Assembly: GCA_000827205.1 (NCBI GenBank)
Contig: KN832564.1
Coordinates: forward strand, 818,682 to 882,681
Reading direction: 5' to 3'
Length of the DNA: 64,000 nt
Origin: Plicaturopsis crispa FD-325 SS-3
Lineage: Eukaryota; Basidiomycota; Agaricomycetes; Amylocorticiales; Amylocorticiaceae
Position numbers and translations under genes: made by a program. Below, one piece after another: positions 1 through 64,000 of this stretch. Each line of letters opens with the position of its first letter. The stretch's first letter is position 1. Below the pieces are notes generated by a model that had not been told where the DNA came from, ran no database searches, and worked only from the letters and a program-made list of their open reading frames with translations.

Positions 1-214
1 CCTGCAAATCATTGTCTCTTGTGACCAGCTTGCTACTCTAATAACTTATTCTATGTAGCTAGACAGCGTGAGTGCAGCTCAGAGGTCCATTTTTGAGGCC
101 ATAGGATGTCTTCATGGTGCTTGACAGTGACAATTTTTGGTGGAAGAAATCAGAATTCGATCAAACCTAGCGAAGAAGAGTCGACCGACGGGGCCAATGT
201 CCTAGTCGCGTACA

Positions 215-707
215 TAGTGTTGTTGGCAGCTTTTCGCCATTTCGCCCTGCCATTCTGCCATGCCGGCAGTTGCCATCTGCCGCAAGGGTAGGTCTGGCAG
301 AATTTGGCACAATATATGCCGGATATAGCTATTTGTACGAGGCAGTGGGTCCTCGTTCCGAAGGGCACCCCGAGCAAAACTCGAACTTGACGGTGGCGCA
401 TACTTCAGCGACAAATATGGCCATAAAGCCTTTTTTGACCACACTTTGGCACCAAAACACGCTGCAAAAGCCATTCACGTGACTATTTTGGGCGAGTTGC
501 CCGGTAAAATTCCGTTTTTGGACATACTTTTGACCGCACGGGAGTTGTGTCAGAAAGTCATCCAGAGATTCTGCCCGACAGCAAAAACATCGCGGGCACC
601 GACGAAAAGCCCGAAAACAATTGTTGCAAAATCTGCCACCCTTGGCAGTTGCCGTTCTGCCGTTCTGCCGGCAGCGCAGCCCGAAAATCTTTCTGCCCAC
701 CGCACTA
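215..707. mobile_element. hAT-type MITE, about 493 bp
   Basis: The segment starts TAGTGTTGTTGGCAG and ends CTGCCCACCGCACTA. These are imperfect terminal inverted repeats of the TAGNG type usual for hAT elements. An identical 8-bp sequence, CGCGTACA, lies directly outside both ends (207-214 and 708-715), which is the target duplication length of hAT transposition. The interior has no transposase reading frame and is full of repeated CTGCC/GGCAG words, especially near both ends, as expected of subterminal transposase-binding repeats. It is therefore a non-autonomous element. The intact 8-bp duplication argues for a fairly recent insertion. The autonomous partner is not in this window. Confidence 0.78.
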
Positions 708-715
708 CGCGTACA

Positions 716-1145
716 TGCACCGTCAACGACGCGTTGCTACTTAAGTATATTCGTGACTAGAACTCAGCGTGGGCATAGCTTCATTCATGGAGTGCTGCAA
801 CATGAATAAACTAGATATAGACGCTCATGAGCATGGTTCACCATTGCCTGGAAAGCTCCGTCCGCTCTACGCATGATACATTTTGATAGAAGCAATGCTG
901 AAGCAATTGCGTGAAACAAGCCATCGTGGATGGAATTGACATCACGGAGGAATGCGCCAGGCGTGAGCGGCCACGATGATGATGGACGGACATACAACTC
1001 GGTGATGATGAATGCATATGCATACTCATTGTCCTCGTAAGTGGTCTTCACGGATGCTGTAAACTCGAGTGTCATCGGTGTATGTCCAATACTTCCAAAC
1101 AGAAATAGCGCACCGAGAAGAACGCAGAAAGGCCAACAATGACTC
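716..1145. other. Intergenic stretch, no gene supported
   Basis: Between the MITE and the 3' end of the SIKE-like gene I see no convincing coding sequence. A minus-strand frame is open here but does not look like protein and has no supporting splice structure. It probably holds the 3' UTR of the downstream minus-strand gene. Confidence 0.4.
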
Positions 1146-2128
1146 TTAGCCTGCGGAGCGTGCCATGGCTTTGTAAGTGCCGAAGGGACCCACACGGCCA
1201 GTCGGCCCACCCCGCAGCTCCTTCCCATGATGTATCGTCACGCCGGACAACGTGCGAGCGAGCGGAGGCGGGTTCTGATCCGGCGGGGGCGCCTCCAGTG
1301 GCGCTTGGCCCACCAGCCGCCGCAGGACTTCATTTTCCCGCTCCAACCGGGCGAGTTCGCACTCGCGCTCCAATGCCCAGTCGGACGCCGCCACGTTCGT
1401 CCATTCGTGCTCGTCATCACCGAGAGCGGGGCCTTCCGGGCGTTCGACATCCTCGCCGTTGAGGGAGCGCATGTAGAGGCGAAGCAGGTGGGAAATCTGG
1501 GCGAGCGACTGCGATAAGGAACTGCTGGAGGTGAGTTCTCGCGTTGCGTCAGCATCCTCGCGTTCGAGCAATTTGGTTTCGTATTCGCGGATGAGAGACA
1601 ACTCGTGCTCCTGCACCTCACGCTGTTGCCACAAAATATTAGCAAACAGAATGCGATACACCGAGGCATTGACAGACGCACAGCGCGATTGCGGAAAGCG
1701 CTCATTAGGTTGTCCAGCGTCTGCTCGTACTCCTTGATCAACGCGTTAAGCTGCTTGTTATCGTGCAGCAGTCCCTGATTTTCCGCGCTGATAGACGCCG
1801 TCATGCGTTCCAGCTCACTGTCGTATGCCTCTACGAAATTCCCTCTCAGGTCGCGTCAAGAGATAACCCAAGTGACAACTCACCTTGAGATTTCTCCGCG
1901 TTAAATCGGCGCAGCACAAAGCCCGTCTGCGCATGTATCGCCTGGACCTGTGGCACAGTATGAGAGTAGCACAGACGGGAAGCTTTATGGACTTACTTTG
2001 ACCTGGCCGGCTTGAGTGTACAGCTGCACGGAGAGCGCGCGATTGCGGCTGAGCTGCTCGCCGAGCTCTGCGATGATGCCCCACAGACGCGACATTTCCT
2101 GGTCCGCGCTGAGCTCTACGATCGCCAT
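1146..2128 (-). CDS. SIKE/FGFR1OP2-family coiled-coil protein (STRIPAK-associated)
   Basis: Start at 2128 (MAIVELSADQEMSRLWG), stop TAA at 1146-1148. Three small introns are visible: 1948-1996 with GTAAGT donor, one near 1850-1886 with GTGAGT, and one near 1634-1677 with GTGCGT. The spliced protein, of about 265 residues, is almost entirely coiled coil. A central segment, ISAENQGLLHDNKQLNALIK, followed by a YEQTLDNLMSAFRNR-like stretch resembles the conserved core of human SIKE and FGFR1OP2. A C-terminal ERECELARLERENEVLRRL helix matches the end of that family. Members bind the striatin-kinase-phosphatase complex STRIPAK; the filamentous-fungal relative SCI1 is needed for hyphal fusion and fruiting. 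The complex role here is inferred from family only. A proline-rich tail (APPPDQNPPP) follows the last helix. A different coiled-coil family cannot be excluded. Confidence 0.68.
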
Positions 2129-2415
2129 GGCGTTTGGGCAGAATAGGACAGTTCCAACTCGAAGGCTTTCTTGCTGTGAGCGTCAGCGTCAAGTTCAAGA
2201 ACGCTAAATTGCTTCATTCATTGTCAGTGGCGGAAAACAGTTCCGAGTTCCGACGTCGGCTAGCCTTGCAACCCTGGTAAGTACGAAGAAACAGATATTG
2301 CACTTTCTTGGAGGTGACAATAAGTCATTCGAGTATTGCGATTTAAAAGTGCATGCACAGATGTAGCACATGGCTATGTAAAGCAGGCTTTAAGCAAATG
2401 AACCAAGCCCACAGG

Positions 2416-5013
2416 TTAACGCGGGACGCCCGACGCATCACATCCCAGGAGCTTCATCCACACCAGCCCAATCCCATCCTCCTCGCACCCAATCTGCATC
2501 CCGTTATCCCTCAGAATATGGTACTCTCTCCCAGGCGTCTGAACGACCGCTACAGCGCGATGCAGAGGCACGCCGTTCGAGGCGGTGAAGTGGATGCTTT
2601 CGACGTGATGATGACTGTATTGAAATTCAGCGCACTCCGCGTCGTATTGATTCTCAGGACTTACGCGGGTAGGAACAAATGGACCTGTGAGACCTTAGAC
2701 GTAGCGTTGTCGGCGGAGGACGGCGTCCCCGCAAAATCCTGCTCCATCTGCGTTGAGCTCATCCACCGCCCGCTGACACTGCAATACAAGCAATCAGTCT
2801 CGGGGAAGCATGATGATGTCAAGAAGTGGCCGACCTGTTGCTCACGACGCATGCCATAACATATCGCTCTGCTACTGATTTCTTAGCAGCACCAGCGTCG
2901 TTCTCGCGCGATATCCGCTGCAACCAGACCTTGCTGATGCCCTTGTCGTATTCCTCGTGGTTCGTCCACTTCAAGCAGTCCATGAGCGGTGTACCTTGCG
3001 GCTGGTCGATGTATGCCGACCAGTCGGCCCGCAGGGGCGCGGTCTCCACAGTATCCAATCCCGAATCTGACGAGGCGGTGGGCCGTCCGATAACTTCGCA
3101 TGTAGACTCGAGGACGTAGAAGAACTCCTGGGAGTTGTGGTGCTGGACAGTGATACGCCATATCTCGCCGTTCACGATCGGTTCCACGTGAGTGACGAGC
3201 CCTCGCATCCAGTCTGAAGCGCCGCCGCCGACAGACAGCATGAACCACATGCGCGAGACAACGAACCTGTTGACGGTGGTGATCAGGCATGAATGGGAAA
3301 TCGATAAGTAGGTAGGAATATAGCACTTGCCGTAGCGCGATGACGAACTGACGTTCGTGGTCCGGGCTAGTTTGGAGATGCGCAGATATCGGATTGTACC
3401 CTTGAAAGAAGTTGACTAAGAAAGACTCTGCATATGCCTTTCCACCCAAACTGCTCTGGCGCTCGCGGTATCGCAGGTAAGGCCACATGTTGGTCATATT
3501 TTGCGGATGTTGAGCGGCTATTTGCGTGAGCCGGGAGCCAGCATACAATCGAGTTAGGAGGGGTATTGCCGAGAGGTACACTATGCACGTTTCTAAATCA
3601 GTGACAAGTATGCGATGAGGATTCCGGTTGCAGCCCACCTGCATAGCGGAACATGCGGGAAACGAGGGCACACTGCTTTCGTTCTTCATCTGACAGTCCT
3701 CCGAGGAGTATGGCCCAACGTTGTACACGCTTGCGCTGTGACATTTTGGGCGGGAGCGTGATGGGTTGTGGCGTAGGCGGCGGAGAAGCAGGAAGATCTA
3801 ATGAGTAAGACGGAGGTGCTTGCGCAGGAGCAATCTGGACAGGAATGGGCATGGTAGCAACGTTGGGTACAGCATGGGCTAGAGGTGTGGATTTCTTCAC
3901 AAATAGAGGCTTGAAGCGCTTGCCTGTTGGGGCCTTAAATAGGTTCGGGATTTGTACAGCACCAGAAGCAGGAGTTTTGCTTGTGGTGTCCGGAGAATTC
4001 ATGGCAGCGGAAACTTGAGGAGCGATGGGATGAGATACAGGGAAAGGAACAGAAGGCGTTTTGGAGAAATTCGACGATCTGGGAGTTGAACTAGACGGCG
4101 TTCCGATTCGATTTATTTGAGAAAATGGTCGCTCTAAGGTTTTGGAGGGTGCTTGCGAACGGGGGGGTGCAGTCGAGGCTGGTCCTGAGGTTTGATCGAC
4201 AGTGACATTCGGCATCAGCAAGTCGGGTTTTCGGAAGGTGGTCAGTAATTCGGATTGTTCGTTTTTCTTCGTGAGAGGTCTGGAGGACGTTTGTGTTTGG
4301 GTGAGCAAAGGCGCGCTTGCATGGGCCGGGACTGCTGCATCTAACAATCGAGGCGGTGGAGGCTCTCGGGGCATGGGCGAGTCGGCCGTCGAGTGGAGAC
4401 TGGTACTACATGAAGCAATCAGAGGTCTGGATATTGACGGTATCGAGTGTCCTGGAAGCTGGCCGACGGAGGGTGCGTGAACAAGGCCTGCTGCTGCAAC
4501 TTTCTGCTTCTTTGCAGGTGGAACCAGAGATGCGTCTGACTGTGCCAGGGGGCGCTTTTCTGGGCTGGGGATGATTGGGTTTGGAGGAGAATCCACGCCT
4601 AGAAAATCACCCGCCAAGGGCGTAGACGTTGGCAGAGAAGGTAGAGTCTTTTCCTTGGGTTTCTTTGGAGGGCGAGGTTTCTTGCTTGGGGCTGCCTTTT
4701 CGCGTGCTGGATCATTTGGTGGCCCGAAAGGAACATCGACAGACATAGCATTGGCAGCAGTGTGTGATTGCGGGTCCGGTGCATTTTCAGTATTGCGTTT
4801 AACAAGAAGGAGAGGATCGACACCAAGTTTCTGCAGCAGACCCGGCTTTGAGAGTTTGGAGTATCCAACGATGTTTCGTTCCTTGCAGACTGCTTTCAGT
4901 TGCGGGACGGTTAGCTTGAAGTAATCTTGCACTTGAGGGTCCGTAGCAACTATCGGTGTTGGCGTCACGACCAACTCGGATGCTGGCGCGTCGTCCACGG
5001 TTGGCCCCAGCAT
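2416..5013 (-). CDS. Large SAP-like domain protein, conserved-looking, function unknown
   Basis: The first in-frame ATG now present is at 5013 (MLGPTVDDAPASEL). Residues about 30-60 (LTVPQLKAVCKERNIVGYSK, then LSKPGLLQKLG) resemble a SAP-type helix-turn-helix motif, which in known proteins binds DNA or chromatin. A basic, serine/proline-rich disordered region of about 330 residues follows, with KKPRPPKKPKEK. After it comes a helical domain (QRKRVQRWAILLGGLSDEE, then YLSAIPLLTRLYAGSRLTQI) and a C-terminal globular part with ITVQHHNSQEFFYVLES. One intron at 3267-3330 appears to use a GC donor (GCAAGT). The last coding block, ending at stop TAA 2416-2418, shares its frame with the preceding exon but is separated from it by an in-frame TAA at 2695-2697. 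The 3' structure is therefore unsure: the protein may end at 2695, use an unseen intron, or be interrupted. The family was not recognised. Confidence 0.6.
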
Positions 5014-5046
5014 TGATGGTCCGTCGTCGATGTCGGAAATTTCGTA

Positions 5047-5165
5047 GACCCATTATAATGGGTTTCGCGTTGCAATGACGTTGAAACGCCGCTCCAATTC
5101 CAAGCCAGTTCATTGAGATGCCGTTGCAATGCCGAATGCTCGTTGTAACTCCGTCTGAACGTGAT
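5047..5165. repeat. Left subterminal word-repeat island
   Basis: Directly inside the left terminal repeat, the words GTTGCAATG, GTTGAAACG, CGTTGCAATGC and GTTGTAACTC recur about every 10-20 bp, on both strands. The same vocabulary occurs inside the right end (9165-9376) and not in the flanking genes. An open frame on the minus strand (from 5210) crosses it, but it reads as shadow of these repeats. Confidence 0.5.
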
Positions 5166-5270
5166 TTTAATCAAAGATAATGAAGCCTTGTACTCGTCCG
5201 TCGTACTCATTCCTCCTCAACGCTGTGAATTGCTGGGTAGCTTGATAAATCACATGTATAACGAATCGCG

Positions 5271-6648
5271 ATGACCCCCCCCCCACTCAGGACGAGACCT
5301 TGCCCCCATTTTTGAGCATCAATGCGAAGGCAGCGGCGGCACCCGAGAAATCGTGTAGGGCAAAGAAGGATTGCGAACCCCCACACCACCACAGTCGTAC
5401 AGTAATGTACACTCTTAGCGAGAGGTACAGTAGCCTGCATTCACTACACGAGCTGTCGGGGGCTGCGGAAGGATGCGGCAAGGTGCCGTCACTTCCGAGC
5501 CTTTCCCAATGATATGCGGCGCTTCGTGGCCATATGCGCAGATCTAAAAATCACGTTCGCACCGTGACTGAACGACAAGCACGGTCAGATGGACCACAGT
5601 AAGCTCATTGCAAAGTTGACAAAGTGCGTCGTTATATTTTTTTACTCCAATCATCCAGGTTTGACTTTGTATTTGCATTGCAGCGCCTGGACATGCAATG
5701 TTCTTCTTGAAGCGCGCGTATTCACCGCGCTCGTCTCAGAGGCGCCACTAATTGTGCAGGTCAGCTTTCAATTTTTACTCTATTCATTTCCTATCGGGGC
5801 GGCAGCGAAAGTACGGACGTCCGACCCTGGACGGCGGAAATCGTCGCGGTCTCTGTATGACTCCTTTTATGATGCCCGCGAACCGCCTCACGGTCTTTCA
5901 GCTTCGAATCTGTTGTTTGAGGGCCCTCAGTGCGACGACTGGCGCGCCCGATGCCGCAGCAGGACCCGCAAAAAAGCAAAGTGAGAATCTTTCCGCCAAG
6001 TGTGTAGTGGGATTACACAATGTACGTGTTCACGTCCAAGACAGTCGACCAGTACACGTCGAACGTCTTCGATAACTCGGATCCATTCCCGTACTACTAC
6101 ATGGACGAAGATTATACTAACTGCTCGCTCACAGAGAACAACGAGGAGGACATAAAAGACCAGCGCACACACTGCGGTGTCCTCAGGCGGCACTTCGACA
6201 CGTTCAGGAACCGGTTCGCGCAGCTCAAAAGCCAAGGGCAAGGAGCCTCAAGCGGCACACATACGGTGAGCTCCCTTTTCTCAAACTTAGCCATCCAGTC
6301 TGTTGACACCTCGCAGAGCCTCGGCCCTCGAGCAGAAAATGCTCTTATAGCTATTCTCCAACTACCGGAAAGGTTCTGTGTATCCCTCGTGCCACGATTC
6401 GGCCAGAATGGTCAGCCGCCGGCTACTGCTCGACGACGACAAGTTTTTCCACAGGCGTTGCTCCGTTTCCAATCGCCGGAGATAACGGAGAGGCTGACGG
6501 TCAAGGACGACTCAAGGAGGCCCTTGCTCTCTCTTTTAGATATTCCTCCGCCGCCTCCACTCATTCAGCAGGTACGAGGTCAAGCATGTACCGCTCTCTC
6601 TTTATTCTTGTTTAGCAGTTCTGACACATTTCTTCTTTCCGTGCCCAG
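5271..6648. other. Region between left element end and OSH remnant; possible decayed coding sequence
   Basis: A run of cytosines lies at about 5275-5285. From 6020 a plus-strand frame (MYVFTSKTVDQYTSNVFDNS...) stays open for about 80 residues with protein-like composition, ending in an arginine-rich LRRHFDTFRNRFAQLK helix. It is followed near 6460-6550 by a second protein-like patch (SPEITERLTVKDDSRRPLL). They may be upstream exons of the OSH remnant or another captured gene. I recognise no family and do not call a gene. Confidence 0.25.
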
Positions 6649-8646
6649 ATTCCGCCGAACCGCTTTACCAGGTCAAATTGCTAGCCGCTCTGCGCAGTGG
6701 TACGTCAAGCCTCTGCTCATGTCTCGTACAAATCAAGACACACGGAGCCAGGTGATCCTGCGCTCATCCATCCATTCCTAAGTAAGTATAGGATTGCTTA
6801 TTCACTGTCTCAGCGCTGACCGCGGACGCAGCTGACGCCGTGGCGCTCCCGCTGTCCCACCGCTCTATCTCATCAAGTAAAATATACACAGACACCACAC
6901 CACTGCACCTCGCCACCTCGCTCGGCCGCGTAGATCAGTGAGCTTGATGCTCGACTAAGAATGCATCGACAATACCCTGAAGATTTCCGCAGACGGGCCT
7001 GCAAAGAAGTAGCCAAGGGCAAAGATGTCCTACGCGCCATCGCAGGTGCGTACTTCTGCCGCGACGAGAATACGCAATGACGACTCACGCACCCACGTGC
7101 AGATTCCCGCTCCCTGCTAAACGTGTCTTACTAATCGCACCTGCAGACCTATATCCATTCCCCGCCCACCGCACCTCCCAATCTTGCATTTCTCGCGCTA
7201 CTCGACTTTACCCGCATGCGATTCGTGAATTTGTATCTCGACAACGCGATGGGGTCGTCACTGCTCCACAAGGCTGCAAAGCGCAAGAATCTACAGCTGA
7301 TCAAGCTCCCTGTGCGCGCAGGTGCGGATGTGTTTGTGCGCGACCGCAGTGGGCAGATGGCTTACGACGGTGTCCCGAAAGACGATCGTGTGTGCGTATT
7401 CCTCCGGCAGTGTGAGTAACTATTTCAAAAAGCCTGCCGAATGCAAGATCCTCATCCTATACAGTTGCGTACCACGACCCGACACCTATCGATGCGCCTA
7501 TATCCGAGAGCCGCCAGCACTGAAAGGCTATCTGAACAAATACGTGAATGTTGCCCGCGGACACTCGGTGGTTCATGCTCAAAGGCCGCGCCCTCTCATG
7601 TTAGTCCTTGGTTCCCATCTCGCCTCCCGCTCGCAATTCCACTAACGCACTTACACATGCATGCTCACAGACTACCGGAACCAGAAAGACGAGTCCGTCT
7701 CGATATCGATGAAGACGGCCGTGCTCAAGGTCGCACCAGGCGGCGAAAAGCTGTACCTCGAGGTGCGCTCCGAACCGTGCCTCGCCCGGGCATCAGTCCG
7801 TGCAAAGTGGCACATGAAGGCGAGCCACCCCATCGAAGCGCGCCGCTGGACACGGGCGATCGGGAAGAGCATCGACTGGTACAACCGCGAGCGCGAGGAG
7901 GAGCACGTGCACATGAGTGGCGACAGCGACGCGAGCGGGCTGGAGGCGGCCTCAGGCTCCCTGTTCCGCTCGGGCAGCAGCGCGGTCTTGAGGCGGAGCG
8001 CGGGATCGCACGCGGAGGATAGTACGGGCGAGACGGACGGCGATGCGAGCCTGGTGATGAATCATTCGGGCAGCGACTCGCACGAGGACGACGCAGAGGA
8101 GAAGAACGACGAGTCGTCCGACGCGATGTCCACCCACCGCGCGCCCCCGTACGACTCCACGTTCGAGCTGCAGGTCAACTCCACCACCGCGCAAGTCGAG
8201 CTTACCTCCCAGCTGCTCTCCGACCTGGCTCCGTCCGCGAACGCGCCCCCGCGCGCGCACGAGGTCAATCCCGCGATCAGAAACTTGCTCGCGATGGTGC
8301 AGGGGATCCTGCACGACTACATGGTGATGTGCAAGGCGCGCGAGGTGTGTTGGCATGCTGGAAGTCGACGCTGCGGCAGGAACGGCAGCGGCAGGTGCTC
8401 TGGGAGGAGAGCCTACGCACGGTCGTCAAGGGGGGAAGGTACTCGAGCAGGAGCTGCGCGACCGCTCGCGCAGGCGCGAGAGCCGCTTCCTCGCGGCGAG
8501 CGAGAGCGGGATCGGGACGCTGAAGCGGCGGCCGCTGAACCTGCCGCTGTCCTCGTTGGACGTGCGCGAGTTGGGCGCGCAGGAGCCGCAGTCGTGCTTC
8601 CCCGCCGTGCAGGCGTCTGCGTCTCCCGCTACCACGCCCTTCAGGG
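6649..8646 (+). pseudogene. Decayed OSH1-type oxysterol-binding protein (ankyrin + PH part only)
   Basis: OSH1-like proteins shuttle sterols and phosphoinositides at membrane contacts; full forms have ankyrin repeats, a PH domain and a C-terminal ORD lipid-binding domain. Here ankyrin pieces are visible (LYQVKLLAALRSG joined by an intron to DPALIHPFL; TTPLHLATSLGRVD; ACKEVAKGKDVLRAIA; LLHKAAKRKNLQLI). They are followed by PH pieces (GYLNKYVNVARG; DTRWFMLKGRALS joined to YYRNQKDE; KWHMKASHPIEARRWTRAIG) and an acidic linker. Several frame changes (near 7510, 7560, 8350 and 8435) and a stop near 6959 break it. Introns are kept (for example GTTAGT...CACAG ending at about 7671), so this is a DNA copy, not a retrocopy. 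Homology stops at a splice donor (GTAAGG) at 8647, and no ORD follows. It lies inside the 5031-9392 element. Confidence 0.72.
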
Positions 8647-9012
8647 GTAAGGGTGACACTTTGCGGACTGCCTCCTCATATTGCATTCACCTGTTGGATG
8701 TTTGGCGGTCCTTTGCTGCGCGTTGTATCCCGTGCACTCTGCTATCGTCGCTCACCTTCTCCCGTTTCTCTAGCAGGATTTTGCCATCCAATGATTCCGC
8801 TATTCGTGCATGACTGGAAATGCAAGTAGTAGTACTACGTGTGCCCGCTCTACTAAAATTCAATGGAAATGACGGGGTTTCCGGACTATAATAATATGGA
8901 TTGTGTTGTTTGCTATTGACCTTTGCGCGCGAGCAGCGCCGTGCAAGGGGCAGGGCGTTATAATTATAATAATAGGGGTGGTTTCTTCCTATGTGGATCC
9001 GAGAGTCCTACT

Positions 9013-9115
9013 AGTTATATGGCTCTCTGGTAGAGCGGTTTTGAGCACCACTTGTATTCTCAGTACTTCATTATGTAAGCTAGTTGTATGCGCGAGTTCG
9101 AATCCCCCTTGTTCC
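9013..9115 (+). repeat. tRNA-derived relic (SINE-like pol III promoter)
   Basis: TGGCTCTCTGGTAGAGCGG at 9020 is a near-perfect A box with an intact D-arm, and AGTTCGAATCC at about 9095 is a near-perfect B box. The two are about 74 bp apart, longer than in most tRNAs, and the would-be acceptor strands (AGTTATA and CTTGTTCC) do not pair. This is therefore not a working tRNA gene but a tRNA pseudogene or SINE head. Confidence 0.45.
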
Positions 9116-9164
9116 ATAAGTTTCTGTGTCCACCACTTGGTCTGGGTCTAATAGTCTGATTAAG

Positions 9165-9376
9165 ACCGGTTGAATTAGAAAGGGTCCATTAGAAAGGACC
9201 ATCATAATATTTTCGCTCCCAGTCAGTAAGATTCGAACTCCGAAAGTCTCATTGTAATCGCATTGGTACGAGGATTGCAACTCCGATTGTAATGTGCGTT
9301 CAAACTTATCTCCTTCATTCAAACTCCATTCCAATTCAGACAGGGGTTTTCCATAATAATGCCATTAAAATGGGTC
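9165..9376. repeat. Right subterminal word-repeat island
   Basis: This segment repeats CATTGTAATCG, GATTGCAACTCCG, GATTGTAATG, TTCAAACT and TTCGAACTCCG words on both strands up to the inverted repeat at 9376-9392. Its vocabulary matches the left island at 5047-5165, which is the main support for pairing the two ends. Confidence 0.5.
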
Positions 9377-9392
9377 TAAAAGATTTCCGACA

Positions 9393-10146
9393 GACACCGT
9401 CCATTGCGCTGTGGCAGAGAACAAGATGAATACGTTGAAGAGGCAAGCAGACAAGTTTTTGGTGCGATCGCTGTTGAACGTTGAACGTTGAACACCAAGT
9501 GAGCCCTGTGGCGGTCCGGGACTGAGTCTGGAGAGACGCGTCGAAAGACGCGCCGAGTCCCGACCCCGACGTTGCTTCGCGATAATCTTGCAATTACTTA
9601 ATATTGTGCCGTCTTCAAAACCGTCCACGTACTAAGTACACTGACATATGATACTAAGTACCAACATACTACTACCTCTTGGAGTGCACTACACGCACCT
9701 GAAAAATCGTATCAAGGACATGTGCGCATGTCTTATCCCAATCTTATCCGCAACATCAAACAAACCCAGACGTGTTGACCTGATTCAGGGAACGCAAGGA
9801 GCAGACTTCGGCGCTCAGTAGCGCTAGAAATACATTGAATAAAATTACACAGAATAATTTATGCAAATGCCGTCTAGGATAACATCTATACCGTCCAAGT
9901 TAATTGGCAGCCGCAGGGATATGCAAAGTTGAGAGAGAGAGTACCGTCATGGTCCGGGGTTGTGATCCTCTGTCTCCGACGCAGACTCCGTTATCTTCTC
10001 GTTAGACCTTCCGATTCTCGATCTTGAAAGATGGTCAGTAAGCTTCCGGTCGGTGATATGTCAATAACTCACATTCTTTTCCTACTATCCTTCATCCTGG
10101 ACCAGTCGGTCGCGTTAGGTCACCACAGCGACAATGAGAGAGAGCC
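9393..10146. other. Non-genic stretch with microrepeat and nested hairpin
   Basis: No gene is supported. At 9472-9492 there is a GTTGAAC triplet repeat. At 9513-9565 a strong dyad forms: GGTCCGGGACT pairs with AGTCCCGACC, and inside it GCGTC-GAAA-GACGC makes a stem with a GAAA tetraloop (9538-9551). A minus-strand ATG at 9402-9404 followed by GACGGTGTC may be the displaced original start of the SAP-like gene. The remainder up to 10146 is the downstream region of the Mug190-like gene. Confidence 0.4.
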
Positions 10147-13100
10147 TTACCATTTGACAGTTTTCGGTGTTTTCGCCTTCCCAGGTTCCTCCGCCAGCTT
10201 TGCGTCCATACTTGCCGCACGTTGGTGCTTGCCGAGTTTCCTGGCCAACCATCCCTTGCTTGCATTTCCCGCATGTTTGTCGTCCGTATGGCTATCCGAC
10301 CAGCCGGAGGATTCATTCAGAGACGTCCAGGAGGACCGCCTTGAGGTAGGCTGAGACGCATTGGGTGTTCGCGGCGTATGCGAGGGCGAGGGAATGACAA
10401 AATTGGTCTTGCTGCGCTGCTTTGATTGTTCCAGAGCGTTGTAGTCCCAGGCTCGAAATTCTGGGTCGTGATAAGAGTCGTGTAATAGAGAATATGAAAT
10501 GTCTTACCTTCTACGCTGTCGCTCGCTTCATGTGTAAGCAAATTGCGATGTAACGGAGAAAGGCCCGGCTCAAATGTCATGTCGATTTCGAGGGTGCTGA
10601 CTGGACGGGAGAGTTCGGTTTTATGGTCGTCGAGAGGACACCACTTGGTCTTCCTTTGCGGTTGAGCTGGCTGCTTTTTCGGCCCTACCCATGTGATATC
10701 TGGAAGACCACCAAAATTGTTCTGGGCAAGGAGAGAAAGATTGTGCGCATAAATCGACGAGCTAATCGTGACGGGCTCCCCGTCTACCACAGTAGAAAGC
10801 CAGACAACAGCCTCGCCCAGCACAGAGTCATTGGTGTCACAGGTCACCCGGAACACCGCCGCATCCTGGTGACGATGTAGAACAGGGATACGCAGAGGAG
10901 GATCCAGCGCCCACGAGCAGTCGAAAGTTGAAGGTGAGGATAATTTCGAGTCTGCGGGAAACGTCATAGCCGTGGCCGAGCCGACCTTTGCTTCGACTTG
11001 AAGGGTGATGTCTTTTGGTAGATCCTGCGCGCACAGACCACTGATAACCAAAGTGCCAATGTTCCATGACCTGAGGGACGGCGGGATCGATATCGCAACC
11101 GATCTGAATAGAACAGAGAGTCGTATTCGACCATATCCTACACCTCCGGTCAGCGAATGCCACAGTGTTTTCTGGCTTCGATCCTGCAATAAGTCGGACA
11201 GGGGAGATGTCACAGTTCCGATGATTGCGTCGCGATCTAGAAGGATGTCAGTACGCTCGGTCGAAAAGAGGATGCGAATGCGACCATATACCTTTCTCGC
11301 GGGCTTCCATCACAGTGATGTCAATCCTAGCAGTAGTCCAATCGCGACAAAACACCTCGCATGCTGTGCAAAATAAGTCGCTGTTGAAGCCATAAGATGG
11401 AATAGAACATACAGGCATTGATGTATGGTGCTGCAGATAACTTTTTGAGCCGAGTATTGAAGATTTTCTCGTCGTTCACGAACTGGTCGACGTGTCAATT
11501 GATTGCATAAAGTACTTTTCTGACGCACTCACAACTTGACAGTACGTAGAGGGTGGCGGCTCGTTCGTTCGCTTGCGAGAATTCATTGCACCTCGTATGG
11601 TGGGGATTTCCAGATTGGCTAGCTGATGAATCTGAATCGCTAGTATACCGGAAGGCAGTTCACGGTCAGGGGCAGTAAGTGATCCAAGCGCGTCCTTGAT
11701 TCTCTCCGAATACAGACCAGCACGACTGATCGCCTCTCCGTTGCGATTGAAAAGGATGGGCTGCCTACGATGAGGCAAATGCGCATCCCCTGGTTTTTCG
11801 ATGTCGCGCGGCGAAAGCGGAAAGAAGCCTATGGAGAAATTGATTTCGCCTTGCGGAATAGGACGCCTATGAACCTGTACAAGAGGTTTTCTGTGCCGAT
11901 GTAGCTTGCTCGGCAGCTTGAAGAGGTCTTCTAAAGAAATCTCAGCTCGACCGAGTGCACTGAAAATTCTGTCAGTAAACAATTTCTAATCGTTCTGAAC
12001 TGCTTACTCGTCGGCATTTACGCCATCTGAGTCCCACACGGTGAGATGGACTTCGTCCCCGTCATCCCCGTCATCCGGCATGACTCGAATGAAGCATGCT
12101 TCCTCGAAGTGCGAATGCCCCACATCATTGCGAATTACTCGAGTTGAATAGCTGAAAGGGAAGCGGTCAGATGGTGGATCAATTTGCTCTGTGGCAGCAA
12201 ATATACGGACAGAGGCTGTTCATAAGTTACTGTCAGTGCACCTTCAAGTCTGATAGCACGATGAACAAACCTTTCCAAACTTAGCCAATCCTACTGAAAC
12301 GTATCCATCGCTCTATAAGCGGCAGAATTTAGTATGGGGAGAGATACGTTTTATCGACGACATGTAACATTACCTTGGTTTCTACGTCGGGGCCACGCAG
12401 ATCGGATGTGCAATGGACCACAACGCAAATGACACCAGTAGAGTGCGTGGTGAGATTTACATCGCTTCCCTGCAAGGCAAGCCATCAGACGATGTCTGCT
12501 TGGCACATATACAGAGACTTACGACGAGGAGCTTAGAACAGTCTAGCGAATACCATTCGGGATAAGTGAACGTCCTAAGGACATCTCGGATTGATCTCTG
12601 CACAATGTGGCTGAGGATAGGCACATTCATTAGATCTGCGGCTGAGTGTTAGCGTTTCGTCACGGGAATAGAGAGAGGGCTCTACCGATCGTGGAACGAA
12701 GCGGCTTCGCAACGACGGATATCTCAGGTAGATGAGGAAACGCTATGAATGCATGTCTTGGGAAGACGTGGCGTCAGCGATACGATGTAACACCTACAAT
12801 ACAACACGTACCTAACGAAGGGTGGATCAGATATTAGTTGTATGCGCATGCGCACTCGACCTATCGCGCCTCGAAGCTCGACCAATACAGGTAGATCGAA
12901 AGAAGCGAATTTCTTTCCTAGAGCGAAATACGCCACGAAGTGAGTGTTGGACGCCTTTGGAGCAGGGGGCGGTAGCCTGCGGTAAGAAAATTCGACCTCA
13001 AGGGACTTCATGCATCATGAGTGCTTACTTCCACGGTAAATGACAAGAGAGAACATACTATAAAATCGCCCTCTTCGTGTCGTCGCGCACCGCCGATCTC

Positions 13101-14174
13101 TACCGAGTCGGGCAGGATTTTCACCGACAATATCCTTAGGGCATTCGAACCAAGGTCAAGGTCTTCAATACGGACGGAATGGACTATAGCTGGAGACTCC
13201 TTCTTGATCGTATCTTCAAGGAGATCCATTAGGGAAGCGAATAGGTCGGTGTTGAGTATCGGCCATATTTTCTTCAGTATTGAATTTATCCATTCGGAGC
13301 TTTCTCCAGCACTTTCTGGACTTTGCTGAGATATAGATGTAAATGAGCTTGAAACATATGGAGTAATTGTGAATATTCACAAAGGCTTCGACCCGTCGGC
13401 GGTCCATACTATAAAATGTTGATATGAAAATGCAAACTAATACTCTTGACGAGATTCTTACTTACTGGGCCAGAAAATCGTCCTTGAGTCCCTCCGTTCG
13501 TCGTCTACATGGCTCCCATGATTAGTCACTTGATTCGAGAGATGTCCAATTAGCGACATACCTCAGTGCAAACGCAGCCACAGCAACAGTAACAACGCTC
13601 CAGGCAATGTTTGCACGGAGAAAATTGAAAATGGCAACTACGGCGGCTGTTATACATAGCCCCACGACAACCTGTCCATTCCACGTATTACTTCGCTTCG
13701 TTCCAAGCACCCGCTATGGGTGGTGCCTACCTGTTCCATGCTCTTCTCATGATACTGCAAGGAATGGATGAGGATTATATCAACGGGAGTTGAGCTCGCA
13801 CACACCTGAGTGATGGGATGTACAATTTGAGCGGACGGGTGATGAAGATCAGTATTTAAATTTATCGAGCTCGTCTGTGACTTTGTACTGCAGATGTAAA
13901 CCGGTCATTCTCACAGACGCGCCATATCCTGACCGTCGAGCTTACCGAGTTCTCTGAGGATGATCACTGAGGTCGGCACGTCATCTCACCGATTAGTTCA
14001 TAAGCGAGATTGCAAACGTTACAGAACTCACCGGCCTTCCAAGGTCTCTCTCAGCTGCTGCTCCCACTGCTGTTCATGGTCCGATCCATCTCCATCGTAC
14101 AGTGGCGTGTCGAGAGGTGTCGATCCGAGTCCTTCGTTGAAGTGGACCGCATTTGTGACGTCGGAAGTCGACAT
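10147..14174 (-). CDS. Mug190-like SMP and multi-C2 domain membrane protein
   Basis: Start at 14174 (MSTSDVTNAVHFNEGLG), stop TAA at 10147-10149 (KTPKTVKW). Many short introns. Order of parts: an acidic N-terminus; a membrane segment (QVVVGLCITAAVVAIFNFL and following, near 13600-13700); an SMP lipid-transfer domain (SSEWINSILKKIWPILNTDL, then FASLMDLLEDTIKKESPAIV, about 13000-13400). The first C2 domain (near 12000-12500 and 11800-11980) includes an acidic loop, DDGDDGDEVHLTVWDSDG. A second C2 starts at GILAIQIHQLANLE and continues to RDAIIGTVTSPLSDLLQDR. A C-terminal tail (WDYNALEQSKQRSKTNFVIP) ends in charged helices. SMP-C2 proteins such as tricalbins and S. pombe Mug190 tether the ER to other membranes and move lipids. 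The role here is inferred. The family call is firm; orthology to Mug190 is likely. Confidence 0.78.
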
Positions 14175-14472
14175 TCCATTGAGACTGGTTCAAAAACGCG
14201 TAATGCTTGTGGTGGTACGCATTCAAGCGCGCTATGGAAGTAGCGTTGCGCTGTAAACCCGCCGTCCGGAAGGGCAGGCGCACGTCACTCAGTCTCATGT
14301 GATATTGATTTCGGCTTCGACAGGAAGCATGACAGGATGAAGAGATGTCCAAATGCTGCAAATGCAATCCAAATGGAGCACGAAATCATTGATGCGGTGT
14401 TGTTTGGTTCCAAAAAATGTGCCAAACAACGCTCGATATCTTCCAAACCCAGAATAGTGAAATGGTCAGAGA

Positions 14473-15831
14473 TTATCCTTTAGTACGAATCCAATCACCA
14501 ATGGAAAAATTGAATACACTCCTCACAGACCCTACTTCACCTAGTTTCCTTGCTCTCGCCTTCCTACGCACGTTTGGACGGCGCTGTGTAGCGAGAGAGT
14601 CGTCACCAGTTCGGTCGCCCATCAAGTATGGAGCTAGCTTGTGTAAGCGAGGTCCGGCTTGGGGAGGGACGGCGACCGAGTTTTGCACGGCAGGCATGTC
14701 GCCCACGATTTGATGAGGACCGTCGAGATACATGTCCTCCATATCGACATCTTCATCTGCTGCTGGCCGAGTAGACGCTGGCCTAGCATGCAAAAGAGGC
14801 GAAGGCTGCCGGATGCTCGCGGCCACCTCCGTAGTCGGCGAGATTGTCACAGTGTGTGACGATAGGTGGCTTGCATGAGTGAGTTGCGAGCCGCTCGCCG
14901 GAGACACGTTTGTAGAAGGGTGTCGAGCTTGGTTCATGTTACTTCCACTTGCGTGTGGTAGAGACGGCGAATGAGTCGTCGCAGGTGGTTCGGAATCTCG
15001 GGCTAGTACCTTCGAAGGACGTCAGTACTTGAAAAATATTTAAGATGGAGATATCGTGCTTCTTTCGCGGGCGCTGTTACCTTGCGTTTTGACACTTTTT
15101 TCGCTATCCGGCGATGCTCGTCTTCTTTGGCAGGAGCCGTGACATGCGTATCAGCCGTAGAAAGACCTGGTTCTGACTGATCGGTCTGTGCCTGAGATGA
15201 GAAGGACGTAGAAATTCTTTCTGGCGGTCGGCCGAAGCGAGACTGGTTTTGCGTTGATGTGGGAGGAGCTATGTCGTTGGAGGAAACTGTCCGTGGCATC
15301 GGTAATGCATTTGAGACGGAATCTCGGACAGTATGGGCATTAGAAGCGAATTCATTGGCGGACGAAAGGGGAGCTTGCGGATGGGACTGGGCAATTGACG
15401 TGCGCGCAGGCGGTGAATGGTGAGTGTGCGGTGGCCGTGTCACACCGCCGAGATGCTCCTGAGGTTTTGCGGCCTCCTTCGCTTTGTTCTTGGCCTTGCG
15501 ACGGCATCGACACACCCATGATGATAGCCCATGGTCCACGTCATTTCTGTCTTCCGAAACATACTAGCATCAGTATGACAAACCCTGGTAGATATTGCGC
15601 GCTCATTGTACTCACTGGTTGCCTTAACCAATGCTATCAGTTCCACTTCTTCAACAGGAGGAATGTGGCATCCTGGAATAGATTCGTCGCATCATTCGAA
15701 TGCTGAACAGCAAGCGGCATCGAGGAGAGACGCGTACGGTGGTGCCACGACTTGCCACAGTCCGCGCAGGTGAGAATGAACGCCTGCGGGCTGCTGTTTG
15801 TCCCCTGGCATCGATGACACTTCTGAGACAT
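14473..15831 (-). CDS. PHD-finger protein
   Basis: Start at 15831 (MSQKCHRCQGTNSS); an upstream in-frame ATG at 15861 is possible. The zinc ligands form a PHD pattern: CHRC, CADC, then CGKSWHHRC (C-x4-H-x2-C) completed across an intron, and WVCRC at the end after a second intron. Such fingers usually read histone H3 tails. The remainder is a low-complexity, basic and proline/serine-rich region (KAKNKAKEAAKPQEHLGG; KKVSKRK) and a short acidic stretch (DEDVDMEDMYLDG) near the C-terminus. It ends FSIGDWIRTKG, stop at 14473. At least three introns (GTACGC, GTGAGT and GTAACA donors). A nuclear chromatin role is inferred from the finger. It is divergent from the permease gene across a 488-bp promoter. 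Confidence 0.7.
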
Positions 15832-16319
15832 GGGTATTGCGAATATCGTATATTGAGGCAACCTCGTTGACTCTTAGACTCAAAGAGTCAGCGCACTGGA
15901 ACGTTTCTAAGTACAGGCTTTCTTGACCGCCGGGCCGTTTGGGTTTTGAACGACAAGGAAATCCGAAATCCGATCATTGGTTAAAAGCTCCAGTTCTTCG
16001 TTTCCGCCTGTTTCCGTCCCCTTTATCATCGAATACCGCCGTACGACAGCACCTTATCGCGGCAGAAGGTGTGCTCTGAGGTGCTCGTGCGTAGTCAGAT
16101 ATCATCCCGATATCTGACGCTATGGATTTTCAATTTACCCGTATGATCAATTTGTCTATGAAGGAGCCCCTGATTCACCATTTTGTGTCGCAAGCTCGTG
16201 CTCGCGATCTAGCAGCACGCATATTCACAGCGACGCGCCGTATAAAATGACAATGCTGCATTTTTTTGCCCGTCGCTATTCCTTTCGCTGGAATATCTCA
16301 TCCCCCGCTCCGTGCAAAC
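15832..16319. promoter_or_regulatory. Divergent promoter with perfect 10-bp inverted repeat
   Basis: This intergenic stretch separates the PHD gene (minus) and the permease gene (plus). At 16094-16118 GTCAGATATC and GATATCTGAC form a perfect dyad around a 5-bp ATCCC spacer. The half site contains GATA. It may be a dimeric factor site; GATA factors regulate nitrogen permeases in fungi, so a link to the permease is possible but unproven. No other element is evident. Confidence 0.4.
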
Positions 16320-18569
16320 ATGTCCGAGTCTCGTTCTCGTTCAGGCTCCGAGGTCAAAGTGGCTGCGGACGCTTCGCCCACGGAAACACGAAATGCAGAG
16401 GCCGGCGCCGCAGAAGACCGCGATGAATTACAAATGGTATGTGAGAACGTTTAATGGAGTTTAGCCTTTAACGTTGGAGGGCTTGAGCATTGCTTGGCCT
16501 TGCCAAATTTTTGAATCTGTGTATCATATCTTTATTTGGCAATTCGCGCTACTGACACTCGGAAACCACTCCGCAGGAAAAATTAGGCTATAAGCAGGTT
16601 CGTTCGTCCTTGTACTTTCCTGTCTATATGCGCGACGCTGATGGGATATGATAATAGCAACTGCATCGCTCTTGGCATCTCATCGAGAGCTTCGGGGCTA
16701 GTTTCTGTTCCATGAATTTCATTGGCACTGTCCGGTATGAAGTCCTTCATCACGATCCCTTAGCCTTCCCTAAAGGCGTATTGAACAGATCAGGCCTATT
16801 TCTCGGACTGCTCGCAGGAGGACCAGCTGCAATTTGGTAAATCACCAGCCTATCTATTCTCGTACCAATACTAACGAAAACCCAGGTCGTCATATCTCAT
16901 CACATGGGTATTCATGGTCCTTACGTCTTTCGTCCTCGCGGAAATTTGTTCTGCCTTGCCTTTGAGCGGATCCATATACATATGGGCTGCGGAAAGTGCT
17001 GGTCCCAAATATGCTCGATTCATTGGGTTCGTAGTAGCCTGGTGGGCATGCACTGCATGGATGACGTTCGCCGCAAGTACCTGCCAGGTGCGCTCTGTAT
17101 GGGTTGTCAATGTTAGATGTTCGCTAACAATCATGAATATAGACCAATGCCAACTACATCGTCTCTCAATTCTACGTCTGGGACCTGGACTTCCCCGGAG
17201 GAGTTGGAAACGACAATGTCAAATGGAGGACGTTCATCTGGATCATTTCAGAGGCTCTGCTTCTAATATCGGTCGGCCTCAACTACCTTCCTCCGAGGGC
17301 ATACACAGGCGTCTTCAAATTCACGATCGCGTTTATGCTGTTTGACTTTTTCCTTTGCGTCATTTGGCTCCCCATCGGCGTTCACAATACCTACGGCTTC
17401 AGGTCGGCCAGCGAGGTCTTCACCCTGACAAGTACGTTCTCCATCTTACGCCTTCTGAACTGGTCTCACGCATAGTCCTCAGATAACGGAACTGGAGCCC
17501 CTGCTGGCTGGAACTGGATTTTATCCATGTAAGTAACTCATCTATGCGCTTGACGGGCTTCACTGACCGGCACATAGCCTGTATTGCTCTTACACTTTGA
17601 CCGGTTTCGATGCGTCCGGACATGTCGCCGAAGAAACGAAGGACGCCAGGTATATATCATCGTCCTCTTCTGCTGCAAACCCCGCCTTAACGCCTTGCCT
17701 AGTCATGTTGCAGGAAAGGGGATAGTCAGCAGCGCCGCTGCTACCGGATTCTTCGGCTTCGCCACCACGGTCCTCTTTCTATTCTGTACGCCCAACCTCG
17801 ACACGATGTTGGCCTTAGATGCACCACAGCCGTTCGTCCAAATCTACGCCCTTGCACTTGGCCGCGGACCCAGCATCTTCATGACGATCATCGCCGTCAT
17901 CAACCTCATTCTCAACACGTCCGTGTCAATTGTCGCGTCGTCCCGCCTTGTATTCGCGGTTGCGCGCGACGGAGTGCTCCCGTTCTCCTCGTGGATCGGA
18001 CAGGTCACCCCAACGGGCCAGCCGCGGAACGCGATCACCGTGATATACGTGTTTGGCGCGCTCATCCTGTGCACCATCCTCCCAAGCCAGGTCGCATTCA
18101 CGTCACTCGTCTCCGCGGGCGCGATCCCGACCATCGCCGCCTACGCGCTGATCTCACTTTTGAGGCTGTTCATGACGCCGAACGACTTCCAATCGTCCCA
18201 TTTCCGCCTGGGGAAGCTCGCGAAGCCGTTCTATGCATTGGCGGGCGCATGGAATTTGCTGGTCTTGGCGGTATGTACATGCCCCCGCGGTTGGAAATGA
18301 AACTGACAATGCGTCTGACGTTTAGGTCACGGCGTCTCCGTTTTTCTTCCCCGTCACTGCGGACACTTTCAACTTCGTGAGCACTCTTCGTGCATATGCA
18401 TACACCTCTCCAACTTACGCATATGCATACACAGGCCAGCGTCGTCTTCATCGCCGTATCGATATTTGGCGTCCTGACCTGGTACTTCACGCCCGAGGAC
18501 AAATGGCTGCGCCGTGAAGTCGTGCTCCAATCGTTGGAGGCAGCTGATGAGCCGGAAAAAACGGATTAG
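16320..18569 (+). CDS. Amino acid/GABA permease (APC superfamily)
   Basis: Start ATG 16320 (MSESRSRSGSEVKVAADAS), stop TAG 18567-18569. The spliced protein is about 540 residues with roughly twelve hydrophobic segments, the expected size for fungal APC transporters. Diagnostic pieces are SFGASFCSMNFIGTVR, GLLAGGPAAIW, SGSIYIWAAESAGPKYARF, and the LTGFDASGHVAEETKDA motif, which is hallmark of the GABA/choline permease branch. NTSVSIVASSRLVFAVARDG lies in a later helix. At least eight introns. It sits in the plasma membrane (inferred) and imports amino acids, GABA or choline; the substrate cannot be told. The soluble N-terminus is acidic and serine-rich. Confidence 0.85.
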
Positions 18570-18875
18570 ACAGATGCTGTGACTTCAGGCTGACATATTC
18601 TATCCTTCTTATACTTATGGCTGTATCTCCCTACCTATTATTGTTTACTATAGAACGCCCTACGGCGCTCCCTGCGGCCACACGTACCCAAAAATATAGA
18701 TGTCGATAGGGCCGATGTCTAAATTATACGTCTTCAAGCATGTCGACCACTTCGTCAAGGACGTGGACAGCCTGGATGCTTACATTGAGTATACAAAGCG
18801 ATTGCCAATAAGCAGCGAGCAGCGGAGGGTAGATATGATACAGAGTTTGCCGACAATTTTGGAGGGTTGTGCATA
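18570..18875. other. Convergent 3' region
   Basis: Short intergenic stretch between the convergent permease and capping protein genes. It presumably holds both 3' UTRs. A plus-strand frame at 18700 is not supported. Confidence 0.4.
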
Positions 18876-20166
18876 TCATGCGCTGCCAAACACTCCTTTG
18901 CTTGCCGCGAGCTCGGCGCCTAATTTATAGCCCAACACCTACGCAAAGCATGTAAGTCCAATAGGTTGTCACAATGGAAGAGAAACTCACCTTATCCCAG
19001 TCGATTTTCTGCCGCGTCAGCGGCAGTGCTCGTCGCAGGCCCTTGAACGTTTTCTCGCCCATCTCCTGATATGTGTCGTTCAAGGACGACTGATACTTGC
19101 CTTCCTCATCTTCGATTAGGGCGAGGATCTTGGATGTGGATGCGGAGGGCGAAGAGGTAACGATAGCCGAAGGGAGGGATATCGAGATTGTGTGCGTTGT
19201 GGATAATTGAACCTGTGAGAATCAGGTCAGGCCGGCTGTTTCCTTCGTTGCAGAGTAAAAAAATGGAACAGAGGATTTACGTTTCCTTGCTCGTAGTAGT
19301 GGACGTTGACCAGGATCTTGCCATGTACTTGGTTCTCATCTAGGTCAACAGTATATTCCGATCGCCATCGCCCAGCCCTGAGAAAGAAAAGTTATCGCTT
19401 CAAAAACCCTAGAGTAGATATATAGCGAGACGCACCAGTAATTAGAGGGATTATACTTGTTGGCGACGACTTGGATGATGAATTTGTTCGATCCACGGAC
19501 AGCGAAGACGGACGCAACACCGTCGTGGTAATGCTCTGCTAGGTACGCAAGAGCAGATGATTCCAAGGCAGCTCTTGACACGAACTGATGTCACCGAGAC
19601 AATCTATACGGATGCATGTAGATAAGTACCTAAATGGCTCAAAGTCGGAATCTGGTTCGACTGTCTCTGGATCCGATGCTTCCTGGTGTGCACACTCTCA
19701 GATCGGTGGACGATGCAAGTCGCGGGCGCGTCACATACCAGACTCAGGTGATCGAAATGATAGCTTTGCTTCGACCTGGGATCCAGAAATCGCTCGTCTT
19801 GCCCCTCTGCTATCGGCAACCGCGCGGCTTCACTGACAATTGTCTTTCGAACGCGCAACACCATGAGCGTAGGCGGGGGCATCGCGCAGTGCATTAAGAC
19901 ACACCTGATGACCGGCACCCGGTACCTCTACGGTTGTGAACTGGGCTACATTGTACTCTTTCAATGCGGGAAGGACACCATCCTGGAGCGAATCATCGTC
20001 TGATATTATGGTGCGCACGTCTAAACCACGGTTACGCGTTGAAATCAGTGTGCGCCGCCGTATACAGAGTCAAAAGCAGCGAACCGTTGAGAACATCGTT
20101 GATCTCGCCGGGCGGCGACTGTAAAATGAAGCTGGAAGCAGCTTGTATGCGTTCCGCGGGGTCCAT
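18876..20166 (-). CDS. cap1: F-actin-capping protein subunit alpha
   Basis: Start at 20166 (MDPAERIQAASSFILQSPP, then GEINDVLN), joined across a 66-bp intron to DVRTIISDDDSLQDG, an exact CapZ-alpha N-terminus. Later exons give VISEAARL, FLDPRSKQSYHFDHL, NKFIIQVVANKYNPSNYW, WRSEYTVDL and GKILVNVHYYEQGNVQLSTT. The C-terminus reads TFKGLRRALPLTRQKIDW, then DKVLGYKLGAELAASKGVF, stop TGA at 18876-18878. With the beta subunit it caps actin filament barbed ends in patches and at hyphal tips. About six introns. Length, about 280 residues, is normal. The beta partner is not in this window. Confidence 0.92.
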
Positions 20167-21556
20167 TGCTGTTGCAGGTGCAATTAACTTGCAGACCAAG
20201 TCTGATCGTACTTCAATTTAGGGAAAGACTAAATTCCCACGGTCGCCGCCGCCTCGTGCCACGTTCGACTCAGCCATTTCCTCGACGTTGGCGGTGTCAG
20301 AGAGCCTTAGGGCCATCTACGAAGGCATATGGGCGCTGGGAGGGCACTAGAATCCAGGTCTGTGCAATATTTATGGCAGGAAACCGAGAGAGCAAACTCA
20401 AGGCCAAAATCTTGATTTTCACGAAAATCAAAAATTAGACCATGGACTCCCTGGCCACCGTACCCGGAATGAGCTCCTTAATCACCTTGCTTGACAAGGT
20501 CTTTCCACTGTCTATATTATTCCTGCAACCCATTCCGCGCGCCACCAACGGGCCAAAAACAAATAGTTGTAAACAACACACCTGCACGTAGGGACGTTAG
20601 CGCCACCAACCTGCCAATAACAAATATGTACAAACACTTCACCTGCCTCTAGAGTCGATATTCGTTTCTGCGCCACCGACGGGACGATAACAAATATGTA
20701 CAAATTGCGCCTCAGACGCGAGCGAAACACGATCGAGGTATGTAGTTGTCGAAACAACAGCAGGCGGCTCAGGACTAACCACTGACCAGAGACCGAGGAC
20801 TCGATCCGTCCGTTCGTGTTCTATTTTGTAGTTCATGATGTCCTCAGCTAACTTGCCAGCTTTTAAACAAGCATGCAGGTCCCGCTAAATAGGACTCGTC
20901 TCTCCGACGCCGGATGTGCGTTCACGAGCGCCGTGCTACTAGGTATAAACGCGTTTGTGAACTGTAAGCAACACGGTATGTAGGGTACGTTGGCTTGTAT
21001 CGCCTCCCTGCAGAAGTCCTCGCCGCTGAATGTTGGATTTCAGGTACGCGTATCACGGCAATGCGATGCATTTTGACCCAGTACAGGTTCTGCGGCCCGC
21101 TATATCTCTTTACCTGAGCGCGGCCGGGCGTAAACAGATGCATGCCTAGAGAGCACAGTCGGGGTATCAGAACTATATTAGACATGGCTATCATATACAG
21201 GCTCGAGAGCCTGCTTCGGATGTAGACCACATCATGAAATTAGCAATATATGCTCATAGCAATCCTGGTCCTCGTAATTTGGACGATATAAGATTGCCTT
21301 ATTCCAAGCAAGGTTTATGCTGGCGCGAACGCGACGGCCCCTAGTTGGGTAGTCCGGCCGGCAAATGCGGCAGAGGGTCAGATCATCCAGCAGCTCCCTC
21401 GCTTTGAGAGCTTTTCAAGGCATTGGTGTACAGTTGATATATAGTCGACGATAGATGAGCTCCAGTAGGACGTTTACAGGTACCGTTACAATGTTCCAAG
21501 GCTCAGAGCACTCATCCCTCAGGCCCTTAGATATACATGCCTCTCCAAAGTCCGTT
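20167..21556. other. Gene-free stretch of about 1.4 kb
   Basis: No coding sequence is supported between cap1 and icl1. The only structure seen is the imperfect tandem repeat at 20539-20720. The part next to 21556 is probably the icl1 3' UTR. Confidence 0.4.
20539..20720 (+). repeat. Three imperfect tandem copies of a 60-70 bp unit
   Basis: Units start at 20539, 20600 and 20670 with GCGCCACCAACGGG, GCGCCACCAACCTG and GCGCCACCGACGGG. Each continues with an AACAAATA core followed by TGTACAAA or a close variant, about 15 bp on. Spacing is 61 and 70 bp. The cap1 promoter lies to the left of the array. Function unknown. Confidence 0.65.
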
Positions 21557-23465
21557 TTACAGCTTGGTCTTTCCACCGAACTGCGACTCTGTGACACCCT
21601 GTCCCATAGCCGCCGTCGACGACACACCGCCGGTGACGGTCTTGATGAAGTTGTCTGCATAGTCTGCACCACTCCACTGTAACCACGCAATAAGTGACTG
21701 AAAGATCCTCAGGGGAGAGATATCTACACACCTTTTGGTGGGTAAGGACATCGGTGCCGAGTTCACGTTCTTTCCGCTGCACGAGTTCAACATATGCCTT
21801 CATGCCTTCCTTGGCGTACGCTTGTGCGAAGAGATCGGAGATGTACGCATTCGAGTGCAAACCTCCGAGCTGAAAGAAAGACGACCGGTGCATTTTCAGT
21901 GAGATTATGCGTATAGATGTTATGCAAATCAGCTTACCGTAATGAATTGCCAAACGAAGCCAAGCTTGCCAAGCTCCCATACGTAGCCCTTCATGTCCTT
22001 CTCCCCGAGACCTGCAGCATCCCAGTTGAAAGAGGGGCTCAAGTTGTAGGCCAGCCAGTGGCCTGGGTGCACGGCATGCACCCCAGCAGCGAACTCCTGG
22101 GCCTGCGCAAGAATCGGTTTCTTTGTCTCCATCCACAAAAGGTCCGCGTACGGGGCGAAGGCAATCGCACGGTTGACGGCACATTGTGTTCCACCCTGGT
22201 ACCGATAGTATCCCTCACGAGTCCGAGGGAAGTCCCAGTCCCAGTAGGGCACAGATTTCAGGCCGAACTGGCCCTTCGCGATGGCAATGGCTTTTGGCCA
22301 CGAGACATGTGCAATGGCGGCGGTGAGTTTACCAACAGTGGAGGCGGAGGCACCCTCCTTCTGCAGTGCATTCGCCAGGACGGTAGAGAAGAGCTGGAGG
22401 TTGGCGGACGCAGTCCATTGATCTTCGATCGCCTGAAGCGCATCTCCGGTCTTTCCTGCAGCTTCGGCCTCATTCATGGCGCTGACGAGGGAAGGCAGCG
22501 ATGGGTTTGTCGAGCCAAGGATGAAGGGGTGGTCGCGGTCGTCGATATTAGTCGTGATGAGTGTTGCGGCCTCCGAGTCAGTTCGCGCGACGACGAGGTT
22601 CTCAACGCCCATGATATCGTACTGGAGGCGGATAGCTACGAGACGGTTGATGTGCTCCGAGATTGGGACGAGAACCTTTCCGGCCATATGTCCGCATTTC
22701 TTTGTGCCAGGTGCTTGGTCTTCGATATGGATGCCTGCGGCGCCCTTCTCGACGAACATTTTTGTCAATTTCATGATGGCGGTGAGACCACCATGGCCGG
22801 TGTCACCGTCCGCAACGATCGGACGCAGGTAGTCGATAACGGGTGTGTTGGCGAGCTCGGCGTCTGATAGATTTGAGCGGGCCTCGCGTTGTTTGCGGTC
22901 GTGGAAAAGCTGCGCCATGAAAAGGTGCTCGACTTTGAGGGGGACGGTGTTCGAGGGGTAGTCTAACAAAGCAGGAAGTGAGATTCGATGCGGTCATTAT
23001 TCGAGACGTGATGCTGACCTGCTAGATCTGGACCTGGTTCGTTCGTGCTCGACGCAGTGCTAGATGATTGCCAGCCGGAGACATATACAGTCTCCAAGTA
23101 TTTGGCCATCTGGGTGACCTGGACGGGATCAAGACTGCCCGATGATTCAGAAGTGAAATCAACGGCCAAACAAACATGCACTCACGCGCCATAGGTATGA
23201 GAGGGCGTTCCTGCGGCGGCGTGCTTTGAAAGGAGGGACCAAAGCTTCTTCGCCTGGAGGTCGGACGGGTAGGAAATGGGGATTGTCCCGCGCTTCGAGA
23301 CGACTTGCGCCGCGGTGTATGGTCGCTTCACACGAGCATAGCGGTCTCCCTATCGGTCTCGATGAGCGGTTGAATGTCAAGTTTAGGTTGAAACCAGCCG
23401 ACCTTCCACCACTTCTCGACTTGGGCGACTTCAGCCTGGAAAGCTGCGCGTTCGTTGGAAGACAT
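21557..23465 (-). CDS. icl1: Isocitrate lyase
   Basis: Start at 23465 ([20 protein letters not shown]), stop TAA at 21557-21559 ([13 protein letters not shown]). The enzyme splits isocitrate to glyoxylate and succinate, the first step of the glyoxylate bypass. Visible: [11 protein letters not shown] metal/substrate loop, [20 protein letters not shown] with the KKCGH active-site signature, [39 protein letters not shown], and the [12 protein letters not shown] loop. Length, about 550 residues, is normal. Introns occur mainly at the two ends, with one long central exon (about 21940-22960). The last three residues, TKL, resemble but do not match the canonical SKL peroxisome signal. Confidence 0.95.
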
Positions 23466-24198
23466 GGCTGCGATGAGATGGTGGTGGTAGGAGAGAAAGA
23501 GGGCACCTGAAATACCTATTGCATTTCGGACCTATGATCTATTTCATCTGTTTCTGCAGTCCAGGCTGAACGACATGTGATTTGTATGTCCTTTTCCCCG
23601 CAAAAAAGGAGTGACATCAATCGACGGAGGCTGCGTCGGCTATCGGGATCCCTCCGTCTTCCTTCTCCGCTTCACCCGTGAATTTCCTCGGCCTTACCTG
23701 TAAGTAGTCGCGACTCGCTGGCATCAGATAAAACCAGAAAACAAATGCTGGCAGACGTGTGCCTTCAGCTTGAACGGCGTCAGGCAACTGTGCGGTCAGC
23801 CAGTGGCAAAACATGTCGCAAGGTGAATGTCTGATATATCGTACATACTGCTTATTTACCCCGCACGGCACTAATTGTGAACGCATACACACCGCGTCGT
23901 GCCGGTGGAGATTTTTGGGTCAAGTCAATGCCATTGAATGCCAATCGGATCACTACTGTATCAACCCGATAAAGTTCGTGCAATCGTGCCACCCAACCAG
24001 CAGAGTCATGTTGCGGAGGCCCAGATTTCGGCCGACCTCCGCATCCTCCCGTCCTAGATGGACGGCAAGTGGACTCGGCGTGCGCGCAACATCCCTGAAC
24101 CCCTTCCGCGCCATCGGCATATGTGAGTGGGAGTGACAGAATGTAGTCATGGGGCGTCGTGAATGTCGGAACCTTGCTTGGAGCGGGACACCGCGGTG
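23466..24198. promoter_or_regulatory. icl1 upstream region
   Basis: 733 bp between icl1 and the 3' end of ALG7, with both genes on the minus strand. It should contain the icl1 promoter. Short open frames here do not resemble proteins. I could not identify a specific regulatory site with confidence. Confidence 0.35.
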
Positions 24199-25972
24199 TT
24201 ATCGCCGATCACCATCGTAAACCAGGCCCGCCAAGCCATATCGCACGACGAAAGCAAGCACACTGCCCGCAACCTAGTCACAATGAGTCCTTGCTGAAGA
24301 GCTGCCACGCTTATGTTCGGCGACGTACCTGAGAACACATGAGGACCTGGACGAGCCTCTTCTCGCTCATCGGGCCCAGCCTCAGTAGGAACCAGTTTAG
24401 TATAGTGAGATTGTTCGCTTCGAGGATGTTTCCGGTGGTGGGATGTATCGTGAGATCAGTGAGACCGAACATGGCAAGTGTGCGGAGGATGAGCGTGGTC
24501 AACCTCGACGGTGTCTTCAAGAACAGGGCCTTTGAGGGCGTCAACAGATTTGTGTCGGGGTCAAATCTGCGGATTTACTGCTTAGTGGTATTAAGCGAGG
24601 CGATAGAGCGGGACACATACCGAGGGACTCGATGGCGTGGACAAGGGACGAGGCCAAACAATTGAGGACACGACAGAACGAAATTAAAAATCTGTGGCAT
24701 GAAGAATAGCAGCAGCGTCTTCGAAAAATGCGCTTGAATAGCGACGACGGAGAACGCCATTCCTGTCACATAGCAGAAAGTGTCTCCTGGAAAAACGCGT
24801 GCAGGGTACCTACAAGACAGATAACATGTCAAAGACGCCCGACCAAAAAACGAGAAGAACCCACCAGTTATGGTACATGAATCCGAGACAGACAGCGACG
24901 AGCGGAAGCATGAAATACAAGCTGAAAAGATGCCTCTCCACGAGCTCGCGACTCCCATGTGCCATTCCCGCACTCCAGACACCTCCGACATCCACCTCCG
25001 CATGACCGCCGAGGAGATACAGCGGTATACGAAAGTCGACAGGCCACGGGAGGTAGAGGAGGTCATTGACGATGACGGAGAGCGCGATGATCAGCGCTTG
25101 CGATACCTCCGAGCCATTGATTCCGGCAAGGATGTTTATGCTATTTGTTGTGAAAGTCGAGAGGAGCGACATGTAAAGATAATACAGTGGACCTATGGCA
25201 TACAAATATTGGATTCCATCGATGAGATTTCGAGAAGATCGACTCACCAAGATTTACAAGCGTTCCGAATATCGATCGCAGAGGCAACGGTACCACGACG
25301 TGAGTATTCCCGCGTTCCGCGAAATAAACCATTAAGAGTGGGATAGAGCCGATGACAGGTACAGGGAGCTTATGTCTCCAACGGATGTCGAATACATCGT
25401 CCAGAAATCCGAGTATGGTGGCCATGAGAAGGGATAGTAGCGCAGCTAGGTACTCCGCGAGCTACGCCACTGTAAGCATATGTCCTCTGTCACATTTGCC
25501 ACAGCTTACCTGATGATGCGGGAACTCCTCAACATGTATCCCCCCACGTTTGACGGGATTCTTGTGAGTTGGGAGGTGCGCGAGGGAGTGTGAGAAGGGG
25601 ATTGGGATGAAGAGAATCAGACTGAGGATGTATATAGATGCACACACGAGCCCCAAGCATTCTGGGCTAAATCCCTATGTTATAAGCTGTGCGAGGATAC
25701 CATCGAAACTCATGCACGCACATGGGAGTGTTGTATATCTTGAGTAGGTCTCTGCCCTTGAAATTCGCGCGGACGAACGTAGGCCCTAGCGCTGGGACAA
25801 GGTATAACGCGGCCACGAACGCGAATATGGAGAATCCGAATGATGTACAGAGTGCTGGCAGTGATAGACCGGGGCTGAGGAGAGGTCGCACCACGAACCA
25901 GGCTGCGACTGGCAGGAGAGAAAGGAGAATAATGGGGGGTAAAGGCCTCGGTAAACTTGCTGGATTGGCCAT
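24199..25972 (-). CDS. alg7: UDP-GlcNAc:dolichyl-phosphate GlcNAc-1-phosphotransferase
   Basis: Start at 25972 ([20 protein letters not shown]), stop TAA at 24199-24201 ([12 protein letters not shown]). This ER membrane enzyme makes GlcNAc-PP-dolichol, the first step of N-glycan assembly, and is the target of tunicamycin. About ten membrane helices. Family motifs: NTPM...[23 protein letters not shown] with the DDxxD metal site, [29 protein letters not shown], then [18 protein letters not shown] late loop has [16 protein letters not shown], and [10 protein letters not shown]-type sequence ([17 protein letters not shown]) near the end. About seven short introns. Its start faces the SET-Tad3 gene across about 310 bp. 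Confidence 0.93.
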
Positions 25973-26281
25973 GTGTGCGTGTGTAGATTCCCTTCAGATT
26001 TGTTACAGTCTACAGACCTGCTAGCAGACCCATGTATATCTTGGACCAAGGATTTGTGTGTAGCTGGAGCGCCAGCCTGAGTACTGAGCAAGGAACGGAG
26101 CAAGCGACGTGTCAAGTCCAAAAGGCGCGTCGACGCGTCGCAGTCGGCATCGGAACTCGGATAATCCTGAAAGCAAAATCCTGCTTAAAATAAACAGGGA
26201 ATAAATCGACCATCATTGTCTCCTCGTCGCTCGAGCTGGTTGTATCATTATCGCTGGAGAAGACTAGCAGCTGGTGGGATT
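25973..26281. promoter_or_regulatory. Shared promoter of alg7 and the SET-Tad3 gene
   Basis: Divergent 309-bp intergenic region. No clear TATA box or dyad was seen. Confidence 0.4.
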
Positions 26282-28034
26282 ATGGGTCCCCAACAAACGG
26301 CCCCGGAGCATCTGAATAGCACTGGTTGTCGCATTCGATACTCTGAAGGAAAGGGTAGAGGCGTATATGGTACAGTAGCATCCATCTTCACATTGGTCAA
26401 ACAATTTTAAACGACCAGGTTACAGCATCTCGTGAAATACCAGCAGAAACAGTGGTCGAGATCAGCCCGGTGCTTCTGTTTACAAGGGAAGAGTATGAGG
26501 AACATGGCAAATACACCATGCTGGACCACTACACCTTCAAATGGCGAGATGGACGCAGTGCGCTCGCTTTAGGTCTTGGTGTGTTTCCTAGCTCCCACAT
26601 CCATGTCCAATATCGCTTCTCATCTCAGCCATATCTGTGCCGCATCGTCAAGGCTCGCTATTTAATCATTCCGAGAATCCGAATGTCTCATTCGTGTTAG
26701 ACCCCAGCAGCGAATCGATTCGATATACGACGTTCCGAACTGTGCGTGAGGGTGAGGAGCTGTGCATTTTTTACGGGCACCGGCTGTGGTTTCGTCCCGA
26801 AGGATTTGTGGAGAAGGCGTGCGTAGAGGAGGACATGGACGATGAGTGGGGTGGATTGGCGCTCATCGAGAACGATGTCCAAGAGCCATTTGCAGATGGT
26901 GATCCAGACGAAATCATACCGGAGGACGACCTTCCGTTCACAAGGGTGAAAATCACGCCTACTATCGAAGAGGAGGAAACGCCTGACGCAATCCGTACTC
27001 GTGCGTGTATTCCCGCTTCGTACGACGTATATAGTTGACGGTGGTCCAGTACAAGCATGGGTAGTTGATATCCCAGACCCACGCAAAATCACTACTATGC
27101 TAAAGTGCGCTTTTCCACGTCGTATTCGTACAATTGCATGACAACTGACAGCAGGAGAAAGGTGGCTCAAGCAAAGCGGTTTTGATTCAGACCTTGGCCA
27201 TTTGAAGCGTATACGAAGGCATGGAGACACGAGTACCCTCCTGATCTGTACTTCTGCGACGACGCCCATTCTACCTACGGACCTTGGCTTGGCCGAACTG
27301 TATACTGTGCCCATACCCTCAACTGCTGCACTCACGATCACATCTGCTAAATTGAAATCGGCCATATGGCCCACAGTTTATGCGCCCCGCAGAAAAGGCG
27401 AAATCGAGCCGATGACTAGAGGCAGAGTAAAGTGGGCATGCGATGCGATGCGGTATATCGCAAGTCAGGCTATGTCAGCCTCCGCGAAGGGAGAGGTGTG
27501 TTCTCCGACGTTTCAGGGTCTACTTAAGAATCTAATTTTGGCAATGGCATGCAGTTGCCAATCGTTGCGCACGTCCCAATACCCTACGACAATCCTGCTT
27601 ACTTTCCTGTTCCTTTCACTGCGCACGATACTCGTAACTCAACTGCCCATCCTCTCCGACACGCTGTTCTAAACGTCATTCGGTCAATCGCAGACCACCG
27701 GTCATCTGCCTCCGAATCGGAATGCCCGTCAGAGGACAACCTCCTCCCCGCGTCATCCTCCCAGAACGGATCAAACTATCTGCTCACGTCGCTTTCTTTG
27801 TTCACCACTCACGAGCCCTGCATCATGTGTAGCATGGCGCTCCTCCACTCGCGCGTCAAGGAAGTGTACTTCCTCGTGCCGAAGGAAAAGACGGGTGGCT
27901 GTGGAAGTTTGGCATGTTTACCACGACTGGACGGCGTCAATCACCGATACGGGATATGGCAATGGCACGACGGTCGCGGGGACATGAGACTTTACACAGA
28001 CCGGCTAGTGATATCCGACAGTATCGATGCCTGA
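26282..28034 (+). CDS. tad3: SET domain fused to tRNA adenosine deaminase subunit Tad3
   Basis: Start ATG 26282 (MGPQQTAPEHLNSTGCRIRY), stop TGA 28032-28034. The N-terminal half is a SET fold: GKGRGVYASREIPAETVVEI, then GSLFNHSENPNVSF (the NH cofactor motif) and EGEELCIFYGHRLWF. It is linked by an acidic segment to QAWVVDIPDPRKITTMLK, the Tad3 N-terminus. The deaminase part has HPLRHAVLNVI, where the catalytic Glu is replaced by Val as in all Tad3 subunits, then TTHEPCIMCSMALLHSRVKE (zinc ligands PCxxC) and NHRYGIWQW. Tad3 pairs with Tad2 to make inosine at tRNA position 34. The frame runs through the junction when the intron ending at CCAG before TACAAGCATGG is removed, so one fused protein is read. 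What the SET half modifies is unknown. The small intron near 27120 is uncertain. Confidence 0.8.
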
Positions 28035-28671
28035 TTAACAAACAGTGTCCCGTGCCACCTCGCGCTTTTGACATGGTAAGTGCAATACCTCTCAAATACA
28101 TATACTCGTCTTGCGATACTTATACCTGCTTATCCTACCAAAGCGGTTGACAATATGAGGCTGTCTTTTTGGTGTCGGTTTGTGGGCTGCGCCGGGTCCC
28201 AAAAGCAAGCAAGTGGACTCGGGACCGTCAGGCGCGTTCCTCTGTGCGGCACATCACGATGTTACCTTACGTGTGAATCCACCTCCGTCGACTGACACGG
28301 TGGTCACAGGCCGATTCGAGAGCAGTGAGAGAGATTCAAGGAGACAAATACCTTGTCCAGGCTCCTCATAGCCTCCCTAATGAACCAAAGTCTGTCAATT
28401 CTCGAGCGCAATGCAGACCTGAAACTCAATGAAAATCTAGGTTCTAGGATTATTTCCAGCGAGTCTAGGCCAATGGCAATGCACGGACACGGGAGCAGGG
28501 CACTGCTGTCCGCCGTTACGAGGATGCCATGTAGCCTTCATTCCTCGAGAGCGGCAGTCAATGCCCGTACCATCTCTCGTATAAAGAGAGCAACGTACGA
28601 GCCTAACCCCCTCATCCTTCGGACCTCTACCCCATACATTCCCCAACTCACACCCTCATTCCTCAGACAGC
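28035..28671 (+). promoter_or_regulatory. Promoter region of secreted-protein gene copy 1
   Basis: A TATAAAG box at 28580-28586 lies 86-92 bp before the ATG at 28672. The last 120 bp, including AGTCAATGCCCGT and the TATA box, are shared with the copy-2 promoter (33291-33411), showing that the duplication includes the promoter. No gene is seen between 28035 and 28500. Confidence 0.6.
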
Positions 28672-29265
28672 ATGTTCTCCGTGCTTGGATTCACTCTCGC
28701 AGCCCTCACCGCTAGCTCATTTGCAGCACCCGCGGACAACAGCGTACGTGTTTGCCTTCTCCGTGTACGTGAAGAGTGTGCTTAAAATTGGCCCGCGGCA
28801 TTAGATCCAATGCACTCAGTTTGGCCAAGCTAACCTCAAGCTGTTCCCTACCCCCGCTGCTGAGCATCCCAGCGTCCCCGGGACAGGTTTACTCCTTGGG
28901 CTCGACCCCGTTCGCGACGCAGAGTTGCACCCCGCTCTGCAAGCGTACAATGGCGTCGACGAGCCATTCGACTACACGGCCAGGAAGTGGAGATGAGTTT
29001 AAACCGTGTTGCCGGCCGTATGCGTTCAACTCGAGTTCGGAAAATAATAGCTGCATTTTATCACCCACAGGTTGAACACGCATTTGATCAAACTCGCGTT
29101 CAACTCCTCTTCGGCTAGCATTCGGACCGATTTCGACCGACAGCTGCTGGCAACCGTTCGCGGTCGCTCGCCCGTCGAAATTCTCTTTACCCTGGCGCAT
29201 TGCCTCATTCACAACCGGTAGAATAGGGAATAGAATATTATTTTGACTACACAACCAGTAGTTAG

Positions 29266-29430
29266 TTTGTGCCAGGGTTGATAATCAAACTGGCGGATTT
29301 TGGTTCAAAGGGGCGTTGACCCCGACGCGAAACGGATTTGAATCTGGGGCAAAAATCTGAAATTGAACCAGACTCGAATGTGTGACTTGACCGGGACGCG
29401 TTTTCATCGAAACTTAACCCCAGCGCGCTT
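29266..29430. repeat. Internal word island A, possibly a nested element end
   Basis: It begins TTGTGCCAGGGTTGA and repeats TTGACCCCGACGCG, TTGAATCTGGGG, TTGAACCAG and TTGACCGGGACGCG words. The vocabulary differs from the outer element's GTTCAAC words but is shared with the island at 30166-30295, suggesting a nested older insertion. Its exact borders are not resolved. Confidence 0.4.
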
Positions 29431-30165
29431 CGCCGGCCTAACCCTCGCGCAGATATCGCAGACCTGCTACCAACGACGCCGTATGGCGCCATCGCCATCG
29501 ATCAGACATTGATGGCTGGCACGTCTATATCAACCGTGAGCGGTATTTCGACTCTGAAAAAATCGCTTTGCTGCTCTTCCCTCTTGCCCTCACTCTTGCC
29601 CTCACATCTCGTGTTGGAATGTCCGTTGTGGACCCCCGCCGCGTTGTTTTGCGAGCCGCCTGTATCTGTTGAGAGGCAGCCTGTTGCCCCTCACAGAATT
29701 TCTTTTCTCACTGCATGTTCGCAGCTTATCTCCCGCCGGGATGTGGCGTTTTCTCTCCGAGTCCGAGTCGTCTCCCCCATTGACCAGCATTTTCCTAGGT
29801 CGTACATGATTCGTGACACCACGGGACTTAGGTACGTCGTCCGAACACTAGTATTTGCAGCTCCCAGCTAACGTTCCCGCCGTTAGATGCAACTGGGACA
29901 TCGCGCGCTGCATGCAAAATCGGAAACACAACGACTGAGGCCCGACGGAGACTTAGAGCACGACGTTGGGGATCCCCTCTCCCCCATTAGCTCGCCGCCC
30001 TTGTATCTACGGATCCATTGTCCTATTCTATGTAGTTCCAGTTGAATGCAGCCTGTTTGAACCACATCCTTCAATAATGGGCCGTAAAATGAGAAAAATG
30101 AAATATATTCGGATCAAATTGAGCAGCCGTACCCACATGCCGTTTCTGCCTCGTGTCTGGCACAA

Positions 30166-30295
30166 TGACCCAGGGTTAAAACGAAGTTGAATCTGGGTTA
30201 AGTTTTCGACGAATTAACCCAGACGCCAAGGGTCCGCTTTCAACCTCGTTTTAACTTCATTTTGACCCGCACTTGATTTCTGCCGGGTCATCCCC
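30166..30295. repeat. Internal word island B, TGACCC inverted ends
   Basis: Starts AATGACCCAGGGTTAAAACG and ends GCCGGGTCA; between them GTTGAATCTGGGTTAAG, ATTAACCCAGACGCC and CGTTTTAACTTCATTTTGACC recur on both strands. It could be the second end of the nested insertion opened by island A, or a small solo MITE of about 130 bp with TGACCC termini. Confidence 0.4.
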
Positions 30296-30339
30296 AATTT
30301 AGTACGGTGACCTCCCTGTGTACGGTACGGTACATTGAG

Positions 30340-30976
30340 TCTACTCTACAAGGCTACAGCCTCGAGAGGCATGGTACTCCACAAAAGGAGCCCTGGGAGC
30401 TCTCGGACTTAGTGGGCGCGGCGGACACGGGCGACGGGCGCAGGCATCGAGACCCATGAGCGGCGTGCCGGTGCTTATCACAGCTGTGGCTTCATACGCG
30501 AGCTCGACGCGTCGTTTGACGACGTGGTCGACATAGCTGCACAAACTTGGTTAGTCAAGAGGGTCATGTCAATGGAGAGAAGGCGTACCGCCGTGAACCA
30601 GCCGTAGCACACCCTGAGCCCCGAGCTTGTGACTGCAGTAGTTTAGCATCGTGAGTTCAAGTCATTGCAACAAACCAATGACGCACTCACCGGTCGAGAC
30701 ACTAGACTGCTGTGCAACGGCAGACTGGGGCACGGGAAGCGTGTTGGCTTGGAGCAATGAGCGGCGAGAGATAACTCCTTGATGGCTCACAAGAGGACCA
30801 ACGCGGGGGACTTGTCCGCAGAGGGATGGCGGAAGAGCGGGAAAGAGGAAAGAGAAAGGACGCCGAAGGGGCGCGAAGTTTTTGAAGGGAGCAACTGTAC
30901 AGTTTTCCGGAATATTCCGCAGCCACCCGACAGCTGACGTGGCACGGCGGGCAACGGCGGACGCAAAAGGCGGCAC
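30340..30976 (-). other. Gene-like fragment inside the transposon
   Basis: Read on the minus strand from 30976, the frame MPPFASAVARRATSAVGWLR has the arginine-rich, acid-poor character of a mitochondrial presequence. It runs to a GTGAGT donor near 30690. After it, spliced-looking blocks HKLGAQGVLRLVHGG and YVDHVVKRRVELAYEATAV follow. This looks like a host gene 5' part picked up by the element. I do not recognise the protein, and it has no clear end. Confidence 0.3.
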
Positions 30977-31832
30977 TGGAGCCGGTGTTGTCGAGGTGTT
31001 GAATGCGAGTGAGAGTTTGTGTTGAACGCGACATCGACGCGACGCGCGTTGAACTCAGAAGTGCAACTCGCATCGTACATGAGCCGAGTGCATCCGAAAT
31101 CAAATCAAGCTCAATTCGTGTTCAACACAAGACCAAATTTACGTTCAACTCAAAATCAGTTTGAACGTGTGCAACTCATACGAGTCTCTGGCCGTGTAGT
31201 ATGTTTGTCTCGTTTTGAAATACACAGACTCCGAGACGATCGGCTCCATAGCTTCTCGTGCGAGAGCACCTTCATGAACTTCTCAACGGTCGACCCCGGC
31301 ACTGACCACACGGTCTACTATGGGTACTTCGAACACTAATATTTCCGTTCACGTTATGCTGTATGTTGATAACCTATGTCTAGTCATATCCGTTCGTCTA
31401 CGAACTCGAGCAACTGCTTGGGACTCGAGAGTATTTCCGGCGGAGTTATTCTCGCCCTGCCATGCTCTTATGCCGACGACGAGAGCCAACTCAACCAATT
31501 CTGGGTGTGTTATGCTGCAATGACCTTGCGGGCTTATTTCTCATCATTCCGTCTATAGACCATCTCTCAGAACACGACGGTGCCTATCCCCCTCGAAGCT
31601 CGGTTCACTGGCCACACGTGGGCCACGCAGAAAGAGAACGGGTGGTGGTCGACAAACACCGGCTACTGGGGAGGAAACCTCGTCATCAGTGGTGAGTGTT
31701 GGATCGTCACTAATATCATTATAATTGTGCGCAATATTAATGATCATGCTCTGCCTTGTAGCCACGGAAGTTGACGCCACGCCGGGCGACTACGAGAGCC
31801 CGTACCAGCTCACGCTGGTAGCCCCCGAGTGA

Positions 31833-32174
31833 TCCCGTCTTAATTGCCTCATCGTGTTCCGTGGCTCGTATTGGAGTTTCGTTTACTAGCATTACCAGGA
31901 CAAATTTTTGGGACATTTTCACATACTAATACATACTACTTCTCCTTACGCTGTGGATACATACCTCAGTACTTCACTGTCACCGAAAGAGTTCAATATC
32001 TACGTATACGTACCGTATGAGCGCCCAGTGAGCGCCCATGCGCTCACGCACCGTAGTAGGCGCGAGTAGCATGTTTGGCTTCTGCGCCCATGTCTAACAA
32101 TGTCAGCTCTTCGTATCTCTTCTCTTCGCTTTCATCGCTTCACTGCAATATCAAAACACACCATTTAAACACTA
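31833..32174. other. Spacer between the two duplication units
   Basis: Downstream of copy 1 and upstream of the decayed tad3 copy. Nothing recognisable was found. The duplication breakpoint lies somewhere here. Confidence 0.35.
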
Positions 32175-32905
32175 CCGACGGTCCTTGACCTGGCCAAATG
32201 GTACAACGTGCCGGCTCCTGTAAGCGCTGCGCTCATCCGTTACAAAAATGAAATCGGGCTTTGGGCTAAGTGCACAGTGCTCCCTGCAGAAAAAAGCTGA
32301 ATTTGAGGCCTTGACCAGAAGCAGAGTGAATTGGGCATGCGATGCGTGGGCTTGTTGCTAGCCAAACCATGGCATCCACAGCCCATGGAAGGGTAACGTC
32401 TTCGATGTCTCCAGCTTCAGGCAAAATCTGATTTGACCGTTGGTGTAGAGCCCCCGATTGTTGGCCACGTCCCTGCCGCCGTTCATCCTTGGACACGCTA
32501 TTTTGATTCTGAACGGCCTTCTGTCTGTTGTAGACGTCCGAGTGTTTTTCACCGATCGGAATGGATGACGACGCCCTCCCCACGTCATCCGAATTTCTCG
32601 GAACACATTGGCAAACTACTGGTATGTACTTGCATCGCTCTAGCCTCACAGTCACAGTGCTCACCACTCATGAGCCCTGCATCTTGTGCAGCATGGCCCT
32701 CCTCCGCTCGCACGTCACCGAAGTTCATTTCTTCTGCCAATGGAAAAGACTGGGGGCTGTAAAAGTCTAGCATGTCTACCACGACTCGACGGCATGAATC
32801 GCCGGTATGGGACATGACGATGGCGCGACCAGTGTGAAGCGTAAGGATAAAGCAATGACCACAGACAGGATCATCGTTATACCGGACGCTTTGGACGCGG
32901 CGTGA
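32175..32905 (+). pseudogene. Decayed duplicate of the Tad3 half of the SET-Tad3 gene
   Basis: Sequence from about 32175 follows that of the intact gene from about 27275 to 28034. Matching points are the stretch GTCCTTGACCTGGCC, the block GAATTGGGCATGCGATGCG, and the codons for TTHEPCILCSMALLRSHVTE (intact: TTHEPCIMCSMALLHSRVKE). It ends at GACGCGGCGTGATT, corresponding to the intact stop. Reading frames are broken in several places and no SET part precedes it. It is the upstream half of a tandem duplication whose downstream half is the intact secreted-protein gene at 33412. Confidence 0.75.
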
Positions 32906-33411
32906 TTCGTGAACAAGTTGTTACATGGTTAAGTACGGTATCCCGTGTCGGAGGACCCCCTCATAGAGACCTCGTAATTGTTGCCTAGGTGCTGCAAGTC
33001 CTGGTAAATGCTTTCCGAGCAGTGTCACCTCTTACAAAGGTGTCTCGCATCCTCCGTTGCATTACCGCGCAGCTACCACCCACCCAAAAATCAATTTAGT
33101 GCGTCTGGACTTCTCCTAATGATGATTTTGTTGACGAAGCCGAACCTCCTTAGCCCCCGGCTTTTCCACAGCATTTAGTACTCAATGCTCAACCCTGTGC
33201 TCAATATCAAGCTACTTATATCACACGGAACCCTGCTGCATTCCGCTTCGGGGACGTCATCCATCGTCCACTCTTCGAGAGCGGTAGTCAATGCCCGTGC
33301 CATTTCTTGTATAAAGAGGGCAACAGACTGGCCCTTTATACTCATCCTCTCGACTGACTACCGCATACAATCCCTAGTATTCTACGTTTAATCCCTCACT
33401 CCTCATACACC
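32906..33411 (+). promoter_or_regulatory. Promoter region of secreted-protein gene copy 2
   Basis: TATAAAG at 33310-33316 lies 96-102 bp before the ATG at 33412. The last 120 bp align with the copy-1 promoter. No gene in the rest. Confidence 0.6.
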
Positions 33412-34347
33412 ATGTTCTCCGTCGTCGGATTCACTCTCGCAGCCCTCACCGCCAGCTCATTGGCAGTGCCCGTGGACAATAGTGTAAGTGTTTGTCTCTC
33501 ATGTCAATGTATGCGACGAGTGTACTCAAACGAGCCCATGGTACCAGGTCCAGTGCACGCAGATTGGCCAAGCTAATCTCAAGCTGTTCCCTACCCCCGC
33601 CGCTGAGAACCCCAGCATCCCGGGGACCGGTCTACTCCTTGGCCTTGACCCTGTTCGTGACGCACAGCTGCACCCCGCCCTTCAAGCGTACAATGGAGTC
33701 GATGAGCCGTTCGACTAGTATGCGGGTTTCTTTGTTTGAATACACAGACTCTGACGACCTGTTTCGACAGCTTCTCGTGCCAGAGCACCTTCATGAACTT
33801 GACTACTTACAGCCCGGGCACTGACCACGCGGTTCACTACGGGTGCGCCGCTAGTCATCCATCACCGTGTGTTGAGTTGCTTGCTGATGACCGTGGATGT
33901 TATATCTAGTCACATTCGCTCGTCTACGAACTCGAGCAACTGCTTGGGTCTCCAGGACGTTGCCGGTGGAATTATCCTCGCCTTGCCATGCTCCTACGCG
34001 GACGACGAGAGCCAGCTCAAGCAATTCTGGGTTTGTCTTTCTGAGCTGACTATGCGGGCGGACTGTTGATCATTCCATTTGTAGACTTTTGCTCAGAACA
34101 AGACGGATCCTCTTCCGTCCGTAGCTCGGTTCACCGGCCACACGTACGCCACAGCGCAGGAAAACGGCTGGTGGTCGACCAACACTGGCTACTGGGGAGG
34201 AAACCAAGTCATCAGTGGTGAGTACCGGATCTCGGTGATATAGTAGTGTTATGATTAATCATGTTCCGTCTTGCAGCCAAGAAAGTTGACGCGTCGCCGG
34301 GCGAGTACAACAGCCCCTACCAGCTTACCTTTGTGGCCCCCGAGTAA
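33412..34347 (+). CDS. Small secreted protein, copy 2 (intact)
   Basis: Start ATG 33412, signal peptide MFSVVGFTLAALTASSLAVP, stop TAA 34345-34347. Five or six exons with consensus GT-AG borders give about 210 residues: CTQIGQANLKLFPTPAAE, then PGTGLLLGLDPVRDAQ, FSCQSTFMNLTTYSPGTDHA, NCLGLQDVAGGIILALPCS, TGHTYATAQENGWWSTNTGY and SPYQLTFVAPE. Four cysteines could make two disulfides, and NLT, NSS and NKT are glycosylation sites. The GLxxxxGGxxLxLxxC pattern with spaced tryptophans hints at a beta-rich binding fold, but I do not recognise a family. Copy 1 upstream is the paralog. Export is inferred from the signal peptide. Confidence 0.75.
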
Positions 34348-35259
34348 ATTTGCCCTGAAGTAGGGTTCTTTCCCTCGTCGTATTTTGTCGACGTGGTTCA
34401 TGTTTGGGGTTTCATTTACTGGTCCTGCCAGGACATTTTTCACATATCACTCGTTACACTCTTGTCGAGTACCTCCGCTCTTTTAATTTACCACACCCTT
34501 TTGAAAAAAAACTTACATGGCAGCTGCACGACGTTCAGTACTTTCAGTGACTGTCCAAGAAGACGCTCCGTCACTCTCACAGATACACCTGCTTTCGAGG
34601 ACACCACCCGAGGACACCGACATATTGGAGGCAATCAGTGTGTACGCGTGTACGTATCTCCGAGTCGCTCAGGATATCATGTGAGCACCTAGTTCTTAGC
34701 TCTCGCGTTGCATTTCTTTTTACATTTGTACGCCATTATAGGTACATAGACGAACACCGTCTACACGGGACCCGATACTTGCACTAAATCTGGACCAACC
34801 GCATGGGCGGCATTTCTCAGCGCTACTTCCCGACGCTTGTCTGCGAGCTCTACAGTGAGTAGGGTCTCCGGGACTGACGATGGCCACGAATAGTGGGGGG
34901 TGAGGGGGGGGGGGGGGAGTCGTTTTGCGAATCCTGTCTCCTGCATGCATATCTTATCCGGAACTGAAATCACGATATCTTGAACTCTCAAGTTGAACTT
35001 TCTTGAGTACGCCATTTTTGACAGCTCTTTGTTGCCGCCTTAACCGAGTTTTGACACCTTTTTACAAAATGATATCAGCAGCCTCCGGCTATACTGGGGT
35101 CCGGTTTCAATGTCACTCCCCTCGGACGACGCTCAAGAACTCCGAGTCGAAGAACTCTAGGACTATTACGGACTCACGGTACACCGGTTATAAAGCCTGA
35201 ACCACCTCACCACCAGCACTCGCTCTCACGCGAGCTTGAATATCTGAAGGACAACTTAC
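34348..35259. other. Intergenic stretch with poly-G run and ECH TATA box
   Basis: A run of 14 G lies at 34904-34917, a likely assembly or slippage hot spot. TATAAAG at 35189-35195 is placed 65-71 bp before the enoyl-CoA hydratase ATG. A short patch at about 34760-34855 (IWTNRMGGISQRYFPTLVC) reads like protein but is flanked by stops and is not called. Confidence 0.45.
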
Positions 35260-36614
35260 ATGTCCTCCCCGGATTTCTCGTACGGTACCCTCGGCTTCCA
35301 GGACATTGTCGTGACCTTGGACGCTGGAGTAGCGACTGTGCTTATCAACCGCGCGAAGCAGTCAGTATTATCACCTCATGCACGCGTCATGTACAGCTAA
35401 CGTTGCCGTCCCGTTAGGCGAAACACTTTCGGTGGTGTCATCTCATCGGAGCTCCTTCGCGTATTCGAGCTCTTCGGCAAAGATGACCGTGTGCGCGTCG
35501 TTATCGTGACTGCCGAGCCCACCGCACCTGCATACTGCTCTGGAGTGAGTCTGACATCTCGGCTTGCTGCTACTCGCATGTAGATGGCAGAATTAGTCCT
35601 GAGCTCATGCCGTACTCCTATGATCTTGCACGCAGATATATCCGGTGGCTGGGGCGGCTTGTGGACGCCGGAATCCGAGAAGGAAGGGGAGCATGGTACG
35701 TGATAGAACAGACAGTGAAAGAATACGTCCCAACTCCATGATTCAGCCTTTCGAGACCCGGGCGGGATCCTCGCTATCGCCATCCTGCGCTGCCGCAAAA
35801 TTACGATTGCTGCTGTTAATGGCCACGCTGTATGTACCCGCTATATCTTTGCGACAACTGTGGTGTATTGTTTGATTGATTACAACCTAGGCAGGAATCG
35901 GGATGACTGCGATGCAGCTACCATTTGACCTCCGCTTTGTATGGGAGGGGGCTATGTTAACATTTCCGTTCGTCCGGCGTGGCATTGCGCCCGAATGTCA
36001 GTCTTTCCTTCCCCTGAAATAGTAAAATGCGAACTGATGGTTTTATTCTCCAAAGCGGCCGCCTCCTTTCTGCTCCCGCGCCTCCTTGGGCACTCGCGCG
36101 CGAGCTCCCTACTCCTGACCGGAGAAATCGTCGGCCCTAGTTCGCCTCACCTGCAGGGGCTTTATCACAAGATCATACCGGCGCGCGAGAACGTTTCCCC
36201 CGAGGCGCTCGCGTATGCCCAGGAGCTCGCAGCACAGACGTCTCAGCCGGCCGTGGCGATCACGAAAGCGCTGCTACAGCACCCGGGCGCAACCATCGAG
36301 GAGAACCACCTGCTCGACTCACGGGCGCTGCGTATTCTCGGGGGCGGTGGCGATGCCGCAGAGGGTGCGCGTGCTTTCAAAGAGCGCAGGCCTGTTGCGT
36401 TTGCGGGCACGCTGTCGAGGAATCTAACGTCGTGGTATCCTTGGGTTGGTCCGCTTCAAACTTTTTTTTTGCGTGGTTCGCTGATTTTTCTGGTTCGGAT
36501 TGGGCGCGTTTATAATGGACGAGCATCGATACAAAGCACCGGCAGTCGAAACTGTGAATCTGATATGTGTTTACCATGTGTAGGTGGGCTCGATACACAG
36601 GACGTGCGAGATAA
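35260..36614 (+). CDS. Enoyl-CoA hydratase/isomerase family protein
   Basis: Start ATG 35260 (MSSPDFSYGTLGFQDIVV), stop TAA 36612-36614. Crotonase fold signs: VATVLINRAKQ joined to RNTFGGVISSELL, VRVVIVTAEPTAPAYCSG followed by DISGGWGG (first oxyanion-hole strand and loop), ITIAAVNGHA and AGIGMTAMQLPFDLRFV (second). The next exon has SAASFLLPRLLGHSRASSLLLTGEIV. A last intron near 36443-36590 yields SWYPWWARYTGRAR at the C-terminus, a typical ending of fungal short-chain enoyl-CoA hydratases. It acts in fatty-acid or amino-acid beta-oxidation, in peroxisomes or mitochondria; no clear targeting signal is seen. The intron at about 35545-35637 has no ideal frame-keeping border, so that junction is uncertain. 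Confidence 0.85.
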
Positions 36615-37111
36615 ATTGTGCATTGATGCGACCAATGCTGCCATCGAGTCGGTTGCGCATTGGTTGCGCATGACGAGAACCTGCCAGTGGTCGCTATCTC
36701 AACTAAGTATCCTTCCTCGCTTTTACTTTCCTGCATTTGTTCGTCCATGTTCCGGCTGCTACGTGAGGGTAATATAGACCACTGTGTCACTGAAAAATAT
36801 AGGATGGGTTTTCGATATACGTCTGCGGCGTTGTTTGTGGGCATGTCCAAGTCAATGGTGGCGGAGAAATTGAAGGGACCATGTTCACGCCTTACTTACT
36901 CAGGGGTTATCTTTAAAAGTCACTGGCGGTGAGTCGCAACTAGACGCTGCAGCCAAACATGCACAACCAATACAGCTTTGAAGTGGCGTCTTGAACTCGC
37001 TATGTAAAACGCTGAGGTCAACGGCTGCCAATCCACGTTGTGTTCGCCTTTCGACACTTACCTTGAATCCTTGAAAATTCACGCACTTTCCTCCTGCTAC
37101 ATAGAAACAGC
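36615..37111. promoter_or_regulatory. Upstream region of the EXPERA gene
   Basis: About 500 bp, no coding sequence or repeat seen; presumably the ECH 3' UTR and the next promoter. Confidence 0.35.
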
Positions 37112-37971
37112 ATGTCTTCTATCAAACAGAAAAATGCTGCCACGAGAGGTGCGATTATCACCCGTTCACCAATCATGACCGATGAACGCTTCATGACGCT
37201 AGTAGGTCAAACTACGGTAACGCCAATATCATCTAGGCCTATGGACTTGCTTTACTTTGTATTCTTCTGCGTGAGTGTGCGAGTGTCTGTCCTGAGAGTG
37301 TGCCCTTAAACCATGATATGCTCTCTAGTTCCATATACCCGCGTCCTTGTTCATGGACTTTCAGGCGCTCTATCCCCATGCCCTCGTCCCAGAATTTATT
37401 GCAAAACTCCCTGAGCCGTACATTCAAATGTCAAACGATCCTTTGATTGGGGCTGCTCTGGGATACGTAGGAACCACGGACAACCTCGTATGGTTCAGAT
37501 CGTTCTTGACGCTGGAGGCGTGAGTAATGAGAGAATTTAATATCAACCATCTACTTACCACCCCATGCATTGCAGCGTCTTCCAGTTTCCCACATTCTTC
37601 CTCGGGATACGCGGTCTATTGAATGGTACGTACTTCATTTCGCGGGCCCAAATCGCTACTTGCTAGCGAAGACTAACCACGCGCTGACTGTAGGCTCTCG
37701 CCTCATATACGTCTTGCTGCTGATATATGGGGCGTCCACGGCCACAACAACCCTGCCTTGTGTCGCGATCATCCTTGCCACGCCGACCACCTCGCCGGCC
37801 ACTGTGGCGCAGGGCATCGTCTCCGTCACAGCCGCGCAGCGCTTGCTGCTGCTTTCCAGCTATGTCCCGTTCATGGTGATCCCCTTCGTGATGGCGGTGG
37901 ATATGGCTATCCGTATAGCCGGCTTGATCAAGAAAGGTGTCGCCTTGGAGCTGAAGTCCAAGACGCAGTAG
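37112..37971 (+). CDS. EXPERA-domain membrane protein (TMEM97/sigma-2 receptor-like)
   Basis: Start ATG 37112 (MSSIKQKNAATRGAIITRSP), stop TAG 37969-37971. Four membrane segments form an EXPERA domain: RPMDLLYFVFFCIHIPASLF, then a loop with LVPEFIAKLPEPYIQ, WFRSFLTLEAVFQFPTFFLG, LIYVLLLIYGASTATTTLPC and LLLSSYVPFMVIPFVMAVDM. The acidic/aromatic positions (D in MDLLYF, E in LEAVFQFP) are the sterol-pocket signature of TMEM97 and EBP relatives. The lysine-rich tail (KKGVALELKSKTQ) suits ER retention. The role is probably sterol or lipid handling in the ER; the exact function is unknown. Three introns. Confidence 0.82.
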
Positions 37972-38244
37972 ATCGCTCCGGTGAAGTAACTGCACCTCGG
38001 ACTGCGTAGGTGTGGTTCCTGTATGCCAATGGGACTGGCAGTGCACCCACCTTGCACGTACCCTACGTTCTTGCATAAATTGTTCCCCATATTTCTCGAC
38101 CTCATGATCTTGCCCAAGCAATCGACGCTTGCGATGATTATAACAATGGAACATTGATAGTACAATTCATTAGCTACGAGTTCAGAATACAGATATGATC
38201 AACCGGGCAGCACAAACAAAATTATAGCAAGTATCAAACAAAGA

Positions 38245-47226
<8,982 letters not shown>

Positions 47227-47498
47227 GACGGTTTGAAGGACAAGTCGCGAACACCGCGTCGACGATGTTCCGCTCTCACCAAAGAATTTCAAAGTCCGAT
47301 TTCATATTCCGCGAATCGGTACCGACGCCACAGTTCCGCCTGCCCACCATTCTGCAGTGCTTGCATCCTGCAGACTTAGACTAGGGATACTTTGGACGAA
47401 TGAAAGGTAAACGTCTGATTGCTGTAATATGATAGTTGAAATAGGACCACGGTCGTAAGTAGTAATATAAGTATCAGCGTTCTTCACCGCAACTTCGT

Positions 47499-50400
47499 TC
47501 AACTAAAGGCCAAAGTTCCCTGTCCACGCTCAGGATCCGTCATGCGATGCACGCGTACGGTCGTGCCAATCTGAACGTTGTTCATGTCCTGTGGTGTGAT
47601 CAGGATATACTGTTTCTTGTCCGAAGCATTTGCAGTGTCAATCTGTTGGGATACATTTGTGAGCCGAATGAGGCTCTGAGTGAATTGTTGTACTTACCAT
47701 CATTCTCATACTGATCCTCCGGTTAACAGCGTCCATGAAGACGTCAAACTCATCTGGAAGTCAAATGAGTTATAGCTCAAGACCCCTGAGAAAGAGACAT
47801 GGACTTACCAAGGCACCTCAGAGGACATCCGATAGACTCCCAGAGCGAAAGCAGCAGACAAATAGTGGAGAACGACTTCTCTCCTCCACTGAGCGAGCGA
47901 GGGTCCTTGTCACGACCCTGACTTGCCGTTTGATCATCCGTTTGGACCTAGCACGTCTCAAGTTAGAGGACAGACCATCGTAGTATTACCGGAATGCATA
48001 CCTTGAGCTGCAGAGTGCCAGCCATATGGTCGAACAAGACCTTGCCGTAGTAACCTCGGTTGGACAAATGGTACTGGAACACCAGCTTGCAACGCAGGGC
48101 AATATGGCGACGGAACTCTTGCCATTTAGCCAGGCGCACCACTAAGGACGACTTCAAGGCCTGAAGAGAGATGAGAAACTACGCAAGCTCTGACATTCCA
48201 GTACTTGCCTTGTTAAGGGTCGTCATGTTCTTGAGGTCCTTCTCGGCAGAGTTCAAGTTCGCCCTCGCTCGGTTGACCTCGATGGTCATCTCTTCGACTG
48301 TTGCACCATGTCTAGGAGGCAGTTTAGCACGATTGTCGCTGACGACGGTAAAGGACGACCAACCTCTTCTCACGTTCTCTCAGAGCTGCGGTAACTGAAT
48401 CAAGATTCCGCTGGACAACATCAACCTTGCGTGGGTTAGGCACGCGCTCGCAATATTCTTCAGCTCTCTTAGTCCAATTCTGCAGGAAGACATTCAGTCG
48501 TGACATGTATTGGCAACTTCCGGATCGTCGTACCTCGAATTCGGTTTGGAGAGTTTGGGCAATCTCCTGCACTTCCTGCACCTTCTTCTCTTCTTCCTTC
48601 AATTTACTTTCGTAATGGGCCTTACTGCTCTGGGCCAGTAGACGCTTTCCGACAGCTTCCTCAATCTTGGTCTGTACATGTTAAAATCAGTCCCGTTACA
48701 CCGGTGAGCAAGCGAGAGAAAAGGAATTTACCATAACAGCAACGCGCTTTTCCTCGAAAGCGTCGATCTGGGCTTTGTACTCGTTCAGCTGCACGAGCAT
48801 AGGCTGCTGCGCTGCGTTGACCTCAGCCTTCTGTTCCTGCAAGGCCTTGAACTGCTCGAGAATGGACGCTTTCTCCTCTTCGGCTTCCTAGAAAATGCTT
48901 GAAGGTTAGTATGGCAAATAGCTATATCATCACATGCGGCCTACCTGTAAGGCGGATTGCAGGGCCGCGATACCGACGGGCAGTTCCTCGTTGGCCTCTT
49001 CTTGCAAAGCACTATGAGCGGCCTTCGCGCTACGAACCCTGTCATAGGCTTGTTTGTCTTGGATCTAAGGGCGGTAGGTTTAGCATGCGCCTGAAGGGGT
49101 TATAATCGTAGCACTTGCATTGAGGGCATTGAGGGCCCGACTTGCTTCAGAGTGTACGGTCCTAGCGCGGTTGATGGCTTCCACAGCAGTTTGGTATTGC
49201 GCTTCTGCTGCGGCCTTCTGGTCCTGCCATTGCCTAGACGGTATAATCAGCAAACAAAGCTAAGGGGCGATGAATGTGCCGACGAACTGCAATTGATTAG
49301 CAACGTTCTTGTCGTGGAAGAGCATGTGCCTCGGGTCGTCTCTCCGCAGTCCAGACACCGTGGTCGAGGAACCCCCTCCTTCCCTGTATGGAGAGAAATG
49401 GGTTATACAAGTCGACACACACTTCAACTGACACGTACGAGAATCTGACCACTTTGAACAGGTCTGTGGTGATCGCCGTACCCCCTCCCGGAACCGTTGA
49501 GAGCAGTTCGTCCGCTTCACCGCGGGTACGTGCCATGAATGTCCGCTCTATTCTAGCTTGATTGATCAACACGCGAAGAACATATGGGTCGTCGATCTAG
49601 AAGATTCGTGAATAAGTAGTCAACTAACAGGACGTGCAACTCACTTCAAGAGCGCGAAGCATGGTAGGGTAATGGGACGGGGGTTCGCCGTGACTAAAGT
49701 CGAACAGGTCTCTCGCGAAAATGATGATACTAGCGTTCCCACTAAAGACACAAGGATTAACGATGGCATCCAACATGTTATTCGCTTGCACTCACTTTCC
49801 CGATGAATTCAAGAGGTTCTTCAGCTGCTGCTTGTCTCTGGTATCCGTGATCGCGAATGCCGACATTAACCCTCCGATCTGGACGCGCATCAGGTCTGCC
49901 CACGATTGATCCCTCATCTTGACGTGCATGCCCAGGGGCCCAACGGGAACCTCGCCCTGCCACCGCATTTGCGCAATCTGCGCGATGACGTTCCTGATGC
50001 CTTTACCGAAGGGTGCGAGGTTGTTGCGCTCTTGCTCGTGGCAGCGGGCGATCTGCCCGTCGCAGGCTGTGATCCGCTGCTGGGCCTCTTGCTTCTGCAT
50101 CTCCGCTGGCTGCCCTTGCGCTTTGGCGGCTTCAAGTTCAGCTATCTTTTCGCGTTTCTGCTGCAGGATGTTATGGTGCTCGGCCTCGGCGACAAGGACG
50201 TGGTCACGGGCGGCCGCGAGCTTGCGGTTCATCTCGTCGCGCTTGCCCTGCGTGTGCTTCTCCATGCGCCTAGACTCTTCCGCAATGCGTTCCTTGTAAT
50301 CGTCAATTTGCTGGTTGCAGCCCTTTAAGCTCTGGTTCATAAGATTCTCGTCGTTCTGGAAGAAGGATATTCTCAGTCAACGTATGTTGAAGAAACGAAC

Positions 50401-51953
50401 GATGACCCGCACCCTAAACTCGTTAATCTTGTTCTTATTCCCGCGCATCTTCTCCTGCACGTCGCGCTTGGCTGCAATCAAGTCCTCGACGTCGCCGAGG
50501 TCATGATGTTCTTGCTCGAAGCGTTCGACTGCCTCCGAGGCAGCCTGGAATTCGGCCTGCGAAGCAAAGGTCACTTTAGCACAGACGTAACCGGACGACA
50601 TGATGATCATACCTCGGCTTGCTCGAGACTTTCACGAATCTTGGGTAGACGACGCTCGGCCTTCGCTACCTCTTCGATCTTCTTCTCCATTTCCTGTCAT
50701 ACCCATTGTTAGACACGCGGCCTCGGAAAGAAAATGAGCAAATCTTTACCAGTTGCTTGGTGGCGACATGTGCCCAAGCGAGCTCTTTCTTAAGCTCGTC
50801 AGCCCTATGTCTCTGTTCGCGAGCCTTGCTGGCCTCTTCGAATCTAGTTGTCGCCTCCCTAAAGGCATGCCTCAGGTCGGGAATCGCCTCCTTCTTCTGG
50901 GACAGAACCTTCGCCGTCTGGGTGATGTTTTCGAGACATGTGTCGTACTCTTCAGAGAGCTGCGAGAGCTGAGTACCGCGCAAGAAGAACTTGTACTTGT
51001 CTGTCGGAGCCGAGGCACTCAGGAACTGTCTGGCGGCGTCTTGAGTAAGGACGTTCATGGGGTTGTCGACTTGAATGTTCATGTGGTCGCAGATGGCGGC
51101 GAGCTCGTCCTTCTTGGTGCTGATGACCTTGCCCTCGCGAGACTTGATCTTCCAGGACGAGGAACCTTCCTTCGTGAACCGACGCGTGATGACGATCGAC
51201 TTGCCGTACTCCTTCGGCTTGAAGGCTTCATCGCCCTGGTTCTTCAAGGATATCGTGACTTCCGAGACCCTGTCATGGGTTGAGTATGTCGCGTTGATCC
51301 AGTAGCAAAGATGAACGTACCCTTGACCCTCCCTGATGAATGACTTGAGGCCGTTGCCACGGCCAGTAGAGTTTGCCTTGCCTCCAAGTGCGACAGTGAT
51401 CGCCGAAAGAACTGCACTCTTCCCACCTATATCGCGTGTCAACAGTATTGCTCGTTGAGATATGATGTTGCGAACTTACTTCCGTTGTGACCGATGATAA
51501 AGTTTATCTGGGGCCCGAATGTGAACGTCAAGTACTTGTGGCACATGAATTGGTGCATTTCGATGGACTCGATAATTCCCATCTCTGCGACGCCCTGGAC
51601 AGATATAAATCAGACCATGATGCTACTATGGAATGTAGAACGCGAAAGGAACCTACTCCGTGCACTTTCCGCTTAGCCTCGATAGCTGCACGAATGCGCT
51701 CCTCGTGGGTCTCTTCAAATTGCTTCTCCTCCTCATTATCAACGGGCGCAGCACCGACTTCCTCGTCCTCGTCGTCCTCATCTTCGTGGTTCCGTCGCGC
51801 TCTCCTCTTACCCTTGCCACGCGCCTCGCGTCCAGACGGGGCAGGGTTGTCTCCCTCGTCGTCGCTATCCTGCGTGCGGGCACGCTTAGAGGCGGGCGTA
51901 GCATCCGAAGAGTCGCCGTTGTCGCTAGCTGCTGCTGCTCTGCGCTTGGCCAT
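47499..51953 (-). CDS. smc6: SMC6, structural maintenance of chromosomes protein 6
   Basis: Start at 51953 (MAKRRAAAASDNGDSSDATP), stop TGA at 47499-47501. With Smc5 it forms the DNA-repair SMC complex. A basic/acidic N-terminal tail precedes IESIEMHQFMCHKYLTFTFG. The Walker A loop GHNGSGKSAVL is split by an intron within the Ser codon. Then NPMNVLTQDAARQFLSASAP, the Q-loop region typical of Smc6, two long coiled coils around a hinge (about 49.3-50.0 kb), and the C-terminal head with LSGGEKSFSTICLLLSLWES and DEFDVFMDAVNRR (signature and Walker B). It ends ILITPQDMNNVQIG. About 15 introns, length about 1,130 residues. It lies head to tail with prp8, 272 bp apart. Confidence 0.95.
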
Positions 51954-52510
51954 TGAAGGTGAAGGAGACGGTAGTGGAAAGAGTTTAGGATACGCGCCTT
52001 TTGACGCGTCTCGGATAGAATAACAAATTCCCTGAATAGCAAGGCAATATTCCCACGCAGAAGCATTCTCCCGCGGCTGACCGTTGTCTCGTTCAACTGT
52101 TTCACAGCGCGTCTTTTTCCTTGAAAAAAACGCGTTTCTGCATCGCAAAATATGTCAGTAGCGAGAAATACAGAACATATGCTAGCTATAAAGGCAAAAG
52201 ACTTGAGCAAATTTGAGTTTGTGAGTTTGGAGCCAGCAATTGCAATCGCACCGAAGTTACGTCTCCACGAAGTTCGCGAGTCCACCGTTGTGATCCTTCT
52301 TCTTGATTTAGCCTGGCACTTTTGTCGGTGCCCACGTCTTTCTCTTTCCTCTCATCATCCTCTGTTTTCTTTTTCTCTTCCCGTCTAGCATTTCACTACT
52401 GCTGACACTGCCTTGGTATCACCGAGGCTTCCACTCTCTTTCTCTTCGTTTTCTGCACATTTATCTTGCTCGCCGGGCCCTTGCCAGCCATCCGCGATAA
52501 CATATACTGC
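51954..52510. promoter_or_regulatory. Divergent promoter of smc6 and a membrane protein gene
   Basis: 557 bp with pyrimidine-rich tracts (TTCTCTTTCC-like) at 52325-52450, just before the plus-strand gene; such CT tracts are common at fungal transcription starts. A DNA-repair type AACGCGTTT-like motif occurs at 52129 (AAACGCGTTT); whether it acts as an MCB-like G1/S site for smc6 is speculative. Confidence 0.4.
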
Positions 52511-53723
52511 ATGTCGTCCCCAGCAAGAAACGCACCCCTCGCGGGGAGACCCCCCTTCGCGACGGATATACCAGACTCTGCATACGGAGCCCCCCAAGCG
52601 CCTCAGCCTCGGATCCGCCAGAAACCAGCACCCGACCCCAATGCTCGCACCTCAGCTTACAATGTGTGAGTAGTAATCCGTCTGGGATACCTCTGTCTGT
52701 GCTCACACGTCCTACACAGATACGACAACTACATCCAAGACGCTCAACGAGAATCGGGCTCCGACGCACTCGGCCAGGGCTTTATGAACATGGCTGACGA
52801 TGACGACGACGACCATGCGAAACCAGCCGCATCACCCATCGCGGCCCCCCGTCCCGGTTACGCAGCCCCAATTGCTGCTCTCAACCTCTCTCGCCCAAAC
52901 CCCGCTGCGACGCAACAGCCGCAGATGTCCCAGGTGCCTTCCGCCCTTCGTGTAGCTGGGAATCCTCGGGCTCCGCCCCCCGCCATGTCGCCCGGCTACA
53001 ATGGTGCGCGTTCGCCCCCTGGGGCGCCGCGCACTCCGCACCCGCTTGAAGCGCCCTTGACGCCCATTACACCCGTATTTGCGCGTCCGAGCAAATCCCC
53101 CGCCCCACGAGAGAATGTGAAATTCTCCAATACCGCGATCATGCGTGGTGGTAGCGAGGATGACCTCCTCCCTAAGCGTGGCGAAAAAGGCGATGATTTC
53201 TGGAGGAGGTTCAGTATGGTCGTCAAAGAGGAACAACAGAAACCGTACCAGAGGTATTGTCGTCTGGAATCTGTATTCGGGAATTCATTGCTGATGGTCT
53301 TCTCAGTTCCTGGCTTAAAAAGACTCAGAATGGCACAACCAGACTCTCTCGCTGGGTGTGGGTTGTGGGCATGCTCCTCTTCGTCGTACGTCTCCTTTCA
53401 TTCCTCTCACGATTACAGTGCTAAACAATCCCATATAGTGCATCGCAGGTGCTATCGCCCTTGGCGCATACGCCGCACACAAATCTACCGCACACAACGC
53501 GCCCAAGGCCTTCGGCGGTTCCGCCAACGAGGTCGCATCCTCCTCTGCCGCCGCCTCGACCGCCGGGAGCTCCTCCATCCAACACGTATCTCCTACCAAC
53601 ACCGTCCAGCGCCGCTTCGCTGAGCCTTCGGGCATACCCTTGCCAGTGGCCAACTTCCCCGTGCCCATCGTGCATAACAGCAGGAGAGTCAGCAGGCACG
53701 CCAACCGCACGCACACACATTAG
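52511..53723 (+). CDS. Single-pass membrane protein, proline-rich, function unknown
   Basis: Start ATG 52511 (MSSPARNAPLAGRPPFATDI), stop TAG 53721-53723. A proline/alanine-rich cytoplasm-like region of about 230 residues contains PHPLEAPLTPITPVFARPSK and the ordered motif GEKGDDFWRRFSMVVKEE. A splice then leads to SWLKKTQNGTTRLSRWVWVV and a single membrane helix (VVGMLLFVCIAGAIALGAYA). A serine/threonine-rich tail ends in HANRTHTH. Basic residues before the helix suggest that the N-terminus is cytosolic. I do not recognise a named family; the motif before the helix looks conserved rather than random. Three introns. Confidence 0.65.
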
Positions 53724-54452
53724 ATTGTGCAGAAGATGGCAGCAGCGCAAGACGGAAGTTATTCATCCCTCTGGATTGGTGTTCCTACCCCTGGGGACCC
53801 GCTTCCTGTCCGTTCTTTTCCTTGTATTTACCTTGTTATCCATTGCATTTATTCCCCTGTTCAAACACAACATCCATCCTGATACCAGTGCTTCCCCGTC
53901 CCCCCTCCCATTAAGCGTTTTATCTGGCGCCTTTGGTTCAATCCGAACCGTGTTGCTTATAGTTATGACTCTGAGCTTTGGAACCTGGAATACTACATGT
54001 CACCACTATTTACGCCTTTTTGTCAATTCATTTGAATTTGTGCTTTTACACCTGCTTGGCCTACTCATTTTGAGACAGGGTAGCTCGAGGTAGAAGTCCT
54101 TTCTTTGATTGGATGAGCTGATCTGCGGCGCACCAGAGAATCAAGCGCCATAAGTACACACCGCTCCAGTAATAAACACGCAAAGGAGAGGAGCCTGCTG
54201 CCTAAACGTTTTCTCTGCGAGTGCCACTCGGTGGCCTATAGCTATGTCTGCGGCTGCCTAAGTGCAGTCGCTACAACTTGTCCCTTGGGACACGGGCGAC
54301 TCGAGACGACGAGACTCGCGCTCTTGTATCGAGCGGAACTTGCTTCGCTGAAAGCCTGAAAGGACTCAGCCGTCACGAAACCCTAAAGTTAAAACAACTT
54401 GAATCAGTGTACTCACCTTCAAAGTGTTTGGTTATCAGCACTCGTGTAGAAC
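53724..54452. other. Intergenic stretch, nothing recognised
   Basis: About 730 bp. Hydrophobic open frames here (for example near 53780-53850) have no start context or splice support. It holds the 3' UTR of the membrane protein and the GST promoter. Confidence 0.35.
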
Positions 54453-55256
54453 ATGACTCCCCCACTCACCTTTTACGATATTCCGAGCACAAATCCCAAG
54501 AACGCCTCGTCTCCGAACACCTGGAAAGTCAGGTAAGCCAACGATAGACTTGTACCAAAGTCCCGGCGGACCAACTTCACATCCAGGTACGCCCTGAACT
54601 ACAAAGGAATCCCGTACAGAACCGTATGGGTCGAATACCCCGAAATCGAGAGCCTGTGTACGCGTATTGGCGCACCACCGACGTCCGTCAACGACAACGG
54701 GCACCCGTCTTATACCTTGCCAGTAATCAACGACCATTCAACTGGCGCCGTCGTCTCAGACTCGATAAAGATCGCGACATACCTCGATGAGACATATCCT
54801 ACGACGCCAGCCCTGTTCCCAGCGGGATCGCGCGCACTGCAACACGCGTTCCAGGACGCGTTCGCGCCCGTCCTTTCTGCGTGGTTGCATGTCGGCATAG
54901 CTGCGACATGCGCGCATTTCCACCCGCACAGCGAGGAGTACTTCCGCCGCACCAGGGAGGCGCGGTTCGGGATGAGATTGGAAGACGTGTCGCCGCCCGG
55001 GAGCGCCCGGCGTGCTGGACATATGAAGGCGATGAAGGAAGGGCTGGATATGGTGAATGGGTGGTTGGAAGCCAACGGGCCTGTCATGCCGTATATCATG
55101 GGAAACACCGTGTCGTACGCTGACCTGACACTGGCGTCGTGGTTAGGGTGGTTCAAGACCAACGTCCCGGAAGAGTGGGAGACTGTCGCGACTTGGCACG
55201 GTGGTAGATGGGTCGCCTGCATAGAGAGTTTAGACAATTACGCTGTCGTCTCATGA
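54453..55256 (+). CDS. Glutathione S-transferase, fungal FuA/etherase-like class
   Basis: Start ATG 54453 (MTPPLTFYDIPSTNPKNASS), stop TGA 55254-55256. A single intron, GTAAGC...CCAG, joins NTWKVR to YALNYKGIPYRTVWVEYPEI. The thioredoxin-like half has the N-terminal SPNTWKVRYALNYKGI loop (catalytic Ser/Asn region), LPVIND, and VSDSIKIATYLDETYP, the glutathione gamma-Glu-binding motif. The helical half ends NTVSYADLTLASWLGWFKTN, with the N-capping box. Length about 250. The class resembles bacterial beta-etherase LigE/LigF relatives expanded in wood-decay basidiomycetes, where they bind or detoxify plant phenolics. Class assignment is likely, substrate unknown. Confidence 0.88.
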
Positions 55257-55759
55257 GCTTCGTGTAAAGCATGTAAAGCATGGACAGCATAGTATGCACT
55301 TAGAAATTAGGTACTTACACTTGTAGACTTCGCGTAGACTTGCGATCAGCTGGGACTCAAGAGATAAGATAATCGACTACCTACCATCTACAAGGGGATG
55401 ATACATAAGCGATCCGTCTATTCACCTGCAAGCACGAAAGAAACAAAAGAATCGGGGGAAACGCGAACAAGAAAAGAGTCCTGATAATGGATAATAGATG
55501 CAAGTACTACGACGATGGCTGGCTGTACAGTTTGCGATGCTATGCTAGTGCTAAGGTGCAGAGGAGGGGGTGAGTAAGTACTACACGTACGGGGAATAGG
55601 CCGTGTGCAAGTGTAGCAAACAAACAGGGGGTAGATTAGAGTATAGGGCAGAGTCCGTGCTCGGGGCGGGGTTCCGTGTTGGCGTGGTATTGCCGTCGTG
55701 GCGTGTCATAGCGTGCGGTTGTGTACAGCGTGTCGCAGGGTCGTGAGGGTATGGTTAAG
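55257..55759. other. Convergent 3' region of GST and KRE6/SKN1 genes
   Basis: About 500 bp, purine-rich in part (55430-55580), no coding signal. It holds the two 3' UTRs. Confidence 0.4.
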
Positions 55760-57928
55760 TTAACATCCGTCATATGCCGAGTTGCGGGGGAACTTGTATC
55801 CCGCCTGCGCCCATGTCGTTAGATTCGGGTTCGTATATGCGTTGATGTGGCTGCGAGTGATGGTCAGCGTTGTGTAAAGGGCGTTTTGAGAAAAGGGCTC
55901 ACTTGTTGATGTAGTCCGTCGTCGGGTGCGCGGAAGGGTTGCAGGTAACGCCCTCTTTTACACCTTCCCGCTGGTAAACACGTACGTAGTCGATGTACAT
56001 TTTACTCGGGAAGACGAGATGCTTGAAGTCTTGTGCTTGGAATGACGCTGCATGTTTGTATGTTAGTAAGTGAAGACAGCAGAGAGGAGACTACACTGAC
56101 GTGATAAGCCCAAGTTGAGAATGAGGTACTAAGCACAGAGGACAGTCAGCGATGTCCCAAGGATAGAATGAGCAGACCCACCATAGGCTCTTCAGGTATT
56201 AGACGTTGGCTGATACCCACAGTGGAGTCAGGCCCTTGACTCGCCGACGTCAGCGTCCATGACTTCTGGCCAGCACTGAACCAGGTGATATATCCATCAT
56301 CCCTATTCGACGGGTCACTCCACATCTCCATCCCATATGTCGCATACCCGGTGCCACCGTAGTTGGCACTATCTATATACGTGAGAGCGGAGAGCGCCTG
56401 CTGGTACTGGCCACCCTTGTATGTGTTCCATGTCGTTTGACTCGAGTCGTAAATAGTCGTCGCGGGCGTCGTGTTGACGAAATTGTACTGGTAATTGAAC
56501 GGTGCGACCTGGTTGGACTGCGACACCTGGCCCTGGAATTTCGATACGTCGATTTGTGTCTCGATGATATCAACCTCGGGGGCGCCGCGACCGACACTGG
56601 TTTTTGGGCCAGGATGGTCTGACCCGGAGCAGGTGCACGAGGAGAGCCGTTGTCCTGGAAGGAAGGACACGGGTGCACCGCCGTTGCCACCAGTGGTGGC
56701 CGCGGCAGGGTTCCCAGACTTGTCCGTTTGATTCGGGTAAGTTCCAACGTCACAGGCATCGTAGCTGTACGGCCATGTGCCCTCCGTCGTTGCACCGTAT
56801 CCTGCGCGTCCCTGTGGAGATGTTAGCATTGTTCACTTTGAGAACCACAGGATGCGAGTGCACACCAAGTTACCCATCGTCCATGCACCGGGCCAAAGAC
56901 CGGGCGCTGTCGGTGAGCCGGGCATGCTTATCGAGACTTCAACGTATCCGGTCGTGAAGCAAAGCTTATTCCACGAAGTGAGCATGCCACTTTGGAAGTT
57001 GAGGTTGTGCGTTTGCTGCTCAGTCATGGTGATAACGAGCTTGCCATCCGCAGTGGTAATCGCTTGAGGATCGTACCACTCGAGATCGCCCGTGGGCCAG
57101 TAGTTGAGGTCGGCTGCCTCCCAATAGGGATCGTCACCCGGCCAGAACGTCCGTCCGTCCGTGTTGAACTCGTCGCTCCACACAAGTTGGTACTTCTTTC
57201 CGTCTGTGCCGGTGCGTGTGTGCACGGACGAATCTGTGTCGGGGTCGATGAGACCACGGAGGCCCTGGAGTTGGGGGATCTGCCCCGACGCATTGAAACC
57301 ACCGAAATTTTGGCCGCTGACGGACGCAGCCTGCGAACGGTAGAAGGCTATTATGGGGTAGCCGGCGAAGAGGATTATGAGGCCGGCGACAAGGACGACG
57401 AGTGCCGACGCGTTGGCCCATCCACGCCAAGAGAAAAGTGTGAATGAGCTGCCGAGGTTGGCATCCCGTCGTGGATCAGGGTTGTGTAACGCATCGTCTA
57501 GGTCAGGGTCTTTCGTATCCCATAGATATGGGGGCACAGTAGACGTATTGGGTAAAGACGCCTGCGGTGCATTGTCGTTAACGGAAACTTCAGATGGAGC
57601 TGCGCTGAAGCGTGAGGGATTGTAATCCCTGCCTGGCGCCGGTGCTGGGTTATACTGTGCAGGGGTTCAGTCAGTCGTGCGCCTATATCGCGACAAGAGA
57701 GTTGCTCACTGAATATGGACCATAACCCCCACCGATCGCGCCTGTGGCGACGCCCTGCGTGACTCCGTTCCTCTGGTGGTCTGTGGAGCCTGCACGCATG
57801 TAACCTGAGGTTGTGGGTATCGAATTTGTGTGTTGGTGAGCGTGCATTGCAGCGTTCGAATGAGGACTCTGAGGAACCGCGTAGTAGTCCTGAGAAGGAG
57901 GGGGAACGCGGCGAGGAGTCTTCGCCAT
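55760..57928 (-). CDS. SKN1/KRE6-type beta-1,6-glucan synthesis protein (GH16-like)
   Basis: Start at 57928 (MAKTPRRVPPPSQDYYAVPQ), stop TAA at 55760-55762 (FPRNSAYDGC). A disordered cytosolic N-terminus, then one membrane anchor (SALVVLVAGLIILFAGYPII), then a luminal GH16-like domain: KYQLVWSDEFNTDGRTFWPG, DPYWEAADLNYWPTGDLEWY, CFTTGYVEVSISMPG, GLWPGAWTMGNL, and the catalytic-type GAPEVDIIETQ motif (E-x-D-x-x-E). The C-terminal part has MYIDYVRVYQREG. Type II membrane proteins of this family act in the secretory pathway and at the cell surface to build beta-1,6-glucan. About five introns; length about 620. Basidiomycetes often hold several paralogs. Confidence 0.92.
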
Positions 57929-58685
57929 GAGGACAAGGAGCGGGGCGAAAGAAGGCTGGACCTAAGGTTGACGCAAACGAAAGAGGCGCTGGCTAGGAAA
58001 AGAGTCGCAGGAGCCAGGCCAACTGACCGCCAGAACGGGAAAGCCACGCCGCATAGCCTCCGTTCCGACGCAGTCAGCCCCCTTTGCGTCACCGCACATT
58101 CGGAAATTTGGAATCTGGATACTCAGGACTGCAGTCTCTCAAAAATACAATGCAGATTGCTATCGATGGTGCTATCGTAGCCGCATATCTATGCTATCCA
58201 GAAACTGTGTCGAATCTTCTCTACTCTAAACAATTACACTCGCCGGTGTAGCCCCTTGCGCTCCAGGAAGTCTTAAAAGGGCCAAGTTCTCTGGGACAAC
58301 CTCAGCGGAGTCCAGTGAGAGATTTGTGCCTTTAATGCAGTGTACTCCACGTCAGAGCTCCGACTCATTCTCATGAATTTGACGATGAATTTGGGACATT
58401 GTCGCCGGCGTTCAAAATACGCCTCGGCTACACATCCGATTGCCGACCATACAGCATCCTCCGTATGTTTGGACGCGTTCGGACACCCAGCTCATTACTA
58501 CAGCGTCGGTCCGTCCTCTTCTCGGCTTGTATTCTACCGTCTCTGTTTCCAAGTTCAGTCGCTCTAGTGGTAATTGTACCTCTTGTCTGTGCAACACTGC
58601 GCATACTTCTCCCTCTTCGGACTACAGACACCTGCTGGCAAACGTCTTCCCGCAGCAATCACGCTAGGTTCTTGCCGAAACAAAA
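57929..58685. promoter_or_regulatory. Divergent promoter of KRE6/SKN1 and GRASP genes
   Basis: 757 bp. No TATA box or repeat stands out; the last 300 bp before the GRASP ATG are rich in CT. Confidence 0.35.
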
Positions 58686-60045
58686 ATGGGCGCAGGGCAG
58701 TCAACGCCATCTCAAAACCATCCGCCGACACGCGCCCTACACGTATTACGCGTCACGCCATCGTCGCCCGCATCGCAGACCACAATCGAGCCGTTCTTCG
58801 ATTTCATAGTTGGATTCGAGGGCAATGCGCTTTCACCGTCCGCGCACGACCACATAGATGTGGCGAAACTCGAGAGGATCGTCGAGAGTCACGAGAACCA
58901 GAGGCTAAATCTGCTCGTCTGGAATAGCAAGACGAAAACGACACGCGGTATGTTACGTCGCGTTGCCTCGGAGCTGCGTTCCACTAAATACCGCTACTTT
59001 ACAGTTGTACCTATCATACCCTCTCGCGGATGGTCATCCCATACAGTATCTCCAAATGCTCGAGAACCGGAAACTGAGCCGCAACCATCCTTACTGGGTC
59101 TCAGTATGCGCATGGTGCGTATTCATAGCACATTCGCGGTGCCAATGGCTTATGCTGCCGTAGTGTGAGCCAGAGCTCTCCGTGGAAAATGTCTGGCATG
59201 TCATGGACGTTCTGGAAGGTAGCCCTGCGGAAAGTGCAGGCCTGGTACCGTACGGTGACTGGATAATCGGGTGGTCAGGAGGCGTCCTTAGTGCCGAAGG
59301 CGACTTCTACGACCTAGTTGAAGCAGTGCGTTTTAATTTCTTTCGCTTTCGTCTTCGAGCTATTATTTATCGACCGCAGCATGTCGACAAACCTTTGCGA
59401 GTTTATGTCTATTCTCATGACTTTGAGTACGTGCTGTCTTCGTGACTTGGTCACCTCTTCTCATGTTTGCACGTAGCACAATCAGGGAAGTAGTCTTAGT
59501 GCCCAACCGACACTGGGGTGGAGAAGGGCTGCTAGGATGTGTCTTCGGGTAGGCCATGCGCACAGCAGTATCGGTATCCTCCCCTCTGACGCTTTCCGCA
59601 ATTTTGCAGATTCGGACTCATTCACCGTATACCCACGCAACCTATAGATCGCGAGCCGGGCACGGTCCCCCCGGAACTGGATGAGCCGCTGGACGAGTAT
59701 GAGCAGCAGGAGCTTTTTGTACCCGCAGACGTGCCGGAGCCCCGCGAGCAACCTGAAGAACATGCCCATGCCCATGCACACACACACGCATCGGGGGATG
59801 AGTCCCGCTATCATCATCATAATGGCCACGCCCATGATCACAGCCACGACCACGAGCATCATGCCCACGACCACGACCACGACCACCATGATCACGACCA
59901 CGCAGATGACCACGCAGAAGGCAATCGCACATTCACCGCCGCGGAATCCCGCATGCGCACCTCCTCGTGGGCCGCCTCGACGCCTCCCCGCCGGCCCTCG
60001 CTAGGGCCCTCCATAAACGGTGATTCGCCACCTGCTCCGTCCTAA
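58686..60045 (+). CDS. grh1: GRASP55/65-family Golgi stacking protein (Grh1-like)
   Basis: Start ATG 58686 (MGAGQSTPSQNHPPTRALHV); the Gly-2 is a possible myristoylation site. Two PDZ-like GRASP domains follow: ASQTTIEPFFDFIVGFEGNA with NLLVWNSKTKTTR, then VENVWHVMDVLEGSPAESAG, VPYGDWIIGWSGGVLSAEGD and PLRVYVYSHDFD...REVVLVPNRHWGGEGLLGC, ending GLIHRIPTQPID. Five introns. The protein acts in Golgi organisation and unconventional secretion. The C-terminal tail is striking: about 50 residues are mainly His/Asp with Ala and Ser, like metal-binding tails of zinc transporters. Stop TAA is at 60043-60045, but the same frame stays open for another 72 codons (RALNDLPPHQGAGIFGSRER to SLGSLTSVD) to 60261, so the reading frame may formerly have been longer. 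Confidence 0.9.
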
Positions 60046-60261
60046 ATCGTGCGCGCGCTCAACGACCTCCCACCCCACCAAGGTGCCGGCATATTCGGCA
60101 GCCGGGAGCGCGACCGCACACCCGTCCCCACGCCTTCCGGTGCGCGGCGCAGGGAGGGCGAGAGGGTGGAAGATGATGATGAGGAGAGCGTGGCGGAGAC
60201 GGAGACGACGGAACTTGGGAGCGAGCGCACGTCGCTGGGGAGTCTCACGAGCGTCGATTGA

Positions 60262-60833
60262 GTGCCCTTCTCCGGCGGCGACACGATTGTATATGGTTTG
60301 GCTCTGTTCATAGAGGTGTTGCTATTGATCAGGTGTCCGATAGAACTTTAGTGGGGATGAGTTGGTATCACTCTGTTCTACGAATCTCACTCATACTGCA
60401 AATCACTGAACTAGCTCTTTTGGGTAGCGAGATTGTAGTTTGCGTTGCGTAAGAAGGTTCTCTTCACTGCCGTCAAGCATTTACTGAAATTGAATTGCAG
60501 CCCAGGTAACCTGCCGGGGCTGCTAGATCGAATATGAGAGGCAAGCCTTCAAAACAGATGCCCGCATGGATGGTATGCTATCGTACTCCTGGTGAGTGCA
60601 CCCGCAGGCTCTATCCCGGTGGCTGCCCATTGGCCGTTGCAATGGTGTGAGAGAGTGCTCACTATTCTGGCTTGGGCCCTTGAAAGATGCGATTGCGAGG
60701 GCTTCCTGATATGCTCCAGGACATGACATGTGTGCATGCAGTAGTCAGCCTGCGCCTGTGCCTCTCGTGAGGCTGACGAACGCGTATATATGATGGACGA
60801 TGAACAGCCATGGTCCACGTTCTTCAACTAACC
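60262..60833 (+). promoter_or_regulatory. P450 upstream region with TATA box
   Basis: TATATAT at 60785-60791 lies 43-49 bp before the ATG at 60834. This makes the earlier in-frame ATG at 60810 unlikely to be inside the transcript and decides the start. No gene in the remainder. Confidence 0.5.
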
Positions 60834-63018
60834 ATGTTAGATCTCAACCTCGTAGCGACGTTATCTATACTCTCCCTACTGGCATATCTGCACTTCAAGC
60901 GGAGATACCAGCCATCGTACTCGAGGCTGCCTTTACCACCAGGGCCTAAACCACTTCCCATACTTGGGAATATCTTTCAGATGCCAACGCGTCACGAACC
61001 TGAGGTGTACGAGCAATGGGGACGAGCCTTTGGTGAGTCTCCTCTGTGCGGAGACCATCTAGACGGGTTACTTACTGAGAATTTAGGATCGGACATCATC
61101 TACGTCAATTTGGCTGGCACGCCGATGATAATTCTCAATTCTTCGAAAGCAGCAAACGACCTGTTAGAACGACGCTCTTCGAACTATTCTGGCAGGTAAT
61201 GTGTCGCGTTCTCCTGGCATGATGCTCGTCTAATGCGGAGACGAAGGCCACTTTCGATCATGGTGTCTGAGCTGTAGGTCCATCAATCGATTCAACACAG
61301 ACTATATACTCATTTTTTTTGGCAACAGGATGGGATGGGATTGGATGATGGCCTTCGCTCCCTACGGAGAGCGGTGGCGGGCGCTACGTCGTCTCTTCCA
61401 CCGCGAGTTCCACCCGCAAGCCGCAATGCAATTCAGACCGCTAGAAATCGAGGCTGCCCACGATCTCCTTCGGCGGTTTGTCACGTCTCCCGAAGACTTC
61501 GATGAACATCTCCACCAGTGAGCTTGTTCACTGTCATACGTATCGTTTCTCAGTTTGAGCGTACACAGTATGGCTGGAGGTGTGATAATGGACACTTCGT
61601 ATGGTATCAAAATCAAGCCCCGCAATGATGAGTACATTAGGGCGGCACATATCGCCAACGATTCTCTCTTCATGGCGGCTGCTCCGGGCTCCTTCTATGT
61701 AGACTATTTGCCGTTCTGTGCGTATTGTTTTATCTCTATTCTCTGATTCCCTCTTCATTGAAAGTCGAACTACAGTAAAGTATGTCCCAGAATGGATGCC
61801 TGGAGCCGGATTCAAGCGGAAGGCCAGGGAGTGGCGAAAGCTGCAAGACGATGTCTTCAATCTGCCGTATGAAGCTTCCAGGAAGGCACATGTTTGCCCG
61901 TTTCTATATCTTACCCATCTCTTGAGATAGCTGACTTTCTTGCTCAAGATGGATGGTGGCTCGACCCCATCCTTTGTATCGAAATGCCTGGAAAATATTC
62001 GAAGTGATGACGTGACAGATAGAGATTACCAGGAGTACTTGATTAAAGCGACGGCCGCGGCAATGTATGAAGGTATCGTAGCATTTATCATCAAGTCCGC
62101 CCACGGTCTGAAATGCATTGTATTTGAGCCGGAACCGACACGGTACGTTCCCTTTCCCCGCTTTCTCAAGTTATGTGTAGGGCTTAAATAACAATTCTGT
62201 AGATAGTGACACTGGTCAGAACATTCATTCTCGCAATGGTTTTCAATCCCGACGTCCAAGTCAAAGCGCAAAAGGAGCTCGATGACGTTGTCGGCCATGG
62301 TCACCTGCCTGGCTTCGAGCATGAAAACTCATTGCCGTATGTCAAAGCCGTGCTGAAGGAGCTACTCAGATGGCGGCCGTCTGTCCCGCAAGGTGTGTTT
62401 TGAAATACTTTGCTAGTTCGAGAGATAAATTTATGTGATGCGTGCTCTTAAAGGTCTTCCGCATCTTGTGAGGGACGAAGATGCTTACAATGGATACCGT
62501 ATCCCAAGCAATACCATAGTCATTCCGAATATCTGGTTCGTGTATCTCTGAAAATGCACTCTAGCCTTTCTGGGAACACCCCAGTTGACAACTGACTGTA
62601 ATTATTGCAGGGCGATGCTATATAATGAGAATATCTACCCCAATCCCTCGCAGTTCAACCCCGAGCGGTATCTGACGGCGGATGGGCAACTTGATGCTAC
62701 CATCCGGAATCCAGAACTAGCCGCGTTCGGCTTTGGACGTCGCATTTGTCCTGGCCGCTACATGGCTATGTCGTCGTCATGGATCATAATCGCGTCTATA
62801 CTAGCCATGTTCGACATTGGGAAATCCGTCGATGAAGACGGGGCATATATCGACCCTTCCGGCGAATTCACACCGTCGGGAACCTTGGTGTGAGTACTCT
62901 ACCTTCACGATGACCAGCACTATTAAGCGTTTGCTATAGATCGCCGCTTCCCTTCAAGGCCTCCATCACGCCACGATCCGCAGCAACAAAAGCTGCTGTA
63001 CTCGCGACAACAACGTAA
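60834..63018 (+). CDS. Cytochrome P450 monooxygenase, possibly damaged in helix I
   Basis: Start ATG 60834 (MLDLNLVATLSILSLLAYL, membrane anchor, then proline hinge RLPLPPGPKPLPILGNIF), stop TAA 63016-63018. P450 marks in order: helix C (FAPYGERWRALRRLFHREFH), ExxR (VLKELLRWRP), NPERYL, and the heme loop FGFGRRICPGR with the Cys ligand. About nine introns; length about 500. The helix I segment should hold the AGxDT oxygen-activation motif. Here ATAAAMYEG runs into an intron, and the acceptor side reads DSDT in one frame but LVRTFILAMVFNPDVQ in another, so several residues are missing or the splice is unusual. Enzyme activity is thus doubtful. Substrate unknown; ER-bound monooxygenase of secondary or xenobiotic metabolism by family. 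Confidence 0.82.
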
Positions 63019-63800
63019 TCCGGTGCCGCTCGTTCAAAGAATGAGACTGACTGTATGAATGCACTAGGGGCTGAGCATGTACTACTGGGTTTTGTCTGAG
63101 GGTATCGACGTGTGTCGCAAGCCTACAAACCTCTATCTACTAACTGTGTTTTTTCTACACAAACGCTGAGTGTTTACTGAGAATGTATTCTCCGGTTTCC
63201 CGCGGGAGCTGTACTATCATACCCAAGGCCCCGAGTATTAATATTGTGAGTCTTTCGTCGAGCGATATTGACTACTGCGCTTCTACATTGCCACATCTTC
63301 GAGAATATCTACGAGGTAGCATGAACGTACAGTACGACTTGCGCTGGATGCATAGCACTGAACAGTGAATCCTCTCCAATGAGCGCTCGCCAGTGCGAGC
63401 CAAGTAATATCAGTATGTATTTCCCAGAAAGTGAAATTCCATCATGAAAGGCAGGATCGATGTGACCCCTTGGAAAAGTGATGATAGTCGTCTGCTCTAC
63501 TGGCGCTGACTGCAAGTGGCCCGCGCCGGGGACTGACCGGAAGCGAGGGATTAGGGACTGACCATTAGATCTTTGCATTTCGCCGGAAATTGCTCTGGAC
63601 CTTGGAAAAACTTCCCAGCGGCATATAAAATAGTAGGTCAGCGGCTCAAGCCCAGGGCAGGTCGCCTTGACCCGGACTGCTCAAGGATCCCGCACGGGGT
63701 GCCCTATTTGGGTTGTGGTGGTCCCCTGCTGCATAGCCAAAGGGTTCATATTAACATGCAGATGACCTACAGTAGGGAAAAGCTTTTCATTTATACATAG
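63019..63800. other. Intergenic stretch, nothing recognised
   Basis: About 780 bp between the convergent P450 and AOS1 genes. Only short unsupported open frames; no repeats or RNA genes seen. Confidence 0.35.
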
Positions 63801-64000
63801 TCAAGGCCCGGGCATGCCCATGGCACACACAGTACCTCCGCCGGTGTTCCCATCAAATGTGAAGAAGTTGGCAATGGGGGGTTCACGTGCAGCGAGTGCC
63901 TTCAGTATGTCCTGCGCCAGCATGCCTCCGACGACAGCGCACACGGGCGAAAATTCGTGCTTCGCAGTCGTCGATAAAGCCCTGTGCAGGTCATAAAGCG
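63801..64000 (-). CDS. aos1: SUMO-activating enzyme subunit AOS1/SAE1, C-terminal part
   Basis: The minus strand reads LHRALSTTAKHEFSPVCAVV, then GGMLAQDILKALAAREPPIA and NFFTFDGNTGGGTVCAMG, stop TGA at 63801-63803. The PVCAVVGGxxAQxxxKA and FFxFDGxTGxGxVxxM pattern is the adenylation-domain end of the E1-like subunit Aos1, which with Uba2 activates SUMO. Only the last 65 or so codons lie in the window; the gene continues beyond 64000. Confidence 0.82.
   Translation of the reverse strand, partial: LYDLHRALSTTAKHEFSPVCAVVGGMLAQDILKALAAREPPIANFFTFDGNTGGGTVCAMGMPGP

What the first reader, a model, noticed from the sequence alone, without database searches (positions are those of the whole stretch)
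5031..9392. 4.36-kb inverted-repeat element that seems to have captured an OSH gene (Pack-type transposon)
Two 31-bp end sequences (TGTCGGAAAT...TAGACCCATTWTAATGG) face each other at 5031 and 9392, each followed inward by an island of the same short words. Between them is no transposase but a decayed ankyrin-PH part of an OSH1-type gene with introns kept and cut off at an exon end. Gene-capturing CACTA/Pack-MULE elements look like this in plants; in basidiomycetes they are little described.
Basis: partly seen in the sequence, partly recalled or inferred. Interest (0 to 1): 0.8.

Follow-up and report, generated by a model that had tools for sequence, protein, structure and literature searches.

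The report
Transposon carrying a broken gene piece
A 4.4-kb jumping-DNA element, without an enzyme of its own that could be recognised, sits at the start of a fungal gene and carries a decayed piece of another gene; its ends match a known mushroom transposon group, so it is a probable gene-carrying ("Pack"-type) element rather than a new kind of system.

Summary
The core observation holds. Two 31-bp inverted ends (27 of 31 matching) lie at 5031-5061 and 9362-9392; no such pair arose in 10 of 10 random 20-kb sequences. Both flanks carry GA. Joining them with one GA kept gives a continuous 480-codon host reading frame (weak SAP hit, minus strand), so the element seems to have landed at about codon 4. 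TGT..ACA ends plus a 2-bp target duplication are what a 2025 paper gives for PlavakaA, CACTA-related transposons of Agaricomycotina (passages). No transposase domain was found in six frames. The cargo is a decayed ankyrin-PH gene fragment: weak Pfam hits, the PH one only on typed pieces with X at breaks, and introns whose removal keeps the frame. The OSH1 name fits the domain order but is unproven: no ORD, no parent, no OSH-named PDB hit among those shown. No genome, allele or second copy was available. Subterminal "words" are only modestly supported. Verdict: probably a non-autonomous, gene-carrying PlavakaA-like element, a new member of a known kind (Pack-TIR).

The parts
5029..5030 (.). left copy of the putative 2-bp target-site duplication (GA)
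   Evidence: flank letters printed; identical to 9393-9394
5031..5061 (+). left terminal inverted repeat, TGTCGGAAAT...; the 16-bp palindrome ACCCATTATAATGGGT (5048-5063) spans its inner edge
   Evidence: palindrome
5062..5181 (.). left subterminal zone with 3 RTTGYAAY words (5069, 5123, 5142)
5182..6019 (.). unassigned interior; no Pfam domain
6020..6265 (+). open coding-like exon of unknown identity, followed by a GT..AG intron (6266-6316); may be a second captured gene or a 5' part
   Evidence: no Pfam hit, only chance-level PDB hits, low-confidence fold of 6017-6262
6653..7411 (+). decayed ankyrin part of an OSH1-like gene, with introns at 6700-6751, 6782-6831, 7046-7102
   Evidence: Ank_5 E 2.3e-4 (below cut-off); Ank E 1.2e-4 on typed pieces (above cut-off); introns
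7465..7910 (+). decayed PH domain (intron 7412-7464 before it, intron 7600-7670 inside it)
   Evidence: PF00169 E 6.6e-5, just below cut-off, on typed pieces with X at breaks; splice joins keep the frame
7911..8646 (+). coding-like stretch following the PH domain, last recognisable coding before GTAAGG
   Evidence: frame reading; no Pfam hit
8647..9241 (.). unassigned stretch with a tRNA-like box pair at about 9020-9107
   Evidence: not called by ARAGORN, no Rfam match at gathering score
9242..9361 (.). right subterminal zone with 3 RTTGYAAY words (9251, 9274, 9286)
9362..9392 (-). right terminal inverted repeat
9393..9394 (.). right copy of the putative 2-bp target-site duplication (GA)
3598..5030 (-). 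host reading frame (weak SAP-domain hit) whose start region is interrupted
   Evidence: SAP E 0.0071, below Pfam cut-off; joined-flank frame of 480 codons

Best explanation
A non-autonomous TIR DNA transposon of the PlavakaA type (a CACTA-related lineage reported from mushroom-forming fungi). It carries a piece of genomic DNA from an ankyrin-PH (OSH1-like) gene, introns included, and was inserted by cut-and-paste with a 2-bp GA duplication near codon 4 of a host gene with a weak SAP-domain hit. Shown: the ends, the shared GA, the restored frame, the absence of a recognisable transposase, and the decayed cargo with introns. Inferred: that it was moved by the transposase of an autonomous PlavakaA element elsewhere, and that the cargo was copied in during repair or replication (template switching / gap filling) within an older element. 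The left end places an in-frame TAA (5053-5055) upstream of the host frame, so the host protein, if still made from this frame, would probably start at Met10.
For: Inverted ends 27/31, no such pair in 10 of 10 Markov sequences. GA on both flanks; of the 8 overlaps tried (0-7 bases removed), two (2 and 5) put an ATG in frame with the gene, and one of these (2) is the overlap where the flanks actually share bases. Joined frame of 480 codons. PlavakaA described as 2-bp TSD and 5'-TGT..ACA-3' (PMC12730594, passages). No transposase domain in six frames. Ank and PH hits. Removing the introns at 7412-7464 and 7600-7670 joins the ankyrin part to the PH part in one frame, with stops left in it. RTTGYAAY: 6 of 12 window hits lie in the two 120-bp inner end zones, and 0 of 10000 shuffles of those zones reach 6, but the word was chosen after seeing the ends.
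Against: No other copy, autonomous partner, parent gene or empty allele could be examined. A 2-bp match is expected by chance about once in 16. The upstream flank (128 bases) is open in all three frames, so openness alone is weak; the host gene might really start at Met10, making this a 5'-UTR insertion. Shared subterminal 8-mers are no more than chance (769 of 5000), and the word learned on the left is not enriched on the right. The PlavakaA fit rests on termini and TSD only. PH is found only on typed pieces, and no OSH-named chain is among the 60 best PDB matches shown or the 9. A transposase broken up by introns or decay could escape the six-frame scan.
Confidence: 0.72

Rival explanations
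1. The element inserted here first without the gene, and the OSH-like piece was filled in later at this locus by repair (transposition-independent gap filling), so the cargo itself never moved as a unit. This differs from the best explanation only in when the cargo came in.
For: In 100 animal genomes single-copy Pack-TIRs are said to be mostly generated this way (PMC8277862, passages). No second copy of the ends is in the window.
Against: Of those animal cases 56.9% lie within 15 kb of the parent. No ORD domain turned up among the 29 of 54 ORFs of 150 aa or more outside the element that were given to Pfam; 25 were not scanned, so this is weak.
Confidence: 0.3
2. A TIR element of another superfamily with a 2-bp duplication (for example a TA-type such as ESTA, PHISTA or a mariner relative), not PlavakaA.
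For: No transposase found, so classification rests on ends only.
Against: The shared bases are GA, not TA, and ESTA and PHISTA have TA duplications; TGT..ACA plus 2 bp is the stated PlavakaA pattern.
Confidence: 0.12
3. Two unrelated end fragments (solo ends of different insertions) flank an ordinary decayed OSH-like pseudogene by accident.
For: Only one copy seen; subterminal similarity is modest.
Against: Ends are opposed, alike at 27/31, directly bordered by GA, and the outer flanks join into one reading frame.
Confidence: 0.05

Closest known systems
PlavakaA transposons (CMCT clade; Kojima 2025, PMC12730594, passages read)
   Same: TGT..ACA termini and 2-bp target duplication; Plavaka families were reconstructed from Agaricomycotina
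Pack-TYPE / Pack-TIR elements (plants: PMC8903248, abstract start in listing plus a term search without hits; animals: PMC8277862, passages)
   Same: paired TIRs around gene DNA, no transposase recognised
   Different: those two sets are from plants and animals; the PlavakaA-like ends; copy number and parent untested here
Gene-capturing Helitrons of Pleurotus ostreatus (PMC4289320, search listing only)
   Same: gene fragments carried by a transposon in a basidiomycete
   Different: Helitrons move by a rolling circle (listing) and have neither TIRs nor target duplications (recalled)
TET/JBP-carrying Plavaka (PlavakaB, PMC12730594, passages)
   Same: Plavaka element with an extra captured gene
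   Different: those belong to PlavakaB with CATCA..TGATG ends, and the cargo is a TET/JBP dioxygenase gene

Membership tests
PlavakaA DNA transposon | 5'-TGT..ACA-3' termini | tested here: met
   ends TGTCGG..CCGACA; definition from PMC12730594
PlavakaA DNA transposon | 2-bp target-site duplication | tested here: met
   GA at 5029-5030 and 9393-9394; frame restored when one GA is removed; single site, chance about 1 in 16 for the match alone
PlavakaA DNA transposon | Plavaka transposase (autonomous copies) | tested here: not met
   no transposase domain in six frames; so at most a non-autonomous member
PlavakaA DNA transposon | terminal sequence shared with an autonomous copy | not testable with these tools
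   no host genome held; supplementary sequences not readable
Pack-TIR / Pack-TYPE element | TIRs on both sides of non-transposon gene DNA | tested here: met
Pack-TIR / Pack-TYPE element | parental gene copy elsewhere in the genome | not testable with these tools
   no genome
Canonical CACTA/EnSpm | CAC..GTG termini and 3-bp duplication | tested here: not met
   TGT..ACA and GA; definition
Pack-MULE | 9-11-bp target duplication (recalled) | tested here: not met
   only 2 bp shared directly outside the ends
OSH1/OSBP family (cargo) | ankyrin repeats followed by a PH domain (recalled order) | tested here: met
   scores weak: ankyrin passes Pfam's cut-off in one model on typed pieces only, PH is just below it
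OSH1/OSBP family (cargo) | C-terminal oxysterol-binding (ORD) domain | tested here: not met
   no such domain in six frames of the element; expected if truncated, so the name rests on domain order; no OSH-named chain among PDB matches shown

The most novel reading that the evidence does not exclude
A multicopy Pack-type family built on PlavakaA ends shuffles host gene pieces in mushroom-forming fungi, in parallel to Pack-MULE/Pack-CACTA in plants; this copy also carries a second, unidentified gene piece (6020-6265) and so would be a two-gene chimera whose insertion re-set the start and promoter of a host gene.
Probability: 0.25. Interest if true: 0.6.

Novelty: new member of a known kind. Interest (0 to 1): 0.4.

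Why it matters
Gene capture by TIR transposons is described in plants and was reported from 100 animal genomes in 2021 (PMC8277862). In basidiomycetes the capture papers that appeared in my listings concern Helitrons and TET/JBP-carrying elements. A PlavakaA-like example with a target duplication, an interrupted host reading frame and intron-bearing cargo gives a starting sequence for testing whether this lineage shuffles genes in mushrooms.

Tried and rejected
The 31-bp end searched as a pattern gave 0 hits in viral contigs, and a shorter form gave 0 in genome contigs. A protein piece of the cargo (7676-8341) gave 30 pattern matches but no confirmed relative in genome contigs. Genome contigs holds bacteria and archaea and viral contigs viruses, so the misses say little about fungi. 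A text search for the 10-base end gave 50 papers; of the 20 listed, none is about a fungal transposon by title (one is on a piggyBac system in a fly).

A tRNA gene at about 9020-9107 was suspected from A- and B-box-like letters (recalled motifs). ARAGORN found none, with or without introns. Rfam gave no match at gathering score and one far below its gathering score (E 0.19).

The exon at 6020-6265 was checked against Pfam, PDB sequences (best E 0.14) and a single-sequence fold of 6017-6262 (mean pLDDT 57.5, too low to search further). Identity unknown.

RIP-like mutation was considered as the cause of decay; CpG is not depleted in the element (observed/expected 1.16 against 1.05 for the window).

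PDB matches of the ankyrin pieces are mostly designed ankyrin proteins (60 of 282 shown, 60 of 94), so they do not help to name the gene.

Fungal Pack elements in print: the listings (3 of 3 papers; 20 of 20; 10 of 11; 12 of 13; 20 of 359; 6 of 18; 12 of 19) showed no title or abstract start on Pack-type Plavaka elements. The library lacks most subscription journals; Catoni 2019 (PMC6379663) is not held. PMC10853768 mentions Pack elements only in its reference list. PMC9674265 was seen in passages and not used.

Full report
What was checked. The finding names two inverted end sequences at 5031 and 9392. The repeat finder returns them as its longest inverted pair in 4500-10000: 5031-5061 and 9362-9392, 31 nt, 87% complementary, that is 27 of 31. 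A scan of all ungapped 31-base pairs in window 1-20000 at up to 10 kb distance gave only this pair at 26 or more matches (three one-base registers of it), and none in 10 of 10 first-order Markov sequences of the same length. The inner half, TAGACCCATTWTAATGG, occurs at both ends; with up to 3 mismatches the only further hit in the window is its own palindromic partner at 5050-5066. The 10-base outer end has only these two exact hits in 64 kb, though hits with up to one mismatch (4) are at chance level (mean 4.06).

Borders. The bases directly outside are ..GTCGTCGA and GACACCG.., so both flanks carry GA. On the minus strand the left flank belongs to a reading frame with a weak SAP-domain hit (E 0.0071, below Pfam's cut-off). 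Of 8 overlaps tried (0 to 7 bases removed), only removal of 2 or 5 puts the upstream ATG in frame with it, and 2 is the overlap the letters show. The joined frame runs 480 codons, MDGVDDGPSMLGP... Cautions: a 2-bp match arises about once in 16 by chance, the 128 bases of upstream flank are open in all three frames, and the frame also has a Met at codon 10, so an insertion in the 5' UTR is not excluded. In the present state the frame is closed by a TAA inside the left end (ORF 3598-5052; letters).

What superfamily. Kojima 2025 (PMC12730594; [quoted passage not shown] the families were reconstructed from Agaricomycotina. Both terminal features are met here. EnSpm (CAC..GTG, 3 bp), ESTA and PHISTA (TA) and hAT (5-8 bp) do not fit (same passages); MULE (9-11 bp) is set aside from recalled knowledge. 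No transposase domain was found when all six frames of 5031-9392 were scanned against Pfam with stops as X; the only hit up to E 1 was Ank_5, E 0.0096. A transposase split by introns or decay could escape this scan.

Subterminal words. RTTGYAAY occurs 12 times in 64 kb, 6 of them within 120 bases of the inner edges of the ends; 0 of 10000 shuffles of those zones reach 6 (largest 2), but the word was picked after looking. Tests without that choice are modest: shared 6-mers 22 against 8.9 expected (16 of 5000 random pairs as high), 7-mers 8 against 2.4 (105 of 5000), 8-mers 2 against 0.63 (769 of 5000); a word learned on the left alone has one hit on the right, as have 147 of 1700 background segments.

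Cargo. The stretch 7135-7416 hits ankyrin (Ank_5 E 2.3e-4, below its cut-off). Typed pieces with X at the breaks hit Ank (E 1.2e-4, above its cut-off) and PH (E 6.6e-5, just below its cut-off); the unjoined frames 7421-7642 and 7646-8647 gave no Pfam hit. PDB matches of the PH piece are 9 weak hits, E 0.004-0.03, three of them the ceramide-transfer protein CERT (deposited as collagen type IV alpha-3-binding protein, the synonym is recalled); those of the ankyrin pieces are mostly designed ankyrins, and no OSH-named chain is among the 60 shown in either. GT..AG introns lie at 6700-6751, 6782-6831, 7046-7102 and 7600-7670 and 7412-7464 (first base corrected). Splicing in silico at 6700-6751 gives AEPLYQVKLLAALRSGDPALIHPFL, and at 7412-7464 and 7600-7670 it gives one frame from the ankyrin part into the PH part, with four stops left in it: one near 7132 and three in 7521-7547. 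So the piece looks like genomic DNA, not a copy of an mRNA, and has decayed. Ankyrin followed by PH is the order of OSH1/OSBP (recalled); the ORD that defines the family is absent here, and no parent could be searched, so the name is probable, not proven. CpG is not depleted, so the decay does not look RIP-like. Another coding-like exon at 6020-6265 with a following intron (6266-6316) has no identifiable relative.

Mechanism. Shown: ends, shared GA, interrupted reading frame, no recognisable transposase, decayed intron-bearing cargo. Inferred: mobilisation in trans by an autonomous relative; cargo acquired by template switching or gap filling. [quoted passage not shown] Which applies here depends on copy number, which I could not determine: no genome is held for this window, and the viral and prokaryote collections gave nothing, as expected for fungal DNA.

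Context. Elsewhere the window shows ordinary genes: amino-acid permease, isocitrate lyase, Prp8, GST, GRASP and Kre6/Skn1-like. No transposase or ORD domain was found among the 29 of 54 ORFs of 150 aa or more outside the element that were given to Pfam (ORF list; scans); 25 were not scanned.

Novelty. Pack-TIR elements are known in plants and animals; Plavaka elements are known in fungi. No paper on their combination appeared in the listings. With one copy and an assignment based on termini and TSD, this is best called a new member of a known kind.

Noticed in passing
window 9020-9107: tRNA-like letters (TGGCTCTCTGGTAGAGCGG .. GCGAGTTCGAATCCCC) inside the element near its right end; possibly a decayed tRNA or tRNA-derived SINE, not called by ARAGORN or by Rfam at gathering score.
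   Followed up: partly
window 6020-6265: Coding-like exon (MYVFTSKTVDQYTSNVFDNSDPFPYYYMDEDY..) with a following GT..AG intron, no recognisable relative; may be a second captured gene.
   Followed up: partly
window 5048-5063: Perfect 16-bp palindrome ACCCATTATAATGGGT across the inner edge of the left end; the right end has only a partial form.
   Followed up: partly
window 10317-11309, minus strand: C2 domain of a Mug190-like gene (E 2.6e-7) upstream of the interrupted SAP-like reading frame.
   Followed up: no
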